The translations under genes and the position numbers were made by a program. From Desulfobacterales bacterium (GTDB taxonomy: Bacteria; Desulfobacterota; Desulfobacteria; Desulfobacterales; SpSt-501), in the NCBI GenBank assembly GCA_030834695.1, contig JAUQXK010000007.1, positions 1 to 49,239 on the forward strand: 49,239 nt of DNA, read 5' to 3'. Shown one piece after another: positions 1 through 49,239 of the stretch. The notes below the pieces were generated by a model that was given only the letters and a program-made list of their open reading frames with translations, searched no databases and was not told where the DNA came from. Each line of letters opens with the position of its first letter. Positions within the stretch are counted from its first letter, which is position 1.

Positions 1-195
1 CTCGCCCTGGCCACGGGCGCCGGCGCGGCCAGCCGCCGCGCGCTGGGCACCGCCGTCATCGGCGGCATGCTCGCCTCCACCCTCATCGCCATCCTCTTCG
101 TGCCCGTCTTCTACGTGCTGATGGCCCGAATGAACCGCTGGGTAGAACGTCGCAAGCCGGTAGGAAAACCACCCGAGGAGTCAATGACTCGTTGA
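1..195 (+). CDS. RND efflux pump inner-membrane subunit, C-terminal end (partial)
   Basis: Frame 1 is open from the window edge and encodes about 64 residues ending in TGA at 193-195. The peptide begins [20 protein letters not shown] and continues [20 protein letters not shown], which matches the last transmembrane helix of HAE1/AcrB-type proton-driven drug exporters, followed by a charged cytoplasmic tail. The 5' end lies outside the window, so the partner genes cannot be seen. It is a second RND pump, distinct from the complete operon at 3.6-9.5 kb and on the opposite strand. Family assignment is firm; the substrate is unknown. Confidence 0.85.
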
Positions 196-279
196 CCGCC
201 ACCGAACGCTGACCGGATTCGCGGCGGCATCCGCTGTGTGCTTTTACCCGTTGAGTTGAGCTCTGCTTATCAAAATATC

Positions 280-1062
280 TTATTCGGTCCTGCCTAATAT
301 TGCCGAAACCTTGCCGCATACCCGCTTCAGGTCTTCGCCAGTGTGCAGCAGCATATCCATCGGCATTCGTTCACTCGGGCCGGCGACGCTGATGGAATAC
401 ACGGCAAACCCCGTATAATCATATACCGGCGCGGCCACCCCGCTCATGCCTGCAAAATATTCTTCCTGATTAATGGCGAAGCCCTGCCGGCGTATGGCGG
501 CAATCTCTTCTTTGAATGCCTTCGGCGTGGTGATGGTCTTAGCGGAGAACGCTTTTAGATTTTTCATATGCCCGCAAAAGGCGTCTCTTTCATTCTCGGG
601 CCGGAAAGCGATGATCGCCTTGCCTTGAGCCGTACAATAGATGGGATGACTGGTTCCAACGGCGATATCCATCCGGTATTGATGGCTGCTCTCGACTTTG
701 TTCAGAAAGACGACTTGATCCCCGTTCCGCACGACCAGATTGACCGTCTCATTGTATTTTGAAGATAGTTCCTCCATGAACGGTCTCGCGATTTGCCGGA
801 TGCCCAATCGGTTGATGTACATCATGGCGATCTCAAAAAGGCCTGTTGTCAGCCGGTAGCCGGAATTCGCATGCTTGGACAACAGCCCCAGGTCGCGGAA
901 CGTCAGCAGATAGCGGTGGCAGCCGCTGCGGTCCATTTTGGCTTCGGTGGCGATTTCTTCGAGAGACATGGCGCCGCCCGCGGCCAATATCTTCAGTATG
1001 TTGATCCCTTTTTCCAGTGAACCGATGTGGTAATAATTCGGCTTTTTCCGACGGGGCATCAT
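280..1062 (-). CDS. IclR-family transcriptional regulator
   Basis: A regulator of about 260 residues. An N-terminal winged helix-turn-helix (about residues 13-75, with GSLEKGINILKILAAGGAMS and a recognition region around MDRSGCHRYLLT) is followed by the IclR effector-binding domain (GTSHPIYCTAQGKAIIAF and the C-terminal VAAPVYDYTGFAVYSISVAG). The reading frame is open further upstream to 1128, but the ATG at 1060-1062 is preferred: it is preceded by AAGG at suitable spacing, and the resulting N-terminus is typical of the family. It lies 127 bp downstream of panB on the same strand and could be co-transcribed with it. IclR proteins usually bind small organic acids; the ligand here is unknown. 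The inverted repeat upstream of panB is a candidate operator. Confidence 0.85.
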   Translation of the reverse strand: MMPRRKKPNYYHIGSLEKGINILKILAAGGAMSLEEIATEAKMDRSGCHRYLLTFRDLGLLSKHANSGYRLTTGLFEIAMMYINRLGIRQIARPFMEELSSKYNETVNLVVRNGDQVVFLNKVESSHQYRMDIAVGTSHPIYCTAQGKAIIAFRPENERDAFCGHMKNLKAFSAKTITTPKAFKEEIAAIRRQGFAINQEEYFAGMSGVAAPVYDYTGFAVYSISVAGPSERMPMDMLLHTGEDLKRVCGKVSAILGRTE

Positions 1063-1189
1063 AAAGCGGCCTTGAGTTGATGCATGGTCTTCATGGGGGG
1101 AAACGAAGCTTAATCTTCTGCATTGCAACCCAGCCTCTCCTCCCCGAGAGCGCTGCAGAATCGACTGGGGAGAAGAGGCCGCGCTGTTC

Positions 1190-2038
1190 TTATGAAATCA
1201 TTTTCTTTAACTGCGCCAGGGTTTCCTCCGGCATCTTGAAAGAGTGCTCGGCCGCAGGGAACTTCGCTTCCGATACTTCCTGTTTGTAAGCCTTCAGAGC
1301 ATCCAGAATGATCGGACGGATCTTAGTATACTGCTTCACGAATTTGGGCACGAACCGATCAAAAAGGCCGACCATGTCGTGCGTGACCAGGACCTGACCG
1401 TCGACGTCCGGACCGGCGCCGATCCCGATGACCGGTACCCGCACCGATTCGGCGACGAGTTTTCCGAGGGGCGCCGGTACGGCCTCCAGGATAATCGAAA
1501 AAGCGCCGGCCTGTTCGAGCGCCTTGGCATCGTCGATGATCTGCTTGGCGGCGGTGGCGTCTTTGCCCTGCATCTTGAACCCGCCCAGCGCGCTCGCCGT
1601 CTGCGGCGTCAGACCGATGTGCCCTTGGACCGGTATCCCGGCTTTTACGATGGCTTCCACGGTGGGTGCGAAGTAAACCCCGCCCTCGAGTTTGACCACA
1701 TCGCAGCCGCCTTCCTTCATCAGCCGGCCGGCATTGGTGATGGCCTCGCGGATGGAGGTGTTGTAGCTCATAAACGGCATGTCGCCCACCACCAGGCAGG
1801 TTTTGCACCCGCGCATGACGGCCTGGATGTGATGGACCATGTTATCCATGCTGACGGCCACGGTGCCCTGAAGGCCCATCACCACCATCCCCAGCGAGTC
1901 GCCGACCAGCACAATGTCGACTTCAGCTTCGTCGGCCATCAAGCCGAACGGGTAGTCGTAGGCCGTTATCATGACGAGCTTCCGCTGGTCCTCTTTAGCC
2001 TTCTGGATGTCATGGATCGTAATTTTCTGTCTAGGCAT
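1190..2038 (-). CDS. panB: 3-methyl-2-oxobutanoate hydroxymethyltransferase (PanB)
   Basis: Transfers a hydroxymethyl group from 5,10-methylene-tetrahydrofolate to 2-oxoisovalerate to give ketopantoate, the first step of pantothenate synthesis; a cytoplasmic TIM barrel. The 282-residue length is normal. Diagnostic blocks are present: MITAYDYPFGLMADEA, VLVGDSLGMVV (metal-binding Asp), VVGDMPFMSY, VVKLEGG, GHIGLTPQTASALGG, SIILEAVPAPL and VIGIGAGPDVDGQVLV. The ATG is preceded by AAAGGAGG about 9 bases upstream. No panC, panD or panE is nearby; the neighbour is an IclR regulator. An 8-bp inverted repeat spans its promoter region. Assignment is firm; whether it serves pantothenate synthesis or a specialised branched-chain pathway is open. 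Confidence 0.93.
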   Translation of the reverse strand: MPRQKITIHDIQKAKEDQRKLVMITAYDYPFGLMADEAEVDIVLVGDSLGMVVMGLQGTVAVSMDNMVHHIQAVMRGCKTCLVVGDMPFMSYNTSIREAITNAGRLMKEGGCDVVKLEGGVYFAPTVEAIVKAGIPVQGHIGLTPQTASALGGFKMQGKDATAAKQIIDDAKALEQAGAFSIILEAVPAPLGKLVAESVRVPVIGIGAGPDVDGQVLVTHDMVGLFDRFVPKFVKQYTKIRPIILDALKAYKQEVSEAKFPAAEHSFKMPEETLAQLKKMIS

Positions 2039-2059
2039 TTGCTGTTTTTCCTCCTTTGC

Positions 2060-2101
2060 TAGTCTTGAAATAATACATTATAATAATTCTATACAAGACT
2101 A
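2060..2101 (-). promoter_or_regulatory. Inverted repeat spanning the putative panB promoter
   Basis: Perfect 8-bp arms TAGTCTTG (2060-2067) and CAAGACTA (2094-2101) enclose 26 AT-rich bases. On the minus strand a TATAAT hexamer lies between the arms (2077-2082), with only a weak -35 upstream. The arms therefore flank the likely -10, an arrangement typical of a repressor site. The IclR-type regulator encoded just downstream of panB is the obvious candidate binder, but this is inference. Confidence 0.45.
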
Positions 2102-2233
2102 AACCGCTCCGTTCTTCAAAGTCAATAAAAAAACCTTCGGATGCTTTTTCCTTCGAATGCTTTTTTATGATAGGCTCCGATCATATTCTCGTCTCCCTCT
2201 CCGAGTGGGAGGAACCCGTGGGAGGAAATCCAA

Positions 2234-2833
2234 ATGAAACAGCGGCAAATTCCGTCTATCCTTATCGTATCAGCAGCCCTGATCCTTCTACCGCTTGGCG
2301 CCGGCGCGGACCGCTGCATCGAGGGCGACTGCGTGAACGGGAAGGGCGTCATGGAATACGCCACCGGGCACACGTATACCGGCGAGTTCAAGAACGGAAT
2401 GCGCGAGGGGGAAGGGCTCATGACCCTGCCCGGCGGCCGGACGCTTAAGGGTCGGTTTCAATACAACACGATTTTCGATGGGACCTACACCTACCCGGAC
2501 GGCAAAGTCTACACCGGTCAATGGGAGTTTCGCGAGCGCAACGGCCGGGGGACACTGAAATACCCCGACGGGCGGGTGTACGACGGGGAGTTCAAGAGCG
2601 AGCTGCGGCACGGCAGAGGCGTCATGACCTGGCCCAGCGGACGCCGGTACGAAGGCGATTTCATCCGCGGCAAGCGCACCGGCAAGGGAACCATGACTTA
2701 CACCAACGGCAGGATCTACACCGGCGATTTCGTGGACGGAGAATTGACCGGCCAGGGAGTGATGACTCTTCCCCACGGCAAACGGCTGGAGGGAAAATTC
2801 GTCAAGGGCAAACTCATCGAGCCTTTGCGGTAA
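2234..2833 (+). CDS. Secreted MORN-repeat protein
   Basis: A 199-residue protein with an N-terminal signal peptide (MKQRQIPSILIVSAALILLP, cleavage probably near GAGA-D). The rest is a run of about seven MORN repeats of roughly 23 residues, seen as repeated units such as GHTYTGEFKNGMREGEG, GRVYDGEFKSELRHGRG and GRIYTGDFVDGELTGQG. MORN repeats form beta-hairpin rods that act as spacers or lipid/protein contact surfaces. A GGGAGGAAATCCAA ribosome site precedes the ATG. It is one of only three plus-strand genes in the window and stands alone. Export to the periplasm or envelope is likely; a specific role cannot be assigned. Confidence 0.85.
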   Translation: MKQRQIPSILIVSAALILLPLGAGADRCIEGDCVNGKGVMEYATGHTYTGEFKNGMREGEGLMTLPGGRTLKGRFQYNTIFDGTYTYPDGKVYTGQWEFRERNGRGTLKYPDGRVYDGEFKSELRHGRGVMTWPSGRRYEGDFIRGKRTGKGTMTYTNGRIYTGDFVDGELTGQGVMTLPHGKRLEGKFVKGKLIEPLR

Positions 2834-2964
2834 GGGCAGCTTCCGGCAAGCCGTGATCTCAGCAGCCGGCGCCGGGTACGCTGGGCGATCTCGCCCCTCC
2901 GTTGCGGCCGGCTGACCGAAGGAACGCTGCCGGCAGGTGGGGCGGAGGAGATGGGTCCTGACGA

Positions 2965-3582
2965 TCAGGTCCGGTCTATTCTCAGAAGATATAGGTTGTG
3001 CCGCTTGGTGAGCAAAATGAGCGCGATAACCGAACCGGCCAGGCACAAGAACATATCGCTCTGCGTATCCCAGATGTAACCCTGTGTCCCCAGGAAGGCC
3101 TCGGTATCCGTTGGGTTGGATAGGGACGCCAACCATTCGACGATTTCATATAATGCTGAAAACGCCAACGGTATCGCGATCGATATAAATCCGAGCCATT
3201 TGCCGCGACGAAGCGGTGATGTCCGCGACACGATCTCGCGCGTGTAGATGGCCGGGCCAAATCCCTGCATGAAGTGCCCGAGCTTGTCATAATTGTTTCG
3301 AGTCCAGCCGAACCAATCCTCCATCCAGAAACCCAACGGCACCTTGGCATAGGAGTAATGCGCGCCCAGCATCAGGATCACGGCATGGATGGCGATCAGG
3401 GTATAGGTCAAACTGGTCAACGGAAACCGTTTATAGGTCAGCAGCATAACCGGTAAGGCCATCATGACCGGCATGGTTTCCAGGAGCCATGTCAGACGGG
3501 TATCCAGGGGCTCAATTCCCGACCAGGCCCCAAAGGCCATCACGGTGCTCAGCAACAGGAGATGGTACGTTTTGGAAGCCAT
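2965..3582 (-). CDS. DUF2238 (YjdF-like) integral membrane protein
   Basis: A 205-residue protein with about six hydrophobic segments. Family features include WLLETMPVMMALPVML near the N-terminus, the conserved NNYDKLGHFMQGFGPAIYTRE (Asp, Lys and His next to a membrane segment), ALYEIVEWLASL, and LGTQGYIWDTQSDMFLCLAG near the C-terminus. This pattern matches the DUF2238/YjdF family of inner-membrane proteins, whose function is not established. It lies 48 bp downstream of the outer-membrane factor of the efflux operon on the same strand, so read-through is possible but no functional link is shown. Confidence 0.8.
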   Translation of the reverse strand: MASKTYHLLLLSTVMAFGAWSGIEPLDTRLTWLLETMPVMMALPVMLLTYKRFPLTSLTYTLIAIHAVILMLGAHYSYAKVPLGFWMEDWFGWTRNNYDKLGHFMQGFGPAIYTREIVSRTSPLRRGKWLGFISIAIPLAFSALYEIVEWLASLSNPTDTEAFLGTQGYIWDTQSDMFLCLAGSVIALILLTKRHNLYLLRIDRT

Positions 3583-3630
3583 GCCATCATTCCGAATCCA
3601 ACCCGAACGGCAAGGTCACCAGGGACGATT

Positions 3631-5073
3631 TCAAGGGAGAAATCCCGCTTCCATCAACGGCTGAGCCGGCATGGTCTGTTCGGCGTTTTCAATCCAACCG
3701 CCGCCCATGGCCTTGTAGATGTTGATCAGCGACCGGAAGAGCACGTTCTGGCCGGTCGTCTGGGACAGCTCGACGTTGAACAGGCTGCGATCGGCATCCA
3801 GCACCTCGAGGTAGCTGGTGTAGCCTTCGTCGTAGCGCATCCGTGCCAGGCGAGCATAGTTGCGCAGGGCTTTGAGCTGACGGTTCAGCGCCTCCAGCCG
3901 CTGGCCGGACTTGCCGCGGTCGACCAGCGCATCCTCGACTTCACGGAAGGCGTTCTGGATTGCTTGTTGATAGCTATAGACCGCCAGCTGCTGACCGGCT
4001 TCGGCGGCCTTGACCTCGCCGCCGATACGGCCGGCGGTGAAAAGCGGCACGCTCAGCGGCACGCCGAAATTCCATGTGCGGGAGGCGGCGGTGAACAGAT
4101 TCGACAAATCGGTGCTCACCGTGCCGAATGCTCCGGTCAAAGAGATGGTCGGGAAGTACAGCGACTTCGCCACACCGATGCGGGCATTGGCGGCGATGAG
4201 CGACTGCTCCGCCCGACGGATGTCCGGCCGCCGATCGAGCAGGTCGGACGGCACGCCGGCCGGCACAGCCGGCAGGACCAGCTCATCGATCGTCAAGCCG
4301 CGGGGGACCGCCCCCGGATTGCGCCCGAGCAGCACGCTCAGGGCGTTTTCCGTCTGGCCGATGGCGCGCTCGATGTCCGGGATGCGCGCGAGCGCGTCCT
4401 CGTACTCGGACTCCGCCTGGCTCAAGTCCACCTCGGAGATGATCCCGTTCTGGAAGCGCAGCTGGAACAAGTCCAAGGTGTCCTTGCGGCTGTCCGCCGT
4501 GCGCTGGGTGATTTCCAGCTGCTTGTCCAGCGCCCGGATGTCCACGTAAGACGCCGCCACCGCACTGACCAGGGTCAGAACCACGGTGCGCCGGGCCTCC
4601 TCGGTCGCGAGCAGCTCGGCGCGAGCCGCCTCGGTCGCCCGTCGGAACTTGCCCCAGAAGTCGATCTCCCAGCCGGCGTTGAGAAACGCCTCGTACTGGT
4701 TGTAGGGGTTGTCCTTGCCGTCGATGCGCGTCAGGCCCTTTTCGCTCAACCGCTGGCGAAAGGCATCGGCACTGCCTCCGGCCGAAGGGAACTGGTCCCC
4801 GCGGGTCGAGAAATACCGACCGAAGAACTCCTCGATGCGAGCCGTGGCAATGAGCAGATCCTTGTTCTCATCCAGAGCCATGCGCACCAGCCCGTTCAAC
4901 ACGGGATCGTTGAACTGCTGCCACCAGGCCGTGTTGACGAGATCCCGGGCCTCTTTCTCCTCGACCCGCCAGGCGGCAGGAGTGTCAATGGCCGGGCGTT
5001 TGTAGTCCGGCCCGACCGTCACGCAACCGGTCAGCAGCGCCAGCATCACTCCGCACAGTATGCGCTTAGGCAT
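3631..5073 (-). CDS. RND efflux outer-membrane lipoprotein (OprM/NodT family)
   Basis: A 480-residue TolC-type channel. The N-terminus [17 protein letters not shown] is a lipoprotein signal with the lipobox Cys at residue 17, followed by [10 protein letters not shown], the hallmark start of NodT/OprM-family factors. Two repeats of the outer-membrane efflux domain follow (for example around [14 protein letters not shown] and [20 protein letters not shown]). It forms the trimeric exit duct of the pump encoded directly upstream. Its ATG overlaps the end of the RND gene by 8 bases, indicating translational coupling. Third structural gene of a complete MFP-RND-OMF operon. Confidence 0.93.
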
Positions 5074-8000
5074 GCTCCCCTCCCTTCTGGCTCATCGAAT
5101 GTGGATCCTGGGCCGAGGTGTGGGTCTTGGCCGCATCCCCCCGATGGCTGAGCTTCTCAACGACATAATAGGTCATCGGAATCAAGAATATGGCGATGAA
5201 GCTCGCCGTGAGCATGCCGCCGATGACCCCCGTGCCCATCACCTGGCGCGCTACGGCGCCGGCCCCGGAGGCGATGGCCAGCGGCACGCAGCCCAGGATG
5301 AAGGCGAAGCTCGTCATCAGGATCGGCCGCAGCCGCAGCCGCGCTCCTTCCAGGGCCGCGTCCATGATGGACTTGCCCTTTTCGTATTCCACCTTGGCGA
5401 ACTCGACGATCAGAATCGCGTTCTTGGCCGCCAGCCCGATCAGCATGATCAGCCCGATCTGCGCGTAGAGGTTGAACTCCATGTGGCGCAGAAAAATGCC
5501 GGCAAAGGCGCCCAAGACCGCGATCGGGGTGCCCAACAGCACGCTGAAGGGCAGCGACCAGCTCTCGTACTGGGCCGCCAGGATCAGGAAAACGAAGAGC
5601 ATGGAGAGCCCGAAAATCACCGACACCGGCACCCCCTCCAGGGCCTTCTTCTCCTGAAAGCTCATGCCGAGGTAGTCGAAGCCCATCTCGCGCGGCATGT
5701 TGGCGTTGAACACCTCCTCCAGCGCGGCCATGGCCTGGGCCGAGCTGAAGCCCGGCGCGGCGACCACGTTCACCTGAGCCGAGCGGTAGAGGTTGTAACG
5801 CATGGTGAATTCCGGCCCGGAACGCTGTTCGATAGAGGTGACGGCCGAAAGTGGCACTGTATTGCCGGCGGCGTTGCGCACGTAGAACTGACCCAACTGC
5901 TCGGCCTGGGTGCGGTATTCGCCCTCGGCCTGCACGTACACCTGCCACTGCCTCCCGAAGCGGTTGAAGTAGTTGACAAAGTATCCGCCCATGAAGGCTT
6001 GCAGGGTGCGATAAACCTGGTTCAGATCAACCCCCTGCTTAAGCACCTTGTCGCGGTCAACGTCGACAAATACCTGCGGTACCGTGGGCAGGAAGGTCGT
6101 GGTCGCCCGGGCGATCTCCGGCCGTTTCTTCGCTTCCGCCAAGAACTTCTGGGTGTTCGCCCACAAAAAGTCGATGTCCTTTCCGGCGCGGTCCTCCAGG
6201 ATGAAAGTCACCCCGCCGGAGGTGCCGATGCCCGGTATGGCCGGCGGCGAGAACGCGAAAGCTACTCCCTGTGGGATGCTGCCCATGCGCTGGTTGAGGC
6301 TCGCCATGATGGCTCCGTATTTCTCCTCCGGGCTCTTGCGCTCGTGCCAGGGTTTGAGCGTGATGAAGAAAAACCCGCTGTAGGTGTTCGTCACCCCGGA
6401 GAGCATGCTGTAGCCGACCACCGTGGTGCAGTACTGCACGCCGGGGGTCTCCATGATGATCTTTTCGAGCTCCCGGGTGGCGGCATCCGTGCGCTGCAGC
6501 GAGGCGGCATTCGGCAGCTGCACGCCGGCGTAGAGATAGCCCTGGTCCTCCTCCGGCAGAAAGCCGCCCGGCACTCGCTTGCCCAATACGCCGATCGCAC
6601 CGCTCATGATGACGAGCAGGAGCAGGCTGATGACGAACTTGCGGATGAACCAGCCGCAGATGCTCACGTAGCCGTTGGTGGCCTTGCCGAACAGGGTGTT
6701 AAACCCGCGGTAGAAGGCGCCCAAGGGGCCGCGGGTCTTCTTCTTGGGCTTCAGGATCAGGGAGGAAAGCGCCGGGCTGAGGGTCAGAGCGTTGAAGGCC
6801 GAGATAATAACCGAGATGGCGATGGTGACTGCAAACTGCTGGTAGAGCTTACCCGTGATACCGGGGATGAAGACCGTCGGCAGGAATACGGCCGAGAGCA
6901 CGAGCGCGATCGCCACCACCGGCCCGGAAACCTCCTCCATGGCTTTTAGGGTGGCCTCCTTGGGCGAGAGCCCGTGCTCGATGTGGTGCTCCACCGCCTC
7001 CACCACCACGATGGCGTCATCCACGACGAGCCCGATGGCGAGCACCAGCCCCATCAGGGCGATGGTGTTGATGGAAAACCCCAGAAGCGGGAACATGGCG
7101 AAGGTGCCGATCAGCGAAACCGGGACGGCCAGGGCCGGGATCAGGGTCGCGCGCCAGCCCTGCAGGAAAATGAACACCACGATGACCACCAGCACCAGCG
7201 CCTCGAACAGGGTGTGGATAATTTCCTTGATGCCTTCGCGCACCGATTGGGTCGTGTCCAGGGGGATGCTGTATTCCAGATCGGTCGGGAAGTTCTTCTT
7301 GACCTCCTCCATGAGCCCGGTGACGCCGTCAACGGCTGCGATGGCGTTCGACCCGGGAAGCTGATAAAGGGCGAGCACCGCGGAGGGCTTGCCGTTCAAC
7401 CGACCGACCATCGAGTAGGTCTGGGAGCCTAGCTCGATGCGCGCGACGTCCTTGAGCCGCACGAGCGAGCCGTCCGGGTTGGCGCGCAGGACGATTTGCT
7501 CGAATTCTTCAGGCGCCTCCAGGCGGCCCTGGGCGCGGATGGAGTAGGTGTAGTCGATGCCGGGCGGCGCCGGCTCGGCCCCGATCTGCCCGGCCGGGTT
7601 GACCGTGTTCTGCTTTTTGATGGCGTCCACGATCTCCGGCACGGTGATGTTGAGTTTGGCGAGCTGGTCCGGCTTGACCCACAGGCGCATGGCGTACTGC
7701 CCGGCGCCGAACACGGTGACGCTGGCGATCCCGGGCACGCGCGTCAGCTGATCGTTCAGATTGATGTAAGCGTAATTGGCCAGGAAGGTCGCGTCGTAGC
7801 TCCCGCCCGGCGAAGACAACGCCACCAGCATGAGCGGCGAAGAGGTGGACTTCTTGACGGTTACCCCGTAGTCGCGCACCTCGGCGGGCAGCTTCGAATC
7901 CGCCTGCGATTTGCGGATCTGCGTCAGAACCTGATCGATGTTGGGATCAGTCTTGACGTCGAAGTTCACGTACAGCTTCAGCTCGCCGTTGTTGGCGTTG

Positions 8001-8242
8001 AGCGAGTACATGTAGTTCATGTTGTCCACCCCGCTCATCTCCTGCTCGATGGGGGTGGCCACCGACTGCTCCACGGTCTGGGCGTCGGCTCCGACATAGG
8101 TCGTGTTGATGTAGATCTCGGGCGGGACGATTTCGGGGTACTGGGCGGTCGGCAACCCCAGCATCGCCACGATGCCCACGATGACGGTGATGATGGAGAT
8201 CACGATCGCCACGATCGGGCGGTTGATGAAGAACTTTGCCAT
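5066..8242 (-). CDS. RND multidrug efflux transporter (HAE1/AcrB-MexF type)
   Basis: A 1058-residue inner-membrane pump of normal length. It begins [20 protein letters not shown], the typical HAE1 start. The proton-relay residues are present: the Asp pair in [12 protein letters not shown] (408-409) and the Lys in [15 protein letters not shown] (about 945). Large periplasmic loops follow the first and seventh helices. Expected to export hydrophobic or amphiphilic compounds with the adjacent MFP and OMF proteins. The gap to the upstream MFP gene is 137 bp and holds a REP-like palindrome, unusual for such an operon. Substrate range cannot be told from sequence. Confidence 0.96.
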
Positions 8243-8286
8243 GAATCAACCTTTCAGCTTAACCAAGCGAAATCGGTTTGTTTTTT

Positions 8287-8336
8287 GTGGGAGAGGCTTT
8301 CAGCCTCGATCTTCGCGGCTGGAAAGCCGCTCCCAC
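8287..8336. repeat. REP-like palindromic element, copy 1
   Basis: A 50-bp imperfect inverted repeat. The left arm is GTGGGAGAGGCTTTCAGCCT and the right arm read in reverse is GTGGGAGCGGCTTTCCAGCC. Each arm is itself a small stem-loop unit, as in paired REP sequences. It sits between the MFP and RND genes of one operon, so it would lie in the mRNA. A related copy is at 10996-11066. Confidence 0.75.
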
Positions 8337-8379
8337 AGAAAAAATTTCGATTGTTCGGAGGCGTGTGCAAAATCGCCAT

Positions 8380-9543
8380 TTATTGCTTTGGGGTATAAGG
8401 CTTGGGCGTCACCTTGACCCCCTCGCCGACTTTCTGGGTTCCCTCGGCCACCACGCGGTCCCCCGGCTTCAAACCTTCCCGGATGAGCCACAGGTTGTCA
8501 AAGCGCTCGCCGGCCGTGACGCCGCGGATACGCACCGTGTTGTCGGCTTCTACGACTGCGACCTGATAGCGTCCCTGCAACTCGCCGACCGCCCGCTGCG
8601 GCACCAGCAGGGCACCCTTCGCCGTGCCCATCAGCGCGCGCACCTTGGCGTACTGCCCCGGCCGCAGGAGGTTCTCGGGGTTGGGGAAGAGGATGGCCAC
8701 CTTGATCGTTCCGGTCTGGGGGTCCACCTGGCGGTCGGCAAACGAGAACGTCCCCTTTTGCGGCCAGGTGCTGCCGTCGGCCAGGATCAGGTCAAACGAC
8801 GTCCTATCGGCATCCGACCTTTTCTCCGGCTTGGACTTCTCCACCGCCTGCAGGTATTCACGCTCGCTGATGGGCACATACACCTTGATGGGGTTCACGG
8901 TGGACACCGTTGTCAGCTCACGGGCCTGGGGGGTGCCCACGAGATCGCCCATCTGGGCCTTGGCCGCGCCGGCGATGCCGTCGATGGGGGAGCTGATCTT
9001 GGTAAAACCCAGGTCGAGTTCGGCCTTGCGCACCTGCGCCTGGGATGCCAGCACCTGGGCTTCAGCGCTCTGCACGGAGCCGACGGCGTTGTCCTTGTCT
9101 CTCTGGCTGACCGCATTGGCCGCCGCCAGCGGCAGAATCCGCTTCAGATTGGCCTGGGCGGTCTGCAAAACTGCCTGCTGCTTGGCCAGGGCGGCGCGAG
9201 CTTCGTCCAGCGCCGCTTGGAACGAACGCGGGTCGATCTCGAAAAGCAGGGTGCCCTTCTTGACGAGATCCCCCTCCTTGTAGTTCTGCTTGGTCAGGTA
9301 GCCCTGCACCTGGGCCAAAATCGTGGCGTTCACCAGGCCGTCCATGGAGGCGACCCACTCCTGGTACACCGGGACATCCCGTTGGATGACCTCCGCCACT
9401 TCCACCTCCGGCGGGGGCAGTGGTACGGCCGCTTTTTTCTCCTCGGTGCAGCCGACCAGGCTGATTCCCGTCAACAGAACTGCCAGGATGAACCCGGACA
9501 TGCCATTCACGCTATTCCTTTTTTCCCGCAATACAGTCGTCAT
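8380..9543 (-). CDS. RND efflux periplasmic adaptor (membrane fusion lipoprotein, AcrA/MexE type)
   Basis: A 387-residue adaptor linking the inner-membrane pump to the outer-membrane channel. The signal ends in the lipobox LVGC (Cys about residue 32), predicting lipid anchoring. Next come a lipoyl/barrel-sandwich half (VNATILAQVQGYLTKQNYKE, GTLLFEIDPRSF), an alpha-hairpin with repeated Ala/Gln heptads (about 110-175), the second lipoyl half (LDLGFTKISSPIDGIAG) and the beta-barrel and membrane-proximal domains (LLRPGQYAKVRALM, LLVPQRAVGELQG). The ATG at 9543 follows GGAG by 8 bases. Only 12 bp separate it from the stop codon of the upstream HD-GYP gene, implying one transcript. Confidence 0.95.
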   Translation of the reverse strand: MTTVLREKRNSVNGMSGFILAVLLTGISLVGCTEEKKAAVPLPPPEVEVAEVIQRDVPVYQEWVASMDGLVNATILAQVQGYLTKQNYKEGDLVKKGTLLFEIDPRSFQAALDEARAALAKQQAVLQTAQANLKRILPLAAANAVSQRDKDNAVGSVQSAEAQVLASQAQVRKAELDLGFTKISSPIDGIAGAAKAQMGDLVGTPQARELTTVSTVNPIKVYVPISEREYLQAVEKSKPEKRSDADRTSFDLILADGSTWPQKGTFSFADRQVDPQTGTIKVAILFPNPENLLRPGQYAKVRALMGTAKGALLVPQRAVGELQGRYQVAVVEADNTVRIRGVTAGERFDNLWLIREGLKPGDRVVAEGTQKVGEGVKVTPKPYTPKQ

Positions 9544-9555
9544 GTTTTTGCTCCG

Positions 9556-10941
9556 TCAATTGATAGATGCACCCTGAATGGGTGTTACCCGGCGCGTCGG
9601 GGTGCCTGCCTCAGCCTCGCCGTAATGCAAAGACTCCATCCCCGCTGAGAAATATCGATCCACCACGGCAACCAGCTCCTGCCGGAGGTCGTCCCCCTCA
9701 CGGCCGGCGTATTTCTCATGGAGTCCGGAGGCGATAACGGCAAACGCATCGAGAAGGTTCGGGTCGAAATGAACCCCTCTCCCCTGTTCGAGGATTTTCA
9801 TCGTGTCTTCGAACCGGAGCGGTTTTTTGTAAGGCCGCTCCGAGGTAAGTGCGTCGAACACGTCGGCGATCGCAAAGATCCGCGCCACCAGGGGAATATC
9901 CTCCGCGCGTGTGTCCCGCGGGTATCCGCCGCCTCCGAATTTCTCGTGATGGCCCGCGACCACCGGGACGCTGTCCTGCAGCCAGGAGGCGCGCCGCACG
10001 ACATCGACCCCCAGGCCGACGTGGGTCTGCATGACCCGGTATTCCTCCTCGTCGAGGCGTCCCGGCTTGAGCAGGATGGCGTCGGGAATCCCGATCTTGC
10101 CGACGTCGTGGATGAAGGAGCCCTTGATCAGCCCGCGCATGTCATCGGCCCCCAGGCCGATCTTCTCGCCGAGCCGGGCGGCGTAAAGCGACACGCGGTA
10201 GTTGTGCGCGTCGGTGTCGGCATCGCGCTTGGCGATGGCGCTGCCGAGCACGGCAAGCGTTTCCAGGTTGGCGTCGAGCAGGTTCGTGGAGTAATCCGCC
10301 AGCCGGCGCATCAGATGCAGGATGACCGGGTAGAGAATCGCCGTAACGCCGAAGACGATGGCGACCACCATCAGAACGCTGCGCCGGACGGCGCTGCGCA
10401 TCTCGGCCGCAGCTTCAGGCGATACCGCGAAGGCCCCCCGCGCATAGCCTTTCACGGCCCCCTGCCGGTCGGCGATCGGTATCGCCGCAAAGACAAACGG
10501 CTGGCCGCCGATGCGCTGCATTTCCGCCTCGGCCTGCGCGGGCTCCGGAAAAACGAAAGGCCGCTTTTCCGCGAGAGCCTTCGCATCGACCGCCGGGGGT
10601 TCCGGCACCGACACCTCGGCCACCACCGTGCCCGAGCGATCGTAGAATTGCACCCAGACAAAACGGCCTGCGCGGTAAGCAACAGGCGAGTCGCTGCCGG
10701 ACTTCAAGACTTGGTGCAGCGCTGAAAGAGGCGTTATCCGGCTCTTTTCGGCGACGTCCATCACCCGGTGAGTCAGTGCGTTGATTCCCTGACGGCCGTT
10801 GTCCACGGCCTGCAGCTCGATCCGGCCGCGCTGGACAAAATAGGTGATCACCCCGATGGCCAGCGCAATGGCCAGCGTCGCCGCACCGAGCCGAATCAAT
10901 AGAACGCGCTGGACGAAGACCCGCAGCGGGTAGGTTTTCAT
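9556..10941 (-). CDS. Membrane-anchored HD-GYP domain protein, probable cyclic-di-GMP phosphodiesterase
   Basis: A 461-residue protein. A first membrane helix (about 12-34), a periplasmic sensor domain of about 150 residues and a second helix (about 188-208) precede a cytoplasmic HD-GYP domain. Catalytic motifs are intact: HNYRVSLYAARLG, the HD pair at 278-279 in FIHDVGKIGIPDAIL, HHEKFGGGGYP with GYP at 339-341, and IADVFDALTSERPYKKP. HD-GYP enzymes hydrolyse c-di-GMP to GMP or pGpG. The stop codon is 12 bp before the MFP start, so this signalling enzyme appears to be the first gene of the efflux operon. The periplasmic ligand is unknown. Confidence 0.9.
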   Translation of the reverse strand: MKTYPLRVFVQRVLLIRLGAATLAIALAIGVITYFVQRGRIELQAVDNGRQGINALTHRVMDVAEKSRITPLSALHQVLKSGSDSPVAYRAGRFVWVQFYDRSGTVVAEVSVPEPPAVDAKALAEKRPFVFPEPAQAEAEMQRIGGQPFVFAAIPIADRQGAVKGYARGAFAVSPEAAAEMRSAVRRSVLMVVAIVFGVTAILYPVILHLMRRLADYSTNLLDANLETLAVLGSAIAKRDADTDAHNYRVSLYAARLGEKIGLGADDMRGLIKGSFIHDVGKIGIPDAILLKPGRLDEEEYRVMQTHVGLGVDVVRRASWLQDSVPVVAGHHEKFGGGGYPRDTRAEDIPLVARIFAIADVFDALTSERPYKKPLRFEDTMKILEQGRGVHFDPNLLDAFAVIASGLHEKYAGREGDDLRQELVAVVDRYFSAGMESLHYGEAEAGTPTRRVTPIQGASIN

Positions 10942-10995
10942 CAGGAGGATCCCACTCTCGGTTCACCATTCGTGATCATTTGCCCGCTAGTGAGT

Positions 10996-11066
10996 TCGGT
11001 GGGAGCGGCTTTCCAGCCGCGATCGGCAGCGAAGTTCGTTCGCGGTTGGAAAGCCGGTCCCACCGA
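10996..11066. repeat. REP-like palindromic element, copy 2
   Basis: A 71-bp inverted repeat starting TCGGTGGGAGCGGCTTTCCA and ending GGAAAGCCGGTCCCACCGA. It has the same GTGGGAGCGGCTTTCCAGCC core as the 8287-8336 element, in opposed orientation with a longer centre. It lies in the 183-bp gap between the outer-membrane protein gene and the HD-GYP gene. The form resembles paired REP units; no REP-associated transposase (RAYT) is visible in this window. Confidence 0.75.
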
Positions 11067-11124
11067 CCCGCAAGAGAGAAAAGCGGGCGACTCTGGAGCC
11101 TCCCGCTTCCCAAAGTGGTCGGTT

Positions 11125-12156
11125 CTATTTCCAGCGGAACGCCACGCCGCCCATGCCGAGGATGGCTTCCTGGTTGTAGAAGTCGATGTTGGAATCGACG
11201 CCGTAATAGGCGCCGGTCACGAAGAACCGCATCGGCTCGCTGCCGAGCAGGGCCCAGCCCCAGGGGTTTTTGTAATACACGGTGGCGGAGGCGCCGTAGC
11301 GGTCGTCTTCGCGGGTCTTGTCGAAGACGGGGTTGCTCTTGTCGTAGTCCGCCTGGCCGACATAGCCGTTGAGCACCAGGCTGACCGGGTCTCCGTCATA
11401 GAGATAGGTCAGCTGCAGGTCGACGCCGGTGTTCGCCATGGCCTCGCCGTCCAGGTCCTCTGAAAAAATCGCGATTTGCGGCGTCAACGTATTCCTGCCG
11501 AATTTGAAAGCGTAGCCGGCCGACGCCCGGTGAATGGTGCCGTTGCGGTCCAGGCGGTCCTGCTCGGAATCGGCCAGGCCGAGGAATTGGCCGCTTTTCT
11601 CGCTGTCGATATCCACCTTCCGAACGGAGTATTCCAACTCCAGGCCGGAGCCGAAGATCTTGTCCCAGACCAGCTGCACGCCCATGTTCTGGCGGCTGGT
11701 GTCGTCCCGGTTCTGGCCCGTCACAAAGGGGTCCTTCCAGACTCTGACGTTGCCGCTGAACAACAACCCGGCCTGGAGCACGCCGAACGAGCCGATTCCC
11801 TGTTTCACGCCCAACTGCTGGGCCGAGTCGAAGGACAGCAGGTCACCTACTTCGGTACCCAGAAAAATCTCGGTGCGCGAACCGGCGAAGGTGTAAGCCA
11901 GTTTGAACGGAGCCGTGAAAATGGCGGTCGACTCCGAGTCGGGCTCGTCATCGAGATCGTTGATGCGTTTGTCCGATAAATCGAAGCTCAGGACCTTCGC
12001 CACCGTGTTGCTCTCGATGCTCAAATAGCCGACTCCTGGCTGGATGTAGCCGCTGAATCCGGACTGCTGGGAGATCGGGTCCAGCGCAAACGCTGCGTTC
12101 GCTCCTACCAGCATTACAATTGCCGCCACGGTGGCGATAGAAACATGCTTGAACAT
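11125..12156 (-). CDS. Outer-membrane beta-barrel protein (possibly DUF2860 family)
   Basis: A 343-residue protein with a clear signal peptide (MFKHVSIATVAAIVMLVGAN, cleavage near AFA-LD). The mature part has alternating polar and hydrophobic strands ending in an aromatic C-terminal strand (GMGGVAFRWK), as in barrels inserted by the BAM complex. The start GFSGYIQPGVGYLSIESN and strand pattern recall the DUF2860 family, but this is from memory and moderate in certainty. The reading frame runs further upstream; the ATG at 12156 is chosen because AAGGAGGACAGC precedes it and it gives a proper signal peptide. The 18-bp palindrome at 12217-12234 lies 60 bp upstream, suggesting control by the FixJ-type regulator. 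Confidence 0.7.
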   Translation of the reverse strand: MFKHVSIATVAAIVMLVGANAAFALDPISQQSGFSGYIQPGVGYLSIESNTVAKVLSFDLSDKRINDLDDEPDSESTAIFTAPFKLAYTFAGSRTEIFLGTEVGDLLSFDSAQQLGVKQGIGSFGVLQAGLLFSGNVRVWKDPFVTGQNRDDTSRQNMGVQLVWDKIFGSGLELEYSVRKVDIDSEKSGQFLGLADSEQDRLDRNGTIHRASAGYAFKFGRNTLTPQIAIFSEDLDGEAMANTGVDLQLTYLYDGDPVSLVLNGYVGQADYDKSNPVFDKTREDDRYGASATVYYKNPWGWALLGSEPMRFFVTGAYYGVDSNIDFYNQEAILGMGGVAFRWK

Positions 12157-12216
12157 TGCTGTCCTCCTTGTTGTATGGGTTTTGATCGTATTTAACCCAG
12201 CCGCTATCGTTTGTAT

Positions 12217-12234
12217 ATAGGACTTTGGTCTGAT
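12217..12234 (-). promoter_or_regulatory. 18-bp regulatory palindrome, copy P1
   Basis: The plus strand reads ATAGGACTTTGGTCTGAT, a slightly degenerate copy of the perfect-armed site at 33866-33883 (arms ATAGGAC and GTCCTAT around a 4-base centre). It lies 60 bp upstream of the outer-membrane protein start in a 108-bp intergenic gap. Size and symmetry suit a dimeric LuxR/FixJ-type regulator. Confidence 0.6.
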
Positions 12235-12264
12235 ATAAAAGCGGTTCAATCGCCGGATCCGGGT

Positions 12265-13743
12265 TCAGTCGATCCGAATCCTGAAAAAGTGGTATCCCCA
12301 AGGGAAGAGGTCGACAAACACGCCGGTCTCCGAGATCTCGTTTCCATCCCGCCGGTAAACAATGGATGAAAAAATATCCTCGAGTGACACGCTCTTATCC
12401 CGTAACTGCCCACCGGGCAGCCGGACGAGCCCCTGGGACCGGCTGGTTGAAAAGTTCACCACCACGAGACGGCAGTCCTCTCCCAGGATCCAGCACCAGG
12501 CCACGAGATTTTGGTAGCTGGGGTTATCCGACCAGCCGCGGCACTCGCAGAGACGCCACTCGCCGGATTTGAAAATATCTTCGCCGGCGGCCTTGAGCAG
12601 CCGAAGGTAGAATTTCCGCAAACCCTCGTCAGGCGTTTCAGGCGGCCTTCGCCCCAGAAACACCGGCAGGCGGATGCGCCGGCCCTCGATTTGGCCTTCG
12701 TGCAGCAGCTTGGCGCCGGGCAGGGTCAACGCGGCCAGCGCGGCCGCGCGCAACCGCTCCGGCGGGAAGGCGGCCGCCGCTCTCGGCTCGTCGTGGTTTT
12801 CGATGAAACGCACCAGCTTCTCCTGGTAGGCCATGTCGGCCAGCAGGTGGAGCCGCACGGACTCCGCGCCCTCTTTCTCCAGGCGGTCGTAAAAGCGCTT
12901 GTCGTAGCAGAAATCGAAGCCCTGCTGCTGGAGCTCCCATTCCAGGTCCCAATAGGCCTCGGCGATGAACTTGAAATCCGGATGGCGGTCCTTGACCGCC
13001 GGGATGACGGCCGGCCAGAAGTCGGCATCCGGCCGCTCACCGGCGCGGCCGCCCCACGTGCGGCCGAAGACGTCGTTCAACATCAGCATGGCCATGTCGC
13101 AGCGAACCCCGTCGCACTGTCCGGCGATATCGAGCAGGGTCCCTGCCGCCGCCCGCCGGAGGTCCGGGTCGAAGGCGTTGAGCTGCAGCACGTCCGGCCA
13201 GGCCGGAAAGTAGGGGTCGCGGCCGCAGGCGAAGATCTTCCCGCCGGCCTCCATGAACGATCGTGGATCGGTCGCCAGGTCGTCGGAGGCGCCTTGAATG
13301 AAGTACTCGGCGTGATCCGCAACCCAAGGGTGGTCGGGTGCGACGTGGTTCGGAACGAAGTCGAGGATCAGGCCGATGCCCCGGCTCGCCAGCCGGGAGC
13401 GGGCGGCGGCCAAGCCGGAGGCGCCGCCCAGACGTTGGTCTACTTCGTAGCGGCGCACGCAGTAGGGCGACCCGACGTTGTCTATTTCTGAAAAATCAGG
13501 CAGCGCCCGGCAAAAGCTCGCCGTCAGGCCTTCATTGCCCATCGCGATGCGGATGCCGGCCGGGCTGCGCTCCCACACCCCCATGAGCCAGACGGCATCG
13601 ACCCCTATGGCGGCTATCGCATCCCATTCCTCTTCGGGGACCGATGCCAGCGTCACGGCCGAACCATATTTGCGGGCGAGTTCGTTCAGCCAGACCCAGG
13701 TGTTGATCTCGAAAATAACCGGACGTTTCGGCAATGGGCTCAT
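12265..13743 (-). CDS. Glycoside hydrolase family 13 (alpha-amylase family) protein
   Basis: A 492-residue cytoplasmic protein without signal peptide. GH13 barrel motifs are in order: IGVDAVWLMGVWERSP (about 46), region I DFVPNH (128-133), region II DGVRCDMAM with the nucleophile Asp216, region III FIAEAYW with the acid/base Glu262, and region IV FIENHDEPR with the His317-Asp318 transition-state pair. All catalytic residues are present, so it should be active on alpha-glucosidic bonds. It overlaps the upstream GH63-like gene by ATGA, so the two are translationally coupled. The precise substrate (glycogen, maltodextrin, trehalose or a glucosyl-polyol) cannot be told. Confidence 0.9.
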   Translation of the reverse strand: MSPLPKRPVIFEINTWVWLNELARKYGSAVTLASVPEEEWDAIAAIGVDAVWLMGVWERSPAGIRIAMGNEGLTASFCRALPDFSEIDNVGSPYCVRRYEVDQRLGGASGLAAARSRLASRGIGLILDFVPNHVAPDHPWVADHAEYFIQGASDDLATDPRSFMEAGGKIFACGRDPYFPAWPDVLQLNAFDPDLRRAAAGTLLDIAGQCDGVRCDMAMLMLNDVFGRTWGGRAGERPDADFWPAVIPAVKDRHPDFKFIAEAYWDLEWELQQQGFDFCYDKRFYDRLEKEGAESVRLHLLADMAYQEKLVRFIENHDEPRAAAAFPPERLRAAALAALTLPGAKLLHEGQIEGRRIRLPVFLGRRPPETPDEGLRKFYLRLLKAAGEDIFKSGEWRLCECRGWSDNPSYQNLVAWCWILGEDCRLVVVNFSTSRSQGLVRLPGGQLRDKSVSLEDIFSSIVYRRDGNEISETGVFVDLFPWGYHFFRIRID

Positions 13744-16499
13744 TTCTGCACCTCGCCTTCCGGCTTACCACGGATGGAGGCCGCAGCCTTGCCACTTTCG
13801 AGGACCTTTTGCGCATCGAGCAATCCGAAAAGCTGGATGAGCTTTGCCACCAATCCCGTCCATCCCGTCTGGTGGCTCGAACCCAGCCCCGCCCCGTTGT
13901 CCCCGTGGAAATACTCATAGAAAAGGATGTGGTCACGCCAATGGGGGTCGTTCTGGAATTTCTCCGTTCCCCCATACACGGGCCGCCGACCGCGCTCGTC
14001 TCGCAGGAAGATGCGGGTGAGCCGATCCGCGATCTCCTTGGCCACCTCGAAGAGGTTCATGATCTGGCCTGAACCGGTCGGGCATTCGATTTTGAAGTTG
14101 TCGCCGTAATACATATAGAAATTCAGGAGCGCTCTGATAAGCAAGGCATTAACCGGCATCCAGACCGGACCCCGCCAGTTGGAGTTGCCGCCGAACATGC
14201 CGGTGTTCGATTCGGCCGGCAAGTAGTCCACGCGGTACTCCTGGCCGGCCGCGTGGAAAATGTAAGGGTGCTGCTCGTGGAACTTGGAGAGCGAGCGGAT
14301 GCCGTATGGGCTCAGGAACTCTTTTTCGTCCAGCATCTTCGAAAGGATCCGGCGCAGCCGCTCCGGGTTGACCAGGGCCAGGATCCCCCGTTCAGCCACC
14401 CCAAGATGGCCGGGACCCGTGGGGTGGATGGACTCCACAAGCTCGGGCATCTGGCGCATGCGTGCCAGAAGCGCGGTCGTTGCCTGCGGGACACGCTCGC
14501 GCTGCCACTTCTCGATCACCGTCGTGGCGCACAGGGGCAACAACCCCACCATCGAGCGCACCTTGAGCCGCGTGCCGCCGCCGTCGGGAAGCCGCAAGAG
14601 GTCGTAATAGAAGCCGTCTTCTTCATCCCACATCCCGTCCTGCCCGGATTTGTTCATGGCCGCGGCGATATAGAGAAAATGCTCTACGAACTTGGAGACC
14701 AGGTCCTCGTAGGTGGGGTCATAGGCGGTAAGCTCCACCGCGAGCTCGAGCATGTTCTGGGTGAAGAGCGCCATCCATGCCGTGCCGTCCGCCTGCTCGA
14801 GGTACCCTCCGGTCGGAAGGGGGGCGCTGCGGTCGAAGACGCCGATGTTGTCTAGGCCGAGAAAACCGCCTTCGAACACGTTCTTGCCGTAACGGTCCTT
14901 GCGGTTCACCCACCAGGTGAAGTTCAGCATGAGCTTGTTGAACGCCCACTTGAGGAAATCGAGGTCGGTCTCGCCGCGCAGAGCCTGCTGGGTGCGGTGC
15001 AGAAACAGGGTCGCAAAGGCGTGGACCGGGGGGTTCACGTCGCTGAAGTTCCACTCGTAGGCCGGGAGTTGGCCGCTCGGGTGGAGATAGCGCCCGCGCA
15101 GCATCATGTCCATCTGCTCCTTGGCGAAGGCGGGGTCCACGATCGCGATCGGCAGCGTGTGGAAAGCAAGATCCCAGGCCGCGTACCAGGGGTATTCCCA
15201 TTTGTCGGGCATCGAGATGATATCGTCGTTGATCATGTGGAACCACTCCCGGTTCCGGAATTGACGGCTCCCGTGGTGGAGAGGATGGGCGCGGTGTTCC
15301 TCCAGCCACAAATCGGCGTCGAAGTAATAATACTGCTTCGACCAGAGCATGCCGGCAAGGGCCTGGCGCATCACGTTGGCAGCGTCCGGAGAGACCGAGG
15401 GTGGAGTCACGGAGCGGTAGAATTCATCCGCCTCCCGCAGCCTCGCGGACAGGGTTTCGTCAAAGCCCGGACCGAAGGGGAGTCTTTTGTCCTGACCGAC
15501 GGGGGGCTGGCCGGTCAGGCGCAGCCGCACCGTCGCCGTCCCCCCCGCGTCGACCTTCAGCCGGTAGTGCGCCGCGGCCTTGGTCCCATGCCGGTCGGGG
15601 TTCACGGCGTCTGTCCGGCCTTGTACCACGCAGTCGTTGATTCCGTCCTTCAAGTACGGACCAATGTCCGGGTAGTCGAGACCGAGCCGCCGATGGTTGG
15701 TCGAGTTCTCGGTAAAGAGCAGCGGCACATCGCCTTCACAATATAGGTGGTACGTCCCCAGAACGGTATGTGCCGCCTCGATGGCTCCGGACCCTGCCGG
15801 GCTCTCGATCTGCTTGAGCATGGGTTTCGGGGAAGGCCCGGCGATCCAGGTCGCCCAGTCGTTGCGGAACCACAGGGTCGGCAGCACATGCAGCTCGGCC
15901 GTCTCCGGCCCTCGATTGGCCACGGTTATCTTGACCAGAATGTCCTCCGGGCCGGCCTTGGCGTATTCCACGAAAACATCGAAGTAGCGATCCTCCCGGA
16001 AGATCCCCGTATCGATCAATTCGTACTCCATCTCCTCGCGGGAGCGCCGCTGGTTCGTCTCCACCAGTTCGTGGTAGGGATAAGCCGCCTGGGGATACTT
16101 GTAGAGGTACTTCATGTAGGAGTGGGTCGGCGTGCTGTCGAGGTAGAAGTAATACTCCTTGACGTCTTCGCCGTGGTTGGCCTCGCTGTTGGTAAGCCCG
16201 AAGAGGCGTTCCTTGAGGATGGGGTCCTCGCCGTTCCACAACGCCAGGGCGAAGCAGAGCCGCTGCTTGTCGTCGGAGATCCCTCCCAGGCCGTCCTCGC
16301 CCCAACGATACGCTCGGGAACGCGCGTGATCATGGGTGAAGAAGTTCCAGGCGTCGCCGTTCTCGCTGTAATCCTCGCGCACCGTACCCCACTGCCGTTC
16401 GCTGAGGTACGGTCCCCACTTCTTCCAGGGCACGCCCTTTGAAGAGGCTTCATCCAGACGCTTGCGCTCGATTGGAATCTTGGCGGTATCGTTGCTCAT
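13740..16499 (-). CDS. GH63/MGH1-type alpha-glycosidase, cytoplasmic
   Basis: A protein of about 919 residues. The N-terminal half is a beta-rich domain (WGPYLSERQWGTVREDY, then ENGDAWNFFTHDHARSRAYR). The C-terminal half is an (alpha/alpha)6 barrel with WYAAWDLAFHTLPIAI (candidate catalytic Asp), NWRGPVWMPVNALLIRAL and FYEYFHGDNGAGLGSSHQTG (candidate catalytic Glu). This matches bacterial glucosidases of the GH63/MGH1 group. The frame is open to 16574; the ATG at 16499 is preferred because AGAGGTG precedes it. No export signal. Downstream it overlaps the GH13 gene by ATGA, so both probably degrade one intracellular alpha-linked sugar store or osmolyte. Confidence 0.85.
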   Translation of the reverse strand: MSNDTAKIPIERKRLDEASSKGVPWKKWGPYLSERQWGTVREDYSENGDAWNFFTHDHARSRAYRWGEDGLGGISDDKQRLCFALALWNGEDPILKERLFGLTNSEANHGEDVKEYYFYLDSTPTHSYMKYLYKYPQAAYPYHELVETNQRRSREEMEYELIDTGIFREDRYFDVFVEYAKAGPEDILVKITVANRGPETAELHVLPTLWFRNDWATWIAGPSPKPMLKQIESPAGSGAIEAAHTVLGTYHLYCEGDVPLLFTENSTNHRRLGLDYPDIGPYLKDGINDCVVQGRTDAVNPDRHGTKAAAHYRLKVDAGGTATVRLRLTGQPPVGQDKRLPFGPGFDETLSARLREADEFYRSVTPPSVSPDAANVMRQALAGMLWSKQYYYFDADLWLEEHRAHPLHHGSRQFRNREWFHMINDDIISMPDKWEYPWYAAWDLAFHTLPIAIVDPAFAKEQMDMMLRGRYLHPSGQLPAYEWNFSDVNPPVHAFATLFLHRTQQALRGETDLDFLKWAFNKLMLNFTWWVNRKDRYGKNVFEGGFLGLDNIGVFDRSAPLPTGGYLEQADGTAWMALFTQNMLELAVELTAYDPTYEDLVSKFVEHFLYIAAAMNKSGQDGMWDEEDGFYYDLLRLPDGGGTRLKVRSMVGLLPLCATTVIEKWQRERVPQATTALLARMRQMPELVESIHPTGPGHLGVAERGILALVNPERLRRILSKMLDEKEFLSPYGIRSLSKFHEQHPYIFHAAGQEYRVDYLPAESNTGMFGGNSNWRGPVWMPVNALLIRALLNFYMYYGDNFKIECPTGSGQIMNLFEVAKEIADRLTRIFLRDERGRRPVYGGTEKFQNDPHWRDHILFYEYFHGDNGAGLGSSHQTGWTGLVAKLIQLFGLLDAQKVLESGKAAASIRGKPEGEVQK

Positions 16500-16534
16500 G
16501 TTGCACCTCTTTCTCGCCAGCCGACAGCTCAGCC

Positions 16535-17359
16535 TCACTTCATCTGCGACAGCCAGGTCGGCTGGGCGAACCATTTCTGCCTCAGCTCATTCATGTATCC
16601 GGCCTTCTCCAGACCGTGCAGAAAGTTGCCCAACCAGTTGAGCAGGTGCGGGTCGCCCTTGGGCACGGCTATCCCGATGGGCTCGTAGGTGATCGGAGCC
16701 ACCACCGAAATCAGGCCCGCCTCTGGTTTTCGCAGGACCGCGACGGCGCAGATCGGAAAATCGGCGATCATGGCATCGGCTTTGCCGTCGACCACCATCT
16801 GGATCGCGTCGTTCTGGGTGCCGGCCGTCAGCAGTTTGGCCTGCGGCGCACCTTTGCGGATCACCGCTTCGCTGGTGGACTCCTTCAGGGCGACAAAGGT
16901 GTATTGCGGGCTGTTCACGTCGGGCAGTCCCTTGGCCTGGGCAATGCTGCTCCGCTTGGTGAGAAACGCCTTGCCGGAAGTGAAATACGGCCCCACGAAC
17001 GCCGCCTTCAGGTTGCGGTCCGGCGTCATGGTCATGTTGGAGATGATCATGTCGATCCGGTCGGATTCCAGGGCGGGCAGGAGGCCTTTGAAATCGATCC
17101 GCTGCAGGTTCAGCCGGACGCCCATGGCATCGGCGATCATCGTCGCCACGTCGACATCCATTCCAATGATCTTCTCCTCCTTGGTGAGCAGGTTCATGGG
17201 CGGCATGTCGCCGGAAATGCCCACCCGCAGCTCGCCCCGGGAAACGATCCGGTCCATGACCGGCGACGCAGAGGGCTTCGTCGTCTGGCTCATCTCGGCA
17301 CACCCGGCTAAAAAAAAGCCAATCATCAGCGCAACAATCATCCATTTCGATCTTTTCAC
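16535..17359 (-). CDS. Family 3 solute-binding lipoprotein (amino-acid ABC type), orphan
   Basis: About 275 residues with a lipoprotein signal (MIVALMIGFFLAGC; lipobox LAGC). The SBP family 3 fold follows: IVSRGELRVGISGDMPPMNL, IIGMDVDVATMIADAMGV, ALESDRIDMIISNMTMTPDR and DGKADAMIADFPICAV. Such proteins bind polar amino acids or other small solutes in the periplasm. The start is taken as GTG at 17357-17359, because AAAGGAG lies just upstream. No permease or ATPase gene is adjacent: the neighbours are the GH63 gene and an AI-2E-type permease 68 bp upstream. It may serve a distant transporter or act as a sensor. Confidence 0.85.
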   Translation of the reverse strand: MKRSKWMIVALMIGFFLAGCAEMSQTTKPSASPVMDRIVSRGELRVGISGDMPPMNLLTKEEKIIGMDVDVATMIADAMGVRLNLQRIDFKGLLPALESDRIDMIISNMTMTPDRNLKAAFVGPYFTSGKAFLTKRSSIAQAKGLPDVNSPQYTFVALKESTSEAVIRKGAPQAKLLTAGTQNDAIQMVVDGKADAMIADFPICAVAVLRKPEAGLISVVAPITYEPIGIAVPKGDPHLLNWLGNFLHGLEKAGYMNELRQKWFAQPTWLSQMK

Positions 17360-17427
17360 GTGATTTCTCCTTTGCGGTGTTAAAGCATCTTTCAAATCAG
17401 ACCAGTTGTCACCTCTCGACCCAAAGT

Positions 17428-18510
17428 TCAAGCGAAGTCTTTCTCGCCGTTGTCTTCATCGATCCATGCGGATAAAAGCGTATGGGCCACGGCGAGCACG
17501 ACCGGCCCCACGAAGATACCGATGAGGCCGAAAGCGATCAGGCCGCCGACGACACCGATGAAAATGAGCAGCAAGGGGAGATCGGCGCCTTTCTTGATGA
17601 GAACGGGGCGCAAAAAGTTGTCCATGGTTCCGACCACCAGGGTCCAAATGAGAAGAAACGTTCCCCATCCGGTGCTGCTCGCCCAGTAAAGCCAGGCCAC
17701 CGACGGTACCAGCACGAGCAAGGGACCGATTTGGGCGATCGCCAGCATGAACATCACCGCCGTCAGAACCGCGGCAAAAGGAACTCCGGCGACGGCCAGG
17801 CCGATGCCGCCCAGGACCGACTGGGCCAGCGCGGTCACCACCACCCCGAGAGCGACGCCGCGTACGGCCTGCCCGGCCAACCGGATCGAGTGCTCGCCCC
17901 GCGGTCCGGCCAGACGGCGACCAAAGCGCATGAGCCAGGAAGTTGCCTGTTCACCTTTGGCATACAGCAAGGCGGCAAGCACCACGGTGAGCAGGAACTG
18001 CAGAACCAAGGCGCCGAAGCCGCCCACTTCCGTGGCGAACCATCGGATGGCGGTTCCTCCGTATGGGGCCAGTTTTTTCATGAAATCCTGCAGCCCCGCC
18101 AGGGCGACCTTCTCCCAGACCGCGATCAAATCGCCGCCGAAGATCGGCAAATGCCCAAGCCAGGCCGGCGGAGACGGAACCTCGAACGTGGACATCGACT
18201 TGGCCCAACCGGCGATCTGGTCGGCGTTCGAGACAATCGTGCCGATCGCCAGCCAGAGCGGGACAACCAGGAAGCAGAGCAGGAGCCCGGTCATCACCGC
18301 CACCGCCAGCGACCGTCGGCCCCAGAGCCGGCCCTGGATGGAAATCATCAACGGCCAGGTCGCCGTCGCGATCGTCATGGCCCAAATCGCGGCCCCCAGG
18401 AAGGGTTTAAGGATCCACAGCGATGTGCCGATCAGGACCCCGATGAAGAGCACCGCCAGAACGGTGCGGGTGATGTCGCGTTGGATTCCGGCCACGAAGC
18501 GCTCCTTCAC
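17428..18510 (-). CDS. AI-2E/YdiK-family membrane permease
   Basis: A 360-residue protein with about seven or eight membrane helices, including LAVLFIGVLIGTSLWILKPF near the N-terminus and two conserved C-terminal blocks: FMLAIAQIGPLLVLVPSVAW and VLIKKGADLPLLLIFIGVVG with GLIAFGLIGIFVGPVVLAV. This is the signature of the AI-2 exporter (TqsA/YdiK/PerM) family. Members export small molecules or act as Na+/H+ antiporters, so the transported species is unknown. It precedes the orphan solute-binding protein gene by 68 bp on the same strand. Confidence 0.88.
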   Translation of the reverse strand: MKERFVAGIQRDITRTVLAVLFIGVLIGTSLWILKPFLGAAIWAMTIATATWPLMISIQGRLWGRRSLAVAVMTGLLLCFLVVPLWLAIGTIVSNADQIAGWAKSMSTFEVPSPPAWLGHLPIFGGDLIAVWEKVALAGLQDFMKKLAPYGGTAIRWFATEVGGFGALVLQFLLTVVLAALLYAKGEQATSWLMRFGRRLAGPRGEHSIRLAGQAVRGVALGVVVTALAQSVLGGIGLAVAGVPFAAVLTAVMFMLAIAQIGPLLVLVPSVAWLYWASSTGWGTFLLIWTLVVGTMDNFLRPVLIKKGADLPLLLIFIGVVGGLIAFGLIGIFVGPVVLAVAHTLLSAWIDEDNGEKDFA

Positions 18511-18558
18511 TCAACTCTGAACCGCTGGTTGGATTGCCTGCATTCTGCTCCCGAACCT

Positions 18559-18984
18559 CTATTCCGATCGCCTTTTCTTTAATGTGAAGATAAAGCGACC
18601 TCCACATTGATGCCAGCCGTCGGACCATCTCCAGATCGATTGACCCGTTCCGGAACCGGAATCGGCGAATTTGATTATCACATCTTCCGTGACGTAGCCC
18701 CCGGAATCCGCATAGGTCCCACGGACTTGGATACGCCCGGGGTTATCGGCTTCAATGAATCCCTTATACGGTCGCCTGGCCACGTTTTCTATGATCGTCA
18801 GCTCATCGCCCTTCTGGGCGAAGCTGAGTCGATACTCACCCGGTTTTCCCTTCACGATGTTCTTGCAGTCGGATGTTGACTCGGTGACGACGCCGGCCCA
18901 GGCACCGCTGAAGTCTTGAGCATCGGCAGTGACGGAGCAAGCCAGGACGAGGCTACAGGCGATCAGCAGGCGAATTTCCCTCAT
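18559..18984 (-). CDS. Small secreted protein of unknown function
   Basis: A 141-residue protein. MREIRLLIACSLVLACSVTA is a signal peptide with probable cleavage after ADA (alternatively a lipoprotein at Cys16). The mature part is short, with two Cys (SDCKNIVKG and WHQCGGRF) and a beta-rich pattern (WAGVVTES, GRIQVRGTYADSGGY, IWRWSDGWHQCGG). No family was recognised. The frame extends upstream to 19323 inside cstA, but the ATG at 18984 gives the signal peptide and is preferred. It lies 59 bp downstream of cstA on the same strand. Confidence 0.7.
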   Translation of the reverse strand: MREIRLLIACSLVLACSVTADAQDFSGAWAGVVTESTSDCKNIVKGKPGEYRLSFAQKGDELTIIENVARRPYKGFIEADNPGRIQVRGTYADSGGYVTEDVIIKFADSGSGTGQSIWRWSDGWHQCGGRFIFTLKKRRSE

Positions 18985-19043
18985 GATGCCACTCCACTCT
19001 TGGATTCTTGAGATACTGGACAAACTGTTCCTGTTGCTGCCAG

Positions 19044-20477
19044 TCAAAGAGCTTTCTCGACCCTTGGCCCCTCGGAAGGCACTGAAATTCTCCGAACCTT
19101 CCAGAAGAATGCAAAACATGCCACCACCGCCGCTCCGATACCGATGCTGGTGGCCAGCGGCATGGATAGGTTGAAGCCGATCGTTGAATTGGCGATGAAC
19201 GTCGTCACAACAGCGGTCATGAAGATGGCTGGCAGCGTTGCAATCCAGTGAAATTTGTGGATTTCCGTTAGATAAACCGCTGCCGTCCAGAGGACAAAGA
19301 CGGCAAGGGTCTGGTTGGCCCACCCGAAATAGCGCCAGATCAACCCGAAGTCCGAAAAGGAAATCAGCACCCCCACTACAAACAGCGGAACTGCGATTCC
19401 AAGCCGTTTAAGGCCCTCCTTCTGGGAAATCTTGAACACGTCGGCAATAATGAGCCGGGCGCTGCGAAAGGCCGTGTCGCCGGAGGTGACCGGAAGCACG
19501 ACCACCCCGATAATAGCAAGCACCCCGCCTACGCTGCCCAAGAGCGTGGTGGAGACTTTGTTGACGACCAGACCGGGACCGCCCTCTCCCAGCACGTCGT
19601 TTAAAAGCCCCGGCGTCGGGAAGAAGGAAATAGCAAGCGTCGCCCAAATCAGGGCGATGATCCCCTCGGCGATCATGGCGCCGTAAAACACGGGAAGGCC
19701 GTGGCGCTCGCTGGGCAGGCAGCGCGCCATCATCGGCGATTGGGTCGCATGGAACCCGCTGATCGCCCCGCAGGCGATGGTGATGAACATCAGCGGCCAC
19801 ATGGGAAGATCCTGGGGGTTCAGGTTCTGCATGCTTTTGATGGGGAAAAGCTCGTAGCCTTTAATCATGAGCATGCTGATCGTGCCGACCGCCATGAAAA
19901 TGAGCACGGCACCGAAAACCGGGTAGATGCGGCCGATGATCTTGTCCACCGGCATGATGGTGGCTAAAAAATAGTAGGCGATAATGATCACGGTCCAGGT
20001 TTTCTTGTCGATGCCGGTCAGACTTTCCAAGAGCTCGGCCGGCCCGAGGAAGAAGACGACCCCCACCAGGATCAGCAAGACCACCGAAAACCCCCGCATG
20101 AACTGCTTGAAGCCGTTTCCCAGGTAGCGGCCGACCACGTCGGGCACGCTTTGCCCGTCGTTACGGACCGACAGCATGCCGGAGAAATAGTCGTGGACGG
20201 CGCCCGCAAAGATGCAGCCGAATACGATCCAGACCAGGGCCACCGGCCCGTAGAGGGCTCCCAGAACCGCGCCGTAGATCGGCCCCAGGCCGGCGATGTT
20301 GAGCAGCTGGATCAGGAAGATCTTCCAAGGTGGCATTTTGACATAGTCCACCCCGTCCTCCAGGGTTTCTGCCGGCGTTTTTCGGGCAGGATCTGCGCCG
20401 AATAAGCGGTCAATGAGGCTGCCGTATATGAAGTAACCGAGAATGAGGAATCCCACGGAAGCGAAAAACATGAGCAT
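19044..20477 (-). CDS. cstA: Carbon starvation protein A family transporter
   Basis: A 477-residue membrane protein with many helices. CstA signatures are clear: FLIQLLNIAGLGPIYGAVLG, VWIVFGCIFAGAVHDYFSGM, SVPDVVGRYLG, ITIACGAISGFHATQSPMMA and LPVTSGDTAFRSARLIIAD. Family members take up peptides or pyruvate, mainly when carbon is limiting. It is shorter than E. coli CstA (about 700 residues) and matches the short form found in many anaerobes. The start codon follows GAGGG. A Pat-like acetyltransferase ends 45 bp upstream on the same strand, which suggests co-transcription. Confidence 0.93.
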   Translation of the reverse strand: MLMFFASVGFLILGYFIYGSLIDRLFGADPARKTPAETLEDGVDYVKMPPWKIFLIQLLNIAGLGPIYGAVLGALYGPVALVWIVFGCIFAGAVHDYFSGMLSVRNDGQSVPDVVGRYLGNGFKQFMRGFSVVLLILVGVVFFLGPAELLESLTGIDKKTWTVIIIAYYFLATIMPVDKIIGRIYPVFGAVLIFMAVGTISMLMIKGYELFPIKSMQNLNPQDLPMWPLMFITIACGAISGFHATQSPMMARCLPSERHGLPVFYGAMIAEGIIALIWATLAISFFPTPGLLNDVLGEGGPGLVVNKVSTTLLGSVGGVLAIIGVVVLPVTSGDTAFRSARLIIADVFKISQKEGLKRLGIAVPLFVVGVLISFSDFGLIWRYFGWANQTLAVFVLWTAAVYLTEIHKFHWIATLPAIFMTAVVTTFIANSTIGFNLSMPLATSIGIGAAVVACFAFFWKVRRISVPSEGPRVEKAL

Positions 20478-20522
20478 GGATAAACCCTCGCTGGTTGTGC
20501 CGATTCACATATCTATCTAAAA

Positions 20523-21068
20523 TCAGGTCTGATCCCCAGTCAGCATCAGAGTCACATGCACGGCTTCTCCCCCATGATCTGTTTTTATGGGCAGCCCGCA
20601 GCGGGAAAAGACCGTGAGCATGCCTCTGTTTTCCGGAAGGACCTCGGCCACAAAGCAGGACAGGCCTTTTTCGCGGGCGATGGCAGCCAGGTGCTGCAGC
20701 AGGATGCGGGCCATTCCCTGGCGATGGTAGTCTTCCTCGACCGTAAACGCCACCTCCGCGCTGCGCGATTTGCCGGTGTCGTCGATGACCACGTAGCGCC
20801 CTCCCCCGATGATGACCTCAAGCTCTCCTTCCCCGATCGTAACGACCAAAGCGACCGCCTTTTCGAAATCAAGTTCGGTAGCGGATTTGAGCTCTTGGTC
20901 GGTCAGCATTTTCTTGTGATAAAAGAAGCGGGTGTAGATCGATTCAGAATCGAGGTTCTTGAAGGCCGTTACCAATCGCTTCTTGTCGTCCGGCCGGATC
21001 GAACGGATCTTGACCTGGGTCCCGTTTCTAAGGGTCGCCGTCTGGGCGTAGTTGGATGCGTCTGCCAT
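20523..21068 (-). CDS. GNAT N-acetyltransferase resembling the catalytic domain of Pat protein acetyltransferases
   Basis: A 181-residue single-domain GNAT protein: VKIRSIRPDDKKRLVTAFKN at the N-terminus, SIYTRFFYHKK, then AEVAFTVEEDYHRQGMARIL (acetyl-CoA pyrophosphate loop RQGMA) and CFVAEVLPENRGMLTVFSRC. This arrangement (RSIRP, the RFF block, AEVAF and AEVLPEN) resembles the C-terminal GNAT domain of bacterial protein lysine acetyltransferases such as Pat/YfiQ, without their large NDP-forming acyl-CoA ligase-like half. Whether the target is a protein is inference. It sits between gapdh and cstA, all on one strand. Confidence 0.82.
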   Translation of the reverse strand: MADASNYAQTATLRNGTQVKIRSIRPDDKKRLVTAFKNLDSESIYTRFFYHKKMLTDQELKSATELDFEKAVALVVTIGEGELEVIIGGGRYVVIDDTGKSRSAEVAFTVEEDYHRQGMARILLQHLAAIAREKGLSCFVAEVLPENRGMLTVFSRCGLPIKTDHGGEAVHVTLMLTGDQT

Positions 21069-21179
21069 TGTAAGTCCCTCCGCCGGTCGCAGTGAGGTTG
21101 CACCTTATGTCTTTTCCCAAGCAACATTTTGCCTGGGGGCAATTCTGAGCAGGAGTATTGGAGCCAAGCCGAGGATCCC

Positions 21180-22190
21180 TTAAAAACCCTTAACTGCCAT
21201 GAAGGCGGCCAGGTCGGAGACCCGGCAGGAATAGCCCCACTCGTTGTCGTACCAGGCGACCACCTTGGCCATATTCCCCTGCAGCACCGAGCTGAATTCC
21301 AGATCGACGATCGAAGAGTGCGGATTGCCCTTGAAGTCCACGGATACCAACGGCTCCGACTCGCAGGCCATGATGCTCTTGAGCTCATTCCCCGCCGCGC
21401 GGGTCAGTTCCGCGCGCAGCTCCTCGGTGGAGGCCTTGCGGTTGAGCTGCGCCACGAAATCCACGACGGATACGGTCGGCGTGGGAACGCGCAGCGAATA
21501 GCCGTCGAATCGGCCGGCCAGTTCCGGGATGACCAGTGCCACCGCCTTGGCGGCACCGGTACTGGTGGGAATGATGTTCATTCCGGCCGTTCGCGCCCGC
21601 CGCAGGTCCTTGTGCGCCAGGTCCAGAATACGCTGGTCGGCGGTGTAGGAGTGCACGGTGGTCATCAAGCCCTTTTCGATGCCGAAGGCGCGGTGGATGA
21701 CCAGAGCCGGCGGCGCCAGGCAGTTGGTGGTGCAGGAGGCGTTGGAGACGATGTGATGCGTTTTGGGATCATAGCTGTCGTGATTGACACCCATGACGAT
21801 CGTAACGTCTTCCTCCTTGGCAGGGGCGCTGATGATGACCTTCTTCGCGCCGGCTTCCAGATGGGCAGCCGCCTTGGGTCCGGTTCGAAACAGGCCCGTG
21901 CTTTCGACCACGAGGTCCACTCCGGCATCACTCCAGGGAATGGAGGCCGGGTCCCGATGCGAAAAACTCTGAATGCGCTGCCCGTTGACAACAAGCTGTC
22001 CGCCGCCGACCCTCACCTCGCCCGGAAATCGACCGTAGCTGGAGTCATGCTTGAACAGGTGCGCGTTGGTCGCCACGTCGAAAAGATCGTTCACGGCCAC
22101 CACCTGCAGCCGATCGGAGTGCCTTTCGAGAACGGCCTTGAGAACCTGACGGCCGATGCGGCCGAAGCCGTTGATTCCCATGCGGACCAT
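21180..22190 (-). CDS. gap: Type I glyceraldehyde-3-phosphate dehydrogenase
   Basis: A 336-residue glycolytic/gluconeogenic enzyme converting glyceraldehyde-3-phosphate to 1,3-bisphosphoglycerate. The N-terminal Rossmann motif is [19 protein letters not shown]; Asp35 in AVNDL favours NAD. The catalytic Cys153 is in [12 protein letters not shown]. Further blocks are [49 protein letters not shown] and the C-terminal [15 protein letters not shown]. The start codon follows AGGAGGTAGGT. Its neighbours are a GAF-domain gene 64 bp upstream and the acetyltransferase 111 bp downstream. Other glycolytic genes (aldolase, phosphofructokinase) are about 15 kb away. Confidence 0.97.
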
Positions 22191-22254
22191 ACCTACCTCC
22201 TATGATGGCTGGTTAATCCTTAAGTTGATCCCGGCTTGACCGGGCTGGGGTTCC

Positions 22255-22818
22255 TCAGTTGTCATCAACCCGGAACTCATGGGCAATCAGAAGATCGAAG
22301 TCCGTTTTCAGCACCTGATGCATCCTGGCGTTTTCAAGGGCAATGGCGCTCAAGTTTGCCACTGCTTCCAAGAATTGAACTTCATCGTCATCAAATTTCC
22401 GGATCTCGACGGAATACACCCTCAAAACCCCGATGGCCTTTGCTCCAAGCATGAGCGGCACCACCAGCACCGATTTGATGCCTTCGGCCTGAGCCTTGCT
22501 CTGATACTGAAAATCCTTGTCGGTTTGGGCGTTTTCAAGCCATACCGTCTTTCCCTGAAGCGCATGTTGATCGAGTCCGCTTTCTTTGACCAAAACCGGC
22601 CCCTTGCGAAGGTAGCCCACCGACAGCCCCCAGGAGCCGCCCATCAGAAGCCGCTCCCGTTTGGAGTCCAGCACTCGGAGCGAGCAGGCCTTGGCTTCCA
22701 TGGCCTCTGCCACGCATCGAACAATCTGCTCCAAGACCTTTTCCGGCTTGAGAGATGCGTTGATGACCTTGGCCACATCATAAAGCGCCTTGAAGTAGTC
22801 CTTGTTCGTCCTGGCCAT
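22255..22818 (-). CDS. Stand-alone GAF-domain protein
   Basis: A 187-residue cytoplasmic protein made almost entirely of one GAF domain: YDVAKVINASLKPEKVLEQIVRC, then ACSLRVLDSKRERLLM, AEGIKSVLVVPLMLGAKAIG and VQFLEAVANLSAIALENARM. GAF domains bind small ligands, nucleotides or haem and regulate partner proteins; no output domain is attached here. The ATG follows AGGAGGTGGGG. It lies 64 bp upstream of gap on the same strand. Its partner and ligand are unknown. Confidence 0.85.
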   Translation of the reverse strand: MARTNKDYFKALYDVAKVINASLKPEKVLEQIVRCVAEAMEAKACSLRVLDSKRERLLMGGSWGLSVGYLRKGPVLVKESGLDQHALQGKTVWLENAQTDKDFQYQSKAQAEGIKSVLVVPLMLGAKAIGVLRVYSVEIRKFDDDEVQFLEAVANLSAIALENARMHQVLKTDFDLLIAHEFRVDDN

Positions 22819-22884
22819 TTCCCCACCTCCTATGCCCGTTAATTGGGTTTCAGGATAAAATCATAATATGGCGACCATCTGCTC

Positions 22885-23052
22885 TTAGGGGCCTTTCGAC
22901 CTTTCGTATCTTTCGTTTGATTTTCGGATAGCTTCAAGCTCTTCAGGTGTCATGCTTTTTGAGCTTGCACAGCTTATCAGGAGCAATAAAGCCGCCATTA
23001 TGATTGCGATGGTCGATTTCACGGCCGTCTCCATCTGGTTCAGGAATTTCAT
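22885..23052 (-). CDS. Small putative lipoprotein
   Basis: A 55-residue peptide: MKFLNQMETAVKSTIAIIMA, then ALLLLISCASSKS with a good lipobox (LISC, Cys28), then a short charged tail (MTPEELEAIRKSNERYERSK). After lipidation only about 28 residues remain, as in entericidin-like and other tiny lipoproteins. The ribosome site is weak and the start could also be the Met at residue 7. It is flanked by the GAF gene and the Cys-rich repeat gene on the same strand. Function unknown. Confidence 0.6.
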   Translation of the reverse strand: MKFLNQMETAVKSTIAIIMAALLLLISCASSKSMTPEELEAIRKSNERYERSKGP

Positions 23053-23087
23053 TTTTGAGTCGCATCTGCCATTCCCTTGCACGTCAA

Positions 23088-23501
23088 TTATTTTTTCAAC
23101 CCGACATCTTTTAGAGCGCCCTTGCACCGTTGGCTCACTTTGGCTTCGTTCTTTTCCAGGCACTGCAACAAACGCCCCTCGCCCGCCTTCACACCCCCGC
23201 AGTTGGCGGCCACGTCCGCCTCGCACTCGCTGGTCACATAGGTCAAAGCGGCCACGGCGCGCTCAAGCCTTGCGGCGGCGTTGTAGAGAGCGTATTCGCA
23301 TTTGCCGGACAACTTGTCCTGATAGGCGTAAAGACAGGCGAGTATCCGCCCCTCTCCGGGCGTTACATTCTTGCAATAGGTTTCAAGCTCCGTTTTGCAG
23401 CCCGTCGCAACGGTTTCGATAATCGTCTCTTGCGCAGACAGGTTGCCGACGACTCCCAATGACATGGCCACCACTCCGATGATACAAAAAATTCTTTTCA
23501 T
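23088..23501 (-). CDS. Secreted cysteine-rich repeat protein (Cys_rich_FGFR / GLG1-type repeats)
   Basis: A 137-residue exported protein. The signal peptide is MKRIFCIIGVVAMSLGVVGN, cleaved near LSA-QE. The mature part has two repeats of the pattern C-x6-C-x(9-11)-C-x9-C, seen as GCKTELETYCKNVTPGEGRI with LACLYAYQDKLSGKC, and ECEADVAANCGGVKAGEGRL with LQCLEKNEAKVSQRC. Spacing and GEGR motifs match the cysteine-rich repeat family also found in the Golgi protein GLG1; bacterial members are periplasmic and uncharacterised. The gene follows the aspartase gene by 61 bp. Confidence 0.8.
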   Translation of the reverse strand: MKRIFCIIGVVAMSLGVVGNLSAQETIIETVATGCKTELETYCKNVTPGEGRILACLYAYQDKLSGKCEYALYNAAARLERAVAALTYVTSECEADVAANCGGVKAGEGRLLQCLEKNEAKVSQRCKGALKDVGLKK

Positions 23502-23562
23502 GAAATCCTCCTCTCAAAAGGTTGGTTTGATGCTCAGGTTAAGGTTGTACCCTAAAAAGCCA

Positions 23563-25422
23563 TCATTTGGGAATCTGCCGCGGGTCGGTCATGTTTTCGG
23601 GCCGCAGCAGATCGTCCAACTGGGCTTTGGTCAGCCACTTTTTTTCCAGCACCAGGTCATAGACATTGCCGCCGGTTTTTAGGGCTTCCTTGGCGATGGC
23701 GGCGGATTTCTCGTAGCCGAGCACCGGGTTCAGCGCCGTGACGAGACCGATGCTGCTCTCGACGTAATGGCGGCAGCGCTCCCGGTTGGCGCTGATGCCC
23801 GCAATGCAGCGGCTGGTCAGCATGATGCAGGCGTTTTTCAAGATCATCATGCCGTGCAGCAGATCGTAGGCGATGATCGGCTCGGCCATGTTCAATTCCA
23901 GTTCGCTCGCCTCGGCCGCCATGGAGATCGCCGTGTCGTAGCCGATGATCTGGTAGCAGATCTGGTTGACCAGCTCCGGGATGACCGGGTTCACCTTGCC
24001 GGGCATGATCGAGGAGCCCGGCTGCATGGGCGGCAGGTTGATCTCGTTCAATCCGCAACGCGGACCCGAGGACAGCCAGCGCAGGTCGTTGCAGATCTTC
24101 GAAATCTGGACCGCCGCGCGCTTCATGGTGCCCGACATCTGCGCAAAGCAGCCGGAGTCCTGGGTCGCTTCGACGAGGTTTTCCGCCTTGCGCACGGGCA
24201 GGCCGCTTACCATTGCCAGCAGCTTGGTGACCCGCTCGGCATAGCCCGGCGGGCTGTTGATCCCGGTCCCGATCGCCGTGGCGCCCATGTTGATGTCGTG
24301 CAATTCCACGGCCGCACGCCGCAGCGCTTCCGCCGCGCTTTCGACCATGCGGCTGTAGGCGCCGAACTCCTGACCGAGGGTCATCGGCACGGCGTCCTGG
24401 TTCTCGGTGCGGCCCATCTTCAGCACGCCGGAGAATTCAGCGGCTTTCTGCTCCAGCGCCTTGCGCAGCTCGCCCATGGCCGCCAGAAGGTCCATCAGCG
24501 AGAGGATGACCGCCAGCTTGATGGCGGTCGGATAGACATCGTTGGTGGACTGGGAGCAGTTGACGTCGTCGTTCGGGTGGAGATGGCTGTATTCCCCCTT
24601 GACATGGCCCAGGATTTCAAGCCCCCGGTTCGCAATGACCTCGTTGGCGTTCATGTTGGTAGAGGTGCCGGCGCCGCCCTGAAACATGTCCACGACGAAT
24701 TGTTCGTGGAGTTTGCCGGCCGATATCTCATCGCAGGCGGCGCAGATGGCCTTCATCTTGGGCTGAACCAGGACGCCCAGGTCGTGGTTGGCCATGGCGG
24801 CCGCCTTTTTGACAAACGCCAGAGCGCTGATGAAATGCTCGAAATTGCGCAGCGGCACGCCGGAGATCTGGAAATTCTCGAGGGCGCGAGCGGTCTGGAC
24901 GCCGTAATAGGCGTGGTCGGGCAACTCGCGTTCGCCCAGCGAGTCGTGCTCCCGGCGCACGCCTCCGACCGCTTTCAGTTCATCCGGCCCCTGCGCGGCC
25001 CCGGCGCGCAGGCGTTCGCTCATCCGCTTGGCCACCCGGGCGACGATGCGGTAGAACACGTCGGGGTTCTTCTGCCGGAATTCATCCAGCTGGCTGCGGG
25101 AGATCTGCCAGACAACGGCGCCGTGGCGGATGGCGGCGCTGGTCGAGTGGGGCAGGTCGTCCAGCAGGGCGCTTTCGGAAATGAGCGCCCCCGTCCGCAG
25201 CACGGCCACCCGTGTGGTCGATCCGTGCAGGCCGCGCACGATCTCCGCCTCGCCGTCCAGAACGATGCCGGCCCACTGGCGCGGGGTGGACTCGTGAAAC
25301 GCCCAGTCGCCCGCTTTGTAGACGACCGTTTCGCCTCTCTTGAAGAATGCTTTCAAGTCCTCTGTGTTGATGCCGATCGCAGCGGCTGCATTTTTTAGCG
25401 CTTTCTTGAGAATGTCCTGCAT
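23563..25422 (-). CDS. aspA: Aspartate ammonia-lyase with N-terminal cyclic-nucleotide-binding-like domain
   Basis: A 619-residue protein; ordinary aspartases have about 470. Residues of about 25-145 form a CRP-type cyclic-nucleotide-binding fold (VVYKAGDWAFHESTPRQWAG, IVLDGEAEIVRGLHGSTTRV, LLDDLPHSTSAAIR). The phosphate-binding cassette is degenerate: ISESALL and HSTSA replace the usual GEXA...RXA. From about residue 158 a full aspartase follows (LGERELPDHAYYGVQTARAL, GGAGTSTNMNANEV, ALEQKAAEFSGVLKMGRT) with the catalytic serine loop GSSIMPGKVNP at 469-479. The reaction is L-aspartate to fumarate plus ammonia. The gene follows a Dcu-type carrier by 39 bp, so aspartate uptake and fumarate handling are probably coupled. 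The N-terminal domain suggests direct allosteric control. Confidence 0.93.
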   Translation of the reverse strand: MQDILKKALKNAAAAIGINTEDLKAFFKRGETVVYKAGDWAFHESTPRQWAGIVLDGEAEIVRGLHGSTTRVAVLRTGALISESALLDDLPHSTSAAIRHGAVVWQISRSQLDEFRQKNPDVFYRIVARVAKRMSERLRAGAAQGPDELKAVGGVRREHDSLGERELPDHAYYGVQTARALENFQISGVPLRNFEHFISALAFVKKAAAMANHDLGVLVQPKMKAICAACDEISAGKLHEQFVVDMFQGGAGTSTNMNANEVIANRGLEILGHVKGEYSHLHPNDDVNCSQSTNDVYPTAIKLAVILSLMDLLAAMGELRKALEQKAAEFSGVLKMGRTENQDAVPMTLGQEFGAYSRMVESAAEALRRAAVELHDINMGATAIGTGINSPPGYAERVTKLLAMVSGLPVRKAENLVEATQDSGCFAQMSGTMKRAAVQISKICNDLRWLSSGPRCGLNEINLPPMQPGSSIMPGKVNPVIPELVNQICYQIIGYDTAISMAAEASELELNMAEPIIAYDLLHGMMILKNACIMLTSRCIAGISANRERCRHYVESSIGLVTALNPVLGYEKSAAIAKEALKTGGNVYDLVLEKKWLTKAQLDDLLRPENMTDPRQIPK

Positions 25423-25461
25423 GCCTGCCTCCTTTTACGCGTTCGCGTTTGCAACCGTTTA

Positions 25462-26796
25462 TCAGAAAAAAATTCCGCTGATGATCAGGCCCGCTCCGAT
25501 CGCGACGGCGGTCGCCACCAAACCGGGGAGCATGAAGGAGTGGTTCAGCACGAAACGGCCGATGCGGGTCGTGCCGGTGCGGTCGAAATTGATCGCGGCA
25601 ATCAGCGAGCCGTACGTCGGCAGGAAGAAATAGCCGTTCACCGCCGGCCACATGGCGACGAGATGCGCCGGCGCGATGCCCAGGCTGATCCCCAGCGGCA
25701 TCAGCGCCCGGGTGGTGGCGGCCTGGCTGAAAAGCAGCACCGAGGCAAAGAACAAGCCCAGGGCGAAGGTGATGGGGTAGGATGAGGTGATATCGCCGAT
25801 CGCGCCGATGATGACCGCCTCGTTGCCCTTGATGAAGGTGTCGCCCAGCCAGGCCAGGCCGAAAATACCGATGACGGCCGTCAATCCTGCCTGGGCGACC
25901 TCGGTCTTGGGAATTTTGGCAGCAGGGGCCCTGCTTGCCAGCAGCATGAGCGCCGCCAGCGACAACATGACAATCTGAATCGTGTCGGCCATCCCGAGCG
26001 GATTCGACGCAGTTCCTTTGGTGATGTGGGGCCGCAGGCCGGGGAAAAGGCCGGCCAGCACGATCAGGCCCACGCCAATCAGAAACATGACCGCGCTGAG
26101 GCGGGCGCCCTTGGGCAGCTCCCTCTTCTCGCCGTGCGCTTTCGAGGCTCCCGGCGGCTGAATCTCGCCGGCGTCGAGGCGGCGCTGGTACTCCGGGTCG
26201 TCTTTCAGTTCCCTGCCCACTCGGGTCTGAACCAGGGCGGCCGCAATCACGCCGATGACCGTTGCCGGCACGCAGATGAGCATGATCTGGGGCAGTCCCA
26301 CGCCCAGCGGCTCATACATGGCGATCATGGCCGCCATGGCCGCGGACACGGGCGAGGCCGTGATCGCCTGCTGCGAGGCGATGGTGGAAACCGCCATCGG
26401 CCGCTCCGGGCGGATGCCGTTTTCATAGGCGACCTGATAGATGATCGGCAGCAGCGGATAGAACACATGGCCGGTGCCGGCGCCGAAGGGGAAAAGATAG
26501 CAGACCAGCGGGGCCACGATGGTGATCTGCCGCGGATTGCGCCGGATGATGCGTTCGGCCAGCCCCACCAGATAGTCGATGCCGCCGGCCGCCTCCATGA
26601 CCGCGGCCGCCATGATCACGGCCAGGATGATCAGCATCACATCGATGGGCGGCGTGGTGGGCGGCAGGCCGAAACCGTAGCTGAGCACCAGCACGCCGGC
26701 GCCGCCCCACAGCCCCAGGCCGACTCCGCCGGAACGGCTGCCCAGGAAAATGGCTCCCAGGACCACCACAAATTCGAGAATCAGCTTTAGCAGCAT
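25462..26796 (-). CDS. Anaerobic C4-dicarboxylate transporter, Dcu family
   Basis: A 444-residue inner-membrane carrier with about ten or more helices. DcuA/DcuB features: MLLKLILEFVVVLGAIFLGS, GGIDYLVGLAERIIRRNPRQ, LVCYLFPFGAGTGHVFYPLL, ASQQAITASPVSAAMAAMIA and VNGYFFLPTYGSLIAAINFD with TGTTRIGRFVLNHSFMLPG. Family members exchange aspartate, fumarate, malate and succinate under anaerobic conditions. The frame is open to 26823, but the ATG at 26796 is preferred because AAAGGAG precedes it. It lies 39 bp upstream of the fused aspartase, forming a two-gene aspartate/fumarate operon. Confidence 0.92.
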   Translation of the reverse strand: MLLKLILEFVVVLGAIFLGSRSGGVGLGLWGGAGVLVLSYGFGLPPTTPPIDVMLIILAVIMAAAVMEAAGGIDYLVGLAERIIRRNPRQITIVAPLVCYLFPFGAGTGHVFYPLLPIIYQVAYENGIRPERPMAVSTIASQQAITASPVSAAMAAMIAMYEPLGVGLPQIMLICVPATVIGVIAAALVQTRVGRELKDDPEYQRRLDAGEIQPPGASKAHGEKRELPKGARLSAVMFLIGVGLIVLAGLFPGLRPHITKGTASNPLGMADTIQIVMLSLAALMLLASRAPAAKIPKTEVAQAGLTAVIGIFGLAWLGDTFIKGNEAVIIGAIGDITSSYPITFALGLFFASVLLFSQAATTRALMPLGISLGIAPAHLVAMWPAVNGYFFLPTYGSLIAAINFDRTGTTRIGRFVLNHSFMLPGLVATAVAIGAGLIISGIFF

Positions 26797-27199
26797 CGCA
26801 GCGTCTCCTTTCGCGACCCGCACACCCCCTTAAACTTCCAAGGAAGTCGATCTTAAAATCCCCCCGCCGCCTTTGCCGAAGGGGGGGGCCGAGGGAAGAA
26901 AGCTTTTCGATTTCGTTGCCGAGCAGGGTGGTGCTGCGCGCCATAACCCGCTTTTATTAAGGGTCTCATAATTGTCTTGGCGTCGTCATTCCGGCATGCT
27001 TTTTGCGGGAATCCAGTGAATTCAACCAGCTCTGGATGCCGGATCACGTCCGGCATGACAGTACTATTTCGAGACGATTAATAAGCGCCACACCCCGCCG
27101 CGGCGGGGATTTATCAGCAAGTAACCTGCCCTTTATCGGTTGTGAAAGTGAAAAAATCAAAAAACATATCTATCTGAAATAAAAACATAAATCTCGAAG
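26797..27199. other. Intergenic stretch with repeats, no gene seen
   Basis: About 400 bases between the second solute-binding protein and the Dcu carrier. It holds a C-run/G-run hairpin (CCCCCC at 26860-26865, GGGGGGGG at 26881-26888 with a 15-base centre), the MITE-like element at 26955-27084, and an AT-rich stretch (27116-27199) flanked by an 8-base inverted repeat (CAAGTAAC at 27118-27125, GTTACTTG at 27199-27206). No convincing coding frame on either strand. Confidence 0.6.
26955..27084 (-). repeat. MITE-like element, copy A
   Basis: About 130 bp. Read on the minus strand it starts TTATTAATCGTCTCGAAATA and ends TGAGACCCTTAATAA, giving terminal inverted repeats that match at 12 of 14 positions. 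The interior folds on itself through GTCATTCCGGCATGC and GCCGGATCACGTCCGGC, with GGAATCCAG and CTCTGGATGCC. It shares the same ends and interior blocks, in the same order, with the plus-strand element at 39189-39349. Non-coding, so any movement would have depended on a transposase elsewhere. Confidence 0.65.
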
Positions 27200-28030
27200 T
27201 TACTTGAAAGGAATGAGGAGGTCGGCATCCATGTCTCCGAAATGCTTCCGCCGCAGCCGCTGGACGGTGCCGTCGGTCTTCATTTTTTCGAGTTGTGCGT
27301 TCAGCCAGTCCAGGAGCTTGCGGTCGCCTTTGCGCACCGCCATGGCATAGGGCCTCGGCAGGAATGTTTTTCCCGTGGTCCTGAGATCCGGGTTCACCTG
27401 AGCCGCGGCCAAAACAGCGACATCGTCCTGGCACAGCGCATCCACCTGCTTGTTTTTCAGCACCTGGAGAGCTTCGGGCAGGCTCTTGAATGCAATCAAG
27501 CGGGCCTCGGGTGCCACCCGGGGCAGGTCGCTTTCCTGGACGGCGCCCTCCAGGACGGCGACACGCTTGCCGGCCAGATCCTGCACCGATTGAATGGGGC
27601 TGTCTTTGGGAGTCAACAGCATCGAACCCGTGACGAAATAAGGATTGGAAAAGTCCAAAACCCGTTGCCGATCCTCGGTGATCGTCATCGTGGCGATGAT
27701 GACATCGATCAACTCGCTGTATAGCAGAGGGATGCGCCCGCCGGAGGTCACGGGTACCAATTCGACGCCCGGCTCGCCATCGAAGAGCGCCCGGCCCAAG
27801 TAGCGTGCCAGATCCGCGTCGAACCCCTGGATCTCGCCTGCGGGGTCCGTATAGCCGAAAGGCGGAAAATCGGTTTTAACCCCCGCCAGCAGTTTGCCCC
27901 GGCGTCGGGCGTCCTCCAAACCGCCTGCTATGGATGGAACGACCAGGCAGAAAATCAGGAAAACGTTGACAGCGAAGATGAATCCAGTCTTAGCCGTAAC
28001 CGTCCGATCCACCTTCGGATCCTCCTTCAT
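27200..28030 (-). CDS. Family 3 solute-binding protein (amino-acid type), orphan
   Basis: About 276 residues. A hydrophobic N-terminal segment (TGFIFAVNVFLIFCLVVPSI, cleaved near AGG or retained as an anchor) precedes the SBP family 3 fold: RRRGKLLAGVKTDFPPFGYT, IQGFDADLARYLGRALF, LIDVIIATMTITEDRQRVLD, FSNPYFVTGSMLLTPKDSP and VLKNKQVDALCQDDVAVLAA. The conserved Arg and Asp of the amino-acid site are in place. The frame continues to a GTG at 28063; ATG 28030 is preferred because GGAG lies 8 bases upstream. No permease or ATPase gene is adjacent. The upstream neighbours are a 22-codon ORF and a receiver-only regulator, so a sensory role is possible. Confidence 0.87.
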   Translation of the reverse strand: MKEDPKVDRTVTAKTGFIFAVNVFLIFCLVVPSIAGGLEDARRRGKLLAGVKTDFPPFGYTDPAGEIQGFDADLARYLGRALFDGEPGVELVPVTSGGRIPLLYSELIDVIIATMTITEDRQRVLDFSNPYFVTGSMLLTPKDSPIQSVQDLAGKRVAVLEGAVQESDLPRVAPEARLIAFKSLPEALQVLKNKQVDALCQDDVAVLAAAQVNPDLRTTGKTFLPRPYAMAVRKGDRKLLDWLNAQLEKMKTDGTVQRLRRKHFGDMDADLLIPFK

Positions 28031-28059
28031 GCGGATACGCTCCGTGCGAGGTTCGATTT

Positions 28060-28128
28060 TCACCTTGCGAAAAGCATGGCGATGGCGGCCATGACAAAAA
28101 GGATGCCCAGCCAGTCCGTTAGCTTCAT
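28060..28128 (-). CDS. Possible 22-residue membrane peptide
   Basis: ATG to TGA encodes MKLTDWLGILFVMAAIAMLF followed by AR: a short amphipathic start, one hydrophobic span and a basic end, the usual shape of bacterial small membrane proteins. The stop codon overlaps the alternative GTG start of the solute-binding protein gene, and the ORF lies 28 bp downstream of the receiver-only regulator. The ribosome site is weak, so it could be chance; the composition is the only support. Confidence 0.3.
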   Translation of the reverse strand: MKLTDWLGILFVMAAIAMLFAR

Positions 28129-28156
28129 TTCGAAATCCCGTTCGACTGTCTCTGCC

Positions 28157-28570
28157 TTAATGCTCAGGCGTCGCCTTGCGCGGATCGGTTCCCCCCCGCC
28201 GCTGCATGGCATTCCGGATCAAGCCCACCAGAGCTTCATCGGAGAAAGGTTTTCGCAGAAAGCCGGCCGCACCGCTCTTAAAGGCCCGTTCTTCGACGCC
28301 ATCCTCCTCGTGGGCCGTGATAAAAATAACCGGCAAATCCATTCCGGCGCGCCGCATCTGCTCCTGAACCTCCAGGCCGGTCATCCCCGGCATCTGCACG
28401 TCGATCACCGAACAATCCGCATCATGAGGACTTCTCAAGACCGACAAGAATTCCTCGCCGGATGAAAACGTCCGGACCTGCATCCCCCAGGAGGAGAGCA
28501 GGCGTTTCAGCGCCCGACACACGGAAGGGTCATCGTCGACGACATGGACGAATGGGGAGATGTCCGACAA
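28157..28570 (-). CDS. Receiver-only response regulator (FixJ-type receiver)
   Basis: A 137-residue protein containing just a CheY-like receiver: VHVVDDDPSVCRALKRLLSS at the N-terminus, the acceptor Asp57 in CSVIDVQMPGMTGLEV, VIFITAHEED with the conserved Thr, and FLRKPFSDEALVGLI with the conserved Lys. The receiver resembles the FixJ branch, but the DNA-binding domain is absent and the protein ends about 15 residues after the fold. It may act as a phosphate sink or by protein contact. The 18-bp palindrome P2 lies 95 bp upstream, implying that its expression is controlled by the same regulator as the other P-site genes. Confidence 0.88.
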   Translation of the reverse strand: MSDISPFVHVVDDDPSVCRALKRLLSSWGMQVRTFSSGEEFLSVLRSPHDADCSVIDVQMPGMTGLEVQEQMRRAGMDLPVIFITAHEEDGVEERAFKSGAAGFLRKPFSDEALVGLIRNAMQRRGGTDPRKATPEH

Positions 28571-28665
28571 GCGGTTAAACCTTTTTCGCCCGGCATCTAT
28601 CCGACCGGTGCTTAAAAATGCATGGCCACGATAACTGCTCTACCAGGCATGCTGTAGGATTGGAA

Positions 28666-28683
28666 ATAAGACCTTGGTCCTAT
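28666..28683 (-). promoter_or_regulatory. 18-bp regulatory palindrome, copy P2
   Basis: The plus strand reads ATAAGACCTTGGTCCTAT. It is identical to P3 over these 18 bases, and the identity continues for three more bases to the left. It lies in the 124-bp gap between the DUF2950 gene and the receiver-only regulator, 95 bp upstream of the regulator start. Confidence 0.7.
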
Positions 28684-28694
28684 GTCCCCGTTTC

Positions 28695-29657
28695 CTACTC
28701 GACCTTCTTCCACGTCTTATCCGGATCGAACCATTTCATTGCCCTTGCGGTCGTCGCGGTGTTTTTGCCCAAATTCTTTTCATAAACCACCCCTTCGTGG
28801 TTCACCATAAATGTCATGACACCCGAATTTCCATATGCGGCCGGATAGGCAACCACGGCGAACCCGCCGATCATATTATTTTTCACGGCATAATCGAACG
28901 CCCCTCCGGGCGCATGTTTTCCCTGTTTTGTCAAAATCCTGAAATAGTAGCCGTGGAAGGGTATCGGGCCCTGCTTCGATCCGCTCCGCCGGTACCCCTC
29001 GGCCCGGGCGTCCGCAACAAGTTCACCCAGGGGACTCGGCTCCTCGCCGGGCTGCGTCTCCCAGTATAGTCCGTTCTTCTGGCCAGGGTCGCTCCCGAAT
29101 TTCTCTGCGTACTCGCGGATCCCGTCGTTGTCACGGTCCTTCATCGCATATTCACGCTGCGCATCGACTACGGCCAGCAGGGTCTGCACGGTGCTCAACT
29201 CGTTTTCACCGATTCTGCGGTTCAGGATCTCATCCTTGCCCGCCTTGGTATCGAAAAACCACTGGTCTCCTTTTTTCACCAAAGGGACTGGAAAGGGCCA
29301 GTCCTTCTCCCCGATAATGAGGACCACCTTGGCGCCTTCCTGCGAAAGGCTGTTTTTCCGGTCAAAATCGCCGATGAACAATTCCCTCCGCTGGTTATCT
29401 CGGACAGGGTCCCCCGAGGATATCAGCTCCTTTTCAGCCGCACCGAAGATCGACAGCAGCTCTCTCTCGTCATTCGACTTCATCGCAGCGGCAAACGCCT
29501 TTACCGCCTCTTCCGGTGTTGCGAATCCTTTCTGTTTGACCGCTGCCGCATCGGCGAAACTAAAGCCTAAAACTGCGATCACGAGAACGACGGCCGCTGC
29601 AAAAATCCGAAATGACTGGCAGGCCGAAGCCACTGTTTGATGGGTTCCCAGAAGCAT
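28695..29657 (-). CDS. DUF2950 secreted protein
   Basis: About 320 residues with a long signal peptide (FRIFAAAVVLVIAVLGFSFA, cleavage near ADA-AA). The mature protein shows the DUF2950 layout: KGFATPEEAVKAFAAAMKSN, LISSGDPVRDNQRRELFIG, FDTKAGKDEILNRRIGENEL, DGIREYAEKFGSDPGQKNGL and the C-terminal FHGYYFRILTKQGKHAPGGA followed by VNHEGVVYEKNLGKNTA. Function unknown; exported. The start is uncertain: ATG 29657 (AGGGAGG upstream) gives the better signal peptide, while ATG 29708 (AGGAGGT upstream) begins 2 bp after the DUF3300 stop. Either way it is coupled to the DUF3300 gene, a pairing common in other proteobacteria. Confidence 0.88.
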   Translation of the reverse strand: MLLGTHQTVASACQSFRIFAAAVVLVIAVLGFSFADAAAVKQKGFATPEEAVKAFAAAMKSNDERELLSIFGAAEKELISSGDPVRDNQRRELFIGDFDRKNSLSQEGAKVVLIIGEKDWPFPVPLVKKGDQWFFDTKAGKDEILNRRIGENELSTVQTLLAVVDAQREYAMKDRDNDGIREYAEKFGSDPGQKNGLYWETQPGEEPSPLGELVADARAEGYRRSGSKQGPIPFHGYYFRILTKQGKHAPGGAFDYAVKNNMIGGFAVVAYPAAYGNSGVMTFMVNHEGVVYEKNLGKNTATTARAMKWFDPDKTWKKVE

Positions 29658-29710
29658 CGCCGTCCTCCCTTTCGAGCCTGTCTGAAGTGATGATCGGTAT
29701 GGTTTCATGG

Positions 29711-31033
29711 CTACCTCCTGCCCCCGCCCCGGCCGCCGCCACCGCCGCCCCTCGAACCCGCACCGCTGTAGCTGCCGCCGCTCCGGCTGCCGGATGACAT
29801 GCTCTGACGACTGGAACTGCCGCGGTTGCTGAAGTCGCGCGACTCGCCGCCGCCCCGGTCCATACCTGAAAAGGCGCTGCCTCCCTGGCCGGAGCTATCC
29901 CGCCCCCCGGCCTCTCGGGTTGCTGGCCGACCTTCAACGCTGCCGCGCTGGCCGGCGCCCGGGCGGTCTCTCGAGGCATCCACGCTACCACGGGAAGCTT
30001 CCCTGGTGTCCGCCCGGCCTTCAAAGCCGCCCCGCTGGCCGGCATCTTGGCGACTTCGGGCCTGATCGGCGCCGCCGCGTGCAGGATCCGGTCTGCCCGT
30101 TTCGGTACGCCCACGATAATTTTCCCTCGATTTGACTGCTTCGTTGGTGGAGGCCCGGTTATACTTCTGGGCCGTTCCCTGGTCCCGGTAGGACACCCCT
30201 TTGCGGTGTTCGGGGTTGTGCTGCCAGTTTCCCCGGCCGCCCTCGTACTGCTTCGAGTAGTTCCCTCGATTGATGTTATTGTTGATATTGGTGTTTCGGT
30301 CGATATCGACATCCACGTCGCCGCCGTGCCAGTCGCAGCCACCCCAGGCATACCCCCAGGCGGCTCCAACGGCCATCCCCACCCCGAAGGAGAACAAGGC
30401 GGTCCCGGCCACATACCCCGGCGGGTAGTAGGTGGCCGGCGGGTAGGCGGGGTATGGCCAGGTGCCGTAGACGACCGTCGGGTTGTAAGTAGGCACGTAC
30501 ACGACCTGAGGGCTGGCCGACTCGATGACGATCGTCTCCTGCTCGACCACCACTTTCTGCTCCTTGGTGGTCTTCAGGGTTCCTGCTTCGGCCGCCTTCT
30601 TCCGAAGGTTCTGGACCGTGGCCATGACGTCCTTTTGCTGGGCGAGGAACGCGTCGCCCAGCTTCTGCGTCCAGTCCAGTTTCTCGCTCATCATGGCCAG
30701 CACCTGAGGAAAGTTAGCGAGGGACTTGACACTGGGGTCCCATGGCTGTTTCTCGAGCGCTGTCGTCAGGGGATCCCCCTTGAGATCCTTGTTCTGCTTG
30801 GCCCAGCGGTCCGCCTGCACCACTTCGAGCGGATAGGTCGACGCCATCAAAACCTGAGCCAACAACGAATCGGGATAAAGAGCGACCGGCGCCAGCAACT
30901 GGTCCAACTCCTCCTGTTTAAAGGCCGGTTGGTCCGTCGGCTGTCCGAACGTCCCCTGCGGGACCGCCAGCATGCACACCAGAACCGATAGCAGAACCGG
31001 GAAGCATTTTTTTATGATTACCGTTAGCCTCAT
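29711..31033 (-). CDS. DUF3300 secreted protein with Gly/Arg/Ser-rich tail
   Basis: About 440 residues. After a signal peptide (IIKKCFPVLLSVLVCMLAVP, cleavage near GTFG-QP), the DUF3300 domain spans about residues 35-230: FKQEELDQLLAPVALYPDSL, LLAQVLMASTYPLEVVQADR, WDPSVKSLANFPQVLAMMSE, and VVYVPTYNPTVVYGTWPYP. A glycine-rich hydrophobic stretch (GVGMAVGAAWGYAWGG) follows, then about 180 residues of low-complexity Gly, Arg, Ser, Asp and Gln ending in a run of Gly-Arg. The tail looks disordered and strongly basic, perhaps binding polyanions. The start at 31033 follows AAGGAGATACC. Palindrome P3 lies 218 bp upstream. Confidence 0.88.
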   Translation of the reverse strand: MRLTVIIKKCFPVLLSVLVCMLAVPQGTFGQPTDQPAFKQEELDQLLAPVALYPDSLLAQVLMASTYPLEVVQADRWAKQNKDLKGDPLTTALEKQPWDPSVKSLANFPQVLAMMSEKLDWTQKLGDAFLAQQKDVMATVQNLRKKAAEAGTLKTTKEQKVVVEQETIVIESASPQVVYVPTYNPTVVYGTWPYPAYPPATYYPPGYVAGTALFSFGVGMAVGAAWGYAWGGCDWHGGDVDVDIDRNTNINNNINRGNYSKQYEGGRGNWQHNPEHRKGVSYRDQGTAQKYNRASTNEAVKSRENYRGRTETGRPDPARGGADQARSRQDAGQRGGFEGRADTREASRGSVDASRDRPGAGQRGSVEGRPATREAGGRDSSGQGGSAFSGMDRGGGESRDFSNRGSSSRQSMSSGSRSGGSYSGAGSRGGGGGGRGGGRR

Positions 31034-31388
31034 GGTATCTCCTTCCATATCTATTGCGCCCGAAGCGATGACGCATATCCGATCGAGAAAAACTCCTTTA
31101 GGAGACCTCTTAGGAAAGGCTCTTGACTTGGTTTGCCATATAGCCGGCGCCGTTCTCGGCAATGTTGGCAGGTGTGCTGATATCCGTCAATCGATTGCTC
31201 CTTTGCATGAGGATGGACACCCTTTCTATCAGAGGGGGATAGCATGTTGAAATAAGACCTTGGTCCTATCTGTTCGGATCGAGCGCCCCGATCCAAAAAA
31301 CAAAAAACAGGGAACCGCACGCAATGGGTGAAGGGATAGACCCATGCTTCAGTGATTCGCGCGGAAACCGGAAAAAAGCCCGGAATCC
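31034..31388. other. Long leader region upstream of the DUF3300 gene
   Basis: About 355 bases between the K+ channel gene end and the DUF3300 start. It holds palindrome P3. Between P3 and the start codon are 218 bases with no convincing ORF, so the DUF3300-DUF2950 transcript may have a long 5' leader. The part to the right of P3 (31270-31388) shows nothing recognisable. Confidence 0.5.
31252..31269 (-). promoter_or_regulatory. 18-bp regulatory palindrome, copy P3
   Basis: The plus strand reads ATAAGACCTTGGTCCTAT, identical to P2. On the minus strand a possible -10 (TATCCC, preceded by TGC) lies 10 bases downstream of the palindrome. It is upstream of the DUF3300-DUF2950 pair. Confidence 0.7.
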
Positions 31389-32066
31389 TTATTTGGATTT
31401 TATCGATACATGCATTCCGACCAGCCAGGCGACCTGGATCACCAGGTAAAGTTGGCCCACTACGGACTCCAGATTGGCAAAGGCCCGCGCCGCATGAGTT
31501 GCCGGCGTAATGTCCCCGTAGCCGACGGTGGTGATGGTCACCAGGCTGAAATACCTGAGCAGCGCCGGCGTGGAGTCACGTGCTCCGGCGGGAAAATTGA
31601 ACGACCCGGGCTGGGCAATTTCCAATACAACATAGATCTGAGACCACATGACCGCCATAAGGAGATAGACGACGATGGCGCCTGCAATGACATCTCCGTT
31701 GATATCCTTCTGGCGAAAGATGTAAACCAGAATGGCGACCGTGACGGTGGTGATGAAAGCCACGTCGCAGAGCCCCGCCGCAATTGCGAACCACTGCGCT
31801 TTCACGAAAGGCTTCAGCCATGTCGAGGCGATCGCGGGCAGGGCCAGGGCGATCGCGGTCGCCAGCAACACCTTATTTCGACTAATGGAGTAGGCGGCGT
31901 ACACAAAAACAGCGGTCAAGAACAAATCTTCCAGAACCATCAGACGGAAAAACTGTTCCAACAGCGGCGCCAGCACCAGCATGCCGAGCAGCAGAACAAG
32001 GAGTTTCAAAAACCTGCCCCGCGGCAAGATTCCGGGAGATCGTAGCGGCGTTTTTCGGTCCATCAT
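31389..32066 (-). CDS. Potassium channel family protein (ion_trans_2)
   Basis: About 225 residues with several hydrophobic segments (FLKLLVLLLGMLVLAPLLEQ, VLLATAIALALPAIAS, VAFITTVTVAILVYIF, VIAGAIVVYLLMAVMWSQIY) ending in a pore loop with the selectivity filter TTVGYGD and a final helix (LYLVIQVAWLVGMHVSI). The filter is exact for K+ channels. There is no regulatory RCK/TrkA-N domain, so gating is not evident. The frame is open to a TTG at 32084; ATG 32066 or 32063 is more likely. It lies between the DUF3300 gene and a STAS gene on the same strand. Confidence 0.88.
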   Translation of the reverse strand: MMDRKTPLRSPGILPRGRFLKLLVLLLGMLVLAPLLEQFFRLMVLEDLFLTAVFVYAAYSISRNKVLLATAIALALPAIASTWLKPFVKAQWFAIAAGLCDVAFITTVTVAILVYIFRQKDINGDVIAGAIVVYLLMAVMWSQIYVVLEIAQPGSFNFPAGARDSTPALLRYFSLVTITTVGYGDITPATHAARAFANLESVVGQLYLVIQVAWLVGMHVSIKSK

Positions 32067-32099
32067 ATCTGGAATGCATCCCAATCGCTATGGACCAAT

Positions 32100-32486
32100 T
32101 CAGGCGTCTCCATCCGGCCCCAAATGGGATCGGGTCTGCATGGCATCCAGATAGTTATCGAGCTCCTGGATGCTTGCGAACACTTTGAGCGAGGGCAGCG
32201 CGTTCAAAATTTCAAATACCTTCTTTATTTGCGGCTGGAGGTTGATGAACATGATCTTGCCCCCGCTCTTTTTCATGGCTTTCTTGGTTTTGACCAGCAC
32301 GCGGATCCCCATGCTGTTGATGTAATCCGCGAACTCCATGTCGAAAATAATCACATCGGGATTCTGATTGAGAACGGAGCCGACCTTCTCCTGGAAGATT
32401 GCATAGCCGGAGGCGTCGATGGCCCCGATGGGGGCGACGGCAAAGATGCCCGGCCGTCTGATGCTGGTGTTCACTTTGAGTGCCAT
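32100..32486 (-). CDS. STAS-domain protein (anti-sigma factor antagonist type)
   Basis: A 128-residue single STAS domain: VAPIGAIDASGYAIFQEKVG, VIIFDMEFADYINSMGIRVL and KIMFINLQPQIKKVFEILNA. The phosphorylation site Ser58 sits in DYINSMG, close to the SpoIIAA/RsbV consensus, although Asn precedes the Ser where Asp is usual. Such proteins are switched by serine kinases and phosphatases and bind partner kinases. No RsbW-type kinase or PP2C phosphatase is adjacent. The start codon follows AAGGAGG. A histidine kinase gene lies 124 bp upstream. Confidence 0.88.
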   Translation of the reverse strand: MALKVNTSIRRPGIFAVAPIGAIDASGYAIFQEKVGSVLNQNPDVIIFDMEFADYINSMGIRVLVKTKKAMKKSGGKIMFINLQPQIKKVFEILNALPSLKVFASIQELDNYLDAMQTRSHLGPDGDA

Positions 32487-32610
32487 ATACCCTCCTTGAA
32501 GCAGTATTTTACCTTCAGTTTTGCGGTTTCATTCTGCAATCGCCGCTGAGACGCTGACAGAGGCGGCGGATCGACGACCCTTTTGCCAACAACCCAGTTC
32601 AGGCTATCTC

Positions 32611-33381
32611 TCAGGGGCTTTTCTTGAAAGCGGGTAATCGGACGTGGAATTTGGCGCCGCGCCCCGGTTGGCTTTTGCACCAGATGCTCCCTCCGAGTTT
32701 CTCCACCAGATCCTTGGCGATGACCAGCCCGTAGCCCTGCGTCGGCTCACCGCCCGTTGGAGAATTCGACAACCGGACGCCCTTCTGAAACAATCGCTCC
32801 TGATCTTCCACGCTGAGACCGGGGCCTTCGTCACCCACTGTGCAGATAATATGGTCCTGCACGGTGTGCACCTTGACCCAGATCTCCTTTCCGTTTTCAG
32901 AAAATTTCAGTGCGTTCGACAGCAGGTTGTCCAAAACAGCGGCAACCGCCACGCGGTCGGTCCAGGCGATGCAACGATCGGGCATAAGCTCGGAGTGGAT
33001 CTGTATTTTCTTCCAGGCGGCCTTGTGCCGATAGAAGTTACAAACCCTGAACGTCAGCAGCGCCATGTCCACTTTCTCAAGCTTGAACGTCGGCTCCGTT
33101 CCATTGGCTGAAAGCATGAGCCGCCCGATATCATGTTTCATCAGGTGGACGGCATGCTGCAGACCCTCGATCCAGATTCGCACCTGCTCATCCGGATGAC
33201 CCGCCAGATAAACCTCAAGCAGCTCCGCCGTCGCACCGACGACGGTCAGGTAGTTCTTCAGCTTGTGAGCGGTATATCCCACGGTCTCGGCGTCGATTTC
33301 GGGAATTGTTTCGAGACCCGCAATAGCCTGATCCAGATTGGCCCTTGCATTCTCAAGCGCTTCCACGACCTGCTTTTTCAT
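32611..33381 (-). CDS. Cytoplasmic sensor-type histidine kinase
   Basis: A 256-residue soluble protein with no membrane segment or input domain. A dimerisation helix has the candidate phospho-acceptor His39 in GYTAHKLKNYLTVVGATAEL. The HATPase domain has an N box LDNLLSNALKFSENG, a G1 box VGDEGPGLS and a G2 box TQGYGLVIAKDLVEKLGG. The H box (HKLKN rather than HEIKN) is atypical but kinase-like. It probably takes input from another protein, such as the STAS protein downstream. The gene overlaps the end of the broken HD-GYP gene by 4 bases. Confidence 0.85.
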   Translation of the reverse strand: MKKQVVEALENARANLDQAIAGLETIPEIDAETVGYTAHKLKNYLTVVGATAELLEVYLAGHPDEQVRIWIEGLQHAVHLMKHDIGRLMLSANGTEPTFKLEKVDMALLTFRVCNFYRHKAAWKKIQIHSELMPDRCIAWTDRVAVAAVLDNLLSNALKFSENGKEIWVKVHTVQDHIICTVGDEGPGLSVEDQERLFQKGVRLSNSPTGGEPTQGYGLVIAKDLVEKLGGSIWCKSQPGRGAKFHVRLPAFKKSP

Positions 33382-33777
33382 GGCACTTCCCCTGTCCCCC
33401 AGTGTATGAATGCATCTTCAGCGGAGCCCCGCTTCGCAAACCGCTCTTCCAACCCGATCGTCCGGTCATCCCTGGCCGCGCCCGAACCGGCCCAGCGATT
33501 CGTAAGCCCATCGCGGAGAAAAAAAACACCCGGTCCAACATCAGCCGGCGGATAAGGCCTGTCCGTGGTTATGGCATCGAACGCATCCGCCACAGGGATG
33601 ATTTTTGCCCCCGAGGGGATATCGGCGCCCTTCAGGCGGCTGGGGTGACCACGGCCATCCGGGCGTTCGTGGTGATACCGAATATAGGACAACGCCGTAC
33701 CGCAGGAAAGCGGTGTTGCGCCGGATCTGCGGATTCACTTCTTCCAGCTGTTTGATCCGCATGTCCAGATGCTCCAC
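33378..33777 (-). pseudogene. HD-GYP domain gene remnant
   Basis: A good start survives: GTG at 33777 with CAGGGAG upstream, encoding VEHLDMRIKQLEEVNPQIRR. Continuation in that frame is not protein-like. In another frame the typical C-terminal half of an HD-GYP domain appears: LSYIRYHHERPDGRGHP, then LKGADIPSGAKIIPVADAFD and AITTDRPY. The catalytic HD pair and the segment between the two parts are missing, GYP is changed to GHP, and the sequence after DRPY does not continue the fold. At least one frameshift and a deletion are needed to explain this. Palindrome P4 lies 88 bp upstream of the surviving start. Confidence 0.7.
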
Positions 33778-33865
33778 GCGATAAACTCCCTGAAAAAATC
33801 TCTTCCATGTTCAGGCAACCGTTTAATTTGACGACTTCACTACCAAATGTTGCCAGAGGGTTAGA

Positions 33866-33883
33866 ATAGGACTTTGGTCCTAT
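33866..33883 (-). promoter_or_regulatory. 18-bp regulatory palindrome, copy P4 (perfect arms)
   Basis: The plus strand reads ATAGGACTTTGGTCCTAT: 7-bp arms ATAGGAC and GTCCTAT around TTTG. It lies between the 3' end of the FixJ-type regulator and the start of the broken HD-GYP gene, 88 bp upstream of the latter. It is the best match to the consensus of the four copies. Confidence 0.7.
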
Positions 33884-33908
33884 GCCAGAGCGAAGCGGGT
33901 GAAACGCA

Positions 33909-34562
33909 CTATTCAGAACGGCCTACTGGAGCGGCAGAAGAGCTCGGAGACATCCCGACTTTCTCCGCAGCACGCACCAAATCGGCGATCGACTGCACCT
34001 TCATTTTTTCCATGACCCGGCCGCGGTGGATCTTGATGGTCTTCTCGCTGGCTCCGAGTTCGTAGGAGATTTGCTTGTTCAGCAGGCCGCGAACCACCAG
34101 CGCCATCACCTCGCGCTCTCGCGCGGTCAGCGTTCCATAACGCTTTGCAACCGCATCCCGCTCCGCGCGCGCGGCGCGCTGCTGGCGGTCGCGCAGGATG
34201 GCCTGTTGAATGGCATCGAGAAGGTCATCGTCCCGAAAAGGCTTGGGCAGGAAGTCCACCGCTCCCGCCTTCATGGCCTTGACGGACATCGGGATATCGG
34301 CATGGCCTGTAATGAAGATGATGGGAATTGGGTGCGTGGCGGTCTGCAGCTTCTGCTGCAGCTGCAGCCCGTCCAAACCGGGCATCTGGATATCGAGCAG
34401 GACGCAGCCCGGCGCCGGATCCCGCTCCCAGCAATCGAGAAACTCTTCGGCCGATGCGCAGCTTTCCGGCTGGTATCCGGCCGATTTCAGCAGACGTACC
34501 AGGCTCTTGCGAACCGACGCGTCGTCATCCACAACAAAGACGGTGGGAGGAAATTCTATCAT
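33909..34562 (-). CDS. FixJ-family response regulator with LuxR-type DNA-binding domain
   Basis: A 217-residue regulator. The receiver has VFVVDDDASVRKSLVRLLKS, the acceptor Asp57 in CVLLDIQMPGLDGLQL, the Thr in IIFITGHADIPMSVKAM and the Lys in FLPKPFRDDDLL. A LuxR/FixJ HTH follows at about residues 142-205: YGTLTAREREVMALVVRGLL, NKQISYELGASEKTIKIHRG and RVMEKMKVQSIADLVRAAEK. Its ATG overlaps the stop of the sensor kinase gene (ATGA), so they form one two-component system. It is the only complete LuxR-type DNA-binding regulator in the window and the natural candidate to bind the four 18-bp palindromes. Confidence 0.93.
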   Translation of the reverse strand: MIEFPPTVFVVDDDASVRKSLVRLLKSAGYQPESCASAEEFLDCWERDPAPGCVLLDIQMPGLDGLQLQQKLQTATHPIPIIFITGHADIPMSVKAMKAGAVDFLPKPFRDDDLLDAIQQAILRDRQQRAARAERDAVAKRYGTLTAREREVMALVVRGLLNKQISYELGASEKTIKIHRGRVMEKMKVQSIADLVRAAEKVGMSPSSSAAPVGRSE

Positions 34563-36805
34563 CTCTGCTTTGAAATCAGTTCCTCGGCCGGAACGGGCAG
34601 ACTGAAGTAGAAGGTCGCCCCGCCGTCCGGGTTGTTTTCAACCCAAAGCCGGCCGTGATGGCTGTTGATGATCGATCGGCAGATGGACAATCCCATGCCC
34701 AAGCCCTGCGGTTTGGAGGTGTAAAACGGCTTGAAGATTTTTTCGGCCTCTCCGGTCGGAATGCCCTTGCCGGTGTCGGCGACGGCCGCCAGGATCTGAC
34801 CGTCTTTCCGGCCGGTCCAAATCAAGACCCGCCGCTCTCCGTTTGCGCGTTCATTCATAGCCTCGAATGCGTTCAACATCAAGTTCAGGGCAACTTGCTG
34901 CAGTTGAATCCGGTCCCCCCTCACCAAAGGGAGCGAGGGGTCGAGTTCACTCGAAACCGTGACATCGCGAATCACGGCATCGCTGTGCAGGAGCCCGACC
35001 ACCTCTCGAAAAAGCAAATTAAGGTCGATCGGCTCGAACTCGGTCTTTGTCTTTTTCAAAAGCGCCCTCAAACGATTGATGACTTCCCCGGCGCGGGCAT
35101 CTTCTTTCACGATGTCGTCCAGGATCTCCCTCACCTCTTCGAGATCAGGCGTCGGTGCGTTCAGGTACCTCCTGGCCGCCTGGGCGTTGCTCATGATCGC
35201 GCTCAAGGGCTGGTTGATTTCGTGGGCGAGCGCCCCGGCCAACTCCCCCATGGTAGAAATGCGACCGGCATGCAACAGTTCGTCCTGAAGCCGTTTGGCC
35301 TCCTGCTGCGCAAACTTTCGTTCCGAAACATCCATCACCAGGACATAAAAGCCTTGCACGGATCCGACCTCATCCACGTCCGGCACGTAAATGGCTTCCA
35401 TCGAAACAGAGCGGCCGGTATCCAGTTTGATGTCCTCTGTATAGCGAACGTGTCCGCCAGCCAGCGCCTGCTGCACGTAGGGCGCCACGCTGCGGTAGAA
35501 GTTCTCCCCGACGACTTCCCGAATCGTACGCCCCAGCGCCTCCTCCGGGCTGACGCCGAACCATTCCTGGTATGCAGTATTATTGAACTGATAGCGCTGA
35601 TCGGAATCGACATAACCGATCAGTACCGGCAGGGCATTCGTGATCAGCCGCAGCCTCTGTTCGCTTCTCACCAGTTCACGTTCGGCCTGCTCCCGGCGGC
35701 GCTTTTGAACCAGCAGCCTGGCAATCAAAAGAGCCTGAAATATCAATACGATTAACCCACCGACAATATGCCGACCATGAAGCTCCCACAGCGTAGGCTG
35801 ACGGAAATGAAGGCTGCTTCCCGCTGGCAGCCGGCTCTCGCTGATGCCCCACCGCTGCAACGCCCGCCAGTCATAAAGCGGGTCGGTCGAAGGTCGGGGG
35901 GAAATTTTTATCGTGCCGGCTGGTTCGCCACTGAGGATGCGCAGGGCGACCTCGGCCGTTTGAGCGCCCACGGCGCGCTCCGGTATAAGCCTTCCTCCGA
36001 CAACGCCCAATCCTAAATAGCTCTCGTTTATGGCGAAAACCGGGGAATTGGCGCTTTCGCAAATGATTCTAAGAGCTTCGCCCGAATCGTAGGGCGTACC
36101 GGCGCCGTCCAACAGCAACATGCCGAAGAAAACGGCAGAGTTAGGCGGCAATTGAGCCACATGGCCGCGCAGGGCTTCGAAGGAGAGGTGGTTCAGATAG
36201 CTGAACGTGACCCGGCTCGAGAAAGCTGAAAAAGACCGCCGGCACTCGTTCAGCCAGAAGGTTTCATTGGGCGAACTGCCCAAGACAACTTCGATATTGG
36301 TCGTTCCGGGCAGAGCGCTGAGAATATCCTCGACCATCCCAACCAGGTTGACGGCTACGGTTACAACCTCTGTATTCTCGCCAATCGACCCGGACTGAAG
36401 CACCTGTTCGGCCACAGCGGCTATCAGAACCGGTACGGCAGGAAAAAGATCGCGGTGCCGCTGCATGAATGTGAACGCCGGGCTGCCCACCGCAACCACC
36501 AAATCAGGCCGATGGGTTGAGAAGCGCTCTCTTAGAAAATTGACGAAGGGAAGTTCTTGCTCGGGTTGGGCAAACCGCGCCATTTCCAGCGAAACTTCAT
36601 GAAGGTCGATCGGTTCCGGAAATCGCAGGGACAGCTCCGTCCGGAAGACTGAAATAACGGTGCTGATCGGGGCAACATTACGGCCGTACGAATCAAGGAG
36701 GAGGACGCGCTTGGGAGGACCGTCGGCCCAAAGCTCGGCAGACGCAAAGAGGATCACCCATGCAATAACGAGGGCGCTGATTCTTATGGGCCTTGGGCGG
36801 GACAA
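34559..36805 (-). CDS. Hybrid-input sensor histidine kinase (ABC-type binding domain + PAS)
   Basis: A 748-residue membrane kinase. A signal or first helix (ISALVIAWVILFASAELWA) is followed by a periplasmic ABC_sub_bind-type domain (about 30-330; RVLLLDSYGRNVAPISTVIS, PDLVVAVGSPAFTFMQ, NSAVFFGMLLLDGAGTPYDS), a membrane helix (VGGLIVLIFQALLIARLLV, about 350), a PAS domain (LRLITNALPVLIGYVDSDQR, about 385-500), a HisKA helix with His528 in GALAHEINQPLSAIM, and a HATPase domain (LNLMLNAFEAMNE, ADTGKGIP, GLGMGLSICRSI). The input domain suggests sensing of a periplasmic solute. It is coupled by ATGA overlap to the FixJ-type regulator, and is the first gene of that pair. Confidence 0.93.
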   Translation of the reverse strand: MSRPRPIRISALVIAWVILFASAELWADGPPKRVLLLDSYGRNVAPISTVISVFRTELSLRFPEPIDLHEVSLEMARFAQPEQELPFVNFLRERFSTHRPDLVVAVGSPAFTFMQRHRDLFPAVPVLIAAVAEQVLQSGSIGENTEVVTVAVNLVGMVEDILSALPGTTNIEVVLGSSPNETFWLNECRRSFSAFSSRVTFSYLNHLSFEALRGHVAQLPPNSAVFFGMLLLDGAGTPYDSGEALRIICESANSPVFAINESYLGLGVVGGRLIPERAVGAQTAEVALRILSGEPAGTIKISPRPSTDPLYDWRALQRWGISESRLPAGSSLHFRQPTLWELHGRHIVGGLIVLIFQALLIARLLVQKRRREQAERELVRSEQRLRLITNALPVLIGYVDSDQRYQFNNTAYQEWFGVSPEEALGRTIREVVGENFYRSVAPYVQQALAGGHVRYTEDIKLDTGRSVSMEAIYVPDVDEVGSVQGFYVLVMDVSERKFAQQEAKRLQDELLHAGRISTMGELAGALAHEINQPLSAIMSNAQAARRYLNAPTPDLEEVREILDDIVKEDARAGEVINRLRALLKKTKTEFEPIDLNLLFREVVGLLHSDAVIRDVTVSSELDPSLPLVRGDRIQLQQVALNLMLNAFEAMNERANGERRVLIWTGRKDGQILAAVADTGKGIPTGEAEKIFKPFYTSKPQGLGMGLSICRSIINSHHGRLWVENNPDGGATFYFSLPVPAEELISKQR

Positions 36806-36830
36806 CGGCGCAAGTCCTTCATGCTTCCGT

Positions 36831-38120
36831 TCAGCGCATCTCCTTGGGCTGACCCGTGCTGGTCAGAACACTGCTCCACACCCAGCTCTCGGGGTCCACT
36901 TTTTTGCGCTGCGAGACGGCCAGCGGGATCGGCACGTGCGTGAAGGTGCCCATCCAGAAGCCGACCACCAGGTTGGTGCGGCCGGCCATGCCGGCATGCA
37001 CGGCGTTTTGACCGAGCAGCAGGCAGAAGGCGGAGTCGTGGGGGTTGGCCGGTACGCCGCGGATGGTGTAGCTCGGGTCGATGTATTTGAGCGTGGCATC
37101 CATCTCCAACTGCTGGAAATAGCCTCCGATCTTCTCCTTCAGAAAAACCCCGATGTCTCCGTGACGGAGGTTGCCCGACGCATCGCGCTCGCCGCTGGCC
37201 TGCATGAGGTCCTGGCCGGCGCCCTCGGCCACGACGACCACCGCATGGCCGCGCCGTTGCAGCCGGTCGCACAATCCCTCCAGCAGCTTGTCCAGCGAAA
37301 ACGAGGATTCGGGGATCAGGCAGAAATTGACATCGCTGCGCGCCAGCGAAGCGTAGACGGCGATGAAGCCGGAGTCGCGGCCCATTAGTTTGACCAGTCC
37401 GATCCCGTTGCGGGCGCCCTTGGCCTCGGTGTGCGCGGCATCGATGGCCTTGACCGCCCCGGACACGGCCGTCTCGAAGCCGAAGGATCGCTCCACGTAG
37501 GAGATGTCGTTGTCGATGGTCTTGGGGATGCCGACCACACTGATTTTCAGGCCCCGCCGCAGGATCTCTTCGGCGATCGCCTGGGCGCCGCGCAGCGTGC
37601 CGTCCCCGCCGATCGTGAAGAGAATGCCGATGTTCATGCGGTCCAGCGTGTCGACCATCTCGGCGATGTCCTGGTGGCCGCGCGATGACCCCAGGATCGT
37701 CCCGCCGTATTCGTGGATGCGGCTGACCGCATCCGGATTCAGTTCGACCGGGGCATGGCCGAACCGGTAGGTGAGGCCCTCGTACCCGTAGGGGAATCCG
37801 AACACGGTTTTGACCTTGTAATTGTGGTACAGACTCAACACCACCGCACGGATCACATCGTTCAGCCCCGGGCAGAGCCCGCCGCAGGTGACGATGCCAC
37901 ACTTGAGCTTGGACGGATCGAAGTAGATCTTCGAACGGGGCCCGGCTTTTTCAAAAGCCGGCAGCCGGCCACCGGCGGCGATAATCCCGTTGACGGTGTC
38001 CAGACTGGAGGATACCAGCACCCGATCCCCGTTTTCCAGGAAGCGGATCCCCTTGATGGGCGAGGCGATCCGGCACTCCCCCAAGCTCTGAATTTCAAGC
38101 TGCTGCGGCTCCAACTGCAT
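36831..38120 (-). CDS. pfkA: ATP-dependent 6-phosphofructokinase, long (group III-like) type
   Basis: A 429-residue phosphofructokinase, longer than the 320-residue E. coli form. It has an N-terminal extension of about 70 residues before KCGIVTCGGLCPGLNDVIR. The phosphate-donor site is FTIGGDGTLRGAQ, with Gly rather than Asp after GGD (171-175), which points to ATP rather than pyrophosphate. The catalytic loop is GIPKTIDNDISYVERSFGF (about 198), followed by LMGRDSGFIAVYASLARSDV and VVVVAEGAGQDL. The layout matches the plant/spirochaete-type family. It starts 4 bp after the aldolase stop, so both are made from one operon. Confidence 0.92.
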   Translation of the reverse strand: MQLEPQQLEIQSLGECRIASPIKGIRFLENGDRVLVSSSLDTVNGIIAAGGRLPAFEKAGPRSKIYFDPSKLKCGIVTCGGLCPGLNDVIRAVVLSLYHNYKVKTVFGFPYGYEGLTYRFGHAPVELNPDAVSRIHEYGGTILGSSRGHQDIAEMVDTLDRMNIGILFTIGGDGTLRGAQAIAEEILRRGLKISVVGIPKTIDNDISYVERSFGFETAVSGAVKAIDAAHTEAKGARNGIGLVKLMGRDSGFIAVYASLARSDVNFCLIPESSFSLDKLLEGLCDRLQRRGHAVVVVAEGAGQDLMQASGERDASGNLRHGDIGVFLKEKIGGYFQQLEMDATLKYIDPSYTIRGVPANPHDSAFCLLLGQNAVHAGMAGRTNLVVGFWMGTFTHVPIPLAVSQRKKVDPESWVWSSVLTSTGQPKEMR

Positions 38121-38124
38121 AAGG

Positions 38125-39162
38125 TCATCCTCTTCCGGTCTTAAAAAGCGTCGTCCCCTCGCCGCGCAAGTCTTTCACGGCCTGCTTTACCCGCTCCGCC
38201 ATGGCTTTCTCGGCCGCCGACAAATACGTGCGGGGATCGTATGCCTTCTTGCTACCGACCTCCCCGTCCACCTTGAGGACGCCGTCGTAGTTTTTCAGCA
38301 TGTGGTCGGCGATCGGGCGGGTGAAGGCGTACTGGGTGTCGGTATCGATGTTCATCTTGACCACGCCGTAGTCCACTGCCTCGCTGATCTCAGCGGGGGT
38401 GGATCCGGACCCGCCGTGAAAGACCAGCGCAAAGCGCGCCGCTTCCCCGTAAGCCGTTACCACCGCATCCTGACAGTCCTTCAAGATGGATGGCTTGAGC
38501 TTCACCTGACCCGGTTTGTAGACCCCGTGCACGTTTCCGAACGTAGCGGCCAGCAGGAAGCGGCCGCCCTTGACCGCATTGAGACGCCGGGCGACCTCCA
38601 GGGTGTCCTCCGGGGTGGTGTAGAGCTTGGCCGAGGCCTCCGCTTTGATACCGTCCTCTTCGCCGCCCACCACTCCGGCCTCGATCTCCAGGATGATTTC
38701 GCTCGAACGGCAGCGTTCCAGCAATTTGACGGCGATGTCGAGGTTGTCCTTGAGCGGCAGGGCGCTCCCGTCGAACATGTGGCTGTTGAAGAGGTTGGGC
38801 AGCCCCTTGGCGCGGCGCCGTTCGGTCTCCTCGATGAGCGGATTCACGAACTGGTTCAGCTTGTCCGCCTGACAGTGGTCCGTGTGCAGCGCCACGTGGA
38901 CCGGATAGCGGTCGGCGACCCGGTGAACGTACTCGGCGATGGCCATGGCGCCGAGAGCCATGTCTTTCACCATCGAACCCGCCGCGAAGGCTCCGCCGCC
39001 GGTCGACACCTGGATGATGCCGTCGCTCCTGGATTCGGCCAGTCCTCGGAGAACCGCACTGGCGGTGGCCATGGAGGTGACGTTGAAGGCGGGATAGGCA
39101 AAATGCCCCGCCAACGCCCGATCGATCATCCGGCAATAGGTTTGATAATCTGCAACCGGCAT
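38125..39162 (-). CDS. fbaA: Class II fructose-bisphosphate aldolase
   Basis: A 345-residue zinc-dependent aldolase cleaving fructose-1,6-bisphosphate to the two triose phosphates. Motifs: FAYPAFNVTSMATASAVLRG, zinc-ligand region VALHTDHCQADKLNQFVNP (His93 and His96), NLFNSHMFDGSALPLKDNL, EIEAGVVGGEEDGIKAEAS with metal ligands, TFGNVHGVYKPGQVKLKP and LVFHGGSGSTPAEI. The length and GGEEDG motif fit the class IIA subtype of E. coli FbaA. The start codon follows AAAGGAG. It lies directly upstream of pfkA (4-bp gap). A MITE-like element lies just upstream of its start. Confidence 0.95.
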   Translation of the reverse strand: MPVADYQTYCRMIDRALAGHFAYPAFNVTSMATASAVLRGLAESRSDGIIQVSTGGGAFAAGSMVKDMALGAMAIAEYVHRVADRYPVHVALHTDHCQADKLNQFVNPLIEETERRRAKGLPNLFNSHMFDGSALPLKDNLDIAVKLLERCRSSEIILEIEAGVVGGEEDGIKAEASAKLYTTPEDTLEVARRLNAVKGGRFLLAATFGNVHGVYKPGQVKLKPSILKDCQDAVVTAYGEAARFALVFHGGSGSTPAEISEAVDYGVVKMNIDTDTQYAFTRPIADHMLKNYDGVLKVDGEVGSKKAYDPRTYLSAAEKAMAERVKQAVKDLRGEGTTLFKTGRG

Positions 39163-39188
39163 GTTGCGCTCCTTTCCAATTTGAAATA

Positions 39189-39349
39189 ATTAATCGTTGC
39201 GAAATAATACCGTCATGCCGGACTTGATAAGCCGGCCCCGTACCACGATACGGGGGCATCCAGAATTCCAGTTGATTCCGGCGCCGGCCCTGGACCTGAT
39301 CCAGGGTTCGCCGGAATGACGGCATAAAGACAAATGTGAGACGATTAAT
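39189..39349 (+). repeat. MITE-like element, copy B
   Basis: About 161 bp, starting ATTAATCGTTGCGAAATAAT and ending TGAGACGATTAAT, so the two ends are inverted repeats of ATTAATCGTCTC with two mismatches on the left. The interior has GTCATGCCGGAC, GCATCCAGAATTCCAG, GATTCCGGCGCCGG and GCCGGAATGACGGC, which pair to make a long hairpin. Compared with copy A it carries an extra inner stem (about 30 bp). It begins 26 bp upstream of the aldolase start codon, so it probably contributes to that promoter or leader. Confidence 0.65.
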
Positions 39350-39502
39350 ATCATTCGAATCGGTTCGCCTGGATGCCAACCGTCGAAATGGAAGCATAAA
39401 ACCACGACCGCGCGGGGGCGTCAAGAGAGGATCCGTCCATGAGACGAAGACTCGAAGGATGTTTCGCAACGTTTGCGGCGGGATTCCTGGTGACTTATCA
39501 AC

Positions 39503-39820
39503 TTATGATGGTAATAGAGGGGCCTTTCTTACATCGTAATGCCGGGCCATTGGCTCAGCCTTTGAAAGCAGCCGCCGGGCCTCCGGTTCAAATACCGGAA
39601 CCTCGTAGTCCGGGCCGGCGAACGCTTTTACCGCCTCCAGGGATTCAAACAGGTTTACGGTCATAAACTCGCATTCATCCTTGCCGTCCTCACGGAGGAT
39701 ATAGCCGCCCCCATAACCGTTTATTGCGTTAAGCCCGGGGTAGACCACTTCCTTGAGCAGTTTCTCATACGCATCGGCATCTCTGGCTGTCGTCCATCCT
39801 CTCCAAACTCGCGCGATCAT
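39503..39820 (-). CDS. Small antibiotic-biosynthesis-monooxygenase-fold (dimeric alpha/beta barrel) protein
   Basis: A 105-residue protein with a ferredoxin-like pattern: MIARVWRGWTTARDADAYEK, VVYPGLNAINGYGGGYILRE, DECEFMTVNLFESLEAVKAF and a C-terminal ARRLLSKAEPMARHYDV. The start MIARVWRGWT and final MARHYDV are typical of small ABM-like proteins, often annotated as heme-degrading-like or YdhR-like, whose function is usually unknown. The frame is open to 39904, but the ATG at 39820 follows GGAG and gives the conserved N-terminus. It lies 65 bp downstream of the MarR-GNAT gene on the same strand. Confidence 0.75.
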   Translation of the reverse strand: MIARVWRGWTTARDADAYEKLLKEVVYPGLNAINGYGGGYILREDGKDECEFMTVNLFESLEAVKAFAGPDYEVPVFEPEARRLLSKAEPMARHYDVRKAPLLPS

Positions 39821-39885
39821 GTGGTTCGTTCTCCTTTCTCCGGTCTGATGATCCGTCCCAACGTTTTGACCGTTCGGGAGCCCCT

Positions 39886-40818
39886 TCACAGGGCGCGCTC
39901 CCACGTTTCCGAAATCAGGTCGTGCCCGAAGCTGTGATGCGGCTCGCTTTCAATCATCTCAAATCCGGCTTTTTCGTATATTTTGCGGGCGGCGATCAGA
40001 ATGCTGTTCGTCCAGAGGGTAATTTTTCGGTAGCCGGCCTGGCGGGCGAATCGCAGGCATTCCTCCACCAGCCGAGTGCCGATCCCCATGCCGCGGGCTT
40101 TCGGATCCACCAGGAGAAGGCGCAGCTTGGCGATTTGCCGGGACTTCTTGACCAGGAACACCGAGCCGACGTTCTCCCCCTCGCGCTCGGCGATCCAGCA
40201 GCGTTCCCGCCGGGGGTCGAAATGGCGTATGAACCGGGCGACAATGTCGGCGATCAACGCTTCAAAGTGTTCATCCCATCCGTATTCTTCGGCATACAGC
40301 ACTCCGTGACGCTGGACCACCCACCCCATGTCGCCGGGCTGATGCGGGCGCAGCAGATAAGCTGCTTGAGACCTGCGATCCGAACCGATCAAACGCTGAA
40401 TCGCCTGCATGGCGGCGACCAGGCGTTTTTGCTCCTCCGTCCGCATCCGGCTTAAAAGGGTCTCGATCTCGTTTTGCGAGTGCGAATTGAGAAACGCAAA
40501 CGACTGTTGCCCTTGGGCGGTCAGTTTTAAGAGGCTCAGCCGCCGATCCGTGTCGGATGGTTGCGTTTCAATCAAACCGCGTTTCTTGAATCCGCGCAGG
40601 ACCCGGCTGAGATAGCCGGGATCCAGTCCCAACTCCTGGCACAAATCAGTGGCGGTCGTTGCTTCATGGTGGGCGAGTTCATAGATCACGCGGGCTTCGG
40701 TCAGCGAGAACGGGCTTTCCAAATACGCTTCCGTCAGGACGCCGATCTGCTGGGTGTAAAATCGGTTGAACTCCCGCACGGCCGCCACCTGTCCAACCGT
40801 ATCATGTCGCGGCATCAT
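39886..40818 (-). CDS. MarR-GNAT fusion protein (regulator plus N-acetyltransferase)
   Basis: A 310-residue two-domain protein. Residues of about 10-145 form a MarR winged helix (VREFNRFYTQQIGVLTEAYL, LTEARVIYELAHHEATTATD, LGLDPGYLSRVLRGFKKRGL, DTDRRLSLLKLTAQG). Residues of about 160-310 form a GNAT domain (MGWVVQRHGVLYAEEYGWDE, CWIAEREGENVGSVFLV, acetyl-CoA loop LLVDPKARGMGIGTRLVEEC, WTNSILIAARKIYEKAGFEM). This fusion occurs in many bacteria; the acetyl acceptor is mostly unknown. GGAG precedes the paired Met starts. The divergent intergenic region contains direct repeats of GCAAAC 21 bp apart near the likely promoter. Confidence 0.9.
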   Translation of the reverse strand: MMPRHDTVGQVAAVREFNRFYTQQIGVLTEAYLESPFSLTEARVIYELAHHEATTATDLCQELGLDPGYLSRVLRGFKKRGLIETQPSDTDRRLSLLKLTAQGQQSFAFLNSHSQNEIETLLSRMRTEEQKRLVAAMQAIQRLIGSDRRSQAAYLLRPHQPGDMGWVVQRHGVLYAEEYGWDEHFEALIADIVARFIRHFDPRRERCWIAEREGENVGSVFLVKKSRQIAKLRLLLVDPKARGMGIGTRLVEECLRFARQAGYRKITLWTNSILIAARKIYEKAGFEMIESEPHHSFGHDLISETWERAL

Positions 40819-41116
40819 GAGTCTCCGACAATCAAATTTGGCACCTGTTTGCCAGAATCATATAATTGTTTGCTTTTGTCAACTACTTCGCTGCCATGCG
40901 CAAGATATTTCACGGTCCATCGGTTGATCGGGTCCTTATCGGTTGACTCCTGCCGGCGGGCAGGTGTAAAGAAAAATTGGAAACACTTTGCCTGTCAAGG
41001 CTCTGCCGGGCTAAACGGATCTCCGTTCCGGCAAGCACGCCGGAACCCCCTCTGCCGGCGCGTATGCCTTTCAGCCCGGTTTCGGGCATCCCTGGCTGAC
41101 TAAGGTGCGAATCGCC
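40819..41116. promoter_or_regulatory. Divergent control region between the MarR-GNAT and activase genes
   Basis: About 300 bases. Toward MarR-GNAT, the minus strand has TTGACA (40877-40882) followed by an AT-rich TATATGAT stretch and two GCAAAC copies 21 bp apart, a plausible promoter and operator. Toward the activase there are two GC hairpins: GTTCCGGC/GCCGGAAC (41025-41046, 6-base loop) and GCCCG/CGGGC (41074-41087, 4-base loop), the second ending 29 bases before the ATG. No ORF is supported here. Confidence 0.4.
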
Positions 41117-44100
41117 ATGTATCCTATGATCGTCGGTATCGACGTCGGATCGGTGGCGGTGTCTCTGGCCGTGATCGGCCGGGACCGGCAGGTGGTCGAC
41201 CACGCCTATGCCTTCCACTACGGGGATGCGGCCGGGACCGTGTTGCGCCTGCTCGCGAACCTGAATCTCCCGGGCGGGGTGCGCGTTGCGGTCACCGGCG
41301 CTGCCCCCGGAGCCATCCGCGCGCATGGCCGTTACGACAGTCTGGTGTCCCTGATTACCGGCTGCCGGGAATATCATGCCGACGTCGGGTCCATCCTGCA
41401 CGTCGGCGGGGAGCGCTTTGGACTGGTTCAGTTCGACGCCTCCGGCCACTACACCCGGTACCAAACCAACACCACCTGCGCGGCCGGAACCGGCGGCTTC
41501 CTCGACCAGCAGGCTCGACGGCTGAATCTATCCGACGCCGGCGAGCTCGCCGCGATGGCGCTCCGCAGCACTGGCGCTCCGCCGAAAATCGCCACCCGCT
41601 GCGCCGTCTTTGCCAAAACCGACCTGGCTCACGCCCAGCAGGAAGGCTTTTCGTTGACTCAGATCTGCGATGGCTTGTGCCAAGGCGTCGCCCGGCACAT
41701 TGTCGAAGCCCTCGTCCGCAATGAGCCTGTTCGTGCGCCCATCGTTTTCAGCGGCGGCGTTTCCCGCAACCGGGCGGTGGCCGAACATCTCACCCGCATG
41801 CTGGGCACGAAGCTGATCTGCGAGGTAGTCCCGAGCGGCGCCGCCGGCGCCGCCTTGTGCCTGTTGGACGAAGCCGACGTGGGCGCACCGTTCCGATCCG
41901 TGGATGCCATCGTTCAACCCGAACCCCGCCGGAAAGTCTTTGCCTTTGCTCCGCTTGAACTGAAGCAATCGAGCTACCCGGATTTCAGCGGCAGCGAGGC
42001 GTACCTTTTCACGCGCTCTGAAGAGAATCGAGGAAACCCGGTGGAGCTCGAGATCTTCCCGGAATGGGACGGTGCGGGGGAGTGCCTGCTCGGGATCGAT
42101 GTGGGTTCCACCAGCACCAAGGCGGTCTTGGTGACGGCAAGCGGCGCTGTCGCGGCCGGATTCTACACCCGTACTGCCGGCAAGCCCATCGGCGCCGTCC
42201 AGAGCCTGCTGGCAGCAGTTGAAGACGCCGCCGGTCGTCGATCCATTTCCTTGAAGATCTCCGGTGCCGCTGTCACCGGGGCCGGCCGAAAGTTGGCCGG
42301 CCTGGTCGTTGGGGCGGACGCGGTGCTGGACGAGATCACGGCCCATGCCCGGGCGGCCCGCGAACTCCAGCCCGATGTGGACACCATCATCGAAATCGGC
42401 GGCCAGGATTCGAAGTTCACCACTCTGAAAGACGGCCGCGTGAACTTTTGCGTCATGAACACGGTCTGCGCGGCCGGGACGGGAAGCTTTATCGAAGAGC
42501 AGGCCCAGAAGCTGGACTGCCCGCTGGCCGAATACGCCCGCCGCGCCCTGAACGCTCCGTCTCCGATGGCAAGCGACCGCTGCACCGTGTTCATGGAGCG
42601 GGACATCAACCACCTTCTTTTCGAAGGCTATTCACCGAACGAAATCCTGGCCACCGTGCTGCACAGCATTGCGGAGAACTACCTCAGCAAAGTGGCCGCC
42701 GAGAAGCACATTGGCCGCGTGATCTGTTTCCAGGGGGCGACCGCCAGGAACCGGGCATTGGTGGCCGCTTTGGAGCAGCGCCTCGGCAAGCCCATCCACG
42801 TTTCGCGCTTCTGCCACCTGACCGGCGCCATCGGTGCGGCACTGGAACTGGCCGACACAGGAATCCGCGCCACGCGTTTCAGAGGCCTGTCACTGTGGCG
42901 GAAGGCCATCTCCACCCGGCTGGAGATATGCGAACTGTGCGGTAATCACTGCAAGATCACCGTAGCCGACCTCGACGGCGAGCGGGTGGCCAGCGGGTTT
43001 TTGTGCGGTCGGGACTATGACGGCTCCTCGCGGGTGGACCGCAACCGGTCCGGCTTCAGCCTGCTTAAGGAGCGCAAAAAGGCTTTTGTGCTCCCGGAGC
43101 CCCGAGCGGGTCTTGCAGGACCCACGCTGGGGCTGCCATCGACGCTGCACCTATCCGACGACCTGGAGTTCTGGCAGGTCTTCTTTGCCGCCCTTTCGGT
43201 CCCCACCATCACCAGCGAGCGCATGCGCGAACCCATGCCGTCCGGTAAAACCGGAGCCGAGTTCTGCGCTCCGATGGCCGCTCTGCACGCCGATGTTAAT
43301 TATCTTCTGTCACGGGCCGACTATGTTTTTCTGCCGTTTTACCTCGAGCGTCGAACGGGTGAAAAGGGCCACCGGCGACAGTATTGCTACTACACCCAGT
43401 ATGCGCCGGCCCTGTCCGCCCATGCCTGCGCGGCCGCGCCCGAATATGCCCACCGAGTGCTCACCCCCCTGGTCCACTACCTCTATGGGTCGCTGCATGC
43501 GCAGCTGCAGCTCTACCGGATGCTTCACTCGATCGGGCTCAACCGCATCGGCATGAGCGATGTTTACCGCGCCTATAGCCGCGCCGGCGAATTTAAGGCC
43601 GCCGGCCTCGAACGGCTAAAGAGGCGTTATCAGCAGGCCACCGCCGGCGGACGCGACATCCACGTGATCTTGCTGGGACGGCCCTACACGATTCTTTCCC
43701 GGCGGATGAACAAAGGCATACCGGACATATTCGGGACTCTTGGGGTCAAGGCGTTTTTCCAGGACATGCTGCCCGACGACCGGCCGCCGGCCGAGGCCCT
43801 CCAACCGCTGTTCAAGGAAATTCACTGGCATTTCGCCGCCGAGATTCTGCGCGCGGCGGAAACCGTGGCGGGCACCGATGGGGCCTACGCGGTCCTGATC
43901 ACGGCGTTCCGATGCACACCGGATTCGTTCGTGATCGAGTTTTTCAAGTCCATCATGGACGCTCACAGCAAACCGTACCTCGTCCTGCAGCTGGACGAAC
44001 ACCGCTCGAGCGTCGGCTATGAAACGCGCATCGAAGCGGCGGTGCGGTCTTTTCAAAACCACTTCATCTCCCGGCGGCGGCCGCAGCCCGCGTATTCCCA

Positions 44101-45346
44101 GGATCTGTTCCCTCGTTCGACATCGGCCGTCAGCGGGAAAACGCTCTTCCTGCCCGACTGGGACGGTCTGTCGTTCCGCCTGGTGGCGGCCAACCTGAAA
44201 CGGGAAGGGATTGACGCCCGCCTGCTGATCGACACGCCGGAGGCTATCCGTCGCAGCCTGAGGCGCAACAGCGGCCAGTGCATCCCGGTGAATATCGTGG
44301 TCCAGAATTTCATCGATACCGTTTCGGCGCAGGGCCTCGACCCATCGCGCTGTCTGCTCTGGATGGCGCCCGGCTCCATTTCATGCAACCTGAGAATGTA
44401 TCCGCTTTTCGCCCAGAACCTGCTATCGGAGCACGGTGGTGGTTTTGAACATGCGCGCATTTATCTGGGGTCCATGTCCTTTGCCGAGATATCCATGCGG
44501 CTGCCGGTCAACACCTATCTATCCTTCATGCTGGGAGGGCTGATCCGGAAGATCGGGTGCCGGATCAGGCCCTGCGAAACGATAAGAGGATCCACGGATG
44601 CTGCTATCGAAGCGGGGATGCAAATGCTGGAGGCCGCTTTTCGGGAGCTCGGACCCAAGGAGGAGGCCGTCCGCAAGGTTGCCGACTTGCTCGCTGCGGT
44701 GCCGACCGACGCCGCCGACGGCAAGGGGCCCGGCCGCGCGTCACGGCCGAAGGTCGCCGTTTTCGGGGACCTGTACGCCCGCGACAACGACGTCATCAAC
44801 CAGGGCCTGATTCGCTTCATCGAGCGCCACGGCGGGGAAGTCGTAACCCTCCCCTACAGCTCCTACGTCAAGATGGTCGCCTGGCCGTACATGCGAAAGT
44901 GGTTCATCGAAGGCGATTACATGGAGGCCCTGACCGCGGGCGCCTTGATCGCTGCCGTCAGCCGACTGGAAAAAAAGTACCACCGGCATCTGGAGCCTCT
45001 CTTGAACGAACCCGAGCCAGTCTACGACGAGTCCCCGGAACGCATCCTGAGCACTTTCGGGCTCCGGCTGGAGCACACCGGCGAGTCGATGGACAACCTG
45101 CTGAAGATCTACTACACGCTGAAGTATCATCCGGACCTGGCCCTCTTCGTCCAGGCCAGCCCCGCCTTCTGCTGCCCGGCGCTGGTCACCGAAGCCATGG
45201 CGCACCGCATCGAACACGTCACGGGAGTCCCGGTGGTCTCGGTCACTTACGACGGCATCGGCGGAAGCAAGAACGATGTGATCATCCCCTACCTCGCGTA
45301 CGCCCGGGCGCAGCCAGCCCTGGAACACTTGAGAAAGATCCACTGA
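41117..45346 (+). CDS. Giant acyl-CoA dehydratase activase-type protein (two BcrAD/BadFG domains, DUF2229, HgdB-like end)
   Basis: About 1409 residues. Two ASKHA activase domains occur in tandem: the first (about 1-260) has MIVGIDVGSVAVSLAVIG, NTTCAAGTGGFLDQQA and ATRCAVFAKTD; the second (about 325-590) has LLGIDVGSTSTKAVLVTA, EIGGQDSKFTTLKDGRVNF, NTVCAAGTGSFIEEQA and SDRCTVFMERD. Both keep the Cys pair that binds the subunit-bridging [4Fe-4S] cluster in HgdC-type activases. A four-Cys segment (CELCGNHCKI...FLCGRD), a DUF2229 region and a 2-hydroxyglutaryl-CoA dehydratase D-like C-terminal part follow. Family members use ATP to drive an electron to low potential. ATG 41117 follows AAGGTG by 9 bases. 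No dehydratase or reductase subunits are adjacent. Confidence 0.9.
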   Translation: MYPMIVGIDVGSVAVSLAVIGRDRQVVDHAYAFHYGDAAGTVLRLLANLNLPGGVRVAVTGAAPGAIRAHGRYDSLVSLITGCREYHADVGSILHVGGERFGLVQFDASGHYTRYQTNTTCAAGTGGFLDQQARRLNLSDAGELAAMALRSTGAPPKIATRCAVFAKTDLAHAQQEGFSLTQICDGLCQGVARHIVEALVRNEPVRAPIVFSGGVSRNRAVAEHLTRMLGTKLICEVVPSGAAGAALCLLDEADVGAPFRSVDAIVQPEPRRKVFAFAPLELKQSSYPDFSGSEAYLFTRSEENRGNPVELEIFPEWDGAGECLLGIDVGSTSTKAVLVTASGAVAAGFYTRTAGKPIGAVQSLLAAVEDAAGRRSISLKISGAAVTGAGRKLAGLVVGADAVLDEITAHARAARELQPDVDTIIEIGGQDSKFTTLKDGRVNFCVMNTVCAAGTGSFIEEQAQKLDCPLAEYARRALNAPSPMASDRCTVFMERDINHLLFEGYSPNEILATVLHSIAENYLSKVAAEKHIGRVICFQGATARNRALVAALEQRLGKPIHVSRFCHLTGAIGAALELADTGIRATRFRGLSLWRKAISTRLEICELCGNHCKITVADLDGERVASGFLCGRDYDGSSRVDRNRSGFSLLKERKKAFVLPEPRAGLAGPTLGLPSTLHLSDDLEFWQVFFAALSVPTITSERMREPMPSGKTGAEFCAPMAALHADVNYLLSRADYVFLPFYLERRTGEKGHRRQYCYYTQYAPALSAHACAAAPEYAHRVLTPLVHYLYGSLHAQLQLYRMLHSIGLNRIGMSDVYRAYSRAGEFKAAGLERLKRRYQQATAGGRDIHVILLGRPYTILSRRMNKGIPDIFGTLGVKAFFQDMLPDDRPPAEALQPLFKEIHWHFAAEILRAAETVAGTDGAYAVLITAFRCTPDSFVIEFFKSIMDAHSKPYLVLQLDEHRSSVGYETRIEAAVRSFQNHFISRRRPQPAYSQDLFPRSTSAVSGKTLFLPDWDGLSFRLVAANLKREGIDARLLIDTPEAIRRSLRRNSGQCIPVNIVVQNFIDTVSAQGLDPSRCLLWMAPGSISCNLRMYPLFAQNLLSEHGGGFEHARIYLGSMSFAEISMRLPVNTYLSFMLGGLIRKIGCRIRPCETIRGSTDAAIEAGMQMLEAAFRELGPKEEAVRKVADLLAAVPTDAADGKGPGRASRPKVAVFGDLYARDNDVINQGLIRFIERHGGEVVTLPYSSYVKMVAWPYMRKWFIEGDYMEALTAGALIAAVSRLEKKYHRHLEPLLNEPEPVYDESPERILSTFGLRLEHTGESMDNLLKIYYTLKYHPDLALFVQASPAFCCPALVTEAMAHRIEHVTGVPVVSVTYDGIGGSKNDVIIPYLAYARAQPALEHLRKIH

Positions 45347-45668
45347 GCACAGGCCTGGCGGCGGGAAAACTTCCGCTTGCAATGCATTCACTGTGGTCGT
45401 CGACGAGCAATACCCGGATAAACATACTCGACCCCGCGACACGCTCATCCGCGCCGCAGTCGGTATGCGAAAGCGGCGGCTCAGAGGAAAGCGGCACGAG
45501 CCGTGGCGGTCATATGCACCTCAAAGCAAACCCCCAGGGCAATTCCTTTGCCAAGTTCGTCTTCGAAAAGAAATAGGGTCAATCCGGTATGTCGAGCATT
45601 GATTTCAACGAGGATGCCCCGGTCTGTCTCCGCCCGGAAGGGGCTTTATACGGATTAAATCAAAAGGC
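45347..45668. other. Convergent intergenic region, no gene seen
   Basis: About 320 bases between the end of the activase (plus) and the end of the receiver-only regulator (minus). A 64-codon frame ends at 45576, but it lacks a ribosome site and protein-like composition and is not called. A GCCCC/GGGGC stem can form near 45620-45650 but has no T-run, so no intrinsic terminator is claimed. Confidence 0.5.
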
Positions 45669-46118
45669 TCAGCTGTCCGATGACGGCGGACGGTCGGTCC
45701 CCCCATAGGGAATCTCCATTTCGGATTTGCAGCACACAAAATCACTTCCAGCTATCGCATCCATTATCGCTTTGACAAGCTCCTTGCGGCTGACATCTTT
45801 GACGCAAAATCCCTGAGCGCCTAAATCTCGAGCCCTTGTTACCATCTCCACGGATTCGTAAATAGTGAGGACAAGAACCTTTATGTCAGAAATTTCCCGG
45901 ATCCTTCTTAAAACGTCAAAGCCGTTATGTCTGGGCAGGCTTAAATCTAACAGTACCAAGTCGGCGGGAACCTTCTGGATGACCTCCATGGCCTTGTCAC
46001 CGCATTCAGCCTCGCCAACCACCCGAAGGTGAGCATGCCCGTTGATCAATTCTCGCAGCCCTGCACGATAAATTTCGCTGTCATCTACTATTATGATTTT
46101 GGTCGGATCCGCATCCAT
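45669..46118 (-). CDS. Receiver-only response regulator (NarL-type receiver, no HTH)
   Basis: A 149-residue protein. The receiver is complete: KIIIVDDSEIYRAGLRELIN, the acceptor Asp58 in LVLLDLSLPRHNGFDVL, VLVLTIYESVEMV with the Thr, and FCVKDVSRKELVKAI with the Lys (VKD as in NarL types). About 25 residues follow the fold (SDFVCCKSEMEIPYGGTDRP) and there is no GerE/LuxR helix-turn-helix, although receivers of this branch usually carry one. The histidine kinase encoded 163 bp upstream is of the matching HisKA_3 class, so they are probable partners. A near-perfect palindrome lies 20 bp upstream of the start. Confidence 0.88.
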   Translation of the reverse strand: MDADPTKIIIVDDSEIYRAGLRELINGHAHLRVVGEAECGDKAMEVIQKVPADLVLLDLSLPRHNGFDVLRRIREISDIKVLVLTIYESVEMVTRARDLGAQGFCVKDVSRKELVKAIMDAIAGSDFVCCKSEMEIPYGGTDRPPSSDS

Positions 46119-46138
46119 TTTAACAGCCCCCGCTTGAG

Positions 46139-46156
46139 TTCATATCTTGATATGAA
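46139..46156 (-). promoter_or_regulatory. Palindrome upstream of the NarL-type receiver gene
   Basis: TTCATATCTTGATATGAA: perfect 8-bp arms TTCATATC and GATATGAA around TT. It lies 20 bp upstream of the start codon in the 163-bp gap between kinase and receiver genes. It could be an operator or, as RNA, a hairpin that limits translation. Unrelated in sequence to the P1-P4 sites. Confidence 0.45.
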
Positions 46157-46281
46157 AATTATGAATGCTGATCGATTTAGCAACTACACACAATCATGTA
46201 TTCGGGCGTAAATTGCTGGCCATTGTGCGCTCGCCTTCCGGTTGGCAGGTGAACGGTTTCTGCTTTGGAATTCAGTTGGGT

Positions 46282-49239
46282 TCAGTGCCCGCCATCCCCC
46301 GAAGCGGGTAATTGGTAGGTTGCCGGCTCATTGGTTTGGAGTCCGTCGACTCTGGCAGTACCGACTGGAACCGTGAGGGTGAAGCAGCTGCCATGCCCGG
46401 GGGCGCTTTCGATGACCAGACGGCCCCCGATGAAATTGCAGCGCTCCCGCAGGCTCAGCAACCCGAAACCGGACTTTATTGTGAGAGAATTAAGTATATC
46501 CGGGCTGAACCCCCTGCCCTGATCGCTGACGGTGAGGATCAGGTAGCTGTCTTGGAAAGCAAGGCGGAGCCGAGCGGTTTTTACCCCAGCGTGCTTTACG
46601 ACGTTGAACAACAGCTCTTGAACAGCGTGAAACAAAAAGGCTTTCAAGGACAAATCATCACAGGGCTGTGCCGGATCCATCTCAAGCTCGACGTGCAGCC
46701 CGAACCGCTCCATCATCCGCTCGGCCTGCCACCGCAGGGCTGCAAACAGATCGGAGTGCTGCAGAACCGGCGGGCTGATCTCGTGGGACATGCGGCGTGC
46801 CTTGGCGATGGCCTCTGATAGGAGTATTTCAACATTCGATACCATGGATTCAGGGGGCAGGCTCTGGCTGACCGACTCCAGCTGCATCTGAGCGGCGGCC
46901 AGGATTTGCTGCAGATCGTTGTGCAGCAGGTCGGCGATCCGTCGTCGTTCCCGCTCCTCGGCCTCGATCAATTCCACCGCCAGCGCCTGAAGCTGCCTGG
47001 ATCGGGCCTCGGCCAGTGCGGTGCGTTCGGCGACCCTCTGCTCCAGGGTTTCATTTAGTTGTCGCAACGCCTCCTCGGCTTGTTTACGCTGGGTGATATC
47101 CTCGCTGAAAATCACGATGCCCGCAATATCTCCCGTCTGGTCACGCCATGGCCTTGATTCCCAGCGGAGCCATTGCTCCGACCCGTCTGCTCGCTCAAAT
47201 CGGTCGGCCTCAGCCCGCACCACTTCACCTGCCAGGGCTCGGCGGTGCACGGCCTTCCAGTATTCGGGAATCTCCGGGAAGGCCTCGTAGTGGGACAGTC
47301 CGGCCAGTTCTCGCTCACCAAGTTTGTAGTCGGTCAGCCATCGGCGGCTGACGCTCAGATAACGCATCTTGCGATCAAACATCGCCAGTGAGGCCGGTGC
47401 GTGTTCTATAAAGAGCCGCAAGCGTGCCTCGCTGGCGCGTAGCGCCTGCTCCGCTTGCTTGAGTTGCTCAATGTTCATCGCCACGCCGAACCAGCGTGCG
47501 ACCTTGTCCGACGCGTCGCGGATGGGCCGGCCGATCACTTTGAACCACTCATAGGCTCCGTCATAACGGCGGACGCGGTACTCCAGGTCGTAAAGCGCCA
47601 ATCCCTGAACGGCATCCTGCCAGGCCGCAAACGCGCGCCGCCGATCTTCCGGATGGAGCAGACGGTTCCAACCATCCCCCAGGTGCTCCGACATTGGCAC
47701 GCCCGTGTAATCCACCCACTGCTGGCTCTGATAATCACAATAGCCGTCCGGGCGGGTGGTGAAAACCATGCCCGGAATGGACTCCAGGGTCTGCCGGAAA
47801 AAGGACTCGCTGTCCCGAAGCACTTCCTCGGCCCGCTTCTGCTCGGTGATGTCGCGGCTGTTGACGAGGATGCCGCACACTGCGGGGTCATTGAGCAGGT
47901 TGGTTCCAACCGCGGACTGCCATCTCCACGAGCCGTCCTTGGCTCGGATCCGGACTTCGGCGTGTTCAATCTTGCCCGGCTGGGGGATGCCCTCCCTGAA
48001 CAGCTCCAGCACGCGCGGGAGGTCTTCGGGGTGCACCAGGTCGAAGGCACTGCGTCCAACCATCTCCTCGGCCGTGTAGCCAAGTGAGTTGTTGCTTCCG
48101 GCCATGTTGTAGGTAATCGTACCCTTGTCGTCCAGGATGTTTATAAACTCGGTCGCTTTCTCGGTCAGCGCCCGGAAACGCCGCTCGCTCTGCTTAAGTG
48201 CCTTCTCGGCGAGCCTGCGATCCGTCACGTCCCTGAAACTCCAGACCCGGCCGGAAACCCGCCCGGATTGAATGAGCGGGCTCGAAAGCCGTTCAAAAAC
48301 CCTACCGTCCTTGAATTCAAGGGTCGTGAATTCCTCTTCGGTCGACTCGTACAGGGCCTTGACGCGGGCCTCAAAAGTCTGCGGGTCCTTGAGTTGATCG
48401 AGCACGAACCGGATAAGCGTGCCGTCGCCGCCTGATTTTAGAAGGTCCTCCGGAATCCCCCACAATTGCCGGAACCGTTCGTTGGAATGAAGCACCTCGC
48501 CATTTCCGTCAACCGCTAAGATACCGTCAGCGGTGGCCTCCATGACCGTGTCAAGTTCTGTCAATCGGCGCTGAAGCACCTGGCGCGTTGCCGTGAGCTC
48601 GCGGAAAAGGGTTTGATAGGGGCGAGTAAAGCTTGATCGGACGAGGGCGAGGTAGATGAGGCAGAATGACACAATTTTAAAAACGTGCCCGAAGAAGTTG
48701 GAAAGGCCGTAGACGCTGATGTAAAACGTGAAAGCGAGCTCCGAGACAATGGCAGCTTGGATCCCCAGGGACAGCATCTTCCGAACGGCCGGGTCGAGCT
48801 CTTGCTTGCGCCGGGACAGAACCACCAGGGCGCAGGATAGAACCACACAGATCGCGTACTCGCTTCCAATCTTGAATGCCGTAAGCCCGGAGCCATCGAT
48901 ATAACAATCGGGAAAAATCCTCGCGCCGAATATCGTCCATAGTAGAAGCCCTGTCACGCCGGCATATCCCCAAAGGACAATTACCGGCCGAAGGGGCTTT
49001 CCCAGGAGCCATATGAAGGCGAAAAGGCTCAGGCTTTCCATCCAGCGAGCAGCGATCCACAACTGCGTGGCGGCGTTGACCTGATCTTCGGTTTGGAACA
49101 CCCCCATTCCTTTATAGGTCAGTGTGTGCACAAGGTCGATGAAACCGGCAAAGAAAAATGCTATCCCCAAGGCCACCAGGGAACTTTTCAGGATGAAACG
49201 TTGACCGTGCCATACGATAAGAAAGAGGGCCGCGGCCAC
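46282..49239 (-). CDS. MASE3/multi-PAS sensor histidine kinase, NarL class (5' end outside the window)
   Basis: 985 residues are visible and the frame runs off the right edge, so the true N-terminus is missing. The first 210 residues hold several membrane helices with the MASE3-like block GFIDLVHTLTYKGMGVF. At least four PAS/PAC units follow (LDTVMEATADGILAVDGNGE, FRALTEKATEFINILDDKGT, LESIPGMVFTTRPDGYCDYQ, LRLFIEHAPASLAMFDRKMR). A coiled coil leads to a HisKA_3 helix with His773 in RRIADLLHNDLQQILAAAQM and a HATPase domain (HAVQELLFNVVKHAG, VSDQGRGFSPDIL). It is likely to phosphorylate the receiver protein encoded 163 bp downstream. Confidence 0.92.
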   Translation of the reverse strand: MAAALFLIVWHGQRFILKSSLVALGIAFFFAGFIDLVHTLTYKGMGVFQTEDQVNAATQLWIAARWMESLSLFAFIWLLGKPLRPVIVLWGYAGVTGLLLWTIFGARIFPDCYIDGSGLTAFKIGSEYAICVVLSCALVVLSRRKQELDPAVRKMLSLGIQAAIVSELAFTFYISVYGLSNFFGHVFKIVSFCLIYLALVRSSFTRPYQTLFRELTATRQVLQRRLTELDTVMEATADGILAVDGNGEVLHSNERFRQLWGIPEDLLKSGGDGTLIRFVLDQLKDPQTFEARVKALYESTEEEFTTLEFKDGRVFERLSSPLIQSGRVSGRVWSFRDVTDRRLAEKALKQSERRFRALTEKATEFINILDDKGTITYNMAGSNNSLGYTAEEMVGRSAFDLVHPEDLPRVLELFREGIPQPGKIEHAEVRIRAKDGSWRWQSAVGTNLLNDPAVCGILVNSRDITEQKRAEEVLRDSESFFRQTLESIPGMVFTTRPDGYCDYQSQQWVDYTGVPMSEHLGDGWNRLLHPEDRRRAFAAWQDAVQGLALYDLEYRVRRYDGAYEWFKVIGRPIRDASDKVARWFGVAMNIEQLKQAEQALRASEARLRLFIEHAPASLAMFDRKMRYLSVSRRWLTDYKLGERELAGLSHYEAFPEIPEYWKAVHRRALAGEVVRAEADRFERADGSEQWLRWESRPWRDQTGDIAGIVIFSEDITQRKQAEEALRQLNETLEQRVAERTALAEARSRQLQALAVELIEAEERERRRIADLLHNDLQQILAAAQMQLESVSQSLPPESMVSNVEILLSEAIAKARRMSHEISPPVLQHSDLFAALRWQAERMMERFGLHVELEMDPAQPCDDLSLKAFLFHAVQELLFNVVKHAGVKTARLRLAFQDSYLILTVSDQGRGFSPDILNSLTIKSGFGLLSLRERCNFIGGRLVIESAPGHGSCFTLTVPVGTARVDGLQTNEPATYQLPASGDGGH

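Follow-up and report, generated by a model that had tools for sequence, protein, structure and literature searches.

A recurrent fusion of aspartase to a CRP-type domain in which the signature cassette arginine is replaced by histidine

The window analyzed here, a whole stretch of 49,239 nucleotides of Desulfobacterales DNA, encodes an aspartase that carries an N-terminal cyclic nucleotide-binding-type domain (CNBD) of the CRP type (Table 1). The fusion of these two domains, claimed in the initial annotation, is borne out by Pfam, by NCBIfam, and by its recurrence at 40 loci in some sulfate reducers and their relatives. That a strictly conserved histidine takes the place of the signature arginine of the CNBD points to possible control of the aspartase by a signal other than cAMP. 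The reading that we favor, and to which we would give an even chance of being correct, is that the CNBD is an allosteric sensor of an anionic metabolite rather than of cAMP and gates the enzyme to which it is fused.

Table 1. Features of the fusion gene and its neighbors
Feature	Position	Strand	Basis
CNBD-aspartase fusion gene, 619 aa	23563..25422, stop included	(-)	ORF list, Pfam, NCBIfam
Ribosome-binding-site-like sequence ahead of the fusion ATG	25428..25436	(-)	sequence
N-terminal cyclic nucleotide-binding-type domain, residues 1-150	24973..25422	(-)	PF00027, AF2 model, Foldseek/VIA matches to CRP/GlxR
Family-specific motif W40-x-F-[HQ]-E-S-T-P-R-x-W-x-G52, beta roll	25267..25305	(-)	alignment
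Altered phosphate-binding cassette, E83 to H92	25147..25176	(-)	alignment of 40 fusions
Interdomain linker, residues 141-154	24961..25002	(-)	low model confidence
Aspartase (aspartate ammonia-lyase) domain, residues 155-619	23566..24960	(-)	TIGR00839, identity to E. coli AspA
Catalytic loop GSSIMPGKVNP, residues 469-479	23986..24018	(-)	invariant in 37/37 aligned fusions
Dcu-family C4-dicarboxylate carrier, upstream of the fusion	25462..26796 (longest ORF GTG 26823)	(-)	PF03605, NF006927
Periplasmic solute-binding protein (SBP_bac_3), upstream of dcu	27200..28063	(-)	PF00497 E 5e-35

The Pfam profile cNMP_binding matches residues 33-119 of the window protein, scoring 39.9 bits (cut-off 27.5; E 4e-10), and the same profile (PF00027) matches all 40 fusion members scanned at E ≤ 0.01. 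The AF2 model of residues 1-150 has a pLDDT of 88.1 and a pTM of 0.80; with the predicted CNBD as query, Foldseek returns MtbCRP with cAMP (E 1e-10), and the VIA structure comparison places it closest to cAMP-bound GlxR and CRP, with a Z score of about 16 (16.4). Profile and structure searches therefore agree with the CRP-like beta-barrel that had been read into some 150 extra N-terminal residues. Two parts of the structure are less legible. In the full-length model, pLDDT falls below 50 at residues 141-149, such that contact between the domains cannot be read reliably across the low-confidence linker. The register of the C-helix relative to that of CRP is also ambiguous: all three sequence alignments open a four-residue gap, and the structural ranges are ambiguous too. 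Thr and Ser residues of the CRP C-helix contact the base of the cyclic nucleotide, and an ungapped match of the helix would equate R137 with Thr127 of CRP, an assignment dropped because the alignments gap the helix by four residues. The second half of the pocket is therefore unreadable, and no base-contact residues are claimed.

The cassette itself can be followed across the whole family. In the window protein it reads SESALLDDLPHSTSA, with Gly changed to Ser, Glu kept (E83), and Arg changed to His (H92), the histidine aligning with the Arg of PKG/PCR12 and that of CRP. Among 40 fusions, the Glu is kept in 38 and the Gly that precedes it is Ser or Ala in 38, while H92 is found in every sequence and Arg in none. 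Elsewhere in the beta roll, residues W40, E44, S45, T46, P47, W50, and G52 of the family-specific motif are invariant (40/40), and F42 and R48 are each present in 39/40. The initial annotation, which described a cassette without its usual residues, was thus right that it is non-canonical and lacks the Arg but not as regards the Glu, and its label of a “degenerate” domain is contradicted: the kept Glu, the invariant His, and the other family-wide invariants mark the cassette as a constrained variant.

A constrained cassette might nevertheless belong to a CNBD that binds nothing, in line with the purely structural domain that the initial annotation offered as an alternative. It would then be a module for oligomerization or protein docking, its cavity filled like those of the regulators SdrP, HB099, and DdrI. 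We judge this somewhat unlikely, although several observations speak for it. The cassette Arg is gone throughout, the residue that follows H92 is not conserved (S/T in 24/40, otherwise A, G, V, or N), and the fold matches include the plant K+ channels GORK and SKOR, whose CNBD-like domain is not known to bind cyclic nucleotides. Furthermore, the conserved charged residues R48, R63, E83, and R99 could build cavity-filling salt bridges of the kind described in PMC12937710. The fixed E83 and H92, together with motifs that are invariant over three nominal phyla, suggest instead a specific site, although salt bridges could be conserved too.

We regard it as quite improbable that the CNBD still binds cAMP, cGMP, cUMP, or some other cyclic nucleotide, the role of the Arg being taken by a protonated His. 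Such binding would fit with the retained Glu and with nearest folds that are cAMP-bound, and the fold matches extend to the cUMP-binding CNBD 8jsk. Three guanylate-cyclase-type domains score above cut-off in the genome, but such a count says nothing about the fusion protein, and the uniform absence of Arg from the fusions contrasts with 44 control CNBDs of the same order, in which this position is R in 18, F in 16, Y in 4, H in 2, and another residue in 4. More improbable by far is a heme-based or gas/redox sensor resembling CooA, with H92 as the axial ligand. An invariant His does lie in the cavity region, and in CooA, which has the same fold, His77 is the residue used (PMC12937710, PMC12750200). 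However, CooA requires the loss of a stretch equivalent to CRP residues 72-82 (PMC12937710); this segment, E83 to H92, is present in the fusion, and the CooA-like reading is therefore set aside.

A mis-called start or a chance joining of two genes, for which support was looked for and none found, has next to no probability, being refuted by the ribosome-binding-site-like AAAAGGAGG, the 3' end of which is 5 nt from the ATG that starts the fusion ORF, and by recurrence of the fusion with near-constant CNBD-to-aspartase spacing across the 40 loci. These emerged from a survey across genomes with the CNBD alone as query, which yielded 41 loci in named genomes, mainly Desulfobacterota; 40 continue into an aspartase (L079, L094, and L101 reach the end of their contig within the lyase), and the one non-fused locus, L104, is a broken remnant. 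A CNBD search of 395 genomes of the phylum gave four matches at E ≤ 1e-18, and these come from the four fusion-bearing genomes and from no other. By both measures, this CNBD subfamily is seen only in fused form. The distribution is patchy (4/395 genomes of the phylum), and the fusion is absent from six genomes of the same genus. Named culture-collection strains of Desulfogranum, Desulfopila, Desulfosarcina, and Desulfobacter are among its carriers. Long open frames upstream of other fumarase/aspartase-type genes (L122-L126) were considered as further N-terminal fusions and dropped, the upstream parts of the four out of five that were viewed looking non-coding by eye.

In the C-terminal part of the window protein, Pfam recognizes Lyase_1 at 164-494 and FumaraseC_C at 560-612, the aspA equivalog TIGR00839 scores 687.9 bits, narrowly above its cut-off of 681.2, and identity to E. 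coli AspA is 52.5% over 469 positions. Nine substrate-binding or catalytic residues of AspA (T104, S105, S143, T144, N145, T190, S321, K327, and N329) are identical, as is S322; V106, Q191, and L192 are replaced by T255, E340, and N341, the last two each occurring in 32/37 aligned fusions. By equivalog and active-site residues, the domain is an aspartase, with a predicted activity of converting L-aspartate to fumarate.

The carrier gene lies 39 nt upstream of the fusion and is assigned by DcuA_DcuB PF03605 (E 3e-143) and NF006927 (548.8 bits against a cut-off of 369); its start is likely the ATG at 26796 (444 aa) used in the initial annotation. Dcu is directly upstream of the fusion in 28/38 testable loci, in support of the proposed partnership; the other 10 have no adjacent Dcu. 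With family names of neighbors assigned via representatives, genes of the fumarate-reductase/succinate-dehydrogenase type (frd/sdh, frdC-type) lie downstream at 5/40 fusion loci and an SDF symporter is found at 7/40. Such a reductase could work toward fumarate or toward succinate. In a subfamily comparison covering four carriers, those of L071 and L089 are 59% identical to E. coli DcuA versus 38-39% to DcuB, whereas that of the window is almost equidistant (42.2 versus 39.9%), as is that of L067 (42.0 versus 39.4%). No frd/sdh cluster gene was found in the 20 kb of the window around the fusion (16-36 kb). The suggested context of fumarate respiration thus rests on the relatives, with their frd/sdh-type genes and, at two loci, DcuA-like carriers. 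L067, L068, and L069, which are near relatives, also have SBP-like genes upstream of dcu. Promoter and terminator scans of 23000-28800 gave no excess over shuffled sequence (1 versus 1.5 and 5 versus 6.2) and are therefore uninformative on an operon.

Comparison of 24 fusion sequences, with figures taken from the best 16 pairs by lowest lyase dS, places the CNBD under purifying selection in near pairs. In the eight nearest (CNBD dN <0.2), dN/dS is 0.10-0.24 for the CNBD and 0.05-0.15 for the lyase; the values for the other eight, more distant pairs (0.31-0.96 and 0.12-0.43) are not trusted, because their dS is nearly flat as distance grows. Of the two domains, the CNBD is the faster-evolving one, as in the window protein versus L069 (0.31 and, for the lyase, 0.12). 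In a quick tree, made without bootstrap, with long branches flagged, three duplicates entered once, and an outgroup of three fumarase-like rows labeled by eye, the main fusion clade (SH-aLRT 98) holds one unfused row, L048, and a second fusion type (L006, L040, and L007) forms a separate clade (96); ten fusion loci (L075, L078, L079, L083, L085, L087, L090, L094, L101, and L104) were left out. With L048 inside the main clade and the placement of the second clade relative to it unsettled, a single origin for all fusions is unsupported. CNBD similarity leaves the origin undecided, as the scores of the second type (L040 66 bits, L006 49, and L007 5) straddle the 48 bits of a single-CNBD protein encoded in the same genome as the window. 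A domain swap in L068 was rejected in favor of a patchy mosaic: of the 13 alignment windows from column 301 on, nine resemble the unfused L008 more than the window protein, three resemble the window protein more, and one is a tie.

Sensing of an anionic metabolite is supported by the combination of a CNBD fold, a kept active site, a subfamily confined to fusions, a fixed cassette change, purifying selection, linkage to Dcu, frdC, and SDF genes, and precedents for both halves of the idea. The CNBD cavity of NtcA binds 2-oxoglutarate (PMC12937710), and in mycobacteria a CNBD fused at the N-terminus switches acetyltransferases (PMC5861322). The signal would be small and anionic, with a dicarboxylate or another indicator of carbon/nitrogen status as the most plausible candidate, and its binding, with an effect of either sign, may be relayed through the C-helix and linker to set how active the aspartase is or how it oligomerizes. 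Dcu would import aspartate in exchange for succinate or fumarate, the aspartase would release fumarate and ammonia from it, and the fumarate could pass to fumarate reductase. Counting against such a sensor are the grip of NtcA on the ligand carboxylate through the very cassette Arg that the fusion lacks, the low-confidence linker, the ambiguous register of the C-helix, the variable residue after H92, the faster CNBD, the fusion-free congeners, and the loci without Dcu. In the most specific version, a CNBD rebuilt around the invariant His would itself detect a C4-dicarboxylate or 2-oxoglutarate, and a single polypeptide would thereby tie the fumarate available for anaerobic respiration to the carbon/nitrogen state of the cell; this version we consider unlikely. 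Because aspartase has a simple spectrophotometric assay and culture-collection strains carry the fusion, candidate ligands could be screened directly by activity.

CNBDs are usually taken to be sensors of cAMP or cGMP, and those with an altered cassette often lack an assigned ligand. Full-text searches of openly available papers, aimed at the fusion or at its context, gave no description of it among the matches listed, and the searches aimed at the fusion likewise gave no description of a metabolic enzyme with a CNBD that senses dicarboxylates. Were a metabolite to be found, it would explain how some anaerobes gate the use of aspartate as a source of fumarate. The closest known enzyme is AspA of E. 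coli, encoded beside dcuA, which resembles the fusion in its lyase sequence, the nine active-site residues, and a Dcu neighbor but lacks the 150-residue CNBD, differs at Q191 and L192, and does not share the order of dcu then aspA. Schubert et al. 2021, cited in PMC10463352, PMC10634366, and PMC10936423, are said to have reported an interaction of E. coli AspA with GlnB, through which nitrogen status would control the aspartase; there the PII protein is separate, whereas here the domain is fused, and a metabolite-responsive fusion would stand beside it as another form of aspartase control. CNBDs of CRP and GlxR (PF00027) share the beta roll, the C-helix, and the cassette Glu but not the His and Ser/Ala substitutions, and the fusion is without their DNA-binding domain. 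The cAMP-activated lysine acetyltransferases of mycobacteria (CNBD-GNAT) likewise have an N-terminal CNBD on a catalytic domain, but the enzyme is another and cAMP is the reported activator (PMC5861322), whereas the fusion cassette argues against cAMP. NtcA (PMC12937710) shares the theme of carbon and nitrogen and a cavity that is a possible dicarboxylate site, yet it is a transcription factor that holds the carboxylate on the Arg missing here.

The domain make-up and active-site residues of the fusion protein are established. Pfam places cNMP_binding at residues 33-119 (39.9 bits against a cut-off of 27.5), Lyase_1 at residues 164-494 and FumaraseC_C at residues 560-612, and the initial annotation, which had proposed an aspartase with a cyclic-nucleotide-binding domain (CNBD) within residues 1-150, is borne out in this respect. 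The aspA equivalog of NCBIfam is passed narrowly (687.9 against 681.2). In the window sequence, AAAAGGAGG precedes the ATG. An unfused paralogue (L002, 46%) lies on a different contig of the same genome; taken by eye as a fumarase, it served as an outgroup.

Genes of the window at and around the fusion
Feature	Position	Strand	Remarks
Small protein, cysteine-rich FGFR-type repeats (PF00839)	23088-23501		directly downstream of fusion
CNBD-aspartase fusion ORF	23563-25422	(-)	619 residues, ATG start
Dcu carrier gene	25462-26796	(-)	upstream of fusion, gap 39 nt, same strand; Pfam E 3e-143
Periplasmic binding protein SBP_bac_3	27200-28063		upstream of Dcu gene; Pfam
Response-regulator gene	28157-28570		between DUF2950/DUF3300 genes and SBP-Dcu-fusion block
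DUF2950 and DUF3300 genes in a row	28695-31162		upstream of SBP-Dcu-fusion block

The predicted fold agrees with this assignment. AlphaFold2 gave the whole protein a mean pLDDT of 82.2 (37 fusion sequences), falling below 50 at residues 141-149, and the N-terminal domain modelled alone reached a pLDDT of 88.1 and a pTM of 0.80 (40 sequences). The best solved structure for the CNBD model was MtbCRP with cAMP (Foldseek, E 1e-10), and VIA-align superposed the model on GlxR with cAMP (Z 16.4, 144 residues, 2.8 A). Sequence-profile comparison placed Toxoplasma PCR12 (9ya0) and cGMP-dependent protein kinases closest among solved chains, with CRP-type regulators next.

The phosphate-binding cassette is altered, and conserved in its altered form. 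Across 40 aligned CNBDs, namely the window's and those of 39 of the 41 scan loci described below (L077 and L104 were left out), W40, E44, S45, T46, P47, W50, G52, G57, G64, G78, H92, G101 and R137 are invariant. The canonical Glu is kept as E83 in 38 of the 40, and the canonical Arg position holds His (H92) in all of them; H92 aligns to the phosphate-binding Arg of PKG and PCR12 in profile alignments and to that of E. coli CRP in three alignments. The earlier statement that the cassette lacks the GEXA/RXA residues is therefore half right, failing for the retained Glu and holding for the Arg, replaced by a fixed His. Among 44 control CNBDs, drawn from 11 own-genome regions and 30 loci (the latter high-scoring domains), the Arg column reads R 18, F 16, Y 4, H 2 and L, M, V and T 1 each, and the Glu column has E in 29. 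A second fusion type keeps the cassette pattern in two of three members, as HSTSA in L006 and HTTTA in L040; L007 has lost it. A tandem pair of single-CNBD proteins (L114, G000:C149:24372-25117) has His at the Arg position in both members, without the Glu.

We give about an even chance to our preferred reading, that the CNBD is a sensor of an anionic metabolite other than cAMP; it would bind a small ligand and thereby gate the aspartase. Ranked second, and somewhat unlikely, is a ligand-free module; several members of the family are described as carrying no ligand, their cavity being filled by salt bridges (PMC12937710). A cyclic-nucleotide sensor with His in place of Arg comes third: the closest structures hold cAMP and the Glu is largely kept, the Arg is not, and we consider this improbable. 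A heme sensor, ranked fourth, is very improbable.

Linkage to the Dcu gene extends beyond the window. The neighbour survey covered 40 loci (L104 left out), with families named from cluster representatives. A Dcu gene lies directly upstream on the same strand in 28 of the 38 loci with at least 900 upstream bases, the others being L083, L088, L093, L096, L097, L100, L101, L105, L106 and L107. An frdC/sdhC-type gene follows downstream in at least five of the 40 (L071, L072, L074, L077, L083), as the next gene tested for in four and after two others in L071; four of these five also have a flavoprotein gene and three an iron-sulfur subunit gene. A sodium:dicarboxylate symporter (PF00375) occurs in at least seven of the 40, each with an SBP_bac_3-type gene nearby. 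These counts are lower bounds, since in many loci the contig breaks off shortly past the fusion. The Dcu proteins of L071 and L089 share 59% identity with E. coli DcuA against 38-39% with DcuB; for the window's carrier the corresponding values are 42% and 40%. E. coli DcuA, encoded with aspA, prefers aspartate and exchanges it for succinate (PMC10634366). Neighbours, Dcu identity and this precedent make the setting best read as one in which Dcu would take up aspartate, the fusion's aspartase would convert it to fumarate and fumarate would then be reduced, the direction of the reductase being presumed and, for the window, the whole last step.

In many loci dcu is preceded by a protein of 170-190 residues, secreted-looking by eye and without a Pfam match (e.g. 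L071 3920-4495); its cluster spans 18 loci, and neighbour comparison did not find it in the window or L067-L069. As in the window, the SBP-Dcu-fusion block of L067 is preceded by genes of the same DUF2950 and DUF3300 clusters.

A survey across genomes, also suggested initially, found that the fusion recurs. It is present in four of 58 genomes comprising the window's own and its relatives (G000, G008, G048, G045), absent from six genomes of the same genus (completeness 80 to 100%), and present in four of 395 genomes of the phylum (G000, G144, G333, G266), whether the full protein or the CNBD alone is the query (E <= 1e-18). Scanning genome contigs with a CNBD alignment of four sequences yielded 41 loci, labelled mostly Desulfobacterota (Desulfosarcina, Desulfogranum, Desulfopila, Desulfobacter, Desulfobulbus, MAGs), together with Desulfuromonadales/Geobacteraceae MAGs, three Acidobacteria MAGs and one MAG labelled Mycobacterium. 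Three of the loci duplicate the lyase of a query seed exactly (L077 that of L005, L092 that of L039, L097 that of L038), leaving 38 of the 41 independent of the query; the scan's peptide patterns favour close relatives, and distant fusions are therefore under-counted. The CNBD continues into aspartase at near-constant spacing in 40 of the 41 (in L079, L094 and L101 the contig ends within the lyase), L104 being the sole exception, and an artefactual fusion, the last-ranked explanation, can practically be dismissed.

In L104 (4906-6531, Desulforhopalus singaporensis) all that is left of the CNBD-aspartase gene is a broken remnant, which adjoins an open asparaginase-like frame, judged by eye; in Desulfopila aestuarii (L096) the intact fusion has a member of the same gene cluster (31) as its immediate upstream neighbour. 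The 905-aa fusion frame of L085 (3771-6485), whose lyase match ends at its residue 426, probably reflects a frameshift or assembly error.

For the eight nearest of 16 pairs of fusion sequences reported, dN/dS is 0.10 to 0.24 in the CNBD and 0.05 to 0.15 in the lyase; for the window and L069, its nearest listed relative, the values are 0.31 and 0.12. Other distant pairs give unreliable CNBD values of up to 0.96. In a lyase-domain tree (64 rows, quick method), one clade (SH-aLRT 98) holds 31 of the 32 main-type fusions and one unfused row, and the second fusion type forms a separate clade (support 96), which is compatible with one origin or with two. The unfused row, an aspartase ORF (L048 of G410, minus strand), has a long branch and, by eye, a signal-peptide-like start, as would fit an enzyme that had shed its CNBD and become exported. 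The 32nd fusion, L068 (6001-7857), falls outside the main clade and is a patchy mosaic: its first half resembles the window's clade and the second half of its lyase mostly the unfused L008, which is closer in 9 of 13 windows.

As one precedent for the mechanism proposed here, E. coli aspartase reportedly interacts with GlnB, a PII protein, to go by a paper's title. Among the other precedents, NtcA binds 2-oxoglutarate in its CNBD cavity (PMC12937710), and mycobacteria have acetyltransferases that cAMP switches on by way of an N-terminal CNBD fused to them (PMC5861322). The CNBD-aspartase architecture is presumably visible in domain databases; full-text searches on the fusion and its context turned up no paper whose title or retrieved passages describe it. 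CNBD-regulated enzymes are already known as a kind, and the novelty of this variant lies in its being an aspartase, in its fixed Glu/His cassette and in its place beside Dcu.
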